Assembly: GCA_021800535.1 (NCBI GenBank) | Contig: JAJYYV010000011.1 | Coordinates: 1 to 52,544 of the forward strand | Reading direction: 5' to 3' | DNA length: 52,544 nucleotides | Source of the DNA: a bacterium | GTDB taxonomy: Bacteria > Ratteibacteria > UBA8468 > B48-G9 > DTJG01 | In this document: positions 1-52,544 of the stretch, piece by piece | How positions within the stretch are numbered: position 1 is the first letter of the stretch | Layout of the letters: each line of letters starts with the position of its first letter | Translations under genes and position numbers: made by a program | Notes under the pieces: model-generated | The model's database searches: none | The model's input: only the letters and a program-made list of their open reading frames with translations | Told to the model about the DNA's origin: nothing

Positions 1-213
1 AAGGGAGGCATAAGGTCCAGGTACTACCCCCTGTTTAAGTACTATAAAAAAGTTTGAAAAATTAACCTTTTTTAGTAAAAGACTTATAGGCGGCATTACA
101 ATATCAGAAACCAAAGATTTAACTATTGAACCGAAAGCCGCTCCAATAATTATTCCAATGGCCATATCAACAACATTTCCTTTCATTGCGAACTCTTTAA
201 ATTCTTTTATCAT
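1..213 (-). CDS. mscL: Large-conductance mechanosensitive channel MscL (3' part outside window)
   Basis: The complement of 1-213 reads [20 protein letters not shown] and continues through an [21 protein letters not shown] segment. This is the MscL signature: an amphipathic N-terminal helix followed by the pore-lining TM1 helix. MscL is a homopentameric inner-membrane channel that opens under membrane tension to release solutes during osmotic downshock. Only the first 71 codons lie in the window, about half of the usual 130-150 residues; the rest runs off the left edge. The ATG at 213 places the family's starting residues correctly. No strong Shine-Dalgarno sequence is visible. The gene follows the toxin-antitoxin pair on the same strand after about 77 bases, so read-through from that operon is possible. 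Confidence 0.93.
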
Positions 214-290
214 ATGATTTTAACGGCTTTTTGTTTAATGAGTTTTTTTTAAATTAAAAGATTATCTTCTACTTTTTTACCAAAGGCTTA

Positions 291-599
291 TTAGTTATTT
301 GTATTTTGATTATCTCTAAATCCATTTCTCATTTCTTTGAATTTTCCATTAACAAACTTATGAATTATACTGGAAATATATGTCTGATATGGTAAACCCT
401 CAATTATCGCTTTCTTCTGCAATTCAAGTAAATCCCTTTCTGAAATTCTAATGTTTAATCTTTTATCTTTCTTTAAAGTAGTTCTTGCATATCGTATCAA
501 GTCGGATTTTCTTTTTGATGGGTTTTTAACGGTAACCCATTCTCCTTTTTCAAAACTATCCAGTATTCGTTTTTCTTCTTTTGACAATCTTATTTTCAT
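291..599 (-). CDS. CopG/RHH-family antitoxin (BrnA-like), partner of the adjacent BrnT-like toxin
   Basis: A 102-residue protein with the layout of CopG-type (COG5304-like) antitoxins. The N-terminus carries a WVTVKNPSKRKSDLIRYAR stretch. It is followed by a ribbon-helix-helix region, LNIRISERDLLELQKKAI, and the hallmark EGLPYQTYISSIIHKF. In the family the RHH dimer binds the operon promoter and the rest neutralises the toxin. Its start codon overlaps the toxin stop by 4 bases (ATGA), so the two are translationally coupled in the order toxin then antitoxin, as is usual for BrnT/BrnA. The tandem repeat at 887-902 is the likely binding site. The identification rests on motif and context; the activity is inferred. 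Confidence 0.85.
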   Translation of the reverse strand: MKIRLSKEEKRILDSFEKGEWVTVKNPSKRKSDLIRYARTTLKKDKRLNIRISERDLLELQKKAIIEGLPYQTYISSIIHKFVNGKFKEMRNGFRDNQNTNN

Positions 600-874
600 G
601 ATTTTTCTCCAAAATAAATTTTTGTTGCTTTTCTACTCGGTATTATTGTTTTTAAAAATATTTCTTCATCATTTTCAATATAAGGAACAAGATATGCATA
701 TTTATTTATTCCGATTACCAATATCCGTTGCCCGGTATATTTATTTTTATTAGGATGTTCATAATCATCCAGTATATTCCCATTTTCTATATGCAAAATT
801 ATATCTTCAAAACAAATTCCTCTGGTTTTCTTAAGACGTGTACTTTTATCAGAATTCCAGTTTATGTGTTTCAT
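596..874 (-). CDS. BrnT-family ribonuclease toxin
   Basis: A 92-residue protein with BrnT/COG2929 features: an early W-N-x-x-K motif (INWNSDKSTRL), a RGICFEDI segment matching the family's HGIsFeeA, central beta strands (RILVIGINKYAYLVPYIE) and the terminal block LKTIIPSRKATKIYF that contains the conserved R-K-A. BrnT toxins are RelE-fold RNases that arrest translation when free of antitoxin. The RHH antitoxin follows immediately with a 4-bp overlap. The ATG lies only about 7 bases after a TATAAT box on the minus strand, so the transcript is probably leaderless or nearly so. The gene is small and AT-rich like its neighbours, so recent transfer cannot be judged. Confidence 0.83.
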   Translation of the reverse strand: MKHINWNSDKSTRLKKTRGICFEDIILHIENGNILDDYEHPNKNKYTGQRILVIGINKYAYLVPYIENDEEIFLKTIIPSRKATKIYFGEKS

Positions 875-881
875 TTATTTG

Positions 882-902
882 ATTATATCACATTATCACA
901 TT
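882..902 (-). promoter_or_regulatory. Toxin-antitoxin promoter with tandem 8-bp operator repeat
   Basis: Read on the minus strand, an extended -10 element TGATATAAT (TATAAT is the complement of 882-887) lies directly before the toxin ATG. It abuts a perfect tandem repeat: the plus strand shows ATCACATT at 887-894 and again at 895-902. Two head-to-tail 8-bp half-sites touching the -10 box are what an autoregulating ribbon-helix-helix antitoxin would use to block RNA polymerase. No good -35 hexamer is seen, which an extended -10 can tolerate. Confidence 0.6.
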
Positions 903-920
903 GTGTGCATTTTGGAAAAA

Positions 921-2120
921 TTATAATATTTTTATTTTTGCGAATTTGCCTTTGCCATATTTTATAACTGAACCGTCAGAAACATATTCATTAAAATTCT
1001 CAACTAATTTATCATTGATTTTAACTGCCTTTTGTTTAATTAATCTTTTTGCTTCAGAGTTTGAATAATTAAATCCCAAAACAAGAACAGAAATAATATG
1101 AATTCTACCATTTATTAAGGCTTCTTTAGAGATTTTAATCTCGGGTATATCTGTTGGATTTTCTTTATTTTTAAAAATTTTATCAAACTCAATTCCAGCC
1201 GTTTCTGCTTCCTGTTTCCCAAAAAATTCTTCTACAATAGTCTTTGCTAAAAAAAATTTACCATCTCTTGGATTTGTTTCTATAACCTTTTTAAAATCAT
1301 CTATAGGGATTTTGGTAAGAAGAGTAAAGTAATGCTCCATTATATTATCAGGTATAGACATAATCTTACCAAACATATCCTGTGGTGTTGTATTTACAGG
1401 TATATAGTTTTTATAACTTTTGCTCATTTTCATTTTACCATCTGTTCCAACAAGTATTGGCATGGTTATAACAATCTGTTTTTCCTGTCCAAAAAACTCC
1501 TGTAAAGACCTGCCTGCAAGAAGATTGAATTTTTGTTCTGTCGCACCGATTTCAATATCTGAATTTAATGCAACAGAATCATATCCCTGTAAAAGCGGAT
1601 AAAAAAATTCATGCAAAAATATTGGTTTACCTGATTTGTATCGTGCGGAAAAATCATCTCTTTCAAGAATCTGGGCAACAGTAAAAACAGAAGCAACCTT
1701 TATAAAATTCTCAAGAGAAATTTTTTTTAACCAGTCTGAATTATAAACAAATTCGGTTTTTTCAATAGAAAGTATATTTGAAATCTGTTCCTTATATGTC
1801 TCTAAATTATTTTTTATTTCTTTTTCAGAAAGGATAGGTCTGGTTTCATTTCTCCCTGTCGGGTCCCCAATTCTTGCAGTAAAATCACCTATTAGAAAAA
1901 GAATTTTATGTCCTAATTCCTGAAAATCTTTTAGTTTTTTTATAACCACTGTATGACCAAGATGTATTTCCGGACTTGTTGGGTCAATACCATATTTTAT
2001 TCGTAAAGGTTTTCCGATTTTAAGAGAATCTGTAATTTTAAGTTTTAATTGATTTTCATCAATAATATCAACTGTTCCCCTTTTAATAATTTCTATTTGC
2101 TTTTCAATATCTTTTTCCAT
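921..2120 (-). CDS. tyrS: Tyrosyl-tRNA synthetase
   Basis: A 399-residue class I aminoacyl-tRNA synthetase that charges tRNA-Tyr with tyrosine in the cytosol. Visible signatures are the Rossmann-fold start KYGIDPTSPEIHLGHTVVI with the HIGH-type motif HLGH at residues 53-56, a GDFTARIGDPTGR segment, and an intact KMSKS loop (GKMKMSKSYKN) near residue 230. The C-terminus carries an S4-like RNA-binding domain ([16 protein letters not shown]). Length is normal for the long TyrS type. The ATG at 2120 puts a standard N-terminus ahead of the catalytic core. It is divergent from the LacI gene across an AT-rich 195-base gap and ends 47 bases from the toxin start. Confidence 0.97.
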   Translation of the reverse strand: MEKDIEKQIEIIKRGTVDIIDENQLKLKITDSLKIGKPLRIKYGIDPTSPEIHLGHTVVIKKLKDFQELGHKILFLIGDFTARIGDPTGRNETRPILSEKEIKNNLETYKEQISNILSIEKTEFVYNSDWLKKISLENFIKVASVFTVAQILERDDFSARYKSGKPIFLHEFFYPLLQGYDSVALNSDIEIGATEQKFNLLAGRSLQEFFGQEKQIVITMPILVGTDGKMKMSKSYKNYIPVNTTPQDMFGKIMSIPDNIMEHYFTLLTKIPIDDFKKVIETNPRDGKFFLAKTIVEEFFGKQEAETAGIEFDKIFKNKENPTDIPEIKISKEALINGRIHIISVLVLGFNYSNSEAKRLIKQKAVKINDKLVENFNEYVSDGSVIKYGKGKFAKIKIL

Positions 2121-2228
2121 ATATAAAATAGTGAACCTTATAAAATCATATTTATTTACTATAATATTTTTATTTATTTTACTATAATTTTAAAAATTAC
2201 TAAAATTGTAAATAATTTCTATCAGGTA

Positions 2229-2257
2229 TTGACTTGGCAAAAAAATATAAGTATAAT
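2229..2257 (+). promoter_or_regulatory. Consensus sigma-70-type promoter of the LacI-family gene
   Basis: A TTGACT -35 hexamer (2229-2234), a 17-base spacer and a perfect TATAAT -10 hexamer (2252-2257) lie about 60 bases upstream of the regulator start. This is one of the two best promoter matches in the window. A 15-bp palindrome begins five bases after the -10 box, in the initiation region. Confidence 0.75.
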
Positions 2258-2261
2258 ATTT

Positions 2262-2276
2262 TATAAACAGTTTATA
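2262..2276. promoter_or_regulatory. Perfect 15-bp palindrome, probable LacI-type autoregulatory operator
   Basis: TATAAAC-A-GTTTATA is a perfect inverted repeat with 7-base arms around one central base, covering the expected transcription start of the LacI-family gene. LacI-type dimers bind such palindromes, and a site here would block initiation. It lacks the central CpG of many GalR/LacI operators, so assignment to the adjacent regulator is by position. Confidence 0.55.
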
Positions 2277-2315
2277 GAAATAGTTCATAATTATAAATAT
2301 TATTAAAGAAAAAGT

Positions 2316-3329
2316 ATGAAAAAAATATCATTATCTTTAATAGCCAAAGAAGCAAGGGTTTCAAAAAGTGTTGTTTCAGCGGTTCTATCAAAACAGGAAA
2401 ATAAAAAGATATTTGTAAGCGATAAAACAAAAGAAAAAATTCTCAATATTGCCCAACAATATAATTATATATTACCAAAAAGCGGAAAAGAACTTGTATC
2501 AGGACGGAGTGATACAATCGGAATTATGTTTCATATGTTTACTCCATTTTTTGGAGAAGTTCTAACAGAAATTCAGAAAAAAGCATTCAAAAAAAATCTT
2601 GACATATCCATATACTTTACAAGCCATAGAGCTGATTTAGAAGAACAATTTTTAGAACAAAGCAGGGATGGAAGAGTGGATGGTCTGATTATACTTGGTT
2701 GGGTAAATAAAGAAAGCCCGGAAAGATATAAAAAATATTTTGAATATCCTTATAACATAAAAATTTTAAATTATGGTGCTGTATTTGTAGAAGGTTTACC
2801 CACAATCTCTTTTGATGAAAAACAAGCAGGGATTCTTGCTTATCAGCATTTAAAAGAAATAGGATGTAAAACATTTGCAGGTTTTGGCGGAAGTCAAGAG
2901 AATAGTAGAATTGATTCTTTTTGTAAGGAAGCAGAAAAAGATGGAGCAAAAGTAAAAAATTTCTTTCAGTCTCAATTTATAGGCAATTGGGAAGAAGAAG
3001 GTAAACTTGCAAGTAAATTTTTTGAAACTACAAAAAACATACCTGAAGGCATATTTTGTTATAATGATTTATATGCATTAGGTCTTATTTCTGAAGCACA
3101 AAAAAGAGGTATAAAAATTCCCAGGGATATTGCAATTATAGGTTGTGATAATACCCAGATATGTTTGTACTTAAACCCTTCTATTACCAGTATAGATACA
3201 AATAAAGCGGAATCTGCAAAAAAGATGATAGAAATTATCACAAATCTTATAAATGGAACAGAACCGAATCCTATAAATACAATAATTCCTGTCAGTTTAG
3301 TGGAAAGAGAAAGCACAAAAAGGAGGTGA
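2316..3329 (+). CDS. LacI/GalR-family transcriptional regulator
   Basis: A 337-residue regulator. Residues 1-60 form the LacI helix-turn-helix and hinge ([20 protein letters not shown], then [18 protein letters not shown]). The rest is a periplasmic-binding-protein-like sensor: [16 protein letters not shown] opens the first lobe, and the second lobe contains [20 protein letters not shown] and IAIIGCDN. The family represses sugar-use genes and releases DNA on binding a sugar. The gene is immediately upstream of a prepilin and two giant GH42-like proteins, so regulation of that cassette by a carbohydrate is likely. Its TGA stop lies inside the next gene's leader ribosome-binding site (AGGAGGTGA), implying tight translational coupling. 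The ligand is not predictable. Confidence 0.93.
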
Positions 3330-3402
3330 AAAAGATATGAAAGAAAAAGAAGAAATTTTAAAAGAAAAAACAAATAATAAAACAGAAAAGGAGGAAGAAA
3401 TC
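3318..3402 (+). promoter_or_regulatory. Conserved prepilin leader with two ribosome-binding sites (copy 1)
   Basis: The sequence before the prepilin contains AAAAGGAGGTG (ending at 3328) followed by an ATG at 3337, and then a second AAGGAGGA (3388-3395) followed by the chosen prepilin ATG at 3403. The same arrangement, with long stretches of near identity, occurs at 45031-45117 before another prepilin. In this copy the upstream ATG is in frame with the prepilin and would add 22 very charged residues. In the other copy the upstream ATG is followed by AAA TAA. Conservation of the second site is the reason 3403 is taken as the start. Confidence 0.6.
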
Positions 3403-4227
3403 ATGCAAAAACAAAAGAAAAATAAAAAAGGTTTTACCCTCATAGAGCTATTGGTAGTAATAGCCATCATTGCTATACTTGCGGCAATGTTGCTACCAGC
3501 TTTAGCAAAAGCAAGACTTGATGCAGAAAAAACAGTATCTATGAATAATTTATATCAATTAACTCTTGCATCACTTCTTTATACACAGGACTATAATGGA
3601 TGGTTTCCTATCAATTATGCCAATGCTCCTTTATATACCATTCAAGGTACAGCTCAAATACTTGCGGTACAAGGATATATACCAAGTTTTAATTGGGGAG
3701 GTGGAGTATGGCCTGCACCGGGAAATGCCACTCAAAATTGTTTAGTAATGGATCCGACCGTATTTAATCCAAATCCTTATGAACCCGTATGGTATAGCAA
3801 CGTTTATTGGAATTATGCTTTTGGAGATTATGAACTAAATGGATACCTTTATTCACAAGTAGGTAATTATCCATTTGCTAAATTAGATCTTATTTCTCCA
3901 CCCTCTCAAATTTTTCTTTGGGGCGCACCTATGGCCACTTATGGAGATGATAATATATTTGCAAGAAAAGATGAAGAAGCAAATGCTGGCATATACCAGA
4001 CATTATGGAATTGGGATGGGGGAACAGAAAGAGGACCGTATTCTGTAACAAATCCAAATATGGGTGGAGGAGTAAATTTATCATTTCTTGATGGGCATGT
4101 AGAATATGTGCCATATAGTAAAATTTCACCGACATGGTTCAATTCTAATAGTGCAGTTGCTCATAATTTTGCTGATACAGCTCAATCTTTTTACCCATGG
4201 AAAGGACCATATGACTTTGGTTGGTAA
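3403..4227 (+). CDS. Prepilin-type protein with F-x-DGH C-terminal motif (DUF1559-like)
   Basis: A 274-residue secreted, pilin-like protein. A short basic leader ([10 protein letters not shown]) precedes a classic type III signal, [20 protein letters not shown], for prepilin peptidase cleavage after Gly with Glu at +5. A globular domain rich in aromatic residues, Asn and Gly follows. Near the end, [14 protein letters not shown] is the H-X9-DG region typical of the large prepilin families of Planctomycetes, Verrucomicrobia and Lentisphaerae. The start at 3403 (AAGGAGGA, 7-base spacing) is preferred over an in-frame ATG at 3337 because the same leader precedes the prepilin at 45118. It sits between a LacI regulator and two giant exported proteins. 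Whether it forms a filament or a pseudopilus tip, or tethers enzymes, is unknown. Confidence 0.88.
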
Positions 4228-4326
4228 TATATTATGATAAATATTAAGACTTAGTATAAACTGAAATCTATCCCGTAGAATGGGAAGATTAAAAAACTGG
4301 TTTTGATAATTGTCAAAAGGAAAAAG

Positions 4327-7300
4327 ATGAAAAATATTGGTGGTGTGATATGTGGAATTTTTTTGTTTACTGTTGTCTGTTTTGCCGCTAAAAGCCTGCC
4401 TGTCGGTTCTAATTTATGGAAAGCAAAAATAAGTCTTGGACAGGGAAAAGGAACAGTTAAAAAACTTGGGAATAACACATTGGAATTTAATGTTTTCATA
4501 AACAGTGTCAGTAATTATTCTGAAGATACTGAAATGAAAGCAGGTATTGTAGATTTCATTCTTAAAAATCCTGTGAAATTACCTTCTGATGTTACTGGAT
4601 TTTCATACTGGATAAGGTCAAACAACTACGGTGGAATATTTCGTTTTTTAATAAAGGATAAGACCGGTGCATTATATGCTCTTGGCACAAAGTTTAGCGG
4701 TCTAAGTTCTATTCCTGACACTTCCACCTGGTGTTACGGTGAAAGTTTTCATTTTAATGATACTGAAATGGGCAGGGTTGACCCATGGGTAATGATAAGA
4801 CTGGATAAAAAGGATTATTATTCTATTCCGCATGGAAAAATCTTTCTTGTAGGATTCCGATTCATTCTTACTCATACAGGTAATTTGCAAACAGATATTT
4901 CCGATGTTTCATTTTTAAAATTGAATAAAAAGCCAGGGAATTATTGGGTTATAAACCCTGATACTGCATGGTGCAACAGAACCAATAGCGTGGGATTATC
5001 CGCTTACGGCTGGAATGGTATGAGCCAATCCATGCAATTAAACAGGCCTCATATACTAATATCAGATATGGGTCTGCCACCTGGCAAATATATGATAAGA
5101 TGGGAAATACTTGCAGTTGATGACTGGAAGATAATAACAACTGGTAAAAACATTATAAATGTATCAGAAAAAATTCCAATTTCTCCATCCACAGAAAAGG
5201 TTATTTCTTTTCCACTTTTACCAAGAGGAATTTATCATTTAAGAATAATTGCAATCCCTGAAAATGGAGGAAATCCAATAGAAAAGTTTTGTTATTATAA
5301 AATCATTCGTACTAACATTAAAAAATTTATCAGAACAAATCTCTCAGGAAAACTTATAAATTTCTCAGGTATCAATATATTTCCAAATTCCAAAAATGCT
5401 ATGGCAAAAATCAGAATCTCTGGTATTAAACAGTACAAAAATGTTGTTTTAATATACAAAGTTTATTCCACTTCTGAAAATCTACTGAAATCCGGACAAA
5501 TTTTCGTTAATACCAACAAACAGGTTATTATTCCATTAAATTCTTGTTTTAACATGAGTCCCGCAATAAGAATGCTTGTAGAATTAAAAACTTCCTCTGG
5601 TAGGCTGCTGGACGAAAGTGACCGTATGTTTGGAATTAAATCTGTAGAACCTGTTTTTGGTCCTGCAGTATCAAAACAGGGATTTTTAAAAAATTCCATA
5701 TTACGTGATAAACAGGACTGGAATGAAGGAACCACACCATTTTATTCTGATTTTTCCAAATATTCAAAAGACTTAAAAGTGTGGCTAAAAGAAGCTAAGG
5801 AAGATGATTATAATGCAGTAGAATTATCTGCACCATGGGTTGAAATGGAACCTATGCCTGGAATATATGATTTTTCATGTCTTGATAGGATTACTAATAT
5901 GGTTTCAAAATATGGATTGAAAGTTATATGGCGTATTCATGCTCTTGCAGAAAATACTCCAATCTGGGATTATGGCTCATTCCAGGAAAATCAGTATGGT
6001 TGTGCACAGGGTTTATGGTCTGGCAGTTCAAATCTGATTTTCGGACCAACTAATAAAAATTATAATCATGCAATTGACAGATTTTGCCTGGAGATTTCCC
6101 GACATTATGCAGGGAATTCTACAGTTTTAGGTTATTCAGTGGAAGGATTATTTTTTGACCATGGATACCTTGATATGCCATGGTTAAATCAATATGTAGA
6201 TTATTCACAAACCAGCAAAAATGCATTTGTCAGATACCTGAAAGCAAAAGGTTATACACTAAATAAAGTCAACAGACTTTTCCACAAAGATTACAAAACA
6301 TGGGCTGATATGTCTTTGCCAATACCTTCGTTTCATTTTTCTTCACAGGGAAATCTTCTTCCTAATTATAGTCAACAATGGAAGGAATTCATAAATTATA
6401 AAATCAAAGTTATCGGTGACTATTACATGAATATGTTGAAATCTTTGAGAAAAGGAGATAATTCCTGTCTAATATATGTATATGCTGTTCCTGAAATATG
6501 GGAATTTCAAAGCAGCAGATTTGTAAAAAATAATATTTTCCTGGCAGGAGGTGGTATGGAAAAACCTTTTCCATATCGTGCTAATATTGTAAGAACAAGA
6601 TATGAACCCATAGGTAAAGTTGCCAGAACAAAAGAACTTGTGGATATTGGATATTCCAATCTGCTTTTCAACAAACCAGGATGGAATGCTTTTGGAAATT
6701 ACTGGTTTCTTCACTGGACATTAAACAATGTCACTGCTGATATAAAAGCCGCTGAGCTTAGGATAAAAGACTGGAACTCTGTTTGTGACCAGATTGCAGG
6801 AGTAAAACAGATTGTTGCCTCAGGTTCAAACAATCCAATTTTTTTATATTCTCCTGATGTTCTGCTTTATGTTTTCCAAAGTACATTTGTCCCACGCCTT
6901 TATGATTACTGGAGTCCTCTGGATTTTATGATAAATAAAAACAATCTTAACATTGAAATTGTATCAACAAAAGAATTGCCATTTATGCATATATACCGTG
7001 CACCTTACATAATACTTCCTTATTTTTCTACAGTCGTTGGAAGTCAAACGAGAAAAAGAATAATAAAGTATGTAAAAGATGGAGGAACACTTTTCATGGA
7101 AGCAACATTTGGCAGATATGACATAAATAAACCCGGGCAGAAAAATATTTTCCTAAAAGAACTCGGACTTCCGGGTATAGCCAATGAATCTACTGACTGG
7201 AGTAAAAATAATGTGCCTGTATACCTAACCGGAAGTAAATTCTTTCCTAAAAAAACAGATATTTATTTCAGGACAAACGGCTGGAATCCTCCAATAGAAA

Positions 7301-7845
7301 AAGAGATTACCCCATGGATATTTACTACCAATAGAAGTTTTTTTAAGATTTTTTATCCTTTACCAGGAAATTATAAAACTATCGGCACACTATCAAACGG
7401 GTCTCCAGCAATAACCTATTCTAAAATAGGTAAAGGCAGAGTTATAATTTTCTGGGGAGTAATAGATTGGGCGGCATCATCTAATCTTTTACCGGCAATA
7501 AATAAATTAGTATACGGAAGTACAAGCAATAGAAGTTTTGCCGGAGGACTCATAGTTAATTTTTATAAGAAAGACGGCATTTATTTCGCAATGGGCAGAA
7601 GGTTTGCTTCATATAATATTATTTCCCAATTAGAAAACGGGAACCAGAATATGGTAAAATCTGCTGGTCCTCGTGTTTTGTATGTAAAAACATCCAACCT
7701 TCCAGAAGGCAATTATAAAATCACAGATATCCTGAACAAAAAAGAATATGGGATTTTCAGTTCTGAAAAAATAAAGAAAAAAGGAATTCCAATCAATCTT
7801 TTTAAAGGTCAGGCATTTCTGTTAAAAATAGAAAAAATACAATAG
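4327..7845 (+). CDS. Giant secreted GH42-like glycoside hydrolase
   Basis: A 1172-residue exported protein. The start at 4327 (AAAAGG six bases upstream) gives a clean signal peptide, MKNIGGVICGIFLFTVVCFA; a TTG 24 bases upstream is less likely. Residues to about 450 are beta-rich and resemble carbohydrate-binding or accessory domains. A TIM-barrel follows: YNAVELSAPWVEMEPMPGIY, then FSCLDRITNMVSKYGLKVIW. It includes LGYSVEG, whose E606 is a candidate acid/base. Next is a GH42-style amidotransferase-like middle domain (DGGTLFMEATFGRYD), then a C-terminal beta domain. GH42 enzymes hydrolyse beta-galactosides, but the specificity cannot be read from sequence. It is followed after 8 bases by a paralogue, and both are likely controlled by the LacI-type gene. 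Confidence 0.72.
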   Translation: MKNIGGVICGIFLFTVVCFAAKSLPVGSNLWKAKISLGQGKGTVKKLGNNTLEFNVFINSVSNYSEDTEMKAGIVDFILKNPVKLPSDVTGFSYWIRSNNYGGIFRFLIKDKTGALYALGTKFSGLSSIPDTSTWCYGESFHFNDTEMGRVDPWVMIRLDKKDYYSIPHGKIFLVGFRFILTHTGNLQTDISDVSFLKLNKKPGNYWVINPDTAWCNRTNSVGLSAYGWNGMSQSMQLNRPHILISDMGLPPGKYMIRWEILAVDDWKIITTGKNIINVSEKIPISPSTEKVISFPLLPRGIYHLRIIAIPENGGNPIEKFCYYKIIRTNIKKFIRTNLSGKLINFSGINIFPNSKNAMAKIRISGIKQYKNVVLIYKVYSTSENLLKSGQIFVNTNKQVIIPLNSCFNMSPAIRMLVELKTSSGRLLDESDRMFGIKSVEPVFGPAVSKQGFLKNSILRDKQDWNEGTTPFYSDFSKYSKDLKVWLKEAKEDDYNAVELSAPWVEMEPMPGIYDFSCLDRITNMVSKYGLKVIWRIHALAENTPIWDYGSFQENQYGCAQGLWSGSSNLIFGPTNKNYNHAIDRFCLEISRHYAGNSTVLGYSVEGLFFDHGYLDMPWLNQYVDYSQTSKNAFVRYLKAKGYTLNKVNRLFHKDYKTWADMSLPIPSFHFSSQGNLLPNYSQQWKEFINYKIKVIGDYYMNMLKSLRKGDNSCLIYVYAVPEIWEFQSSRFVKNNIFLAGGGMEKPFPYRANIVRTRYEPIGKVARTKELVDIGYSNLLFNKPGWNAFGNYWFLHWTLNNVTADIKAAELRIKDWNSVCDQIAGVKQIVASGSNNPIFLYSPDVLLYVFQSTFVPRLYDYWSPLDFMINKNNLNIEIVSTKELPFMHIYRAPYIILPYFSTVVGSQTRKRIIKYVKDGGTLFMEATFGRYDINKPGQKNIFLKELGLPGIANESTDWSKNNVPVYLTGSKFFPKKTDIYFRTNGWNPPIEKEITPWIFTTNRSFFKIFYPLPGNYKTIGTLSNGSPAITYSKIGKGRVIIFWGVIDWAASSNLLPAINKLVYGSTSNRSFAGGLIVNFYKKDGIYFAMGRRFASYNIISQLENGNQNMVKSAGPRVLYVKTSNLPEGNYKITDILNKKEYGIFSSEKIKKKGIPINLFKGQAFLLKIEKIQ

Positions 7846-7853
7846 AGGGAAAT

Positions 7854-10800
7854 ATGAAAAAAATATTGCAGGTCTTTATAATTACTGTTTTAACAGTTTC
7901 TATTAATTGTATGGCTTTTTCTTTTTCTCAGTACCAGATTTTGCATCGCTTAAGCATTCCTGATAATTGGAAACCTGCAAAATATATAAGTCTTAATCAT
8001 ATTGCAGAAAAAAACATATTAAAAATATCTTTTACAGGAGTCAGAGTAAATACAAACCTTAATTTTTATCTTAAAAAACCTCTTCCACTTGATACAAAAG
8101 TAAAATCAATTGACCTGTGGGCATATCATCCTGCTACAGAAATTAATCAAGACACAGGTTTTTCACTTAATGCAATTTTTTTGGATAAGACTGGTAAAAA
8201 AATAATCTCAGGTTTTCAATGGGATAATACATTTATAGCCAGCCATATAGGACCTCCAAATGTGAGAGAATCTGATATCTGGAAATATCTTTGGTGTAAA
8301 CCCCCTAAAAATGCTGTAAAATTCATCGGATTCAATATTAATATTTTTTATATAGAAAATGTTCCTGTTCTGACAGAAAAAAAGAGTTTATTTATTAAGG
8401 ATATAGCGTTTGACAGGATTAATTATTCAAAAACAAAACTGTATTATGTTGTATTGGGACCACAAGCAACCAGCAGTACATCCTATGCTTTGACAGAACA
8501 AAGTGGTGGAAGTAATATTCCTTATGTATTACTGAATGACCTTATTGATCCGATAAAAGGAACTGACCCAAATCAGATAAAATTCTGTGAGAGACCCAGC
8601 ATAATAAATCTTTGTGTTTCTGTTTACAATGCTTCAGACACGTGTGTTTATTCATCTATATACAAAAATATCAGAATAAATAATTCACCAGAAAATTGTG
8701 CCCCGGATTTTTTTAAAAAAATACTAATACCAATAACAGCACCCGGTACATACTGGATAACAGGCAGAAGTTATAATGCGATAAATGATACATATTTCAC
8801 AACAGACAGGGTAAGACTTGTCATTATCAAAGGAAATGGACCTAAACCTGCAAAAACTGAAAATAAAGACCTGTTAACTATTAACCCAGAAAAGCCATGG
8901 GATGTTTTGACCAGACATGATAAAAAACAGATACATTTTCATATACGAATTTCAGAATTGCCAAAAGAAAAAGGGCCTTTTACTATACACTATACACTAA
9001 TTCCTTATTCAGTATGGTTTCCTGGTTTTAATGAAACAAATAGACCTGTAATACTAAATAAAACTATTACAGTTAATAAATCCGGGAATATAACGGTTCC
9101 GTATAAACCGAAAATGGATGTGGAGATTGTTGCTGCTGAATTATGGGATGGAAATAAAGTGATTGACAGAGAAGATAGACCCATAGGCATAAAAAATAGT
9201 ATAAACACTAATCCTAAGTTTACTGAAAAAAATAAAATACCATCATTGAAAAACCTTACAAAAAATACAATTTGGATAAACACTACATGTTGGCCATATA
9301 CCAGATTTTCTTCAGAACTATATAAAGAACTTGCAGAAAACATTGACCAGTTAAAAAAATTAACTCCCAATATAGGAATATCTTTTCCCATAACTGAATT
9401 TGAGCCATTACCCGGGGTATATAACTGGTCCAGTTTAACACCTATATTTAACCTTGCAGCAAAATATGGATGCAGAATTATTCCTTATATGGCGGAAAAA
9501 TATCCATTTAAATGGGAACCTGTGGAATTCTGGCAAAGAAGTGATGGATGTGTAAGCAGAAGTACTATATTATGGGGATATGGTGTGGGAAGAGAGTTGT
9601 TTTTCAATGGCAAATACAATCCTGGTAATGTAAAACAATTCAATCAACAATTTGCAAGAAGATATTTAAATAACCCTGGTCTTGGAGGATACTATTTTGA
9701 AGACGAGCATATTGATACAAGATGGATACCGCCATGGCCGGCATCCTATGATAGTGCCAACCATACCCGTTTTTGTAATTATCTTAAAAGAAAATATAAG
9801 AATATCAGCAAACTGAATACTGTTTATAATACAAATTACAAAAATTTTTCAGAAGTTAAGATTCCAATAAGCGGAAACCCTATGTTTCCCAAAAAAATTA
9901 TGTTTGTTGACTGGATGAGTTATCAGGTATGGCAGGTTAATAAATTCATATATACAGACCAGGTAAAAGTAGTACGGGATATTGACCCCAAAAGACCCAT
10001 TATATTTTATCTAATCGCATATCCATATTATAAATTTCTCAAATATCTTGCCACTCATGACTGTATGATTGCCAATGGCGGAGTTAATTCAAGTTCTATG
10101 TCAATATTTAATAATGATAAATACTATGATGTAAAGGGACTTTTTTACAGGATGGAACCCATTAGTATGTGGTACTACAATTCCAGATCATCTGTAAGCA
10201 ATTATCCACAGGCAGGTTTTGACTCAATGATATTTGGTCAGATTACAGTAGGAGGAAGAGGACTAAACTTTCATATATTTATGTCGCCTTCTCATTTTAT
10301 TTATAAAGATGCCCTAAAACCTGACCATGGGACAGGCATAGATAAAATAGTCCAATATCTTCCAATTTTCAAGGAACTTAGAGATGCCAGAAAACTGACT
10401 GACCCTGTGGTATTGATGAATTTATATAATAGCTGTGACTATTTTGATGGACCATTTCAATGGAATACATGGCCAATGTTTTTTGCTTTGTATAACAGGC
10501 TTCATTATGAACCCTATGTGGTTTGGCCTGGTTTTCCTTTAAATTATATGAAAAAAGCAAAAATTGTTTTTGTAGCTGGAGCCATAATTGATAATCAAGA
10601 GTTGGAAGATATTAAAAACTTTCTACAGAAAGGGGGAAAAGTGGTTCTACAGAACAATGCGGCAAAATACAGCCTTGAAAATCCGGATGGTAATTATACT
10701 TATTATCTGTTTAATGCTCTTGGAATAAATTATAAAAACCCAAGCGGAGAACATCTTAAAGGAGTAGATATTCCTTATGCCATATATAATTATGGAAAAG

Positions 10801-11195
10801 GACAGATTTTTCATGTGAAGAACTTTTGTTATGACTGGATAAAAATAATACCAGTAATCATGAAGTGGGCAAATTTTAATGAAAATGAAAGACTGTTTGA
10901 TTCTAATAATGAATTTACAATGATGCATGTTCTTAAAAAAGGAAATACTTATTATCTTGTGACAACTTATAGAGTTGATGACCCAATGACTGGAGTTGTG
11001 GGTCCTTTGCAATCTAAAAATATCAAATTAAAATTTCTTAAAAAACTGCCTAAGGGAAAATATAAGGTGACCAAAATATGGAATCATGAAAATTTTATAG
11101 GGATATTTACACATACTCAACTGGCTTCAGGGTTTAACGCAGAAGTATATGAAAACCATCAAATGAAAATATTCAAAATAGAACCTATAAAATAA
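7854..11195 (+). CDS. Giant secreted GH42-like glycoside hydrolase, paralogue of the preceding gene
   Basis: A 1113-residue exported protein beginning with a signal peptide, MKKILQVFIITVLTVSINCM. It shares architecture with its neighbour: beta-rich N-terminal half, TIM-barrel beginning around FPITEFEPLPGVYNWSSLTP, an acidic active-site candidate LGGYYFEDEHIDTRW (E616, D617, E618), the following LKRKYKNISKLNTVYNTNY segment that aligns with KAKGYTLNKVNRLFHKDY of the first protein, and a late FLQKGGKVVLQNNA block like the GH42 middle domain. Tandem duplication and divergence is the simplest reading. It starts 8 bases after the upstream stop with AGAGGGA as ribosome-binding site, so the two are co-translated. 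Substrate unknown; family membership is inferred from fold-level motifs rather than from strong identity. Confidence 0.68.
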   Translation: MKKILQVFIITVLTVSINCMAFSFSQYQILHRLSIPDNWKPAKYISLNHIAEKNILKISFTGVRVNTNLNFYLKKPLPLDTKVKSIDLWAYHPATEINQDTGFSLNAIFLDKTGKKIISGFQWDNTFIASHIGPPNVRESDIWKYLWCKPPKNAVKFIGFNINIFYIENVPVLTEKKSLFIKDIAFDRINYSKTKLYYVVLGPQATSSTSYALTEQSGGSNIPYVLLNDLIDPIKGTDPNQIKFCERPSIINLCVSVYNASDTCVYSSIYKNIRINNSPENCAPDFFKKILIPITAPGTYWITGRSYNAINDTYFTTDRVRLVIIKGNGPKPAKTENKDLLTINPEKPWDVLTRHDKKQIHFHIRISELPKEKGPFTIHYTLIPYSVWFPGFNETNRPVILNKTITVNKSGNITVPYKPKMDVEIVAAELWDGNKVIDREDRPIGIKNSINTNPKFTEKNKIPSLKNLTKNTIWINTTCWPYTRFSSELYKELAENIDQLKKLTPNIGISFPITEFEPLPGVYNWSSLTPIFNLAAKYGCRIIPYMAEKYPFKWEPVEFWQRSDGCVSRSTILWGYGVGRELFFNGKYNPGNVKQFNQQFARRYLNNPGLGGYYFEDEHIDTRWIPPWPASYDSANHTRFCNYLKRKYKNISKLNTVYNTNYKNFSEVKIPISGNPMFPKKIMFVDWMSYQVWQVNKFIYTDQVKVVRDIDPKRPIIFYLIAYPYYKFLKYLATHDCMIANGGVNSSSMSIFNNDKYYDVKGLFYRMEPISMWYYNSRSSVSNYPQAGFDSMIFGQITVGGRGLNFHIFMSPSHFIYKDALKPDHGTGIDKIVQYLPIFKELRDARKLTDPVVLMNLYNSCDYFDGPFQWNTWPMFFALYNRLHYEPYVVWPGFPLNYMKKAKIVFVAGAIIDNQELEDIKNFLQKGGKVVLQNNAAKYSLENPDGNYTYYLFNALGINYKNPSGEHLKGVDIPYAIYNYGKGQIFHVKNFCYDWIKIIPVIMKWANFNENERLFDSNNEFTMMHVLKKGNTYYLVTTYRVDDPMTGVVGPLQSKNIKLKFLKKLPKGKYKVTKIWNHENFIGIFTHTQLASGFNAEVYENHQMKIFKIEPIK

Positions 11196-11332
11196 AAAAT
11201 ATCATCAATATACCCAAATTATAAATTATATAACGCATTGATAGAAATAAATATTTTATTTCCTTTCGGTATATAATGTTATAGTATAAATGTAAATATT
11301 TAGTGGAGCACATAGAAAAAAGGCACAAACAA

Positions 11333-12511
11333 ATGGAAAAAAAATACATTCAGAGTCTTGAAGAAACAGCAGAATATTTTAAATTTATGATAAAAAGCAA
11401 TCCTCATCGAAATTCTTTAGAAGCAACATTGTCGGCAATGAATGGAAAATCAAGAAAAAATCCTGTATTTTATCTTGGATATATCAATAACCCTGATGAT
11501 AAAACTACTGGAGAAGATGCATTGATATTACAGAAAATAAAAATAAAAAACCCTAAAGAACAAGATTTGGCTAATGAAATTATTCAATTACTTGCTCCTC
11601 TTAAAATGCTAAATCCTATTACTCCTGCACTTGATTTAGGTAGAGGAACTGGGACTTTAATTCCTTCATTTGGAATTCCGCTCAATCCCAGACTTAATGA
11701 TGCACCATCTTATACCTTAACCCTTGACCAGATTCTTTCTTTACCAGAACCTGACCCTGCTATATCTGGATTAATGTCTGAAATACATGAAAAAATAGAT
11801 TTTATCAAAAGCAAAATATCAATTAAAGATGGAATCTATATTCATTTACCTGATATGCAAGGACCCTTTAATATTGCTCATATGATTGGCGGTGAAGATG
11901 TTTTATCCGGTCCTTATATTGATCCGGAAAAATTTCACAGGGTTATGGATAAAATTACAAATTTCTGGATTTCTGCTGAAAAAATGTTAAGACAATGGAT
12001 AGGTTCAGAATGGTTATATCCTGTTGAAAAACAAACTGTTAGAATTGCAGAATGTTCTACAAATCTTGTGTCAAGAAATATATATGAAAAATTTATTCTT
12101 CCATATGATTTAAAAATTGCTAACTATGCTGAACAAATGAATTTACCTTTAAATATTCATACATGCAGTGGCCCACATGTTTTTCATGAAACTATGGATA
12201 ATATCCCGAATATACTTTTTACTGAAGCCGGATTTATTAAAAATGCTGTTGCTGGCTGGACACCTATAGATGAAGCATTAAAAACTATTAATGACCGTCC
12301 AATTGTTTTAAATATTGGTCAGGAAATTTATAACACAGAAAATCCTGAAACAATTATTAAAAAAGATTTTGATCTTTATGAAAAAAACCACCACCTTCTA
12401 TTTGGATATACTTTAATGGAATGGAAAACAAAAGACAAATCAAAAATTTGTAATTTACATAGAAAAATGGATGAATACTGGTTAGAAAAAGGCGGGCTAA
12501 ATTTGATTTAA
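11333..12511 (+). CDS. Uroporphyrinogen decarboxylase/MtaA-like (URO-D family) protein
   Basis: A 393-residue cytosolic protein of the URO-D superfamily, which contains haem-pathway decarboxylases and zinc-dependent corrinoid methyltransferases such as MtaA. Supporting segments are MQGPFNIAHMIGGEDVLSG, a PEKFHRVMDKI helix, and NIHTCSGPHVFHETM, where H276-x-C278 resembles the metal-binding H-x-C of the methyltransferase branch. The sequence ends with LLFGYTLMEWKTKDKSK. The first in-frame ATG, at 11333, is chosen over an upstream GTG at 11303. No haem genes are nearby, and PVC-like genomes carry many such genes beside sugar-degrading clusters, so a methyl-transfer or demethylation role is more likely than haem synthesis. 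That part is inference. Confidence 0.72.
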   Translation: MEKKYIQSLEETAEYFKFMIKSNPHRNSLEATLSAMNGKSRKNPVFYLGYINNPDDKTTGEDALILQKIKIKNPKEQDLANEIIQLLAPLKMLNPITPALDLGRGTGTLIPSFGIPLNPRLNDAPSYTLTLDQILSLPEPDPAISGLMSEIHEKIDFIKSKISIKDGIYIHLPDMQGPFNIAHMIGGEDVLSGPYIDPEKFHRVMDKITNFWISAEKMLRQWIGSEWLYPVEKQTVRIAECSTNLVSRNIYEKFILPYDLKIANYAEQMNLPLNIHTCSGPHVFHETMDNIPNILFTEAGFIKNAVAGWTPIDEALKTINDRPIVLNIGQEIYNTENPETIIKKDFDLYEKNHHLLFGYTLMEWKTKDKSKICNLHRKMDEYWLEKGGLNLI

Positions 12512-12587
12512 GAATTCATACATGATAAAATCAAAAATACACTATCAGCATATTAGTTAAAAACAATCAAAAAGGAGAAAGAGACAA

Positions 12588-14678
12588 ATGTTTCAGGATT
12601 TTTTTAATCCATCATCTATTGTTGTTATTGGAGCATCAAGAGAACCTCAAAAAGTAGGATATGCAATTGTAAAAAATTTAATTGAGGGAAATTTCAAAGG
12701 AAAAATATATCCTGTTAACCCAAAAGCAGATGAAATATTAGAAATTAAATGTTTTGATTCCATAAAAAATGTTTCTGAGACACCTTCACTTGCTGTAATT
12801 GTTCTTCCTGCCAAAATTGTAAGTCAAACTGTAGAAGAGTGCTGTCAAAAAGGAATAAAATCTTTGGTTGTCATAAGCGCAGGTTTTAAAGAAACAGGAA
12901 AAGAAGGGGAAGAAAGAGAAAAAGAACTATTAAAAATTGCAAATAAATATAATAGTAGAATTATAGGCCCAAATTGTCTTGGAATTACAGATACATATTC
13001 AAATCTTAATGCTTCATTTGGCCCGTTTATGCCAGACAAAGGAAAAATTGCTTTTATTTCTCAATCAGGAGCCATAATCTGTGCTGTTATTGATTGGGCA
13101 AAGCAAGAAAAAATTGGTTTTTCCAGGGTTATAAGTATTGGAAATATGGCAGATGTTTCTGAAGCAGAATTAATAGAAGATTGTGGAAACGATGAAAACA
13201 CAAAAGTAATTCTTTTATATATGGAAGGAGTAAAAAACGGAAAAGATTTTATTCAAAGAGTATCAAAAATAACAAATAAAAAACCTGTTTTGGCAATAAA
13301 ATCAGGGCTTACTGTCTCAGGGTCAAAAGCAGTTTCTTCTCATACAGGAAGTCTTGCAGGATCTGCTTCTGCATATAAAGCCGCTTTTGAAAAAGCAGGA
13401 GTAATTCAGGTGGAAACATTGTCAGAACTTTTTGATTCGGCTCTTTTATTAATTTCACAGCCAATAATTAAAGGAAATAATATCGCAATAGTTACAAATG
13501 CCGGTGGAGCATCTGTCCTTGCAACTGACACCACAGAAAAGTTAGGACTTAAAATGGCTCAATTATCCGAATCCACAAAAACAATCCTTAAAGAAAATCT
13601 TCCTTCATCAGCCAATATACACAATCCTGTTGATGTAATTGGAGATGCTGACGAAAAAAGATATGCTATTGCTATTGAAAATGTTTTAAAAGATGAAAAT
13701 GTAAACGGTTTACTAACTATTTTAACTCCACAGGTCATGACAAAACATTATGAAACTGCAGAAAAATTAATTGAATTATCTAAAAAATTTAATAAAACAG
13801 TAGTTTCAAGTTTTATTGGCGGAACAGTTATGGAAAAAACCCTCTCATTTCTTCAAAAAAATAATATTCCAAACTATAGTTTTCCGGAGACCGCTGTTAA
13901 TTCATTAAAATCCATGGTAATGTTTAATAATATAAAAAACAGAAAAACATCAGTAAAAAAAGATTTTACTGTTGACAGTCAACGGATAAATGAAATACTT
14001 TCTATCGCAGCAAAAAGTGATAATAAATATCTCACAGATTTTCAGGCAAGAGAAATTTTTACTCTTTATAATATAAAAAAACCCAATACATACCTTGCCA
14101 AGACCTTAGAAGATGCTATAAAAAATTCTGATAGTATTGGATTTCCAATGGTTGCCAAAATTGTCAGCCCGGATATTCTACATAAAACTGAAGCAGGAGG
14201 AGTAAAAGTAAATATAAAAAATAAAGAAGACCTTGAGAAATCCTATAATGAAATTATCCAATCCATAAAAAAGTATAATCCAAAAGCCAATATAGAAGGC
14301 ATAGAAATACAGGAGATGGTAAAAGGAGTTCAGGAAGTAATAATCGGAGCAAAAAAAGACCCTCAGTTTGGACATCTTATAATGTTTGGACTTGGAGGTA
14401 TTTTTGTTGAACTGTTAAAAGATGTAATATTTAAAATTATACCTGTAACACAAGATGAAGCTTTTCAAATGGTATCAGGTATAAAAGAAGCAAAACTACT
14501 TACAGGTTATAGAAACACCCCCGAAGCTGATATAGAAGAAATCGTTGAAACAATATTAAAAGTTTCTCATCTTTGTGAAAATCATCCGGAAATATCAGAA
14601 ATAGACCTGAATCCTTTAATAGTAAAAGAAAAGGGCAGGGGACTTGTAATGGTAGACACCAGAATAATAATAGGATAA
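12588..14678 (+). CDS. ADP-forming acyl/acetyl-CoA synthetase, fused alpha-beta
   Basis: A 696-residue enzyme converting acyl-CoA + ADP + phosphate to acid + ATP + CoA, the substrate-level ATP step of many fermenters. Domains in order: CoA-binding Rossmann domain (FNPSSIVVIGASREPQKVGY, residues 7-26); succinyl-CoA-ligase-like domains with FISQSGA and the phospho-histidine motif SSHTGSLAGS (H252); a linker; then the ATP-grasp domain from about residue 480 (FQAREIFTLYNIKKP, followed by FPMVAKIVSPDILHKTEAGG and a terminal EIDLNPLIV). All key blocks are intact, and the length matches the fused form. A strong AAGGAG lies 9 bases before the ATG. The 2-oxoacid:ferredoxin oxidoreductase at 33287-35088 could supply its acyl-CoA substrate. 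Confidence 0.92.
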   Translation: MFQDFFNPSSIVVIGASREPQKVGYAIVKNLIEGNFKGKIYPVNPKADEILEIKCFDSIKNVSETPSLAVIVLPAKIVSQTVEECCQKGIKSLVVISAGFKETGKEGEEREKELLKIANKYNSRIIGPNCLGITDTYSNLNASFGPFMPDKGKIAFISQSGAIICAVIDWAKQEKIGFSRVISIGNMADVSEAELIEDCGNDENTKVILLYMEGVKNGKDFIQRVSKITNKKPVLAIKSGLTVSGSKAVSSHTGSLAGSASAYKAAFEKAGVIQVETLSELFDSALLLISQPIIKGNNIAIVTNAGGASVLATDTTEKLGLKMAQLSESTKTILKENLPSSANIHNPVDVIGDADEKRYAIAIENVLKDENVNGLLTILTPQVMTKHYETAEKLIELSKKFNKTVVSSFIGGTVMEKTLSFLQKNNIPNYSFPETAVNSLKSMVMFNNIKNRKTSVKKDFTVDSQRINEILSIAAKSDNKYLTDFQAREIFTLYNIKKPNTYLAKTLEDAIKNSDSIGFPMVAKIVSPDILHKTEAGGVKVNIKNKEDLEKSYNEIIQSIKKYNPKANIEGIEIQEMVKGVQEVIIGAKKDPQFGHLIMFGLGGIFVELLKDVIFKIIPVTQDEAFQMVSGIKEAKLLTGYRNTPEADIEEIVETILKVSHLCENHPEISEIDLNPLIVKEKGRGLVMVDTRIIIG

Positions 14679-14696
14679 AATAAGTGTGAATAATTT

Positions 14697-15623
14697 ATGA
14701 AAAAATTAATTATTATAATTGGTTTATTATTTTTTACATCATCAGTATTTGCTTATTGGGAATGGACTCCACAGACAAACAGATGGATTAATCCATTGTA
14801 TGCCACCAAAAGCACTGCTAAAAAACAATTTGAATGGGCACAGCATTTTCAAAAAGCAAAAAGAAACAAAAAAGCTATTTATGAATACAAAAAAATTTTA
14901 ACACATTTTCCAAATTCAAAATATGCACCAAAAGCTCTGTTTGAAATTGGGGAAATTTATTTTAAAAAAACTTATTATAGAAGCGCTCTTAAGGAATATC
15001 AGGAAATAATAGATAAATATCCACAATACCCCGGGCTTCCTCTTGTTTTAGAAAGAGAAAAAACAATAGCTCAAATATTACTTAAAAATCATCCGGCCAA
15101 AGGCCCTTTAGGCAAAATTACAAAACTCTTTTCAAATAGAAGTTCAAAATTAAAAGAAATATCTCAAATTATTAATACTAATCCATATAGCAATTCCAGT
15201 GCAGAAATTTCTATTAATCTGGCATCTCAATACAAAGAAAATGGAAATATTAAAAAATCCAAAGAAATCTTAAATAGCATAATAACCAATTTTTCAGGTA
15301 CAAAATGGGAAGAAAAAGCAAGATATAAACTTCTTCAGGAAAATATAAAATCTTTACCAAAGGTTACAACAGATACAGAAAAATTTAAAGATTTAGAAAT
15401 CCAGATTAACAAATTTTTATCAAGATATCCCCATACAAAATATAAATCTATTCTTTTAAAAGAAAAAAGCAACATGGTAAATCGTTCTGCAGCCCAACTT
15501 TATTCAATTGCGAGATATTATGAAAAAGCAGGGGAGAAACAAAGTGCCTATTTCTATTATAAACTCGTTAAAAAAGAATTTCCGGATACAAAATATGCCA
15601 AAATGGTTCCTTCTTCTATTTAG
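14697..15623 (+). CDS. BamD/YfiO-like outer-membrane assembly TPR protein
   Basis: A 308-residue periplasmic protein. A signal peptide (MKKLIIIIGLLFFTSSVFA) leads into YWEWTPQTNRWINP, the opening typical of BamD-like proteins in this bacterial group. TPR-type repeats follow: KNKKAIYEYKKILTHFPNSKYAPKALFEIG, then a RSALKEYQEIIDKYPQYP repeat, with more near the C-terminus. BamD works with BamA to fold outer-membrane beta-barrels. Unlike Escherichia coli BamD there is no lipobox Cys after the signal peptide, so it is probably soluble or bound through a partner. It overlaps the lptE-like gene by 29 bases, which fits an envelope-biogenesis operon. A general TPR role (YbgF/CpoB type) is the alternative. 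Confidence 0.75.
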   Translation: MKKLIIIIGLLFFTSSVFAYWEWTPQTNRWINPLYATKSTAKKQFEWAQHFQKAKRNKKAIYEYKKILTHFPNSKYAPKALFEIGEIYFKKTYYRSALKEYQEIIDKYPQYPGLPLVLEREKTIAQILLKNHPAKGPLGKITKLFSNRSSKLKEISQIINTNPYSNSSAEISINLASQYKENGNIKKSKEILNSIITNFSGTKWEEKARYKLLQENIKSLPKVTTDTEKFKDLEIQINKFLSRYPHTKYKSILLKEKSNMVNRSAAQLYSIARYYEKAGEKQSAYFYYKLVKKEFPDTKYAKMVPSSI

Positions 15624-16065
15624 TCTTATTTTACTTTCAGGTTGTTCTTACACATTGGTAAAGCCTTCATCACAGAATGTCTATGTAAAAATTTTTACAA
15701 ATAATACTCTTCAGCCCAAAATAGAATCTTATGTTTATGCAGAAACAAAACAGGTTTTAGTTGAAAGAGAAGGTTTTAATCTTGTAAATAATCCCCAAAA
15801 AGCAGATATTATCATAGGCGGAACAATTATCAAATTTACCACAAATCCTGATTTTTTTTCAAGCAGTGGTGAAATAGAAATGGCTTCTTATACTGTTAAA
15901 ATAAATCTTATAATTGAAAAAAATCATAAAATAACAAGACAACTTATTACTACAGACTTTCATCTCCCTTTAATCCAAAATTTCAATTTAGAATTATTAC
16001 TTACCCAGATAAGTAAAAAAGTGGCAAATAATATCTATTTTTTATTACTAAAAAATTATGACTGA
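15595..16065 (+). CDS. lptE: LptE-like LPS-assembly lipoprotein
   Basis: A 156-residue lipoprotein. The chosen ATG (15595) starts MPKWFLLLFSLILLSGCSYT, a signal peptide with a textbook lipobox (LSGC). The longer frame from 15508 would bury the signal peptide behind 29 residues encoded within the bamD-like gene, so it is rejected. The mature part has the LptE pattern: NVYVKIFTNNTLQPKIESYVYAETKQVL, then ADIIIGGTIIKF and repeated beta strands. LptE plugs LptD and delivers lipopolysaccharide to the outer leaflet, implying an LPS-type outer membrane. Its overlaps with the bamD-like gene (29 bases) and holA (8 bases) match the frequent lptE-holA neighbourhood. The small size is normal. Confidence 0.8.
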   Translation: MPKWFLLLFSLILLSGCSYTLVKPSSQNVYVKIFTNNTLQPKIESYVYAETKQVLVEREGFNLVNNPQKADIIIGGTIIKFTTNPDFFSSSGEIEMASYTVKINLIIEKNHKITRQLITTDFHLPLIQNFNLELLLTQISKKVANNIYFLLLKNYD

Positions 16066-16699
16066 CAATATAAAATTTCTTATTGGGAACGAAGAACAAC
16101 TAAAAAAAAGAATTGAAGAAATAAAAAACAACTTTCAGGAAAAACACCAGTCAATCAATATAATAAATTATTATGCTCCGGAAGTGGATTTAAAGGATAT
16201 TAAAAATAATTTGTTAAATCCATCACTTTTTGCAGAAAATAAAATAATTATTATACATTATGCAGAATTATTTGATAAAAAAACATGGGAAAAACTTTTA
16301 GAGATATTGATAAATATTTCTGAAGAAATATTTATAATAATAGCAGGGGAATCTTTTAAAAAAAATCCAGGCAACAAATATTCAGTAGAGATTTTAGAAG
16401 AAAAAGAAGAAAGTCCGGAAAAACAGATTTATCAATTTTTCAGAAGAAGATATTTAAAACCTTCTGAAATTATGGAAAAAATCACTCTTTTTATAAAAGA
16501 AAATCCATATAAACAAACCCTTATTATATCTGCTTTTGAGCAATATATACAGCAGCTTTTTCTTAACAAGATAATCTCTTTTGAAGAGTTTAAAAATAAA
16601 ATAGAATATTTAAATGATATAGACTATAAACTAAAAAGCGGGAAAATTAATTCTACACCAGGCTGGGAGGTTTTACTTTTCCGTCTTATCCCTTTATAA
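16058..16699 (+). CDS. holA: DNA polymerase III delta subunit-like protein (HolA), compact form
   Basis: A 213-residue protein resembling HolA, the clamp-loader delta subunit that opens the sliding clamp. The N-terminus NIKFLIGNEEQLKKRIEEI matches the LLxGxExxxxxxxI start. The C-terminus contains EYLNDIDYKLKSGKINSTPGWEVLLFRL, the terminal L-x-D-x-x-K-x-G helix pair. It is much shorter than the usual 330-350 residues, and the middle domain is reduced rather than one end missing. No nearby frame supplies the missing part. Overlap with lptE by 8 bases and proximity to rpsT support the call, since lptE-holA-rpsT is a recurrent gene order. Clamp opening by so short a protein is uncertain. Confidence 0.68.
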   Translation: MTDNIKFLIGNEEQLKKRIEEIKNNFQEKHQSINIINYYAPEVDLKDIKNNLLNPSLFAENKIIIIHYAELFDKKTWEKLLEILINISEEIFIIIAGESFKKNPGNKYSVEILEEKEESPEKQIYQFFRRRYLKPSEIMEKITLFIKENPYKQTLIISAFEQYIQQLFLNKIISFEEFKNKIEYLNDIDYKLKSGKINSTPGWEVLLFRLIPL

Positions 16700-16859
16700 T
16701 TCATCAATTTAATGGTATAGATTTTTCTTTTTTATTTATATCTATAAAAATTTTTGTTGCAATTTGACTTTTTGTTATTATTGTTTATCCTATATTGTAT
16801 AATTAATATTTAAAAATAAGATTTATGCTTACTAAAACATTTAAAAGGAGAAAATTTCA

Positions 16860-17885
16860 ATGGAAAAAAATAATAAAAAGAAACTTAAAATTGTTTTATT
16901 AGGTTGCGGTGGTATGATGGGTGCTCATGTAAACAGGCTCAAACAAATGTCAGAAGTAGAAATTATCGGCCTTTGTGATGTAAATATGGAAATTCTTAAA
17001 AAATTTGTAGAGCATAATATAATTAATACATCCTATAAACCCAAACTTTTTACTAATGCTTTAGAGATGTACAATGTTTGCAAACCTGATGCTGTATTTA
17101 TCAGTACTCCCCATACACAACATTATCAGCAGGGTATACAAGCTCTTGATGCCGGTTGTCATGTATTTATGGAAAAACCTATGGTAACAAAATTAGAAGA
17201 AGCTTATAAATTAGATGAAAAAGTAAAAAATACAGGTAAGATTTTAGTTGTTGGTTATAATAGTTCCTGTTCTCCGGAATTTAATTATTTACGCAACATA
17301 ATTAGAAATAAAACATTAGGAAAATTAGAATTAGTGTCAGGGCATCTTTCCCAGGATTGGTTAAGATTTACTATTGGAACATGGAGACAAAATCCAGTTT
17401 TATCAGGCGGAGGTCAAGCTTATGATTCTGGTGCTCATATTTTTAATAGTTTATGCTGGTCAGTAGAATCAGATATTGAAGAGGTTTTCTCTTATGTTGA
17501 CAATCATGGAACACCTGTGGATATTAATTCGGTTAGTAGTATTAAATTTACCAATGGTGTATTAGCAAATATTACTATAGGTGGTAATTGCCCGGGAGGA
17601 AGTTCTTTTATGGGATTCTTTTTTGATGAAGGTCATGTAGAAATAGATGGATGGGGTGGTAGTTTCATAAATGTGTGGAAAGGTCCAGACAAATTAAAAT
17701 ATCCATTGATTACTCCAGAAATGGGGGCAATCTCTCCAGACCATAATTTTATTGATGCAATTTTAGGACGGGTTGAAGCTTTAACAACCGTGAAAAATGG
17801 TGTTGTTCAAAGTCAATTGATGGAATGTTTTTATGAATCTCAAAGAACAGGACAACCTGCTAAACCCAAACAACGATTTTTATAA
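16860..17885 (+). CDS. Gfo/Idh/MocA-family NAD(P)-dependent oxidoreductase
   Basis: A 341-residue cytosolic oxidoreductase acting on sugars or cyclitols. The N-terminal Rossmann fold begins KLKIVLLGCGGMMGAHVNRL with the glycine-rich nucleotide-binding loop. PDAVFISTPHTQHYQQGIQAL and VFMEKPMVTKLEEAYKL carry the family's conserved EKP motif, where Lys is catalytic. The C-terminal half is the alpha/beta substrate domain (SGGGQAYDSGAHIFN with the conserved D-x-G-x-H). AAAGGAG precedes the ATG by about 8 bases. It is separated from holA by 160 AT-rich bases and convergent with rpsT. The exact sugar is not predictable; the carbohydrate-rich surroundings fit glycan catabolism. Confidence 0.9.
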   Translation: MEKNNKKKLKIVLLGCGGMMGAHVNRLKQMSEVEIIGLCDVNMEILKKFVEHNIINTSYKPKLFTNALEMYNVCKPDAVFISTPHTQHYQQGIQALDAGCHVFMEKPMVTKLEEAYKLDEKVKNTGKILVVGYNSSCSPEFNYLRNIIRNKTLGKLELVSGHLSQDWLRFTIGTWRQNPVLSGGGQAYDSGAHIFNSLCWSVESDIEEVFSYVDNHGTPVDINSVSSIKFTNGVLANITIGGNCPGGSSFMGFFFDEGHVEIDGWGGSFINVWKGPDKLKYPLITPEMGAISPDHNFIDAILGRVEALTTVKNGVVQSQLMECFYESQRTGQPAKPKQRFL

Positions 17886-17971
17886 AAATTAAATTCAGTA
17901 AAATTTTTGATGGGTTCCTGTAGAGTATAATTTTATGACCTCTGCCAGTTCTTTATTCTTTATTCTTTTAA

Positions 17972-18247
17972 TCAAGGAACTTTGGTTATAAGCTTATTAA
18001 CAAATTTTTGAAGTCTGCTTTTTTTCCTTGAAGCCGTATTTTTATGTAAAACCTTTTTTGATACCGACCTGTCTATCTCCTTTATAGCTTTTTTTAAAAG
18101 TTCTTGATGTTCAGGTTTATTTTCTCTAACAGATATCCTGGTTTTTTTAATTAATTCTTTTATTTTAGTCTTTTTTATTTTATTTCTATTTCTTTTTTTT
18201 ATTTCCTGTCTTTGTCTTTTTAAAACACTTGTTTTTTTCTTTGCCAT
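17972..18247 (-). CDS. rpsT: 30S ribosomal protein S20
   Basis: A 91-residue, very basic protein with the S20 pattern: MAKKKTSVLKRQRQEIKKRN, then KKAIKEIDRSVSKKVLHKNTASRKKSRLQKFVNKL. S20 is a primary 16S rRNA binder in the body of the small subunit. The length is normal. A strong AAGGAGG lies 8 bases before the ATG, 12 bases after the stop of the gene at 18260-18586, so both are likely co-transcribed. Proximity to holA is a common bacterial arrangement. Confidence 0.96.
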   Translation of the reverse strand: MAKKKTSVLKRQRQEIKKRNRNKIKKTKIKELIKKTRISVRENKPEHQELLKKAIKEIDRSVSKKVLHKNTASRKKSRLQKFVNKLITKVP

Positions 18248-18259
18248 TAATTCCCCTCC

Positions 18260-18586
18260 TTATAGGGCATCACCTATGCTTGTGTCAGGTCCATCTTTTA
18301 CTATTACATATTCTCTTGTTCCTTTTGTAATAATTTCAATTTTATTAACATCAAAAGTATCCGGCAATATTCTTATATGAGCAATATTATCTCTTGGGAC
18401 AAGAATAATTCTTGATTTTTCATCTATGTCTGCTGGTTTTACCTGTCCTTTAAGAGTAACAATACCCCGTCCATCTATCATTAACCAATTCTCAGTAAAT
18501 TCTATAACTTTCCCAATAAAAACCCACATTCTCTGTTCAGGAAAAAATCTTTTAAATCTTACTTTTACCATTTTACCTTTTATCAT
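18260..18586 (-). CDS. Conserved-looking small protein of unknown function, upstream of rpsT
   Basis: A 108-residue soluble protein that I do not recognise. It is basic at the start (MIKGKMVKVRFKRFF) and then alternates short beta strands with turns (MWVFIGKVIEFTENWLMIDG, then KSRIILVPRDNIAHIRIL), which suggests a small beta-barrel such as an Sm-like or SH3-like fold. There is no signal peptide or membrane segment. GAGG lies 8 bases before the ATG at 18586; a second in-frame Met at residue 6 is possible. Its position just upstream of rpsT and its size suggest a link to RNA or translation, but this is only contextual. Confidence 0.65.
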   Translation of the reverse strand: MIKGKMVKVRFKRFFPEQRMWVFIGKVIEFTENWLMIDGRGIVTLKGQVKPADIDEKSRIILVPRDNIAHIRILPDTFDVNKIEIITKGTREYVIVKDGPDTSIGDAL

Positions 18587-18638
18587 ATTTTATTCCTCAT
18601 TTTTTAAATCTATTAGTATAATAACATATTATAAAATT

Positions 18639-18667
18639 TTGACAAAAAAAATATGTTATGTTATAAA
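18639..18667 (+). promoter_or_regulatory. Near-consensus promoter of the pilus/T4SS-like operon
   Basis: TTGACA (18639-18644), a 17-base spacer and TATAAA (18662-18667) form a near-perfect sigma-70-type promoter on the plus strand. Initiation is expected near 18674, which places the folded element at 18699-18774 inside the 5' leader and about 190 bases of leader before the first gene. Confidence 0.75.
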
Positions 18668-18698
18668 TTTGTGTATTTTTTTTACAATATAAAAATAA

Positions 18699-18774
18699 AA
18701 AGACTGGAAGTCAGCTTGGTCGTCAAGTCCCAGTCAAGAACTGAACCAAGTGAAAGCTTCCAGTCTTTGTTTTT
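18699..18774 (+). ncRNA. Structured leader RNA with terminator-like stem and competing pairing
   Basis: The leader folds into nested helices: a perfect 12-bp outer stem AAAGACTGGAAG (18699-18710) with CTTCCAGTCTTT (18757-18768), an inner CTTGGT/ACCAAG stem (18715-18720 with 18745-18750) and a small CAGT/ACTG hairpin (18731-18734 with 18740-18743). A U-rich run (TTTGTTTTT, 18766-18774) follows, as in an intrinsic terminator. GACTGG at 18702-18707 can alternatively pair with an internal CCAGTC at 18730-18735, giving a mutually exclusive conformer. This is the layout of an attenuator or riboswitch. It does not match c-di-GMP-I, c-di-GMP-II, SAM, TPP, purine or fluoride riboswitch cores that I know. 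Confidence 0.6.
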
Positions 18775-18867
18775 AAATAATACTTAAAGTATATATTTTA
18801 TTAATATTATTATACTTATTTATAATATTTTTGTAAATAGATAATAACAAAAAAGGAGAAAAAGACT

Positions 18868-19467
18868 ATGCAATGTAAAAAAATAATAATTCTTTTTTTC
18901 GTTTCAATTTATATCTCTGGAATATCTTTTGCTTCAGAAACAAGCAATGCTAATAGTCAGGTGGAACAATTAATTAATTCTCCACAGGGTCAGGCATTAT
19001 ATAATCTTGAAATACAAATAAGCCAGCAGAAAAAACAGAATGAATTGCTTAAACTTAAAGAAGAAGCAATTAAACTACAAAAGGAAATTCGGAATGCTTC
19101 TGCTCCAAGTCAACCCACATTACCTACTACTGCTCCTTCTTATCAATTCCCTACAAAAGGGTATTTTGCTCCTTCACCAGGATTTCAGGAACCTTTTACT
19201 TCTATCTTAAAAAAGAAAAAAACTTTTCAGGTAATGATGGTGGAAAAAGATATTAATGCTCTTGTTAAACAAAATGGGTCTTTTTATTTTGTTAAGATAG
19301 GAGATAGATTAAATAGGGCAAGAGTAATAAGAATATCCGGATATGGTATTACACTGGATAAAAACGGAACAAGGACTTTTTATCCTTTATCTATTATTAT
19401 CCCGGATAATAACAAACAATTACCAATTTTACAAAATGGTGCAAATAGGTCAAATACTATTAAATAA
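18868..19467 (+). CDS. PilP/GspC-like periplasmic pilus-assembly protein
   Basis: A 199-residue exported protein with signal peptide MQCKKIIILFFVSIYISGIS, a coiled-coil-like helix (residues ~48-75, SQQKKQNELLKLKEEAIKL), a Pro/Ser/Thr-rich linker (~78-110) and a C-terminal small beta domain, NGSFYFVKIGDRLNRARVIR then ISGYGITLDKNGTRTFYPLS. That last block matches the homology-region fold of PilP/GspC, especially R64-type PilP proteins, whose conserved core is V-x-x-G-D followed by I-x-x-x-G-V-x-L. These proteins connect the inner-membrane platform to the secretin. A strong AAAAGGAG precedes the ATG. It is the first gene after the structured leader, and its end overlaps the ATPase start by 32 bases. 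No secretin gene is in the window. Confidence 0.65.
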   Translation: MQCKKIIILFFVSIYISGISFASETSNANSQVEQLINSPQGQALYNLEIQISQQKKQNELLKLKEEAIKLQKEIRNASAPSQPTLPTTAPSYQFPTKGYFAPSPGFQEPFTSILKKKKTFQVMMVEKDINALVKQNGSFYFVKIGDRLNRARVIRISGYGITLDKNGTRTFYPLSIIIPDNNKQLPILQNGANRSNTIK

Positions 19468-21064
19468 AAAAAAGATTTCACAATCTCAATTATCACATGC
19501 TTTAAATATTCAAAAACGCACAGGAGAATTAATAGGACAAATTCTCTCCAAATATCATTTTATTTCAGAAGAAGACCTAGTAGAAGCACTTTCACAACAA
19601 ATAAATATTCCTATCTGGGATAAACCTGTATCAAAAATAGACCACTCTATTATTGAAAAAATAGGCTTGCCACAGGCACAAAATAGAGGGATACTTCCTG
19701 TATTAAATGGTGGGAATACTCCAATAATATTACTTCAAGACCCGACAAATAGTTTAACAATAAGTTTTCTCGTTCAGCATGGCTTGGTTTATCCAAGATA
19801 TATTGTTTCTCCTTCTCTTATTAAAAAACATCTTGAAGAACTTGTCCCTATTTCAGCAAGGATTTCACATCTTAATTCTATTATTCAGGAAATAGAGCAT
19901 TCAGGATTATCCGGTAATAAAATGAAAGAATTTTTAAATACTATCCTTGAAGAAGCAGTAATAACAAATGCTTCTGATATACACATAGAACCAAATGCTT
20001 TGACCTCTGATATAAGATTTAGAATAGATGGCATACTAACTCCTATTGTTTCTTTGCCATATCATTCTCATGAGAATTTATTAAATGTTATTTATTCGCT
20101 ATCTTCAATTACACAATCAGAATTTTCAAGATTTCACGACGCAAACTTTTCTTTCCCGTATTATAACAGAACAATAGATATTCGTGTTTCTTCTATTCCT
20201 ACAACAAAATACAGAGCAACGATTGTTTTAAGATTGCTTGATAGATACAAAACAATTATGCCTCTGAAATACCTCGGATATAGAAAACACCAGATAGATA
20301 CAATTCAAAATTTAACATCAAAACCACAGGGGCTTTTTCTTTTTACAGGACCAACTGGAAGCGGAAAAACAACATCGCTATACTCAATTCTTTCTATGCT
20401 TCGCACAGAAGAAGTAAAAGTGATTACAATAGAAGACCCAGTAGAAGTGGAACTGCCATTAACTCAACAGGTAGAAGTCAATGAACAGGCAGAAATAACT
20501 TTTTCTTCTGCTTTACGGGCATTTTTAAGACACGACCCTGATATAATACTTGTAGGAGAAATAAGAGATAGAGAAACTGCTATGGAAGCAATAAGGGCTT
20601 CTCTTACAGGACATCTTACTTTCTCAACACTACACACACAGGATACTTTTACAAGTATTACAAGGCTTATGGACATTGGAGTTTCTTTATCATATCTTGG
20701 AACTTCACTGGAAGCAGTTATCAGCCAAAGATTAATAAGAAAACTATGCGGATTTTGTAAAAAAGAAATTGGTGTGCCACAATCTTATGAAAATAAAATA
20801 AAAACAAAAACTATATATAAGCCTGTTGGTTGTAGTTATTGTAATAATGGATATAAAGGAAGAACCGTAGTAGTGGAAATACTTGAAATAAAAGGAGAAT
20901 TAAAAGAAGTAATGAAAGAAGGGAATTATAAAAAAGTAAAAGAAAAAATATCTGAAATTCAAAACAATGGATTTGTTTCTTTACTGCAAGACGGATATTC
21001 TTTGATAGAACAAGGGATAACTTCTATTGAAGAAATAGAAAGGGTGGTGGGTCGTGAAGATTGA
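19436..21064 (+). CDS. GspE/PilB/PilQ(R64)-type assembly ATPase
   Basis: A 542-residue hexameric secretion/pilus ATPase. The start at 19436 gives MVQIGQILLNKKKISQSQLS, the normal MshEN/T2SSE N-domain opening; the longer frame from 19343 is rejected. The catalytic half contains Walker A GPTGSGKTT (305-313), the Asp box region VKVITIEDPVE, the Walker B region PDIILVGEIRDRETAMEA and a His box LTFSTLHTQDTFTSI. The tetracysteine zinc motif of GspE/PilB is intact (C438, C441, C466, C469). It powers extension of a pilus or pseudopilus. It overlaps the next gene, a GspF/PilC platform protein, by 11 bases. It is the only assembly ATPase visible in this operon, which otherwise carries F-type conjugation-apparatus genes without VirB4. 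Confidence 0.95.
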   Translation: MVQIGQILLNKKKISQSQLSHALNIQKRTGELIGQILSKYHFISEEDLVEALSQQINIPIWDKPVSKIDHSIIEKIGLPQAQNRGILPVLNGGNTPIILLQDPTNSLTISFLVQHGLVYPRYIVSPSLIKKHLEELVPISARISHLNSIIQEIEHSGLSGNKMKEFLNTILEEAVITNASDIHIEPNALTSDIRFRIDGILTPIVSLPYHSHENLLNVIYSLSSITQSEFSRFHDANFSFPYYNRTIDIRVSSIPTTKYRATIVLRLLDRYKTIMPLKYLGYRKHQIDTIQNLTSKPQGLFLFTGPTGSGKTTSLYSILSMLRTEEVKVITIEDPVEVELPLTQQVEVNEQAEITFSSALRAFLRHDPDIILVGEIRDRETAMEAIRASLTGHLTFSTLHTQDTFTSITRLMDIGVSLSYLGTSLEAVISQRLIRKLCGFCKKEIGVPQSYENKIKTKTIYKPVGCSYCNNGYKGRTVVVEILEIKGELKEVMKEGNYKKVKEKISEIQNNGFVSLLQDGYSLIEQGITSIEEIERVVGRED

Positions 21065-22223
21065 GGTATTAAATAGATTTGGTCAGACAAAAATGTTAGA
21101 TGTGGCAGATAAATCAGAGATTGAGGTTTTGAAAAAACAGGGATTTTTTATTCTTTCACAGAAAAAAACTTTTTCTTTGAAAAGAATAAATGCCTTAAAA
21201 CCTATGCAGTTGGCAGAATTGTTTAGAGACCTTGCTGGATTACTGGAAGTAGGAATTTCCCTAACAGATTCTATAAAGGAACTATCTGTTTCTACAAGCA
21301 AACAAATATCCGGGATACTTGATGAGATATATATAAAACTACAACAGGGATTTTTCTTTTATGAAGCATTAAGTCAGATTGGCGGATTTCCACAAGAGGT
21401 AATATCTTCTGTAAAAGCAGGTGAAAAAGGAGCAGTATTAAAAGATACTTTTGAAAGACTGGCAGAATTTTATTCCAAGAAAGCCAAATTTAATTCAAAA
21501 CTTAAAATGGCACTTATTTATCCAGGTTTTGTTATAGGTGCTATATTTGTTGTGTCAACCGCTGTTTCTATTTTTGTTATTCCTAAAATGATAGGATTTT
21601 TTTCAAAACTGCCTAATCTACCACCTTTAACAAAAATATTTTTACTTATGGCCGGTGTATTATCTCACTTTTGGTGGTTATTTCCTGGTGTTCTTATAGG
21701 ACTTGGATTTTTATTAAGATTTTTGGTATCAACAGAAACAGGGATTAAAATACTTGAAAAATTTTCAAATGTAAAAGTATATTTGCCTATTAAGGAAAGA
21801 GTATTTGCCAACTTTTTTTCTTCTCTTGCTATGCTTACAAAAAATGGTGTGCCTTTAATAGAAGCAATAGAAATGGTAGATGTTCAGAATAATGTATTTA
21901 AAAAAAGTTTTAAAAATGTTAAAGAAAAACTAACACAGGGATTTTCATTTTCAGAGGCATTAAGAGAAGAAAAGATTTTCCCTATATTTATAATTCAATC
22001 CATAGCCAAAGGAGAAAAAGGCGCAAACCTATACGAATACATAGACAGAATAGCCCTGTATTATATAGAAAAGACTGATAGAAATTATGAAATGTTTCTT
22101 ACAATAATAGAACCAATTTTAATTAGTCTTGTGGCGGTTTTTGTGGTTTTCTTCGTATTTGCGTTTCTAATGCCTATATACGCAAATTTAAGCAATGTTC
22201 AAATTTTTGGTGGAGGCTATTGA
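21054..22223 (+). CDS. GspF/PilC-type inner-membrane platform protein
   Basis: A 389-residue polytopic membrane protein with two T2SSF repeats, AELFRDLAGLLEVGISLTDS and FANFFSSLAMLTKNGVPLIEAIEMV. Hydrophobic segments are near residues 160-185, 195-225 and the C-terminus (IIEPILISLVAVFVVFFVFA). GspF/PilC forms the core on which the extension ATPase acts to add pilin subunits. It starts with GTG at 21054 inside the ATPase gene. The TTGACA of a possible internal promoter overlaps its stop codon. The pair corresponds to PilQ-PilR of the IncI1/R64 thin-pilus system, or PilB-PilC elsewhere. Confidence 0.94.
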   Translation: MKIEVLNRFGQTKMLDVADKSEIEVLKKQGFFILSQKKTFSLKRINALKPMQLAELFRDLAGLLEVGISLTDSIKELSVSTSKQISGILDEIYIKLQQGFFFYEALSQIGGFPQEVISSVKAGEKGAVLKDTFERLAEFYSKKAKFNSKLKMALIYPGFVIGAIFVVSTAVSIFVIPKMIGFFSKLPNLPPLTKIFLLMAGVLSHFWWLFPGVLIGLGFLLRFLVSTETGIKILEKFSNVKVYLPIKERVFANFFSSLAMLTKNGVPLIEAIEMVDVQNNVFKKSFKNVKEKLTQGFSFSEALREEKIFPIFIIQSIAKGEKGANLYEYIDRIALYYIEKTDRNYEMFLTIIEPILISLVAVFVVFFVFAFLMPIYANLSNVQIFGGGY

Positions 22224-22249
22224 CAAAACATATTAATCTATGAAATAAT
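22220..22249 (+). promoter_or_regulatory. Possible internal promoter before the FG-GAP gene
   Basis: A perfect TTGACA (22220-22225), overlapping the stop codon of the gspF-like gene, is followed after 18 bases by AATAAT (22244-22249), five of six matches to the -10 consensus. The 82-base gap here is the longest between genes in this operon, so the surface protein and prepilins may have extra transcription. Confidence 0.45.
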
Positions 22250-22305
22250 ATTATTGAAAAAAATAAATCAATTTATAAGTAATATTACTAAAAATATAAG
22301 GAATT

Positions 22306-23742
22306 ATGGAAAAAGTCCCAGTCAAAAAAGTAAGTATATTATTATGGTTGGTTGTTGCCAGCATTTTCTTTGCTGTTCAATTCGCTCACGCACAAAGCAT
22401 TTCTTTTGCACAAACAAATCCAGGTAATAATAATTTTCTTATTGATACCCAGGATTTCGCCAATGTAGAAACAAGTGCTTATCAGGACGCTTTATTTAGT
22501 CCATCAACATCAAATAATGGCTACCTTTATGTTGCATGGGGTGGACCTGTAAATATTAACTCATTCGGGCAGATTACTTCTGATTCTGATTTTACTGATA
22601 CTACTTTGGTATCAAATTTAAGCAATGATGGTGGGGCTCAATTTGCTGATATTTATAATAATGGCACAATAGATGTTGTAGTGCTTCAACAAAATAGTAG
22701 TGCTCCTGATTTTTATGTATTTCAATATCTTGGTAATAGAAAATTTGGTCAACAACAATTACTTTTTTCTGGAACATATCCGAGTAATTGGTATGGCTAT
22801 ACTTTACAAGCAGTCGTAGACCTTGAAGGAAATGGGTATCCTGATATTATTTGTAGAGGTCTATATTATGTAGGAACAACTTTGGAATATGAAACAATAA
22901 TATACTGGAATAATGATGGCACTTTTTCCGCAAGTGATTCCACTATAATTCCCAATGCTTATTATGAAGGTGCAGCAGATTGGACTGGTAATGGGCTAAA
23001 AGATTTAATTATGTTTTCAAGTCAATCTTCTTCTTCGGGAAATGGAAATCCTATTGAAATATATATGCAGACTTCCAAAGGTGTTTTTCCTTCTTCTCCC
23101 ACTTATACTTTTTCAGGTATTAACGGATATGGTTATGCGGGATTTACTGGGTATGGTGGCACTCCAACTGACGCTCCAATAGTTATTGGGAATTTTACTG
23201 GTAAATATCCGTCATTTTTAGCAGTTCAATTTAATCCTGTTAGTTCAGGCACAGCCGCAAATGAAATAGTTTTATTCTCTAATAACTGGATACAAAATGG
23301 AAGTGGGTTTACGCTTCTTCCTGTATGGACTGATAATAATACCCCACAAGAGGGAATATCACTGATGGGTTCGTCAGCAGATATAAATGGAGATGGTAAT
23401 CCTAATTTTGTGATTGATAGAGGCTATGAACCTTATAATTATTCAACTCTTGAAGTATGGTATACTGCCCCACTTGATAATGCCATTACTTTTGAAACAC
23501 AGATAATAACTTCTGGTGATAATAGTGCTCAATCTTATGGTTATGTAGGCAATCTGACAAATTCAGGGCTTGCTGATATAGAAAATGATGGATATGTATA
23601 TTATGCTTACAAAGATACACCAATTCCTACACCTGTTTTCCCTACTGGTGGAGGTGGTGGCGGTGGGGGTGGTGCAGTAGACCCTGTTTTAATAATTCCA
23701 ATATTGGCTTTGGTTTATGTTAAGAGAAAATATAGGAGGTAA
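22306..23742 (+). CDS. Surface FG-GAP/VCBS-repeat protein with GlyGly-CTERM-like tail
   Basis: A 478-residue exported protein. The signal peptide region ends VQFAHAQ. The body has degenerate FG-GAP/VCBS-type repeats of a beta-propeller, each with a D-x-x-x-x-G-x-x-D-like loop: FADIYNNGTIDVVVL, VVDLEGNGYPDIICRG, AADWTGNGLKDLIMF and SADINGDGNPNFVID. The C-terminus is striking: nine consecutive glycines, then AVDPVLIIPILALVYVKRKYRR, a glycine run plus hydrophobic segment plus basic tail. This is the tripartite shape of GlyGly-CTERM signals, which are handled by rhombosortase in bacteria with type II secretion. It is probably an adhesin or surface propeller displayed by the machinery encoded around it. 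It lies between gspF and the prepilins. Confidence 0.72.
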   Translation: MEKVPVKKVSILLWLVVASIFFAVQFAHAQSISFAQTNPGNNNFLIDTQDFANVETSAYQDALFSPSTSNNGYLYVAWGGPVNINSFGQITSDSDFTDTTLVSNLSNDGGAQFADIYNNGTIDVVVLQQNSSAPDFYVFQYLGNRKFGQQQLLFSGTYPSNWYGYTLQAVVDLEGNGYPDIICRGLYYVGTTLEYETIIYWNNDGTFSASDSTIIPNAYYEGAADWTGNGLKDLIMFSSQSSSSGNGNPIEIYMQTSKGVFPSSPTYTFSGINGYGYAGFTGYGGTPTDAPIVIGNFTGKYPSFLAVQFNPVSSGTAANEIVLFSNNWIQNGSGFTLLPVWTDNNTPQEGISLMGSSADINGDGNPNFVIDRGYEPYNYSTLEVWYTAPLDNAITFETQIITSGDNSAQSYGYVGNLTNSGLADIENDGYVYYAYKDTPIPTPVFPTGGGGGGGGGAVDPVLIIPILALVYVKRKYRR

Positions 23743-23747
23743 ATATT

Positions 23748-24989
23748 ATGAATAAGAAAGGTTTTACTCTACTTGAAACTATGCTTGTAGTTGGTATTTT
23801 ATCTTTTATGGCCGCAACACTAATCCCTGCGACTATAAAAATGATAAATCTTAATCAGGCAAAAAGTGTAGCAAAAGAAATCACTGGAATACAGGAAGCA
23901 GAAAGAAGTTATTATGTTAATCAGATGAACCTAAATAATGGTGCAGGCTCATGGGCAGATACTATACAGCAATTACAACAGGGCGGTTATATTCCTTCCA
24001 CCTGGGGCGGAAATAGTATCTTTGGAAATCCTTATACAATTACTGATAATGGAAGCACTATGACCGTAGCAACAACTCTACCTTTGGGATTACAGGGAGT
24101 AATCCAGTCAGATAATATTGATGTAACCACTTCTGATACCACTTTATCTAATATAGAAGTAGATTCAACAATTCCTGTGCCTGCCGCAGAACCAGCATTA
24201 TCAGGACTTGTCCATAGATATGGAAGCGGTGAAAGTAGAACAGCAACACAATCTATCGGAACAACAGGAAGTTTAGTTATTGGTGTTTCACCTTCACAGG
24301 ATAATGTAGATAAAACAATAGCGGAAAATCCAGACCCAATTGATAACACAAATGATGGAACTAATGCAGAAACTATACCTGATATTTATGACCCTGCTCT
24401 TAAAATAGCAGGTATTAGTAAATCAGGCTGGCTATCACAGGCAAGTTTCCCGACAAATTTAAATACAAGAGAAATAAGAATTTTCGGAATGACTGAAATT
24501 TATCTTCCTGCTGATTTTCAAATTTCTTCTTTATACGCGGTAGTAACAGTTGCAGACGCTTTGAATGGTTATTACGGAACATATACCACAGGTTATACAG
24601 AAGAGCCCAGTAATATGCAAGGAATGAATCTGTATAGTATATCTAAACCTTATTGGACTTATTGGACAGGGGGTGGCCCTTGGGACCCTACTATTTATTG
24701 CACAGGAACACTTGAAGGTCAGTCTGTTTCTTTCACCGCAAGCATTAACGGTTGGGAAACAAATCCTTGTGCGACAATAACATTTAATTCGCCGGCAAGT
24801 GTTGTAAGTGCTACAACATATTTTGCAGAATATAATGGTGATTCTTTTGAACCGGGTGTAGTAATGGACGCTGTGGTAGGACAATCAATTATGAATAACG
24901 GAAACGAAGTAATAGTTGATAATCCTATTGTAGGATATGGGACAGAAGTAACTTATCCATTTGATACAACAATAGTATTTAATATATAA
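23748..24989 (+). CDS. Large prepilin (possible tip/adhesin minor pilin)
   Basis: A 413-residue prepilin. MNKKGFTLLETMLVVGILSF gives a type III signal: basic leader of four residues, Gly at -1, Phe at +1, Glu at +5. An alpha1 helix follows (QAKSVAKEITGIQEAERSYY), and then SIFGNPYTITDNGS, a pilin-core strand pattern. The remaining 270 residues are Thr/Asn/Gly-rich and beta-predicted. That size, far larger than a major pilin, resembles PilV-type tip pilins of thin pili. AGGAGG lies 7 bases before the ATG. No site-specific recombinase or repeated crossover sites (shufflon) are visible beside it. It is part of a block of three prepilins. Confidence 0.82.
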   Translation: MNKKGFTLLETMLVVGILSFMAATLIPATIKMINLNQAKSVAKEITGIQEAERSYYVNQMNLNNGAGSWADTIQQLQQGGYIPSTWGGNSIFGNPYTITDNGSTMTVATTLPLGLQGVIQSDNIDVTTSDTTLSNIEVDSTIPVPAAEPALSGLVHRYGSGESRTATQSIGTTGSLVIGVSPSQDNVDKTIAENPDPIDNTNDGTNAETIPDIYDPALKIAGISKSGWLSQASFPTNLNTREIRIFGMTEIYLPADFQISSLYAVVTVADALNGYYGTYTTGYTEEPSNMQGMNLYSISKPYWTYWTGGGPWDPTIYCTGTLEGQSVSFTASINGWETNPCATITFNSPASVVSATTYFAEYNGDSFEPGVVMDAVVGQSIMNNGNEVIVDNPIVGYGTEVTYPFDTTIVFNI

Positions 24990-25010
24990 CAAAAAAATAG
25001 GAGGAATTTT

Positions 25011-25481
25011 ATGGAAAGAATAAAAGAAAGAATAAGAAAAATTGTAAATGTAGTAAAAAAAGAAACAAAGAGGGGTTTTACCCTCGTAGAATTAATTGCT
25101 GTAATAGGAATTGCCGGTATTTTATTGGCAATAATATTACTCGGTGCAGCAGGAGCAAGAAAGGCGTCAGAAATATCAGCCACTTCCAGAGAAGTTCAGA
25201 CAATATATTCTGCTTGTCAGGCATGGCTTGGTGATGGTAGAACCAATTATGCAAATATCAGTTTAACCGATTTACAAACAGCAGGACTATTACCAGCAAA
25301 TACTATAAATAATTCCTGGGGTGGAACATATTCGGTTGCACCCGGGGCAGATGATTCACAGGTTACTATTTCTACAACAGATGTTCCAGACCAGAATACT
25401 TATACTGAAATTCAAAGTTCTTTAGGAGCAATTTTAGTCAGCAGTAATTTCGGAGGTGGCACTGCCTCATTTACTTTTTAG
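25011..25481 (+). CDS. Type IV prepilin, R64 PilS-like major pilin candidate
   Basis: A 156-residue prepilin with a 22-residue basic leader ending KRG, cleavage before FTLVELIAVIGIAGILLAII, and Glu at +5. The globular part has ISLTDLQTAGLLPANTINNS and WGGTYSVAPGADDSQ, matching the N-x-W-G-G-x-Y pattern of type IVb (PilS/TcpA-like) pilins. The long leader is also type IVb-like. It is the best major-pilin candidate in this operon by size. A strong AGGAGG precedes the ATG. It is separated by two bases from the next prepilin. Confidence 0.85.
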   Translation: MERIKERIRKIVNVVKKETKRGFTLVELIAVIGIAGILLAIILLGAAGARKASEISATSREVQTIYSACQAWLGDGRTNYANISLTDLQTAGLLPANTINNSWGGTYSVAPGADDSQVTISTTDVPDQNTYTEIQSSLGAILVSSNFGGGTASFTF

Positions 25482-25483
25482 AG

Positions 25484-25930
25484 ATGAAAAAAGGTTGGAC
25501 TTTTATAGAGATGATAGCAGTAATTGGAATTGTCGGAGCAATAGCTTCTGTTTTACTGCCATTACATACAAGGAGAATAAGACTTGGAAGGACACAAATG
25601 ATTACTCAACAGATAGAACAAATATATTGGTGTGCTGTCCAAGAAAATAAAAGTTCTATGACTGACCCTACTATACAAAATTTAGTTTCCAGTGGTCTGA
25701 TTAAGTTGGTTAATAATATGTTTGGTTATCCTTATACGCTTTCTTATGATAACTATATAATCACAATTACAACCGATGTGCCGCAAAATGAAGTATCTCC
25801 TGATTTCCCGCCAGAGATAACAAAAACTCCTGATGGGAATTTATGGGAGATAAGTTATTCTAATAATCTTCCTTATGGGAATAGCCAGACTGAAATGTAT
25901 AACTGGTTTTTTGTAGGACAGAGGAGTTAA
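25484..25930 (+). CDS. Type IV minor prepilin with Trp at +1
   Basis: A 148-residue prepilin-like protein. MKKGWTFIEMIAVIGIVGAI has a short basic leader and Gly at -1, but Trp instead of Phe at +1; Glu at +5 is kept. The alpha1 helix continues into TRRIRLGRTQMITQQIEQIYW, and a core motif NMFGYPYTLSYDNYIITITT parallels the pilin-core strands of its two neighbours. Minor pilins often depart at +1. It starts two bases after the preceding stop, so it is translated by re-initiation. It probably primes or caps the filament, but this is inferred from position and size. Confidence 0.78.
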   Translation: MKKGWTFIEMIAVIGIVGAIASVLLPLHTRRIRLGRTQMITQQIEQIYWCAVQENKSSMTDPTIQNLVSSGLIKLVNNMFGYPYTLSYDNYIITITTDVPQNEVSPDFPPEITKTPDGNLWEISYSNNLPYGNSQTEMYNWFFVGQRS

Positions 25931-25936
25931 ATAAAA

Positions 25937-26704
25937 ATGAAGAGAGTATTACTTTTTATTTTGATTGTGAGTGCTTTTTGTTATGCGGGCAATCAGTTTT
26001 TTAGTAGTCCTGTGAATTTTTTTGGAAGCACACAGTCAGAAACAAAACTTATGCATAGCAAGGCAATGAAGAAAAAACCTGTGGTATCTATTTGGGCACA
26101 ACCTATTGTTATGCCAAATGGGACAATACAGGTTTATGTTCCTCCGCCACAGGTGGTAAATTTTCTTAATAATCCTACTCCACAAAACGCACAAGCATAC
26201 TTTAACTGGGAAAAAGAAAGAATTGCCAAGATAGCAAAGGCTTCGGCTATGCTTCAACAAATAGCAGAAAAAAACAATACATCAAATATAATGCCTGTTA
26301 ATTCACAAACTACAATACCACAATCTCAACAACAAATTCAACCTCAACAGGCTACACAAAATAATAATACTTATAAAAGTCCGTTTTCTACTCCTACAAT
26401 TTTATATTTTGCCAAACAGGGCTGTAAATTCTGTATGGCTGAAGAATTTGTTATGCACTTATTTTATAAAGAATATCATAATTATGTCCATATTATAGGT
26501 CTATGGGTAGGCAGTAAAAATTCTATACCAAAACAACATTTTCCTTTTCAGGTATCTAATGGTCTTGAAAAGAAATTCAAAATAGGGCTGTATCCCGCAA
26601 TGATATTTTATTTACCTAATAAACCTGAACCTGTAAAACTTGAAGGTTTCGTTACAGGTAATCAACTTATTCAATTCTATCAAAAAATAGGAGGCAAACT
26701 ATGA
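25937..26704 (+). CDS. TraF/TrbB-like periplasmic thioredoxin-fold protein
   Basis: A 255-residue exported protein. The signal peptide MKRVLLFILIVSAFCYAG is followed by a proline- and glutamine-rich stretch. The C-terminal thioredoxin-like domain begins TPTILYFAKQGCKFCMAEEF, with an intact C-x-x-C (CKFC) redox pair, and contains the cis-proline region IGLYPAMIFYLPN. TraF and TrbB of F-type conjugation systems are such proteins; TrbB keeps the active C-x-x-C and acts as a disulfide isomerase for Tra proteins. It overlaps the TraH-like gene by 4 bases (ATGA), the same TrbB-TraH adjacency as on the F plasmid. A general thiol oxidoreductase is the alternative. Confidence 0.74.
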   Translation: MKRVLLFILIVSAFCYAGNQFFSSPVNFFGSTQSETKLMHSKAMKKKPVVSIWAQPIVMPNGTIQVYVPPPQVVNFLNNPTPQNAQAYFNWEKERIAKIAKASAMLQQIAEKNNTSNIMPVNSQTTIPQSQQQIQPQQATQNNNTYKSPFSTPTILYFAKQGCKFCMAEEFVMHLFYKEYHNYVHIIGLWVGSKNSIPKQHFPFQVSNGLEKKFKIGLYPAMIFYLPNKPEPVKLEGFVTGNQLIQFYQKIGGKL

Positions 26705-27918
26705 AAAAAATAATAATGATTTTGTCTATTTTTATGATTACTTCTTTTGCTTTTGCTGATATATGGCAGGAAAATGGTATTGTTCCACAATCAGACCTTA
26801 ATTCTGATAATAGCGGTTATACTTATCAGGGTGGTGTAAATTTCAATCCACCATATTATCAAACACCTTCTATTGGATATTCTTATAATATAGGCCTTGG
26901 CTGTAGTGGATTGAATTTGAATGCTGATTTTAGTAATCTTTTAAGTGCACAGGCACTAACAAACTATGCAGAATCAATAGGAGAAAATGCTCTTGCCGCT
27001 TCTCCTATGGTTTTACTTGAAATGGTAAGTCCTACACTTGCAGATACACTTAAAAATCTTGAAAATAGGGCACAAAGTATTCAACTTCTCCAGTATAAAA
27101 GCTGTGAAGACTTACAAAAAGAAGGAATAAACTGGGTAAAACAATTAAGGGCACAAAGCGAATATAACCAATTACAACAATCAGGTAATCTTGGAAGTAT
27201 CAATCAGATAGCACAGAATACTAATCTACAATTAACAGGATATAGTGGGGCACAAACAGACCAATTACAGGTATTTAAAGATGGCTATCAGTGGACAGGT
27301 GCTAAAAAAAGCACAATCAATCTCTCTAATGAATTGATAGGCGATGTAGAAGTAAATAGCAATGGTTCTTTTAATTACATCGGACCAAGATCAACTCCTA
27401 ATGAAATTTACGATAATGAAATGACAAGTTATTACAATAATATACAAAATGTGGTAGATGAATATCTTGCTTCAAATGAAGTTCCTGACCTATCAGAAAT
27501 TTCTTTACCTACTTTTCCTGTAACCCCTAAACTGATAAGAAGTATAGCAACACTACCACAACCAGATAGAGACCTTGCAGTAAGCAAACTTGCTTCTGGT
27601 CTTGCCTTGATAAAAATGACAAATGACATCAATGATATAAACACTAACCTTGAAAAAATGTCAGGAGACCCTACACTTACATCAGGAGAAAAAAATATTA
27701 TACTGGGAAAACAAACCTATCTAAATAATGTTATATCAGGACTAACACAGGAAAATAAAATACAAGACCAGGTAGCAATACAAATAGCCAATGGAATCAT
27801 ACAAAAAGAAAATCAGGAAAAGGCAGAAAGTCTTGAAGAAATAAATAATCAATTAGAAAACAATCAAGAACAAAAAACTTTTTATAATCCTTTTGAATTT
27901 GGAGGAATACAACAATAA
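26701..27918 (+). CDS. TraH-like T4SS mating-pair protein
   Basis: A 405-residue exported protein with signal peptide MKKIIMILSIFMITSFAFAD. TraH-like features include a Cys-containing turn GYSYNIGLGCSGLNLNADFS, a helical segment ALAASPMVLLEMVSPTLADT, a second Cys in LQYKSCEDLQKEGINW, and a coiled-coil-rich C-terminus with Glu/Gln. F-plasmid TraH (about 458 residues) is a periplasmic/outer-membrane protein needed for pilus extension and mating-pair stabilisation. The neighbours TrbB/TraF before it and TraG-like after it match the F order. The match is by pattern and context, so confidence is moderate. Confidence 0.7.
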   Translation: MKKIIMILSIFMITSFAFADIWQENGIVPQSDLNSDNSGYTYQGGVNFNPPYYQTPSIGYSYNIGLGCSGLNLNADFSNLLSAQALTNYAESIGENALAASPMVLLEMVSPTLADTLKNLENRAQSIQLLQYKSCEDLQKEGINWVKQLRAQSEYNQLQQSGNLGSINQIAQNTNLQLTGYSGAQTDQLQVFKDGYQWTGAKKSTINLSNELIGDVEVNSNGSFNYIGPRSTPNEIYDNEMTSYYNNIQNVVDEYLASNEVPDLSEISLPTFPVTPKLIRSIATLPQPDRDLAVSKLASGLALIKMTNDINDINTNLEKMSGDPTLTSGEKNIILGKQTYLNNVISGLTQENKIQDQVAIQIANGIIQKENQEKAESLEEINNQLENNQEQKTFYNPFEFGGIQQ

Positions 27919-27925
27919 GAAAATT

Positions 27926-28408
27926 ATGAAAAATAATATTATAAAAGAAATTGTTATTATTTTATTTTTGTTTATGATATTTCTTTTTTATAAGGATTAT
28001 TCATTAAACCGGCAAAAAGTCGATATAAAAAATCAAATATTAATGTTAAAACAACAATCAAAAAATTATGATATATCTTATCCATTTCATACTCTTGCTT
28101 CTTATACGCCAAACATAGAAAAAATGATAAGGTATTTATATATCAAAACATCTCTGGAAGGAATAAAATTTTCTATTCAACAGCAAAATAAAAAACAACC
28201 ACAAATCCAACAACAAAATAATCAAAAAATTATAAAAAAACAATACATTATTTCTTTTTTCGGGCCAATTGAACAAACAAACCCTATTATAAAAACATTA
28301 TTTTTTGCATTTCCTGTTGTATTAAAAAAATTAAATGCCAATAAAAATAATATAACCATTACAATAGATTTTTACGGAAAAAATGATAACAGGAATAACC
28401 CCTCTTGA
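27926..28408 (+). CDS. PilO/GspM-like single-TM inner-membrane protein
   Basis: A 160-residue protein. The start at 27926 gives MKNNIIKEIVIILFLFMIFL, one membrane segment; a TTG 33 bases upstream is less likely. After the TM come a short helical stretch, a Gln/Asn-rich linker (QQQNKKQPQIQQQNN), and a small alpha/beta domain (KKQYIISFFGPIEQTNPIIK and NNITITIDFYG). TM, coiled linker and ferredoxin-like domain is the layout of PilO/GspM, which dock beneath the secretin with PilN/PilP. I do not recognise it at sequence level. It overlaps the TraG-like gene by 26 bases. A pilus-platform protein set between TraH and TraG would strengthen the hybrid-machine reading. Confidence 0.5.
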   Translation: MKNNIIKEIVIILFLFMIFLFYKDYSLNRQKVDIKNQILMLKQQSKNYDISYPFHTLASYTPNIEKMIRYLYIKTSLEGIKFSIQQQNKKQPQIQQQNNQKIIKKQYIISFFGPIEQTNPIIKTLFFAFPVVLKKLNANKNNITITIDFYGKNDNRNNPS

Positions 28409-29744
28409 TAGTGCGTATTCTTACGCGGGATATGTGGTCGCAGGTCAGTTAATGAAAAAACTTTTACCTGTATATATTGGTGTTGTGGCATCTGCCACCA
28501 TATGGATAATTTATAAAGGACTCTTGGAACAATCTTTAAAACCTGTCATTATATATCTTATTACAGTAGGAATTCTTTCTGCATTTTTTATTCCAACTCA
28601 AACAGTATCATGTTCCTCTGCAGCAGGACAGGCAGGAGCGCCTCTTATAGTACACTCAGAAACAATAGCCTCTTCTTTAGGATATAACCAATCACAACCA
28701 ATTCCATCAGGCCTCGGATTAATAGGTATGGCAATCAATAATATTACCACATGGACAGTACAAGGAATTGAAGATGCTGGTAATCTTGCAAAATCAGATA
28801 AATATATTGGAGGAAGTCCATTTTCCGCTATCTATACAGATGATATGATTCTTACAGCACATATAACCAGCCTTAAAACAAAAATAGCCTTTATAAATTT
28901 TTTAAAAGGCCCTTTTACCCGAGCAATAACCCAGTGGAAAAATTCAGGAGCTCCACCTCCAATACATTCTCCTCTTTGGTATCCTGGAACATGGGATAAA
29001 AAATATGGACCTAAAAAATTAAAACAATGGGAATCAATAAAAAAAGAAATAATCAAGGAAGGGCAACAAAAATATGGGAAATTCAACTGGTGGGGAAAGT
29101 TTCTTTTAAAATATGTTAGTTGTTATGATGATACCAAAAATTTTGATAATGCCTATATAGGATGGGTTACAAACAATGAAATACGGGATGATAGTCAAGG
29201 AACCATAGGACAGCTTACAAAAAATCTTGGAACCGGAGAATCTTCAACAGTAATGACAAATATGTTAGGCAGAATAATCCGTTTTATTTCAAAATTAATT
29301 TTACAACTCTTGGCAGGAGCTATAATTCCAGCACTACCTGTTTTTCAGGGTGCAATATCTTTTATAGTTCTCTCGTTTTTTCCTATTGTTTTTTTAATTT
29401 CTTTATTTCCTTCATCTTTTAGCTGGATTTCATGGTATTTTCTTATATTTTTCTGGGTCCAATCATGGTCTATTGGTTGGGCAATTCTTAATGTTTTTCA
29501 AAATCTTCAATGGGCATTTTTTAAACAAATATTTATTAAAATATACCCCTCGTTTGTTTCTGGGGGAATGCCTTTTATTAACAATACAACTTTTATTACA
29601 ATTCCACTTGTTACTTTAATATTAATCTTTATAATGCCGGCAATTGAATGGGAATTATTATCCAAAGGAAGAGCTGCAATAATGTCTAATTTTACAAACA
29701 TATCAGCAGGTGGAAAAATAATTGACCCGGCAATAAGAATTTAA
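28383..29744 (+). CDS. TraG N-domain-like polytopic T4SS membrane protein
   Basis: A 453-residue membrane protein. It has N-terminal hydrophobic segments at about residues 28-48 and 52-72, a long soluble loop (residues ~75-300) containing two Trp-rich stretches, and four or more C-terminal segments (LILQLLAGAIIPALPVFQGA, then FFPIVFLISLFPSSF and FITIPLVTLILIFIMPAIEW). This arrangement resembles the N-terminal membrane domain of F-type TraG, a VirB6-like channel and mating-pair component; the large periplasmic C-domain of F TraG is absent. The preceding TraH-like gene supports the assignment. A TrbL/VirB6-like protein is the alternative. Confidence 0.66.
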   Translation: MITGITPLDSAYSYAGYVVAGQLMKKLLPVYIGVVASATIWIIYKGLLEQSLKPVIIYLITVGILSAFFIPTQTVSCSSAAGQAGAPLIVHSETIASSLGYNQSQPIPSGLGLIGMAINNITTWTVQGIEDAGNLAKSDKYIGGSPFSAIYTDDMILTAHITSLKTKIAFINFLKGPFTRAITQWKNSGAPPPIHSPLWYPGTWDKKYGPKKLKQWESIKKEIIKEGQQKYGKFNWWGKFLLKYVSCYDDTKNFDNAYIGWVTNNEIRDDSQGTIGQLTKNLGTGESSTVMTNMLGRIIRFISKLILQLLAGAIIPALPVFQGAISFIVLSFFPIVFLISLFPSSFSWISWYFLIFFWVQSWSIGWAILNVFQNLQWAFFKQIFIKIYPSFVSGGMPFINNTTFITIPLVTLILIFIMPAIEWELLSKGRAAIMSNFTNISAGGKIIDPAIRI

Positions 29745-29758
29745 TTTAGAGAAATATT

Positions 29759-30343
29759 ATGAATAATACATTATTTAAAATAAAAATTTTATCAATTTCT
29801 TTATTTTTTATAACACTATGTTTTGCAGGAAAATATCCACCACAAAACATTGGCGGATACCCTTTACGACTTCACAGCCGTAACTTTCTGCGAAGACGGG
29901 TAAAAATTGGACTTGCATCCTGGTATGGAAGCGGAAATCCTGATGAAGGATTAAATTTCTTTACAGCAAATGGTAATATTTTCAATCCCTATAGTTTAAC
30001 CTGTGCAACAAGACATTATCCATTTGGAACAAAACTAAAAGTTATAAATCTTGATAATGGAAAAAGTGTAATTGTAGTAGTTGATGACAGAGGACCTGCT
30101 GACTGGCTTTCAGATAGAAAAATAGACCTGACCAAAGAAGCCTTTTCCAAAATAGCGAATCCAAGAAAAGGGCTTATTCCTGTAATAATAGAACCTGTAA
30201 AAAACAAGTCTGCACAACAAAAAACATATCAAATTCTAAAACAATGTAAAGAAATCGTAAAAGAAGAAATTACAAAAGCATTAGATAAATCCTTATCATA
30301 TAAAAATTTTATAAACCATAACATAGGAGGAAAAAATGAATAA
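29759..30343 (+). CDS. RlpA-like double-psi beta-barrel cell-wall protein
   Basis: A 194-residue exported protein with a signal peptide (SISLFFITLCFAG). The RlpA/DPBB domain is clear: KIGLASWYGSGNPDEGLNFF, TANGNIFNPYSLTCATRHYP, FGTKLKVINLDNGKSVIVVV and DDRGPADWLSDRKIDLTKEA. RlpA proteins bind, and in some species cleave, denuded peptidoglycan glycan strands. Conjugation machines normally carry a VirB1/Orf169-type lysozyme-fold transglycosylase to open the wall; here an RlpA-type protein sits in the operon, between TraG and TraA-like genes, and probably fills that role. It overlaps the next gene by 8 bases. There is no SPOR domain. Confidence 0.88.
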   Translation: MNNTLFKIKILSISLFFITLCFAGKYPPQNIGGYPLRLHSRNFLRRRVKIGLASWYGSGNPDEGLNFFTANGNIFNPYSLTCATRHYPFGTKLKVINLDNGKSVIVVVDDRGPADWLSDRKIDLTKEAFSKIANPRKGLIPVIIEPVKNKSAQQKTYQILKQCKEIVKEEITKALDKSLSYKNFINHNIGGKNE

Positions 30344-30737
30344 ATTTGAAGAAAAGCAGATAAAAATATTAACAGGATTTACTGCATGGATTATGAATCC
30401 TGAAAATCAGCATACATTAAGAAATATTTTTGCGGCTATATGTATCACTGTAGCAATAATACTGACATTTCAATTTTTAACAACTATAGCATATGCCCAG
30501 ACAAATGTAAATGGAGCAGTCACAAATTTTACAGACACAATCCGGGCGATTCTTGTAGGTCCGGTAGCTAAAACCCTCTGTGTAGCTTCTTTTATTTCAG
30601 CAGCATTTTTTATGCTCTCAGGTAAATGGAAAGCAGCCATTTCCTGCATAATAGCAGGTATACTTCTTGGTTTTGCAAACAATATAGCGCAGGCAGTATT
30701 TAATACAACTTCCAATACCACTTCTTCTAACTGGTAA
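30336..30737 (+). CDS. TraA/VirB2-like T4SS pilin
   Basis: A 133-residue propilin. A long leader of about 54 residues ends AYAQ (candidate cleavage after Ala54), comparable to the unusually long 51-residue TraA leader of F. The mature ~79 residues hold two hydrophobic helices (VAKTLCVASFISAAFFMLSG and AAISCIIAGILLGFANNIAQ) joined by the short basic turn KWK, the TrbC/VirB2 hairpin. Such pilins form the conjugative pilus. AGGAGG precedes the ATG. It is directly followed by TraL-, TraE- and TraK-like genes, the same order as traA-L-E-K on F, which is the strongest argument for the call. Confidence 0.8.
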   Translation: MNKFEEKQIKILTGFTAWIMNPENQHTLRNIFAAICITVAIILTFQFLTTIAYAQTNVNGAVTNFTDTIRAILVGPVAKTLCVASFISAAFFMLSGKWKAAISCIIAGILLGFANNIAQAVFNTTSNTTSSNW

Positions 30738-30743
30738 AATTTT

Positions 30744-31064
30744 ATGAAACAATGTTTTCGTTCTTTAAATAAACCTATTACATTGTTAGGACTTGATATT
30801 GAAGAATTAGCAATAATCCTTATGTTTACAGGAATTTTAGTGGTTATATTTAATATTATTATTGCTTTATCAGGAAGCATTTTAGCAGGATTAATACTTA
30901 AAAAAACAAAAAAAGGAAGATATCCTGGTTTTTTCAAACATTGGCTATACTATCATACAGGGATAAAATTTAAAGGCTTATTACCTTCTCCTAAAAAACA
31001 AAAGGCATATACTATATGGAAAAAAGACGAAAATTATGGGAAATCTGGGCGGGTTCAGAATTAA
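30744..31064 (+). CDS. TraL/VirB3-like T4SS membrane protein
   Basis: A 106-residue protein, close to F TraL (about 90). It starts with a conserved-type KPITLLGLDIEELAIILMF block containing a short amphipathic segment and a TM hairpin (residues ~22-55, IILMFTGILVVIFNIIIALS). A basic cytosolic tail contains YPGFFKHWLYYHTGIKFKG. TraL/VirB3 is a small inner-membrane protein that associates with the pilin and the VirB4 ATPase. It follows the pilin after 6 bases and overlaps the TraE-like gene by 49 bases. No VirB4 is present downstream. Confidence 0.75.
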   Translation: MKQCFRSLNKPITLLGLDIEELAIILMFTGILVVIFNIIIALSGSILAGLILKKTKKGRYPGFFKHWLYYHTGIKFKGLLPSPKKQKAYTIWKKDENYGKSGRVQN

Positions 31065-31612
31065 GGGCAAAAAACCTTCAGTTTCTTTCTGTTTTTCTTG
31101 GAATTCTATTGTCCATAGAAACGGTTTCTTTTGTGTTTTATCTGATAAAACCAAAACCCATCTACTATATAAATGCCTCTAATGGTTTAGCATATCCTGT
31201 TAGAGCCAATAATAATCTGGTGGAAGATTTCGCAAAAAGTTTTGTTTTAAATCTTGCAAATTATACACCTTCAACAATATCCCAGACATATACAGAAATA
31301 TCTGATATGGTTTCTCCCGCATGTATGGCAAATATCAAAGGATATTTATTAAAAGAAAAAGAAACAATAACAGATAATGATGTAACCTCTACATTTGCCA
31401 TAACAAAAATAAAAATTAAAAAAAAAGATAAAAACTGGAAAGTAAAAGTTGAAGGTCAACATTCTATATATCAAGCAGGCCAGCAAATAAAAAATGGTGT
31501 GTATCAGTATACTTTGGAAATTATAAAAACCACTCCCACAGTAAGTCATCCCTTAGGATTGATGATAAATAACATTTATGGAAAATTTATATCCACAGGA
31601 AATAATCAATAA
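31016..31612 (+). CDS. TraE/VirB8-family T4SS inner-membrane protein
   Basis: A 198-residue protein (F TraE about 188) with one N-terminal TM (residues ~20-42, NLQFLSVFLGILLSIETVSF) and a periplasmic NTF2-like domain: LVEDFAKSFVLNLANYTPST, a YTEISDMVSPACMANIKGYL helix, then KKKDKNWKVKVEGQHSIYQA and a final YQYTLEIIKT strand. This is the TraE family, the VirB8 equivalent that scaffolds the inner-membrane complex. The long overlap with traL suggests the start may be slightly internal, but no better Met leaves the TM intact. Its stop overlaps the TraK-like start (TAATG). Confidence 0.82.
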   Translation: MEKRRKLWEIWAGSELRAKNLQFLSVFLGILLSIETVSFVFYLIKPKPIYYINASNGLAYPVRANNNLVEDFAKSFVLNLANYTPSTISQTYTEISDMVSPACMANIKGYLLKEKETITDNDVTSTFAITKIKIKKKDKNWKVKVEGQHSIYQAGQQIKNGVYQYTLEIIKTTPTVSHPLGLMINNIYGKFISTGNNQ

Positions 31613-32373
31613 TGTTTAAATATAAAATAATTATATTTTTGGTTTTACTTGAATGTTTAGAATCTTTTTCTTCAAATACCAATGCCAATTTACAAAATTT
31701 ATTACCACCAATAATACAACAACAGGTTTCACAGCAGCAACAGATTTCTTTAAATCCTGAAAAAATAATAAATTTCACTAATGGACAACCCATTAGTATC
31801 TTTACAAATCCACAAGACACAACTCAAGTGGATTTTCCTACAAATATTAAAAGAATTGTCAGTAATGCTGAAAATGATATTAGTTTAGAAGTAGTAAAAA
31901 ACAGACTTTTTATTCACTGTCTGGATTCTTATCAGGGAATAATTTTTGTAATTGCAGGAGGAATTTCTTATCCACTTTCAATTATACAATCCGACAATGT
32001 AGATGTCCAAGTCCAAATAGATGGGGCAGGGCAACAATATCAGAATATACAAGGAACTTTTATAACAACAAATTCTTTAATTACAAAATACCTCAAAAAA
32101 TTATTTCTTCAGGAATGTCCTGACATAATAAAAGTAAATAAGCAAGTTTTTCAGGGAAATGGAATATCTATTGTTATCACAAAACAACTGACATGGCAGG
32201 GACATTTTACCGGCTATATTGTCCAAATAATAAATATCACCAAAGATTTGGTTATTATTCCAATTCAGCAGATTTCTTTACCCGGACTTGTAGCAATATC
32301 TGTAAATAATGAAGTGTTAAAACCACAAGAAAAAACAAAAGGATACCTTCTTCTGAATTATCCTTCACCCTGA
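31612..32373 (+). CDS. TraK/VirB9-like T4SS outer-core protein
   Basis: A 253-residue exported protein (F TraK about 242). The signal-like start is followed by a Gln-rich stretch (PPIIQQQVSQQQQISLNP) and a beta-rich body: NAENDISLEVVKNRLFIHC, GIIFVIAGGISYPLSIIQS, then FTGYIVQIINITKDLVIIPI and LPGLVAISVNNEVLKPQE. TraK is the secretin-related VirB9 equivalent of F-type systems and forms the outer-membrane core with TraB and TraV. It is the last gene of the operon: its 3' end overlaps glyQ tail-to-tail by 16 bases. TraB and TraV do not follow, unlike on F. Confidence 0.75.
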   Translation: MFKYKIIIFLVLLECLESFSSNTNANLQNLLPPIIQQQVSQQQQISLNPEKIINFTNGQPISIFTNPQDTTQVDFPTNIKRIVSNAENDISLEVVKNRLFIHCLDSYQGIIFVIAGGISYPLSIIQSDNVDVQVQIDGAGQQYQNIQGTFITTNSLITKYLKKLFLQECPDIIKVNKQVFQGNGISIVITKQLTWQGHFTGYIVQIINITKDLVIIPIQQISLPGLVAISVNNEVLKPQEKTKGYLLLNYPSP

Positions 32374-33206
32374 AATTTTAAATACAATTTGGCACATCTA
32401 TTGGCAAGAGCTCTTATTTTCCCTATTATTCTTGTTCTTTCTGTAACAGTTATAAAACCTCTTGCCTCAAGAAGATTAAAAATATGTGAAAGTTTAAGGA
32501 TATAATCGTATGCCGGGTAAAAAAGATTTTCTTTTAAAAGAGAATCCGCTTCCTCTTCAAATTTTTCCAGACACAGATTTAAGGTATCTATACTGGCTTT
32601 TTCAAATCCAAATATTGAATATTGTTTTTCTCTTTCTTTTTGTAATACTTCAAAACTAACACCTGAACCCCAATTAATATCAAAAACAGAAGATTTATTC
32701 TGAAGAAAAACAGCAATTCTATCTAATCCATAAGTTATCTCCACAGACACAGGATTAAGATCAATACCTCCTGCCTGTTGCATATATGTGAACTGGGTAA
32801 TCTCAAGACCATCAATCCAAACTTCCCATCCCACCCCCCATGCCCCCAATGTTGGGGCCTCCCAGTTATCCTCAATAAATCTTAAGTCATGTTTATATAT
32901 ATCAATACCAATACTCTTAAAACTCTCAAGATATATATCCTGTATATTGGCTGGAGGAGGTTTTAATATTACCTGAAGCTGATGATGCTGATAAAGTCTG
33001 ACAGGATTATCTCCATATCGAGCATCCTGAGGTCTTTGTGAAGGTTCCAAATAAACAACATTCCATTTTTTTGAACTAAGAATACCAAAAAAAGTTGCAG
33101 GGTTTAATGTTCCTGCGCCAACCTCTATATTATAAGGATGCCACCAAAAGCATCCTTTTTTAATCCAGTAATCCTCTAATTTTTTTATTATTTTTTGAAA
33201 TTCCAT
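32358..33206 (-). CDS. glyQ: Glycyl-tRNA synthetase alpha subunit
   Basis: A 282-residue class II synthetase subunit of the bacterial alpha2beta2 GlyRS. Conserved segments are QKIIKKLEDYWIKKGCFWWH, then EVGAGTLNPATFFGIL, VVYLEPSQRPQDARYGDNPV and a RLYQHHQLQVILKP block; SFKSIGIDIYKHDLRFIEDN and APTLGAWGVGWEVWIDGLEI complete the active site. The length is normal. The beta subunit gene, glyS, is not in the window, although it commonly follows glyQ; here the downstream side is the convergent TraK-like gene with a 16-base overlap. Divergent from the oxidoreductase pair across about 80 AT-rich bases. Confidence 0.97.
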   Translation of the reverse strand: MEFQKIIKKLEDYWIKKGCFWWHPYNIEVGAGTLNPATFFGILSSKKWNVVYLEPSQRPQDARYGDNPVRLYQHHQLQVILKPPPANIQDIYLESFKSIGIDIYKHDLRFIEDNWEAPTLGAWGVGWEVWIDGLEITQFTYMQQAGGIDLNPVSVEITYGLDRIAVFLQNKSSVFDINWGSGVSFEVLQKEREKQYSIFGFEKASIDTLNLCLEKFEEEADSLLKENLFYPAYDYILKLSHIFNLLEARGFITVTERTRIIGKIRALANRCAKLYLKFQGEG

Positions 33207-33286
33207 AAATAATCTTTTTTTTCTATTATATAATTTTTTGTTTTTTAAAAAAAGTAGTAAAATTATAACATCAGATTATATAAAAC

Positions 33287-34342
33287 ATGAAAAAAATAAA
33301 AAAATCTATTCTATTAACTGGCTGTGAAGCATGCGGAGAAGCTGCAATTGCTGCAGGCTGTTGGTTTTATGCCGGATATCCCATTACACCTCAAAATCGT
33401 TTCCCTGAATATATGAGTATGAGAATGGAAGAAGAAGGAAGAGTTTTTATCCAGGCAGAAAGTGAGGTATCTTCAATCAATATGGTCTTTGGTGCTGCAG
33501 CTGCTGGTTTTAGGACATTAACATCTTCTTCCAGTCCTGGAATATCTCTTATGCAGGAAGGAATTTCATATTTGGCAGGATGTGAATTACCATCTGTTAT
33601 TATAAATTTTAACAGAGGAGGTCCCGGATTAGGGGATGTTACCCCAAGTCAATCAGACTATTTTCAAACAACAAGAGGAGGAGGACATGGCGATTATAGA
33701 ACTATATCTTTATCTCCATGGACAGTACAGGAAATTTATGATTTCACATTTTTGGCTTTTGACCTGGCAGATAGATATAGAAATCCTGTCCTCATTCATT
33801 CAGATGGTCTACTTGCCCAACTTTATGAATCAGTAAAACTCAGGGCCGCAAAAAAAAGATTTATTAAAAAATCATGGGCAGTAAATGGATGTGATGGAAG
33901 AAGTCCAAATTCTATTAAATCTCTTTTTCTTACTCCCGGGGTACTTGAAGCCCATAACTGGAAACTTGCCAAAAAATATGAAAAAATTATAAATAAGGAA
34001 TCCAAATATGAAACCTATTATTGTAATGATATGAATTATCTTCTTGTAAGCTTTGGAACATGTGCAAGAATTGCAAAGGAAGCTGTAGAAAAAGCCAGAA
34101 AAGAAGGAATAAAAATAGGTCTTTTCCGTCCTGTTACTTTATGGCCATTTCCTTATAAAGAACTTTCAGAACAAATAAAAAAGGTTAAAAAAATTCTTGT
34201 TGTAGAAATGAATTTGGGACAAATGTTAGAAGATGTTAAAATCTCAGCATCAAAATGGAATGGAAAGATATTCTTTTATGGCAGACCTGGCGGAGGAGTT
34301 CCTGACCCTGAAGAAATATATAAAGAAATAAAGAAAAAATGA
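33287..34342 (+). CDS. 2-oxoacid:ferredoxin oxidoreductase, alpha subunit (VorB/KorA-like)
   Basis: A 351-residue subunit of a thiamine-diphosphate/iron-sulfur enzyme that oxidatively decarboxylates 2-oxoacids to acyl-CoA and reduces ferredoxin. Diagnostic segments are AAIAAGCWFYAGYPITPQNR, FIQAESEVSSINMVFGAAAA with the conserved Glu, RTLTSSSSPGISLMQEGISY and FNRGGPGLGDVTPSQSDYFQ. The C-terminal region (FGTCARIAKEAVEKARKEG and FRPVTLWPFP) is domain II. The length fits the VorB/KorA type. Its stop overlaps the beta-subunit start by 4 bases (ATGA). No gamma or ferredoxin (delta) subunit is adjacent. Branched-chain oxoacid versus 2-oxoglutarate specificity cannot be decided by eye. Confidence 0.92.
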   Translation: MKKIKKSILLTGCEACGEAAIAAGCWFYAGYPITPQNRFPEYMSMRMEEEGRVFIQAESEVSSINMVFGAAAAGFRTLTSSSSPGISLMQEGISYLAGCELPSVIINFNRGGPGLGDVTPSQSDYFQTTRGGGHGDYRTISLSPWTVQEIYDFTFLAFDLADRYRNPVLIHSDGLLAQLYESVKLRAAKKRFIKKSWAVNGCDGRSPNSIKSLFLTPGVLEAHNWKLAKKYEKIINKESKYETYYCNDMNYLLVSFGTCARIAKEAVEKARKEGIKIGLFRPVTLWPFPYKELSEQIKKVKKILVVEMNLGQMLEDVKISASKWNGKIFFYGRPGGGVPDPEEIYKEIKKK

Positions 34343-35088
34343 AAACAATATATAAAACACCTGAAAGTTTAACATCCAATATTTCTATTTACTGTCCTGG
34401 ATGCGGACATGGAATTATACAAAAACTTATTGCAGAAGTTATTGATGAGCTGGAAATCAGAAAAATCACAATAGGGATTGCTCCTGTTGGTTGTGCTGTT
34501 CTTTCTTATGATTATTTTAATTTTGATGTAACAGAAGCAGCCCATGGCAGAGCTCCTGCATTAGCAACTGCTATGAAAAGACTTTTACCCGGGAAAATTG
34601 TTTTTACCTATCAAGGTGATGGAGACCTTGCCGCAATAGGAACAGCAGAAATCATCCATGCCGCCACCAGGGGAGAAAATATTTCTGTATTCTTTGTAAA
34701 TAATGCAGTCTATGGAATGACGAAGGGACAAATGGCGCCAACAACTTTACCTGACCAAAAAACAACTACCACAACAGAGGGAAGAAATAAAAAATCACAT
34801 GGAAATCCTTTAAAAGTATGTGAACTTCTTTCTACAATTGATGGAGTGGCATATATTGAAAGAACAACAACTTCATCAATCGCAGGTATAAACAAAACAA
34901 AACATTCCATAAAAAAAGCATTCCAGTATCAAATAGACAATAAAGGCTTTAGCCTTGTAGAAATACTTACCACCTGTCCCACAAACTGGAAACTTTCACC
35001 AGCAGACTCTTTAAAATGGGTAAGTGAAAAAATGGAGAAATATTATCCTTTAGGTATCTTCAAAGATATTCCTGGAGCAAAAATATAA
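34339..35088 (+). CDS. 2-oxoacid:ferredoxin oxidoreductase, beta subunit (TPP-binding)
   Basis: A 249-residue subunit with the thiamine-diphosphate site: CPGCGHGIIQKLIAEV with the conserved C-x-x-C-G-H, IGIAPVGCAVLSYDYF, then HGRAPALATAMKRLLPGKIV. The TPP motif runs from GDGD (93-96) to N121-N122 (GDGDLAAIGTAEIIHAA, then VFFVNNAVYGMTKGQMAPTT). It forms the catalytic core with the alpha subunit. TGPTTLP-like family regions such as MAPTTLPDQKTTTTTEGR are intact. It is translationally coupled to alpha (4-base overlap) and shares a base with the start of the DUF1614 gene. The missing gamma subunit must be elsewhere. Confidence 0.93.
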   Translation: MKTIYKTPESLTSNISIYCPGCGHGIIQKLIAEVIDELEIRKITIGIAPVGCAVLSYDYFNFDVTEAAHGRAPALATAMKRLLPGKIVFTYQGDGDLAAIGTAEIIHAATRGENISVFFVNNAVYGMTKGQMAPTTLPDQKTTTTTEGRNKKSHGNPLKVCELLSTIDGVAYIERTTTSSIAGINKTKHSIKKAFQYQIDNKGFSLVEILTTCPTNWKLSPADSLKWVSEKMEKYYPLGIFKDIPGAKI

Positions 35089-35747
35089 TGGTTTTTCTTC
35101 CAATATCAATTTTATTTTTAGTATTACTTTTTGTTTTCCTCCTTATATTTTTGATTTTCTTTATTCAGTTTGAAGTTGTAAAAATAGCTTTAACTAAACT
35201 TGGACTTCCTCCTCTTATAGCAATTCTTATTCTTATAATAAGTATCATAGGAAGCAGTATAAATATTCCCATCCATTCAAAAGAAGTTCATACACATATT
35301 AAACAGGTCCAGCCGTTTTCTTTTTTTGCCCCCTGGAAAACCCCACCTATAGAAGAAAAACAAATAATTGCTGTAAATGTTGGAGGATGTATAATCCCTC
35401 TATTGTTATGTTTATATGTTCTAAGAAAAGCTCCTGTATGGCCAACTATTTTTGCTACAGCCATATCGGTTATAGCATGTAACAAACTTGCCAGAGTTGT
35501 TCCAGGCATGGGAGTAGTACTACCTGCTTTTATTCCACCGATTATTTCTGTAATTCTTGCTTTTATGTTTTCATTTAAAAACAGGGTGCCGGTTGCTTTT
35601 ATTTCTGGGGTTCTTGGGGTTCTTATAGGCGCAGACCTTCTTAATATCCCACATCTTGGAAATTATCCGGGAATAATGAGTATTGGCGGTGCAGGGGTAT
35701 ATGATGGAATATTTCTTGTAGGAATAATATCTGCTTTCTTATCCTGA
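35088..35747 (+). CDS. DUF1614-family membrane protein
   Basis: A 219-residue polytopic inner-membrane protein of unknown function. It has about six hydrophobic segments, beginning ISILFLVLLFVFLLIFLIFF. The family's recognisable features are IIGSSINIPI after the second segment, a VNVGGCIIPLLLCLYVLR loop-and-helix, and LGVLIGADLLNIPHLG with the late GIMSIGGAGVYDGIFLVGI. Its ATG overlaps the last base of the beta-subunit stop, so it is co-translated with the oxidoreductase. That suggests, without proof, a link to ferredoxin-dependent metabolism or transport. Confidence 0.82.
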   Translation: MVFLPISILFLVLLFVFLLIFLIFFIQFEVVKIALTKLGLPPLIAILILIISIIGSSINIPIHSKEVHTHIKQVQPFSFFAPWKTPPIEEKQIIAVNVGGCIIPLLLCLYVLRKAPVWPTIFATAISVIACNKLARVVPGMGVVLPAFIPPIISVILAFMFSFKNRVPVAFISGVLGVLIGADLLNIPHLGNYPGIMSIGGAGVYDGIFLVGIISAFLS

Positions 35748-35796
35748 TTAATATAAATTTTTGACATTAAATTATAAGTAATGGTTAAATAAAAAA

Positions 35797-36597
35797 ATGA
35801 TAAACATAATAGATTTAGAAAAATTTATTACAGAAAAAATTGGGAATAAAGAATTTAACATAGATGAAGGAAGAGTTTTTGGTTTATCAAAAAAAAGGTT
35901 TGAAAAGGTTATTGTCTGCTGGATGGCAACAGTAGAAGCAATTGAATTTGCTGTTAAAAATAAAGCAGACGTAATTATATGCCATGAAAGTCTGTTTCTT
36001 CCATATAATGCACCTCTAAAATCTTTTCAGGATATTCCAAAAGATTTTTTATCATGGAGCACCAATGCAAAAAGGATTGAATTACTTGTTAAAAATAATA
36101 TAGGGGTAATCAGAGTCCATGGCAGCATGGATAAATTTATAATTTTAGATGCATATATCAACCAGATAAAATTAGGAAAAATTGTATACAAAAATGATGA
36201 AAAATTTCATAGAATTGTTAAATTTTCTCCAATAAAATTAGAAAAACTCTCTTTAAAAATAAAAACCACACTTGGATTGAAAAAAGTTCTTATTGTCGGA
36301 AATAAAAATATAAAAGTATCAATAGCCGGATTTATATGGGGAGGACTTGGTCTTTTCTGTAACATAGATTTTATTGAAACAATGATTTCTTTAGGATGCG
36401 ATGTATTAATTGGAGGAGAATCAGATGAATATGCAATGCAATATATAAAAGATAGCGGAATTTCTGCGATTATTACATCCCATATGATAAGTGAAAACAT
36501 GGGAATACAAATTTTTTCTCAAAAATTAGCAGAAAAATTTAAAAATAAATTAGAAGTTATATATTTTGAAAATAAATTACCCTATAATTTTTTATAA
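35797..36597 (+). CDS. Nif3/YbgI-like metal-binding protein
   Basis: A 266-residue cytosolic protein of the NIF3 (DUF34) family. Seen are VIVCWMATVEAIEFAVKNKA, then ADVIICHESLFLPYN with the metal-ligand H-E-S-L-F, IGVIRVHGSMDKFIILDAYI with the H-x-x-x-D ligand pair, CDVLIGGESDEYAMQYIKDS, and IITSHMISENMGIQIFSQKL with the late His and Glu. All metal ligands appear present. The family binds a dinuclear metal centre; some members are called GTP cyclohydrolase I type 2, but this activity is doubtful for most. The gene stands alone after a 49-base gap with a TTGACA at 35761. Confidence 0.8.
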   Translation: MINIIDLEKFITEKIGNKEFNIDEGRVFGLSKKRFEKVIVCWMATVEAIEFAVKNKADVIICHESLFLPYNAPLKSFQDIPKDFLSWSTNAKRIELLVKNNIGVIRVHGSMDKFIILDAYINQIKLGKIVYKNDEKFHRIVKFSPIKLEKLSLKIKTTLGLKKVLIVGNKNIKVSIAGFIWGGLGLFCNIDFIETMISLGCDVLIGGESDEYAMQYIKDSGISAIITSHMISENMGIQIFSQKLAEKFKNKLEVIYFENKLPYNFL

Positions 36598-36616
36598 ATA
36601 TATCCTTTTTATTCTA

Positions 36617-37553
36617 TCAATTAATTAATTGTTCTATCAAATCACCCTTTCTAAATATATTTAGAAACATTCTTGGTCTCAAATAGTAAATTTTTCTTGT
36701 ATAATTTTTATATACTTTTCTTAGTAAGTTAAATTCATCAATCATTTTTTGATTTAATCGCAATGTTTCATAATCTATTATACTGTTATATAGCTTATTT
36801 ATTTTTATGATAAATTCTGAAAGAATGGCATACGAATCTGATAATTGAAAGTGTTGGAAATTGTGATGTTTTAGTGAATTATCTAAAAATCTATTTATTG
36901 ATGATATGGAATATTCAATTGGAATTTGGTCAAAAATATTAAGATTTTTATCAATTTTTTTTACAGCTTTTACAGGATTTTTTAATAGTTCTTCATAACT
37001 AATAAATATTCTTTTATAATTCCGGCTGTAATATTCTGCAAAAAGAACATATTTTGCCCATAGGAGTAAACCTTTTTCTAAATTGAAATTGTCTCTTTTT
37101 TTTAGCGAATGTGCCACCTCTAATGAATTTCTGTATATTAATATATAGTTTATTTCAATATTTAAATCTTTTAGAATTTTTTCCCAAAAAGGCATTAAAA
37201 TGCACATCCTTGGATCCTTTATGCCAAAAATATTACTATTTTGGTACTCTTCTTCTATAATTTTTAAAGCATTATCACTAATTTTTTGCGACAAATAAGG
37301 TAATTTTTTCTCTATATTTAAATATCGAATATCATCATATGAACTTTTTAAAAATGGCAAAAGTATGGAATCATTATATAGGGTAATTTTTTGATTTTCA
37401 AAATAACCCTTAGGATTATATTGAGAAGAAGGCATTAGCGTTTTTCCAATTGAAACACCTAAATTGTGCAAAACACCACCTTAAAGCAGAAGTACCACTT
37501 CTATGCATACCTAAAATAACAACAGCTTTTTTTCTATATGAATTTATATACAT
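36617..37553 (-). pseudogene. Sulfotransferase-family gene with a +1 frameshift
   Basis: The full reading starts at ATG 37553, two bases after the upstream stop and with GGAAG as ribosome-binding site: MYINSYRKKAVVILGMHRSG then TSAL. This contains the 5'-phosphosulfate loop (GMHRSGTS) of PAPS-dependent sulfotransferases. The frame is lost at TTA-AGG-TGG (about 37475-37483) and would end after 45 codons. One base later the next frame continues seamlessly as GVLHNLGVSIGKTLMPSSQ and runs 284 residues, through FGIKDPRMCILMPFWEKIL and YILIYRNSLEVAHSLKKRDN (3'-phosphate site). The total length is 3n+1. Either a recent mutation, a sequencing error or programmed frameshifting explains it; the downstream frame is otherwise undamaged. 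Confidence 0.85.
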
Positions 37554-37555
37554 TT

Positions 37556-38155
37556 TTATCTTCCAAAATGTGGCGTTATTCCACGTTGTTGCATTCTTTG
37601 TCTCAATGCCTGGAAATATGCTGTCATTTCAGCTCTTTCTTCAGGGGTTGTATTTGCCAACATATTTACTCTATGTTGAAGCATAACATTCGGATTAAAA
37701 TTTCTATGTCTCCATCTTCCTTGATTCCCATTTTGATTACCTGTTTCTGTCTGTATATGAGCCCGGAATCTTGCCATTCTTTGTTGCATTTGAGCAATCT
37801 GTTTATCTAAAAATTTATTTCTTTGGTCTAAAGGAAGTGAAAAAAAATGATGAAGCATTTCTTGGAATCTTGTTTGCCCAATTGTTCGCATATTTTCCCT
37901 AAAAACAACCTGTTTTTTAGCAGGAAGAGTTCTTATAGTTTGAAATATGTCTTTTCTTGGAATGTTTTTCATTTTATTAAGAAGAGGAACTACTTGTGAA
38001 TTTGGTATTTTTTTATTTGTAAGATATTTTAAAACCTGTTGATTGGAAAGTTTATTTAAATTGGGAGTTCTTTTTATCATAAAAATTATCACTCCAGATA
38101 TAATAGCTGCGCATAAAACACCTGCTAAAAGAATCAATTTCTTTTTTTTATTCAT
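37556..38155 (-). CDS. TM-anchored, Arg/Gln-rich protein of unknown function
   Basis: A 199-residue protein that I do not recognise. One N-terminal membrane segment (KKLILLAGVLCAAIISGVII) anchors it. The rest is helical and basic, with RTIGQTRFQEMLHHFFSLPL and DQRNKFLDKQIAQMQQRMAR, then a terminal TTPEERAEMTAYFQALRQRM, loosely like Spy/LTxxQ-type periplasmic helical proteins with two repeats of an L-P-x-x-x-R or T-P-E-E-R element. A strong AAGGAGG is 9 bases before the ATG. It lies between a prepilin and the frameshifted sulfotransferase, all on minus, so the three may form one operon. Confidence 0.75.
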   Translation of the reverse strand: MNKKKKLILLAGVLCAAIISGVIIFMIKRTPNLNKLSNQQVLKYLTNKKIPNSQVVPLLNKMKNIPRKDIFQTIRTLPAKKQVVFRENMRTIGQTRFQEMLHHFFSLPLDQRNKFLDKQIAQMQQRMARFRAHIQTETGNQNGNQGRWRHRNFNPNVMLQHRVNMLANTTPEERAEMTAYFQALRQRMQQRGITPHFGR

Positions 38156-38183
38156 AATTAAATTCCTCCTTGAATTTATGTTC

Positions 38184-38738
38184 TTACTCTTGAATTTGTG
38201 TTTCTACTTCTGAAGCCTCTAATTGTTTAAGATGACCATCGGCAAAAACAAAATTTCTTCTACCACCACCATGCCAATTTTCATAATCCCATAATAAAGG
38301 AATATAATCTAATCCTCCAGGAAAACGAGAAAATTGGACGGCTGATTTACCTGAAACGAATTGATTGTATTCATAACTTGAACCTTCTTTTGTAAAAAAT
38401 GATTCTCCATCATCAGAATATCCACTTTCTCCATTATCATCCGGGCAGTGAAAAACAAGAGGATTTTGAACATAAGATTTTAATACAACATTTATTCCAA
38501 ATAATCCCGGCTCTAAATTTAATGAAGGCATATTAATTGCAACAGGATAAATCTCGTTATTATCCATTCTATACATTTCTACTGCCAAATAAATCTGGTG
38601 TAAATTATTCATACAACTAATACTTCTTCCTCGTTCACGTGCAGCTGATAATGCAGGAAGAAGAAGTCCAGCAAGTATTGATATAATTGCTATTACTACT
38701 AATAATTCTATTAATGTGAAGGCATATATTTTTTTCAT
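38184..38738 (-). CDS. Prepilin-type protein with F-x-DGH motif (third copy in window)
   Basis: A 184-residue secreted pilin-like protein. The signal is [20 protein letters not shown], with Ala rather than Gly before the cleavage Phe and Glu at +5. The sequence continues with [33 protein letters not shown], a Cys-containing [10 protein letters not shown], and the C-terminal [20 protein letters not shown]. No Shine-Dalgarno lies before the ATG, which directly follows ATATAT, unlike the other two copies that share a double leader. The inverted repeat at 38747-38777 lies just upstream. It is smaller than the copies at 3403 and 45118 and is not followed by giant enzymes. Confidence 0.88.
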
Positions 38739-38746
38739 ATATATTA

Positions 38747-38777
38747 AGACTAAAAAATTATTACTTTGGTTTAGTCT
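38747..38777. repeat. Inverted repeat AGACTAAA/TTTAGTCT upstream of prepilin
   Basis: AGACTAAA (38747-38754) and TTTAGTCT (38770-38777) form a perfect 8-base inverted repeat with 15 bases between arms, 9 bases from the prepilin start and inside the divergent gap to the isochorismatase-fold gene. The half-site AGACT(A/T) recurs at 44945, 44965 and 4247 near related genes. It is operator-like in spacing; no factor can be named. Confidence 0.45.
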
Positions 38778-38849
38778 AAAAAATTAGATTGAAAAATTTT
38801 TTATAAATTTTATAAATGGTGTATAATACTTTTTAGAAGGTATAAAAAA

Positions 38850-39431
38850 ATGGATAAAGAAATAATAAAATTTATTGGAAACCCCTCAAAGACAGCTCTT
38901 ATTATCTGGGATGTACAAAAAATTCTTGTAGAACATATTTTCAATAAAAATGAATTTCTAAATAATACTAATTTTCTTATAGAACATGCAAGAAAGCATA
39001 ATATTCCAATATTTTTTACAAAGATTACACCTCTTCCTGAAAAATTTGAATCACCTGTAAGACGTCTAATGATGAAACAAAGAATAAGAAATTTTCAGTT
39101 TACACCAGAAGGTCTTGAATTGGCAATAAAACCTCAGGAAAATGATATTATTATTGAAAAAAATACTGCCAGTATATTTATTGGTACAAATTTTGAATTA
39201 ATGGTACGAAATGCAGGAATTGATACTTTAATTTTTACAGGAATCGCAACAGAATATGGAGTTGAATCAAGTACCAGAGATGCCTTAAACAGAGGATTTT
39301 ATACGATAATCGCAAGAGATGCTGTCTCTTCCAGTAATAAAGAGGCTCATTTCCGTTCTTTAGAAAATATTCAACAATTATCTTTTGTCTTATCAAGTCA
39401 GGAAATTTCCGATATGTGGCTTCAGTTTTAA
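38850..39431 (+). CDS. Isochorismatase-fold hydrolase lacking the catalytic cysteine
   Basis: A 193-residue protein of the isochorismatase/nicotinamidase superfamily. TALIIWDVQKILVEH provides the family Asp (D21), IIIEKNTASIFIGTNFE the Lys (K104), and LIFTGIATEYGVESSTRDAL the nucleophile elbow. In amidohydrolase members this elbow reads C-V; here the Cys is replaced by Gly137. Loss of Cys for Gly is the state of the true isochorismatases EntB and PhzD, which hydrolyse a vinyl ether without a thiol. Amidase activity is therefore unlikely. No siderophore or phenazine genes are close. It is divergent from the prepilin and 14 bases upstream of the DUF748 gene. Confidence 0.85.
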   Translation: MDKEIIKFIGNPSKTALIIWDVQKILVEHIFNKNEFLNNTNFLIEHARKHNIPIFFTKITPLPEKFESPVRRLMMKQRIRNFQFTPEGLELAIKPQENDIIIEKNTASIFIGTNFELMVRNAGIDTLIFTGIATEYGVESSTRDALNRGFYTIIARDAVSSSNKEAHFRSLENIQQLSFVLSSQEISDMWLQF

Positions 39432-39445
39432 ATAGAAAATAAATA

Positions 39446-42400
39446 ATGATAAAATTTTTTATTCGTAAACGGAAATTACTGGGTATTATTTTCACTATAT
39501 TTATTATTCTTAATCTATTATTCTTTTTTATATTCCCTCCAATTATCAAAACAATTGCAATACAAAAATTGAGTAAACAACTCAATAGAAAAATCACCAT
39601 TAATAATGTATTAATAAATCCATATAAGTTTATGATAAAACTCCAGGATATTTTTATTTATGAACCAAAAAGTCCAACTGTTTTTTTTCATTGTAATGAT
39701 ATTGCATTAAACCTTAATCTTTTTTCTTTATTCAGGTTATCACCGATTGTCAGCGAACTCAAAATTAATCGCCCATATTTTCATATTGTGAGAGAAAAAA
39801 ATTTTCTTTATAACTTTTCAGATATACTCATGAAAAAATCATCCTCCAATAAAACTTTGTTTCATTTTCTTATCGCTGATATCTCCATTAAAAATGGAAG
39901 AATTTTTTTCAAAGATATACCAAAGAAAAAAAAGGATGTTGTAAAAAACATAAATCTTTCCCTGCCTTTTATTTCCAACTTCCCATTGTTTGTCAACAGA
40001 TATTTAACTCCCTCATTTTCAGCTGATATAAATGGCTCTCCTTTTACTTTAAAAGGAAAAACAAAACCTTTTTCAAATATAATTAAAACCTATTTTAACA
40101 TCACCATTAAAAAACTAAATTTGCAGGAATATATAACATATGTCCCAGTACCATTAAATTTTCGTCTGAGTTCCGGATATCTATCAGGAAATATACAAAT
40201 TTCATTTTCTCAATCTGTTAGAGAAAAACCTCTTCTTATAGTAAGTGGAGGATTATTTTTAAACAATCTTAAAATTACCAGTTTAAACAAATCTCCTTTG
40301 CTTGAAGTTCCACAATTTTATATGGGAATATCTTCTCTAAATCCATTTTCCAAACATATATACCTATCCAGAGTTAAAATTGTTTCCCCAAAAATTATGT
40401 TAGTAAAAGAACCCAATGGAATTTTGAACACAAATATATTTTTCCCTGTAAACAATAAAATTCAAAAAAAAGAAAAAACAATATCGCCATTTATTTTTGG
40501 TATTGGCAATATTAATATATCTAACGGCACAATTTTCTTTACAGATAAATCTTTAAAAATACCTTTTAATACACAGATACAAAAAATTAATCTTAATATA
40601 ACAAATCTTTCCAATCAAAAAGGAAAGACAGCACAAATGAATTTCTCTTCACAAACAAATTCCAAAGAAACCTTTAATATAAACGGAGCAGTTTGTCTCA
40701 ACCCATTAAATTTGCAGGGGAATTTTAATATTGGTAAATTAATCCTGACAAAGTATTATCCTTACTATGCAAATAATATCCTTTTCCATATCGCAGATGG
40801 ACAAATATTTCTTACAGGGAAATATGCATACTCAATTACAACTAAAAACCATACATTTGCTTTTTCAAATGTATTATTGGCAATAAAAGGATTAAAACTC
40901 AAGACAAATAATGGAAACACTTTTTTAGTAATGCCGGATATGAATGTTTTCAATGCAAATATAAATATGATTAACAAAAATATTATGATTGAAAATTGTA
41001 CCTTGAAAAATATTATTTTTAAAAGTTTCCGATTAAAAAATGGCAAATTTAATTTTTTGCCGCTTATACCTACAACATCAAATAAAAAGATTCCGCAAAA
41101 AACACAAAATACAAAAAAATGGACAATTGCTGTTAACAATATAGGACTAAATAAATGTTCTCTTCATATAACAGATAATGTCCCTAAAACTCCTGCAAAT
41201 ATTAATGTAGACAATCTATCAATTAAAATTTCCAATTTAAAACCTGATACAAACACAAAAAGTCTTATCTCATGTTCTTTTCTGTTAAATGGTAAAGGTA
41301 CAGTTTCTGCCAACGGTTATTTTACAGAAAAACCTCTTTCCTCTATACTTCAAATAAATACAGGAAATCTCTCTATTATGTCACTACAGCCATATCTTGC
41401 TGAACACTTAAATATTATAATTACTGATGGAACTTTTTCATCCAGGGGGATGCTGACATTTTTAACATTAAAAAATAAAAAACCTTCTATAATCTATGCA
41501 GGAAATGCATCTATTAATAATTTTAATTCTATAAACAAACACTACGGCAATCAGTTTCTTGCATGGAAAAATCTTTCGTTAAAACAAATGAATATCGGCA
41601 TAAATCCCAATCATACATCCGTAGAAGAAGCTTCTCTGAAAAATCTGTATTTAAATGTTGTAGTATATCCTAACAAAAAAATAAATCTTCTTACAATAGA
41701 AAAAGTTAATAAAACAGTAGGTAAAAGCATTAGTTCTTTACCCAAAACAACAACAGCAAAATCACAGGAGCAAACATATATTGGTAAAATCATTGTACAG
41801 AATGGACATATTAAATTTTTGGATAGAAGTATAGAACCAAATTATTCAATGAATCTAAGAAATTTTAATGGAAATATTTCAGGACTTTCCTCTTATAAAA
41901 CAAAACCTGCAGATGTCAATTTCAATGTAGATTTATCAGGTAATAGTAAACTTTCAATTAATGGACAGATACAACCCCTTGTTAAAAATATATATCTAAA
42001 TATGAATTTAAAATTACATGAACTGGATTTGGTTCCAGAATCTACTTATACAGAAAAATATCTTGGATATATGACCCGGAAAGGAAAACTTACACTCAAT
42101 CTTAAGTATCTCATTAAAAACAAAAATCTTAAATCGCAGAATATTATCAGGTTTAATCAATTCACATTAGGTAAAAGTGTATATAGCCCCAGTGCCACCA
42201 AACTTCCAGTAAAATTTGCAATTGCATTACTTACAGACCCATCAGGGAATATAAATCTTAATTTTCCTGTTTCAGGTTCTCTTACCAATCCAAAATTCAG
42301 AGTTGGTCCTATTATAATTCAAATACTTGAAAATCTTATTATAAAAGCTGCAACTTCTCCTTTTTCTCTTTTAGGTGCAATCTTTGGCGGAGGAGAAAAA

Positions 42401-42961
42401 TTAAGTTATATAAATTTTGATTATGGAAGTTCTATAATTTCTCCTAACAGTCAAAAGAAAATAAATTCCATTGTAAAAATATTGAAAAATAGACCTGCTT
42501 TAAATATAGAAATCAAAGGATATGCAGATTCCATACAAGACACAGAAGCTTTAAAAAATATTATATTTATGGATAAAGTAAAAATGCAAAAACTCAAAGA
42601 AATGCTTAACAAAGGAGCTAAAAATATTTCAATCAATAATATTTCTTTAACACCAGAGGAATATAAAAAATATCTATGGCTTGCTTATAAAAATGAAAAA
42701 TTCCCTAAACAACGTAAGTTTTTTATATTTGTAAAAAAACTACCTGACTCTGAAATGAAAAAACTTATAATAGAACATATAATTATAACCAATAACAATC
42801 TTCATTTACTGGCAATGGACAGAGCAGAAATAGTAAAAGATAACCTACTTAAATCCGGAATTAAAGCAAACAGAATTTTTCTTCTTGAACCACAAATAGT
42901 TAAAATGAAAAAATATAATAATGGAGAAAAAGCCAGTCATGTTGAATTTCGCTTAAAATAA
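39446..42961 (+). CDS. Giant AsmA/DUF748-family envelope protein
   Basis: A 1171-residue protein with an N-terminal TM ([20 protein letters not shown]) and a long, beta-rich periplasmic body. Features are [20 protein letters not shown] near the start (AsmA-like), repeated segments of the type [20 protein letters not shown] and [20 protein letters not shown], and a late [20 protein letters not shown] that marks DUF748. After it, [20 protein letters not shown] with EIKGYADS resembles an OmpA-like peptidoglycan-binding region. AsmA-like proteins form grooved bridges that carry phospholipids between inner and outer membranes. This fits a diderm cell. It probably shares a transcript with the upstream gene (14-base gap). 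Confidence 0.83.
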
Positions 42962-43019
42962 TAAAAGTATTTTTCCTCTCAATTGCCAAATAAATAATTC
43001 TGATTATAATTATTGTATT

Positions 43020-44708
43020 ATGGAAAATAAAGAACTAAAATCCCAGGATTTTATAAGAAATATAATAACCAGAGATATCCAGAACGGCAGATTTGGGAAA
43101 AAAGTATGGACCCGTTTTCCTCCTGAACCAAATGGATATCTTCATATTGGCCATGCAAAATCTATATGCCTAAATTTTGGTATAGCAAAAGATTTTAATG
43201 GTTTATGCAACCTAAGATTTGATGATACCAATCCTATTACAGAAAGTAATGAATATGTTGAATCTATAAAAAAAGATGTCCAATGGCTTGGTTTTGATTG
43301 GGAAGAAAGATTATTTTTTTCCTCGGATTATTTTGAAAAAATGTATGAATATGCAATTTTTTTAATAAAATCAGGTAAGGCATATGTTGATGATTTAAGC
43401 CCTGAACAAATAAAAGAGTATAGAGGAACATTAACTACTCCAGGGAAAGAAAGCCCTTACAGAAACAGAACAATAGAAGAAAATCTTAAGATTTTTGAAC
43501 AGATGAAAAATGAAGAATTTGAAGAAGGCAGCAAAGTTTTAAGGGCAAAAATTGATATGGCATCACCAAATCTTAATATGCGTGACCCTATAATTTATCG
43601 TATTATTAAATCTTCTCATTATAGAAGAGGAAACAAATGGTGCATATATCCAACATACGACTGGGCACATGGATTAGAAGATTCCATTGAGGGGGTAACC
43701 TATTCAATATGTACACTTGAATTTGAAGACCATAGACCTTTATATGACTGGTTTCTTGAAAATCTTGGGGTACATCATCCACAACAGATTGAATTTGCCC
43801 GGCTTAATCTTACATATACAGTTTTAAGTAAAAGATTTCTTTTAAAACTTGTTCAGGAAGAATATGTAAAAGGGTGGGATGATCCTAGAATGCCAACAAT
43901 TTCTGGAATGAGAAGAAGAGGATATCCTGCAGAAGCAATAAGAAATTTCTGTAATATAATAGGAGTTTCAAAAACAGAAAGTACAGTTGATATAGAACTT
44001 TTAGAACACTGTGTCAGAGAATATCTAAATAAAAACACATTAAGAGTAATGGCTGTTTTAAATCCACTTAAACTAATTATAGATAATTATCCTGAAGGAA
44101 AAACAGAAGAACTTGAAGCAATAAATAATCCTGAAGATTTATCTGAAGGTACAAAAAAAATTCCTTTTTTCAAAATTTTATACATAGAGAAAGATGATTT
44201 TATGGAAAATCCATCTCCAAAATTTTATAGACTTGCACCAGGAAGAGAAGTAAGACTTCGTTATGCATATTTTGTAACATGTACATCAATAGTGAAAGAC
44301 GAAAAAACAGGAGAAATAAAAGAAATTCATTGTGTATATGACCCTGCTACCAGAGGTGGAGATGCTCCGGATGGAAGAAAATCAAAAACAACACTTCACT
44401 GGGTTTCCGCACAACATGCAATCAATGCAGAAATAAGAATTTATGATAAATTGTTTATAAAAAAAAACCCTATGGATTTTCCTGAGGGTTCCGATTTTAC
44501 AGTTAATTTAAATCAGCAATCTTTACAGGTTTTAAAAAATAGTATGGTTGAACCATCTCTTAAAAGCGTAAAACAAGGGGAAAGATTTCAATTCGAACGG
44601 CTTGGGTATTTTTATGTGGACCCGGATACAACAGATAAAAATATTATATTCAATCGAATAGTCACACTTAAAGACGAATGGCTAAAATTAAAAAATAAAA
44701 CATCTTAA
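43020..44708 (+). CDS. glnS: Glutaminyl-tRNA synthetase
   Basis: A 562-residue class I synthetase that charges tRNA-Gln directly. [20 protein letters not shown] contains the HIGH motif with the GlnRS-type leading [18 protein letters not shown] follows, and the KMSKS equivalent is [10 protein letters not shown], as in GlnRS/GluRS of the GlnRS branch. The middle [20 protein letters not shown] and the anticodon-binding beta-barrels ([26 protein letters not shown]) are intact. The length matches bacterial GlnRS. It stands alone, 13 bases from the end of an oppositely oriented tRNA-Thr gene. GlnRS is absent from many bacteria, which use GatCAB, so it is a useful lineage marker. Confidence 0.97.
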
Positions 44709-44720
44709 AGAAGAATGCAA

Positions 44721-44792
44721 AGCCACCTATCCGATTTGAACGGATGACCTGAGCATTACAAGTGCCCCGCTCTACCCCTGAGCTAAGGTGGC
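44721..44792 (-). tRNA. tRNA-Thr (anticodon UGU)
   Basis: On the minus strand a 72-base cloverleaf forms: acceptor stem GCCACCU/AGGUGGC, D-arm GCUC-AGGGGUA-GAGC, anticodon stem GGGCA/UGCUC (its first G and last C close the stem) with loop CUUGUAA, and T-arm AUCCG-UUCAAAU-CGGAU. The loop gives anticodon UGU, reading ACA (Thr). The discriminator base is U, acceptable for tRNA-Thr. No CCA is encoded after it. It is convergent with glnS. Confidence 0.95.
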
Positions 44793-45030
44793 ATAAAATA
44801 TAATTCTACATTTTATCATTTTTTTTTAAAATTTCAACTTCCGAAAAATATCTGCCTATAGATCATATGTATTTTTTAGAATAAACTTTTTTCTCTAATC
44901 AACCTAAAAGAGAGACCAACATTTTCCCATCATTATACAAATTGAGACTATAAGATATTAAATGAGACTATAAATTATTGCAATAATTTAAATAATGTTG
45001 TATAAATTATAATAGAACAGAAAAAAATAA
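44793..45030. other. Intergenic region before the second prepilin cassette
   Basis: Together with the leader that follows it, this is the longest gene-free stretch of the window (325 bases). The first half, next to the tRNA, is AT-rich with no gene or stable hairpin that I can see. The second half holds the spaced repeats at 44943-44973 and a TATAAT (45008-45013) that could be the -10 box of the prepilin promoter; no matching -35 lies at 16-18 bases, so an activator may be needed. Confidence 0.5.
44943..44973 (+). repeat. Direct repeat TGAGACTATAA, twice, 20-bp period
   Basis: TGAGACTATAA occurs at 44943-44953 and again, identically, at 44963-44973. The 20-base start-to-start distance is about two helical turns, placing both copies on one face of the DNA. 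They lie 35-65 bases upstream of the TATAAT at 45008, the usual place for an activator of a promoter lacking a -35 element. Confidence 0.5.
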
Positions 45031-45117
45031 AGGGGAGGTGAAAAAAGGATGAAATAAATTATCAGTAAAATTATAAAAGAAAAAATAAATAATAATACAG
45101 AAAAGGAGGAAAAAAAT
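45031..45117 (+). promoter_or_regulatory. Conserved prepilin leader with two ribosome-binding sites (copy 2), with ATG-AAA-TAA minimal ORF
   Basis: GGGGAGGTG (45032-45040) is followed 8 bases later by ATG AAA TAA (45049-45057), a two-codon reading frame. After about 45 bases comes AAAAGGAGGA (45101-45110) and the true prepilin ATG at 45118. Most of this sequence, including the run between the two sites, is close to identical with 3318-3402. In this copy the first start cannot extend the prepilin, which shows that the second site is the working start. Confidence 0.6.
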
Positions 45118-45906
45118 ATGCAAAAACAAGAGAAAAGTAAAAAAGGTTTTACCCTTATAGAGTTATTGGTAGTAATAGCCATCATAGCTATCTTAGCAGC
45201 TATGTTACTACCGGCTCTGGCAGCAGCAAGGGCAAAAGCAAGAGAGGCAGTGGGATTAAGCAATTTAAAACAGATAGGACTTGCTGTAGCAATGTATGAA
45301 AATGATTATAATGAATGGATTCCAGAATGGTATATGCCTGGAACAAATTTTACTGCCGTTCTTTTACCATATCTCGGCTGGAGAGGAAGTTTATGGATAG
45401 GACCAAATTCTCCTGACATAGTACATGCTAATCAACTAAATCAGGATGCTGCAGAAGCTAAAAATGGAAACTGGACAAATTGGAATAATGATTCATATTG
45501 GTACCAAACAATAGGTATCAATCTGGATGCATTTGGATATATGACACCGCCTCCATGGAATGCAAATGAATTTGACCCTATAAAATTAGCACAAATAAGT
45601 AATGTTTCTACACTGATTTATGTAGGGGATGCTGTAGGAAGAGATAATACATATTATAATCCATATGACGGGAATAGTGGAAATGTTGTAATGCCTTATA
45701 ATGGACCTTACCCAGGCAATTCTGCTAATTTTTATGCATGTAATGGTCCTACCTGGGACAATTATCAAAATAATGGCATAAATGTTTTGTTTATAGATGG
45801 ACATGCTTCTACTATACAATTTAATGATATGCAAACTTTAGAAACAGAGTTTCACGCTTGGAATCAACAAGGAGTTTCTTATTTTTATCCTGTAGAATAT
45901 TATTAA
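45118..45906 (+). CDS. Prepilin-type protein with F-x-DGH motif, near-identical N-terminus to copy at 3403
   Basis: A 262-residue secreted pilin-like protein starting [20 protein letters not shown], with type III signal, Gly at -1 and Glu at +5. The N-terminal 40 residues match the 3403 copy almost exactly, also at DNA level, while the globular domains differ. The C-terminal motif is [19 protein letters not shown]. The middle is rich in Trp, Tyr and Asn. The start is fixed by a strong AAGGAGGA and by an upstream in-frame stop. It is followed after 38 bases by a LamG/DUF6067 giant and then a second giant, mirroring the 3.4-11.2 kb cassette. Confidence 0.9.
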
Positions 45907-45944
45907 TTTGTAAATATTTATTATAATTAAAAGGGATATATATA

Positions 45945-48900
45945 ATGAGAAAGGTTTTTGTTGTTTTTAGTATTTTAATATTAGTAAGTTTGATTTTTAC
46001 CTCATTAAGTTTTGCAACCCAGACAGCATTTTGGAAACCATATACAGCAGGGTCTCATACTTATGGATTATTTCCTTTTAACAGACCAGATTTCTCTGAT
46101 TATTCAGGTGACATAAAAGGGGTAAAAATCATAGGGAATGTAAATTATTATAGCAAGGGAAAATTTAGAGGATGTGCAAGATTTACTGGAAATGGGGCTA
46201 TAGAATATATTCCTTCAAAGATATATCCAGGTGGAACTGTTTCAATAGAAGCATGGATAAAGATAAACAAATATCCAACGCACAATGCATACATTGTCTA
46301 TAGACCATCAGAATTAGCAACCGCAACAAAAGGATTTTCCTTGTATATTGACCCTAAAGGCGGATTTAAGATCGCAATTAGAAATGCTTTAGGATATAAG
46401 ACAATAACATCTTCTCCTGAAGGAATAATTCCATTAAATAAATGGGTTTGGATAGCAGGTGTAATTGCAGATTGGCCAATTACAAATAAGATATTGTATT
46501 TAAATGGAAAACAAATTGTCCGTGTTCCTATGAAAGGTTGGATGGATAATCTTCTTACTATAAGAGATGAAGAACAAAAACCTTCTCCAATATACATAGG
46601 CAATAATTCTAAGGCTGATAGAGGTTTTACAGGATTAATAGATGAAGTAAGAATACAGGAAAATATTTATAAATTTTGGCCTGAAGAAAATTTATCCTGG
46701 ACATCACCATCAAATAAAAAGAAAATTCCAATAGGCCCTCCTTATTTTGCTAAACAGCATCAGCCTGTTTTATATATCCCTTTTAATGGTAACTTAAAAC
46801 CAAAAATAAATAAAATAGAAAATCTTAAAATTAAAGGCCAAAATATAACATTTCAGAAAGGAATCTGGGGAAAAAGTGTTTTAGGAGATGTAAAAATATC
46901 AGGGAAGAATTTAATAAATTATAAAGAAGGCAGTATAGCTTTTTGGTTTTATCCTGTTGGGGTAAATAATTATTCTGATTATAATGTGGATATTCTTTTA
47001 ATGGGAGGAGGCACTTTTTATATTCTTAATGGAGGCGTTGGTGGACAACCTCTTTCTTTTTGGTTCCCTACATCTTTCAGTCCATTTGTATTTACAACAA
47101 CATCTCCTTTGGATATTTATCAGGGAAAATGGTATTACGCAGTAATAACATGGAAGGATACAAATATAACTATATATATAAATGGCAAAAAAATGGGGGA
47201 AAACCAACAGGTTAGTATGGAGGCAATAAAAAATAAATCCGACCAGATAACTATAAATCCATGGGGAGGTAAATTTTTCCGTATTAACGACCTTTATTTA
47301 TATCATAAAAGTTTAACAGAACAAGAAGTTAAAAACGCTTATTACAGATATATCTCTCCATCAAAAATGAAAAAAATCAAACTCCCGATGGCTTCTTTTG
47401 ATTTCCAATATATGCCAGGTTTTAATAAAATTTATTACAAAATCAGTCCCAATATAAATCCAAAAAAGATTAATAAATTAAAATTTACCATTGAGAAAAA
47501 AGATAATATTATATTTGAAAAAGAAATTAACAAAAATATTATATATACTAAAAAGAATAAAGAAGAAAATAATTTTTTCATTATTCCTGATTTAAACACA
47601 GGTATTTATTCAATATCTCTTTGGATTCAAGTAAATAATAAAAGGTTTGAAAAAAGCGAAACAAAATCTTTTATAAGAAAAACTTTTATCTGGGAAAATA
47701 ATACTTTGGGTAAAACAGACCAGGTATTTCCTCCATATACGCCAGTAAAAGCACAGGGGAAAGATGTTAGTGTGGTATTAAGAAAATACCAGATGAATGG
47801 ATTTGGACTGTGGAATAAAGTAATAAGTCAGGGGAAAAATATTTTATCTGGTCCTATTGTAATAAAATATACAACCCAAAATGGGCAGGGAAAATGGGAA
47901 AACATAACCCAGCCTAAACTTATAAAAAGTAAACCTGCATATGTAATATACAGTTCAAGAGCAGTAGCAAACCCCATACAAATAAAAACAACATCAAAAG
48001 TGGAGTTTGATGGAACAATGAAAGTTAAAATGCAGATGTCTCCAGGCAATATTCCACAGGAAATAGACAGACTATATGTTGATATTCCAATAAAAGAAAA
48101 ATATGCAAAATTATTTACTAATATTGTGGATGCGGCCAGAGGGAATTATGCTGGAAGATTACCTCTTGGCAATGGAGTAATCTGGACTAGCGCAGATGCT
48201 AATAGATGGACTAATATATCAAGTATTGAAACATGGCAGAATAGTTTTGTCGCTTATATATGGCTTGGCACAGAAACAAGAGGTCTGGCATGGTTTGGAG
48301 AGAATGATAAAGGATGGATAACCAAAAAGCATGGAAGTAAAAGACCTCTACAGGAAATAATAAAAATACCGGGGCAAGTTATTTTAAGGATATACTTAAT
48401 AAATAAAAAAACAATAATAAAACAGAATCATAATTTAGTATTTGGATTAGATGTGTCCCCAACAAAACCAATGCCTAAAAACTGGAGAAAAAGATTACCT
48501 TATATATCCTGGTCAGGTTCTGTAGTTCCATGGGGGGGATTAGACTGTTCATATAAAACTCCATATAAAAATCATTGGAAAATAATAGACAAAATAGTTG
48601 AAGCAAGAAATAAAGAAAAAGTAACCAAAGAAATAAAACAATGGTTTGCAGCATTTGCAAAGAAATATAATCCTCCACCTGTTTTTGGAATAGACCCATG
48701 GCTAAATAGTGTTCTTTCTTTTGCAGAACAGGCAGCAGAAATAGGTCCTGATAAACCTATAACTGTATATGAAGAAGAAATGGCAACATGTGATGTAAGA
48801 GCCCCATGGAAAACATATCAGGATGAATGGACACCGGATGCTGCTTTAAATAATAGAAAGTGGCCAACATACAATATCTTTAGAAAAGGTATACAGGTTA

Positions 48901-49814
48901 GTCCTAATGCAGCTATAACATATGTAAAAAGTTATAGGGATTATGGTGTATATGAAGCAAATAAATGGCTAAAACGAGGAATTGGATTATATTGGGATAA
49001 TCAATTTTTACAAGATTCATACAATTATAGAACAACAGCCGCTTATATAACAAAATATGGAGCAATTCAACCTGCTGTAATAATCTGGAATCGTAGGAAA
49101 TATATGAGACGTGTATGGAACTTATTAAGTGAGTATAGAGAAAGAATGAAACATCCATGGATATTGCAGTGGGTTTTACATATGACAAACACAATGATTT
49201 TACCTCTTGAAACTTTTGGAACAGCAGACCTTGATCTTGAATATAGCAATAATGTTCCATTTTCACCCGCCTTTTTAAGAACAGAATCAATTGGAAAACA
49301 AGTAGGAAATTATCCTATGGACCTTTATCCTATTTATGGAGCGGTTAATCCGCTTGTGAAAAATTTGCCGGAAGAAGAAAAAGCAAAAATAGAATGGGGA
49401 ATGAGGATGACTCATGGAATAAAAATAGAAGTTCCTTTTATGTCCGGAGGTCCTATCTGGGAACAAACAAATCAAAAACTCAATAAAATAGTATTTGATT
49501 TTGGATATGGAAAAAAGGATATAAAAGTTGATGATTATTGGAAAAGCAATCCAATATTACAGGTAAATAATAGAAAAGTCAAGTGGATAGGGATGATAAA
49601 TAAAAGTAAAAAAGAAGTACTTCTGGTATTTTCAAGTTGGGACCCAAAAACAGTTAATATTACTGTTAAACTAAATAATAAAAATATTGGATTTAATGTA
49701 GATAATAAAACAGTTATTAATGTTTTAACAGGAAAACAGGTTGAAAATAATACAGGTCAATTAAATATAAATCTATCTGCTCCGTATGGAGTAAAACTAA
49801 TAAAAATAGAATAA
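45945..49814 (+). CDS. Giant secreted protein: two LamG domains plus DUF6067-like glycosidase region
   Basis: A 1289-residue exported protein. After the signal peptide (VFVVFSILILVSLIFTSLSF) come two concanavalin-A/LamG-like domains. The first (residues ~60-250) includes CARFTGNGAIEYIPSKIYPG, GTVSIEAWIKINKYP and GFTGLIDEVRIQENIY; the second (~285-475) includes KEGSIAFWFYPVG, WYYAVITWKDTNITIYINGK and FRINDLYLYHKSLTEQEV. From about residue 590 the sequence follows the DUF6067-type glycoside-hydrolase-like pattern: WLGTETRGLAWFGENDKGW, a VFGLDVSPTKPMPKNWR boundary, and a TIM-barrel-like end containing GLYWDNQFL. LamG domains usually bind glycans, so polysaccharide attack is likely; the substrate is unknown. 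A second, related giant follows after 21 bases. Confidence 0.72.
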   Translation: MRKVFVVFSILILVSLIFTSLSFATQTAFWKPYTAGSHTYGLFPFNRPDFSDYSGDIKGVKIIGNVNYYSKGKFRGCARFTGNGAIEYIPSKIYPGGTVSIEAWIKINKYPTHNAYIVYRPSELATATKGFSLYIDPKGGFKIAIRNALGYKTITSSPEGIIPLNKWVWIAGVIADWPITNKILYLNGKQIVRVPMKGWMDNLLTIRDEEQKPSPIYIGNNSKADRGFTGLIDEVRIQENIYKFWPEENLSWTSPSNKKKIPIGPPYFAKQHQPVLYIPFNGNLKPKINKIENLKIKGQNITFQKGIWGKSVLGDVKISGKNLINYKEGSIAFWFYPVGVNNYSDYNVDILLMGGGTFYILNGGVGGQPLSFWFPTSFSPFVFTTTSPLDIYQGKWYYAVITWKDTNITIYINGKKMGENQQVSMEAIKNKSDQITINPWGGKFFRINDLYLYHKSLTEQEVKNAYYRYISPSKMKKIKLPMASFDFQYMPGFNKIYYKISPNINPKKINKLKFTIEKKDNIIFEKEINKNIIYTKKNKEENNFFIIPDLNTGIYSISLWIQVNNKRFEKSETKSFIRKTFIWENNTLGKTDQVFPPYTPVKAQGKDVSVVLRKYQMNGFGLWNKVISQGKNILSGPIVIKYTTQNGQGKWENITQPKLIKSKPAYVIYSSRAVANPIQIKTTSKVEFDGTMKVKMQMSPGNIPQEIDRLYVDIPIKEKYAKLFTNIVDAARGNYAGRLPLGNGVIWTSADANRWTNISSIETWQNSFVAYIWLGTETRGLAWFGENDKGWITKKHGSKRPLQEIIKIPGQVILRIYLINKKTIIKQNHNLVFGLDVSPTKPMPKNWRKRLPYISWSGSVVPWGGLDCSYKTPYKNHWKIIDKIVEARNKEKVTKEIKQWFAAFAKKYNPPPVFGIDPWLNSVLSFAEQAAEIGPDKPITVYEEEMATCDVRAPWKTYQDEWTPDAALNNRKWPTYNIFRKGIQVSPNAAITYVKSYRDYGVYEANKWLKRGIGLYWDNQFLQDSYNYRTTAAYITKYGAIQPAVIIWNRRKYMRRVWNLLSEYRERMKHPWILQWVLHMTNTMILPLETFGTADLDLEYSNNVPFSPAFLRTESIGKQVGNYPMDLYPIYGAVNPLVKNLPEEEKAKIEWGMRMTHGIKIEVPFMSGGPIWEQTNQKLNKIVFDFGYGKKDIKVDDYWKSNPILQVNNRKVKWIGMINKSKKEVLLVFSSWDPKTVNITVKLNNKNIGFNVDNKTVINVLTGKQVENNTGQLNINLSAPYGVKLIKIE

Positions 49815-49835
49815 TTATATTACATAGGGGGAATA

Positions 49836-52544
49836 ATGAAAAAATTTATAATTTGTATATTTTTGCTTTTATTTATATCAACAGGATTAGTATTTTCACA
49901 AGAAACACAAAATACCTATAAATATCCTTATGCTATTGTACCATATATTACACAACCCCCTGTTATAAATGGAAAAATACAGAAGGGAAGCCTTAAAAAT
50001 TTTCTTGCAATTACAGGTATGGTAAGTTTTGGGGATTGGGTAAAATCTTTAAAAACAATAGTCCCAAATATACAGCAGGTAGTCTGGTATCTTGGATATA
50101 ATAATAAATATTTATATATTATGATGAAATCACCAAATCCTCCCGGGATATGGCCTTATGTTAATCCGGCTATTACTACAAATGGAAGGCAAAATCTTAT
50201 ACTTTTTGAAGACCATGTAGAAATTCAATTAGCAAAAAGCAGAAAAAAAGCTACATATCCAGGAATAGGTTTTTATAAAATAAACGTAAATCCAAAAGGA
50301 TATTATGCAAAACATTGGTATTTTGATGGAACACCCGGAACAGGAAGTGCATGGCCATTTGCCGGAAAAATAAAATGTTTTGTAGATAAAAAAGCATGGT
50401 ATATGGAAATAGCAGTAGATATAAGGTCATTTGGAGAAAAAGATTTAACTAATAAAAAATGGGTAATACAACTTTTACGTGCTGATCAACCTGGAGGACT
50501 TGATTTTGCTGGTTGGGTAGGCAGTTCATGGATGGAATGGAGTAAATTTGGAGAAGTAAAATTTAGTAATAAAGCACCTGTTTTCAGATTTTTAAGTATG
50601 GGCCATTTAGTTCATGGTAATATGAATTTACAGTTTGAAGTTATGGGCCAAACAAATAAAAAGGTTCCAGTGGGGATTAAAGTTAATGTTTATAATGCTG
50701 CAAACAAAAAAATATTTAGTGAAACAAAAAAATGTATAGCTGTAAAATCACAGATTCAAACAATAAATTTTATATCAAAACTGCCTTTGAGTATTCAAGG
50801 ACGAAACAAATTAAAAATTTATGCTTATTATTTGGAAAAAGGAAAAGCAAAACCTCTCTATAGATTTCAGGCTCCTGTAATAGATTATACAAAAACATTC
50901 TGGGATGCACATATAGTCCCATGGTTAAAAACAAGACCAAAAGGAAATTATAACTGGGATTTTGCATACTGGCCAGGTTATAATGTAGCAGAAACAAGTC
51001 TGAATTTTAATGTTTTTGGGCTCCCTAAGAAAATAGAAAGTGCAAGAAATTTTGAAGTTATTGTCCAGGGGAAAAAAGATGGAAAATTTTATGGTATCTT
51101 AAAAGGAAATATATCAGATAAGCAAGCATCTGGGATTATAAAAGGCCTTAATCTGCCAATAGGAAATTATATAGCCAAACTAACCCTTTATAATAAAGAA
51201 GGACAACCTGTAAGTACAAGAGAAATTCAATTTGTAAAAAAAACATATCCCTGGGAACACAACAAACTTGGAATATCTGATAGGGTAATACCTCCCTATA
51301 CAGCAATAAAACAAATAAATAAGAACACATTTACTGTCTGGGACAGAAAATATATATTAAGAAATGATGGACTATTTTCCTCTATATATTCTGGAGGTGG
51401 AACAGGAATACAGAATATTCTATCAGGAAAAATGTCTTTTAAAGGGGAAGTCAATAATCAACCTGTTAAGGTTACCAATTCTCAGCTTACCCTTAGACAG
51501 GAAAAACCCGGAAAAATAAAACTTGAATCAACCGGAATGTTAGGAAGTGTAAAATATAGGGTAAAAAGTCATATATCTTATGATGGCTGGTATGATTTTA
51601 ATCTTAGACTGATACCTACAAACAAAACAACATATATAAATAAATTGTATTTATCAATACCTCTATGGAATAAGGTTGATACAATATATATCCAAAGAAG
51701 TGGAGATATAAGAGTGGGAAATAAATTTGGCAATTTACCAAAAGGTTATGGACTTATATGGAGTAGTTTAGATCTTTTACCATATATTGATGAATATGGA
51801 AATAACTGGGGAAGTTTTGCTCCAATAGTATTTCTTGGTAATGGAGACAAAGGATTATGGTGGTTTGCAGACAAGGATTTAAACTGGAAACAATCAAAAC
51901 ACATAGGATGTGTTGAAGTATACAGAAATAAAAATGGGACAATCAAATTAAGAATAAATATAATTTCAGAAAAAGATAAAATAGATAAATCTATTAATAT
52001 ACATTTTGCATTTCTTGTTGATCCTGTAAAACCAGTGCCTAACATAAGGAAATGGGAATGGGGTGTTTTAAAATATGGGCATAACACAGATGGATATAGA
52101 TTGTATGGAGATAGCGTTGATGGATTTGAAACAACACATAAAGACAGGGTGGCATTAAGAGAAGAATTTTTAGACCCTGATTGGAAACCGGAATTAACAA
52201 ATAAAAAAGGTCAAGGATATGGTTATTTCAGAGACCAGGCATATAATGATGTTGGTGTGCATCATGAAATGTATGTTTTATATGGTTCCGCAGACTTAAC
52301 CGGATTGGGTTTACCCGGATTTAAAACATTTGGCGGTGAATGGCTTGGACAAACAAATTGGAAACCGCAGCCTCAAACAGAGTATACAGAAAGAACAAAT
52401 ATGGAAGGGTCTACAAGATGGAAAACTCCACGGCAATTAACAACTGTTGGAGTGAACTGGGTTTCTTCTTTTCAGGAAGCGTTTATATGGTATTACTATA
52501 AATTACTTAAAGATGTTCCATTTAATGGAACATGGTGGGATAAT
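49836..52544 (+). CDS. Giant secreted CBM9-like/DUF6067-like protein (truncated by window end)
   Basis: The frame opens at ATG 49836 (TAGGGGGA nine bases upstream) and runs 903 codons to the window end without a stop. A signal peptide, MKKFIICIFLLLFISTGLVF, precedes a domain of about 220 residues resembling family-9-type carbohydrate-binding modules: PPVINGKIQKGSLKNFLAIT, a VVWYLGYNNKYLYIMMKSP strand pair, FEDHVEIQL and WYMEIAVDIRSFG. After beta-rich linkers comes the block LGNGDKGLWWFADKDLNWKQ, followed by HFAFLVDPVKPVPNIRKWEW, which aligns with WLGTETRGLAWFGENDKGW and the boundary motif of the preceding protein. They share the DUF6067-like core but differ in N-terminal binding modules. The 3' end is outside the window. 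Confidence 0.72.
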   Translation, partial: MKKFIICIFLLLFISTGLVFSQETQNTYKYPYAIVPYITQPPVINGKIQKGSLKNFLAITGMVSFGDWVKSLKTIVPNIQQVVWYLGYNNKYLYIMMKSPNPPGIWPYVNPAITTNGRQNLILFEDHVEIQLAKSRKKATYPGIGFYKINVNPKGYYAKHWYFDGTPGTGSAWPFAGKIKCFVDKKAWYMEIAVDIRSFGEKDLTNKKWVIQLLRADQPGGLDFAGWVGSSWMEWSKFGEVKFSNKAPVFRFLSMGHLVHGNMNLQFEVMGQTNKKVPVGIKVNVYNAANKKIFSETKKCIAVKSQIQTINFISKLPLSIQGRNKLKIYAYYLEKGKAKPLYRFQAPVIDYTKTFWDAHIVPWLKTRPKGNYNWDFAYWPGYNVAETSLNFNVFGLPKKIESARNFEVIVQGKKDGKFYGILKGNISDKQASGIIKGLNLPIGNYIAKLTLYNKEGQPVSTREIQFVKKTYPWEHNKLGISDRVIPPYTAIKQINKNTFTVWDRKYILRNDGLFSSIYSGGGTGIQNILSGKMSFKGEVNNQPVKVTNSQLTLRQEKPGKIKLESTGMLGSVKYRVKSHISYDGWYDFNLRLIPTNKTTYINKLYLSIPLWNKVDTIYIQRSGDIRVGNKFGNLPKGYGLIWSSLDLLPYIDEYGNNWGSFAPIVFLGNGDKGLWWFADKDLNWKQSKHIGCVEVYRNKNGTIKLRINIISEKDKIDKSINIHFAFLVDPVKPVPNIRKWEWGVLKYGHNTDGYRLYGDSVDGFETTHKDRVALREEFLDPDWKPELTNKKGQGYGYFRDQAYNDVGVHHEMYVLYGSADLTGLGLPGFKTFGGEWLGQTNWKPQPQTEYTERTNMEGSTRWKTPRQLTTVGVNWVSSFQEAFIWYYYKLLKDVPFNGTWWDN

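Follow-up and report, generated by a model that had tools for sequence, protein, structure and literature searches.

Genes of the window

The stretch of DNA analysed, referred to here as the window, is a complete contig of 52,544-bp from the metagenome-assembled genome (MAG; G000, 86 contigs, 91% complete) of an uncultured bacterium. At positions 18868-32373 it carries 16 ORFs, all intact and all on the plus strand, with genes for a type IV pilus followed by genes for an F-type type IV secretion system (T4SS) (Table 1). Neighbouring genes are spaced by -49 to +21 bp, with the single exception of an 82 bp gap between gspF and the FG-GAP gene, and at the junction between the pilus and the T4SS genes, inside the contig, the two genes are 6 bp apart. 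Given this tight spacing the run is likely to be co-transcribed. A pilus module and an F-type module in one closely packed plus-strand run had been proposed in the initial annotation, and the ORFs, their spacing and the profile matches all agree with it. Pfam and NCBIfam searches supported the assignments of PilP, PilB/GspE, GspF, the prepilins, TraF, TraH, TraG_N, RlpA, the VirB2-type pilin, TraL and TraE, although PilP and TraG_N scored below their cut-offs and PilP is a weak assignment. The TraK-like protein has no match in Pfam or NCBIfam, and the name given to it stands on matches to the protein encoded between traE and traB in relatives. Two genes of the run, those for the FG-GAP protein and for u171, had not been named before. 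The operon is flanked by ordinary chromosomal genes: a minus-strand S20 gene (by inspection), glyQ and a 2-oxoacid:ferredoxin oxidoreductase. Upstream of pilP, the divergent intergenic region contains a strong hairpin that has no match in Rfam. A promoter scan gave sites no more numerous than in shuffled sequences.

Table 1. Features of the pilus and T4SS gene run, with positions in the window and supporting evidence.
Feature	Position	Strand	Evidence
Strong hairpin	18699..18767		-30.5 kcal/mol, z=-5.8
PilP-like pilus alignment protein	18868..19467	+	TIGR03021 E=4.7e-4, below cut-off
PilB/GspE assembly ATPase, MshE-type N-domain	19436..21064	+	PF00437 1.6e-106, TIGR02538 3.7e-120, NF053729 1.7e-15
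GspF/PilC (PilR) inner-membrane platform protein	21054..22223	+	PF00482 1.3e-45
Secreted FG-GAP repeat protein	22306..23742	+	PF13517 7.7e-11
Large prepilin pre1	23748..24989	+	N_methyl 7e-5; BLASTP 7e-17 to pQBR57 prepilin
PilS-like prepilin	25011..25481	+	PF08805 4e-7 (22-bit cut-off exceeded), N_methyl 8e-6
Minor prepilin (third)	25484..25930	+	TIGR02532 0.008, TIGR01710 0.0012
TraF-like thioredoxin-fold protein (CKFC)	25937..26704	+	PF13728 4.2e-10
TraH-like	26701..27918	+	PF06122 6e-8; TIGR03755 2.8e-11
u171 small membrane protein	27926..28408	+	N-terminal TM, coiled coil, small alpha-beta domain
TraG N-terminal (VirB6-like) membrane protein	28383..29744	+	PF07916 2.4e-7, below cut-off
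RlpA/DPBB lytic transglycosylase-like protein	29759..30343	+	PF03330 2.2e-19, TIGR00413 2.8e-22
TraA-position VirB2/TrbC-type pilin	30336..30737	+	PF04956 1.4e-8
TraL (VirB3-like)	30744..31064	+	PF07178 9.4e-10
TraE (VirB8-like)	31016..31612	+	PF05309 2.6e-15
TraK-like (VirB9 position)	31612..32373	+	phmmer 4e-10 (G267), 2e-10 (G129) to protein between traE and traB

The PilP-like protein aligns with the C-terminal domain of the PilP-like proteins of the pQBR plasmids (E=0.026). The assembly ATPase, which occupies the position of PilQ in R64, has the Walker A motif GPTGSGKT, two C-x-x-C pairs at 438 and 466 and, from the profile match, an MshE-type c-di-GMP-binding N-domain. It had been suggested that this protein serves the T4SS as a stand-in for VirB11. 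The family scores favour PilB/GspE by far (TIGR02538 PilB 3.7e-120 versus VirB11 TIGR02788 2.3e-15), and this reading was therefore rejected; the sister T4SS operons have no such GspE-type ATPase nearby. The FG-GAP protein has hydrophobic stretches at 4-29 and 452-470, and ends in a glycine run, a hydrophobic stretch and a basic tail; it is possibly a surface adhesin. The N_methyl profile matches two of the prepilins in the window but not the third. The larger of the two, pre1, and the long prepilin of the pQBR/IncP-2 megaplasmid pilus are members of one family, and pre1 would have a PilV-like role, while the PilS-like prepilin is probably the major pilin.

Among the T4SS proteins, the TraG_N protein is missing the long C-terminal part that is present in TraG of F. 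The u171 ORF, which reaches upstream to a TTG at 27893, gave no significant match in sequence or fold. Its predicted model (pLDDT 53) has the order TM-alpha-beta-beta-alpha-beta, a topology that weakly suggests a PilO/GspM-like protein.

A second mixed operon beside dnaA

Another contig of the same genome, C61, carries beside dnaN-dnaA, at 115315-122963, the operon TraB-TraV-TraC-u140-secretin-PilO/BfpC-like-ComF, in which genes of the two machines are again mixed. TraC is a VirB4-type ATPase (TIGR02746 5.5e-119), and over both operons TraL, TraE, TraB, TraV, TraF and TraH match their Pfam families above the cut-offs. The secretin (PF00263 9e-36) is of the PilN/BfpB type, with BfpB as its nearest solved relative (1.1e-21); it matches TIGR02520 (8e-39) and, better, TIGR02519 (MshL, 4.5e-59), both scores lying under the model cut-offs. 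The protein in the PilO position has no match to PF06864, and its low-confidence model resembles an actin-like fold (1e-6) and GspL-cyto (0.0085). An actin-like N-domain is known for PilO2/BfpC (PMC3984277). A DprA-like gene, recognised by inspection, lies ~6 kb upstream of the operon.

The C61 operon is found beside dnaN-dnaA also in the separate MAG of the other known species of this genus (G001), with the same gene overlaps, including one of 4 bp where the T4SS gene u140 runs into the secretin gene of the pilus, and with the ComF-family gene again at its end. The pairing of the two machines is thus reproduced beyond the window, in two species. Between these species there are no stops in TraB, TraV, TraC, u140 and the secretin, and dN/dS is 0.09-0.14, like that of DnaN/DnaA. 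The G001 assembly, 62% complete, is missing both the window half and glyQ.

For both machines the two loci are complementary. Of the pilus, PilP, the ATPase, GspF and the pilins are encoded in the window and the secretin and PilO-like protein on C61; of the T4SS, F-H-G-A-L-E-K are in the window and B-V-C on C61. The arrangement looks as if one unit in F order had been split. Since each operon carries the missing half of both machines, it suggests that pilus and channel work as one unit for cell contact and delivery.

Comparison with known systems

Once the two loci are joined, TraA-L-E-K, TraB-V-C and TraF-H-G stand in the order of the F plasmid tra operon (MPF_F), and the pilus genes, between traC/u140 and traF, fill the slot of W-U-trbC-N. 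Unlike in F, the system is chromosomal and split over two loci, and several components were not found by the family searches. In G000, TraU (PF06834) has no match, and neither has the coupling-protein family PF10412, while PF02534, the other coupling-protein family, matches only TraC itself, weakly. TraW, TrbC and TraN have no family match among the proteins of the two operons.

The R64/IncI1 thin pilus (pilN-O-P-Q-R-S-V) and BFP-type pili share with this pilus the order secretin-PilO-like-PilP-ATPase-platform-prepilins, the BfpB/PilN-type secretin and the PilS domain. Here, however, the pilus genes share an operon with an F-type T4SS and the two operons contain no prepilin peptidase, whereas the R64 pilus operon is apart from its IncI-type T4SS. 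PAPI-1 is likewise an element that has a conjugation system and is served by a type IVb pilus, although ten genes in a cluster of their own encode this pilus, on a genomic island, and the T4SS is of a different type (GI). A part of type IVb pili in mating is known from both PAPI-1, where a PilV-type minor pilin binds the LPS of the recipient (PMC5297154), and TP114 (PMC9045228).

The pQBR57/IncP-2 megaplasmids of Pseudomonas have the same pilus order (secretin-316-155-PilP-like-GspE-pilins-GspF), a pre1 homologue and the u140 domain directly after TraC. They differ in being plasmid-borne and transmissible and, in pQBR57, in the separation of the pilus cluster (63-73 kb) from the tra cluster (170-192 kb) by about 100 kb. 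Among 72,556 plasmids, pre1 homologues are found only in Pseudomonas/Stutzerimonas records; pre1, u140 and a pQBR pilus protein probe found 123, 136 and 134 records, respectively, in nearly the same genera. When u171 and the PilO-like protein were compared by profile with the proteins in the corresponding positions on the megaplasmids, no score was significant, so that homology there is argued from position and topology. On pGSUB1 (Geoalkalibacter) and plasmids of Candidatus Manganitrophus the pilus genes form a cluster inside, or immediately upstream of, the F-type tra genes. These pilus genes are of different makeup, and the plasmids carry TraU, TrbC, TraN and a coupling protein, with MobH on pGSUB1. 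The statement in the initial annotation that the two machines normally live apart thus needs qualifying, as they are linked on these plasmids and carried together by the pQBR/IncP-2 megaplasmids.

In a search of genome contigs with TraC, the hybrid operon was found elsewhere only in the sister species, and viral contigs gave no match. Among 386 genomes no GspE orthologue exceeded 40-42% identity, and the ~4.7-kb loci of the best matches contained no tra genes. TraE had matches in 12 of the 386, with no pilus ATPase at the loci examined. In the ~40 kb examined at the closest sister T4SS operons, those of G129 and G267, no pilus ATPase is encoded, and an F-type T4SS can therefore exist without pilus genes. 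In a further genome, G322, a secretin-N-domain protein without the beta barrel is encoded between TraV and TraC.

A proposed pairing of a pilus with a reduced T4SS

The explanation we favour, with about even confidence, is a chromosomal, vertically kept apparatus, derived from conjugation, in which a type IVb pilus is coupled with a reduced F-type T4SS, the window encoding one half and the C61 operon the other. With its ATPase, platform, secretin, large PilV-like prepilin and possibly the FG-GAP protein, the pilus would find and hold a partner cell or surface, and would thereby assume the part in contact and mating-pair formation that falls to TraW-TraU-TrbC-TraN in F. The translocation channel would be formed by the core of the T4SS (TraC, L, E, G_N, B, V, K and the VirB2 pilin). 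As there is no recognisable coupling protein, plasmid transfer has probably been lost; what the apparatus delivers may be a different substrate, or coupling may depend on a non-canonical ATPase. More tentatively, it may be a chimera in which a type IVb pilus replaced TraW-TraU-TrbC-TraN and by retraction brings the partner to the T4SS channel, the whole having been domesticated in the chromosome for some use besides the transfer of plasmids.

Cooperation between type IV pili and conjugative T4SSs during mating is known from R64, TP114 and PAPI-1, where the two are encoded as separate units, and the present system is best read as a variant of the pairing in R64 and PAPI-1. What is new is that the genes of both machines occupy two shared operons and that selection appears to retain them although the coupling protein is apparently gone, and the pilus therefore looks integral to the apparatus rather than accessory. 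The literature assigns no role to the conserved pilus of pQBR/IncP-2 (PMC7070040, PMC13391042) and leaves its part in conjugation undetermined (PMC13391042). The pilus and tra components held in common with the present system suggest an answer, predicting that the pQBR pilus serves transfer.

It would seem rather doubtful that these are two independent machines, the pilus attaching and the T4SS exporting, which share operons only through a common plasmid ancestry. The outer-membrane complex seems to be separate for each, a BfpB/PilN-like secretin for the pilus and TraK-TraV-TraB for the T4SS, and a single fused envelope-spanning machine, raised as possible in the initial annotation, is unsupported; the sister operons without pilus genes and the distance between the pQBR57 clusters also suit independence. 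Against this, both loci hold genes of both machines, the u140/secretin overlap is kept in two species, and the clusters are linked on the Geoalkalibacter and Manganitrophus plasmids too. A DNA-uptake machine, in which the pilus captures DNA and the T4SS-like part imports it, as in the ComB system of Helicobacter, is improbable. The ComF-family gene in the same operon in both species and the DprA-like gene would fit competence, but genes of the ComF family are common also among bacteria for which competence is not known, the arrangement is not of the ComB type, and ComEC was not found in G000. An F-type T4SS with a VirB2 pilin and a VirB4-type ATPase points instead to export.

A conjugative element left behind in the chromosome and now decaying could account for the split into two loci and for the missing TraU and coupling-protein matches. 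Decay is nevertheless disfavoured as very unlikely, every gene being intact, the C61 genes being under purifying selection like housekeeping genes and located next to dnaA in both species, and the flanks looking chromosomal rather than like an integrated element. Although the genome is a MAG in 86 contigs, it is hardly credible that two operons were joined through an error of assembly or binning, given the close same-strand junction within one contig and a second mixed operon that recurs in an independent MAG.

Two complementary operons

The window is an entire contig (C71, 52,544 bp) of a 2.0-Mb metagenome-assembled genome that is 91% complete. In its 16-gene run, adjacent genes overlap or are separated by no more than 21 bp, with the sole exception of 82 bp before the FG-GAP gene, and minus-strand chromosomal genes bound the run at either side. 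The initial annotation described a type IV pilus module joined to an F-type conjugation module, and family searches bore out its names for most of the genes; TraK owes its name to matches to relatives, and the family scores of PilP and TraG_N fall under their cut-offs. The mixed gene run itself is confirmed, and the case for it is stronger than was stated: a search for TraC revealed another mixed operon, on contig C61 of the same genome. Its genes are in overlapping frames and are adjoined by dnaN then dnaA, identified by inspection. In the window the pilus set has neither a secretin nor a protein of the PilM/PilO type, and TraB, TraV and TraC are missing from the T4SS set. Each locus thus fills the gaps of the other, for pilus and T4SS alike. 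A low-confidence model of the 338-residue C61 protein resembles actin-like folds, among them that of GspL's cytoplasmic domain, a similarity that members of the PilO2/BfpC group would be expected to show (PMC3984277).

Joined, the two loci read traA-L-E-K-B-V-C-u140-pilN-pilO-pilP-Q-R-prepilins-traF-H-G (u140 being the 140-residue protein after TraC), which is the order of the F plasmid except that pilus genes occupy one slot. In F that slot holds W-U-trbC-N, the gene orders of F and R64 being general knowledge. We infer that the two loci were formerly one unit, split later between K/B and O/P.

Features of the window and of the C61 operon
Feature	Contig	Coordinates	Strand	Details
Operon	C71	18868-32373	+	16 genes, all frames free of internal stops
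Hairpin	C71	18699-18767		13-bp stem, z=-5.8
Cassette 1	C71	3337-11195
Cassette 2	C71	45118-52544
TraB	C61	within 115315-122963		PF03743 1e-19
TraV	C61	within 115315-122963		PF09676 1e-7
TraC	C61	within 115315-122963		TIGR02746 5.5e-119
u140	C61	within 115315-122963		140 aa; C-terminal domain TraV-like by eye
Type IV pilus secretin	C61	within 115315-122963		PF00263 9e-36; closest solved structure BfpB
Bitopic protein	C61	within 115315-122963		338 aa; no family match
ComF-family gene	C61	within 115315-122963		in same overlapping-frame run

The strong hairpin is found upstream of pilP, between divergently oriented genes; it matched no Rfam family, and a second paired copy of its 11-bp arm was absent from the window and the other loci examined. 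The two cassettes are similar and resemble loci for polysaccharide use. In each, a DUF1559/N-methyl prepilin-like protein comes before two giant secreted proteins (a GH42-like pair; a Laminin_G_3 protein and an open-ended one), and the first cassette is preceded by a LacI-type regulator.

Conservation and relatives

The C61 operon is found at an equivalent position, its overlaps almost unchanged, in the genus's only other genome, an independent assembly of a second species deposited as 'Candidatus Omnitrophota bacterium'. Its genes contain zero stops in the two species compared, and dN/dS was 0.09-0.14 for TraB, TraV, TraC, u140 and the secretin versus 0.11-0.12 for DnaA and DnaN, values that are rough because synonymous sites are near saturation. 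This comparison covers the C61 half; the window half was not found in the second genome, whose assembly is 62% complete and is also without glyQ, a gene flanking that half in the window. Neither TraE nor TraC was found in the other 33 of the 35 phylum genomes searched, and the system is therefore confined to this genus among them.

In a tree of TraC, the T4SSs that group closest from outside the phylum come from two genomes (G129 and G267, support 93/92), with the operon order A-L-E-K-B-V-C-u140-H-G and, in G129, a TraU-like gene after traG. No pilus ATPase was found in the ~40 kb examined at these operons, so this T4SS type exists without the pilus. Elsewhere, TraV and TraC of an F-like T4SS have between them a secretin N-domain-like protein that is without the beta-barrel domain (L116 12278-14008, G322 C79); at its N-terminus it looks like a fusion to a 23S intervening-sequence protein, which may reflect an error of ORF calling. 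At a distant T4SS locus an FG-GAP repeat protein is encoded close upstream of a u140 homologue (L070 3781-6759, G184 C7); the window operon has an FG-GAP protein as well, possibly a recurring adhesin.

Plasmids with both gene sets

On the Geoalkalibacter plasmid pGSUB1 (locus L174, 12000-61000) an F/SXT-like transfer region encloses type IV pilus genes, PilT and a prepilin peptidase among them, as a cluster between traE and mobH-traD-traK, and on a Candidatus Manganitrophus plasmid the pilus cluster is just upstream of the F-type genes. The Pseudomonas megaplasmid pQBR57 (loci L173, 55000-78000, and L084, 162107-202229) carries a pilus cluster ~100 kb from its tra operon. Since this cluster shares the gene order of the present pilus set, and the large prepilin of the pQBR/IncP-2 pilus is homologous to that of the window, the analogy suggests that this type IV pilus may have a role in transfer. 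Among 72,556 plasmids, u140 matched 136 records, the window's large prepilin 123 and a pQBR pilus protein 134; nearly all were Pseudomonas megaplasmids, plus the same few other genera, an agreement judged by record counts and genera.

Proposed division of labour

Recognition of the conjugation partner in PAPI-1 and TP114 depends on a type IVb pilus that bears a PilV adhesin (PMC5297154, PMC9045228). By analogy, the best reading is a similar division, in which the pilus would make contact, the reduced F-type core would translocate, and the substrate would no longer be the element but something else. Two proteins are candidates for adhesins, the FG-GAP protein and the large prepilin. The initial interpretation, in which the modules are co-transcribed and may form one envelope-spanning device with GspE perhaps serving the T4SS, is partly supported. 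A single physical pilus/T4SS device is conceivable, and GspE is, judging from its sequence, the pilus motor. Plasmid-type self-transfer by this system is unlikely, since neither TraU nor a coupling protein (two families searched) was found in the 91%-complete genome. The case for competence, despite the ComF gene, is weakened because ComEC was not detected there. Conjugation machinery paired with a type IVb pilus is already known; the variant found here is new. T2SSE-family ATPases number eight in this 2.0-Mb genome and 4-13 in the majority of the phylum's other genomes.
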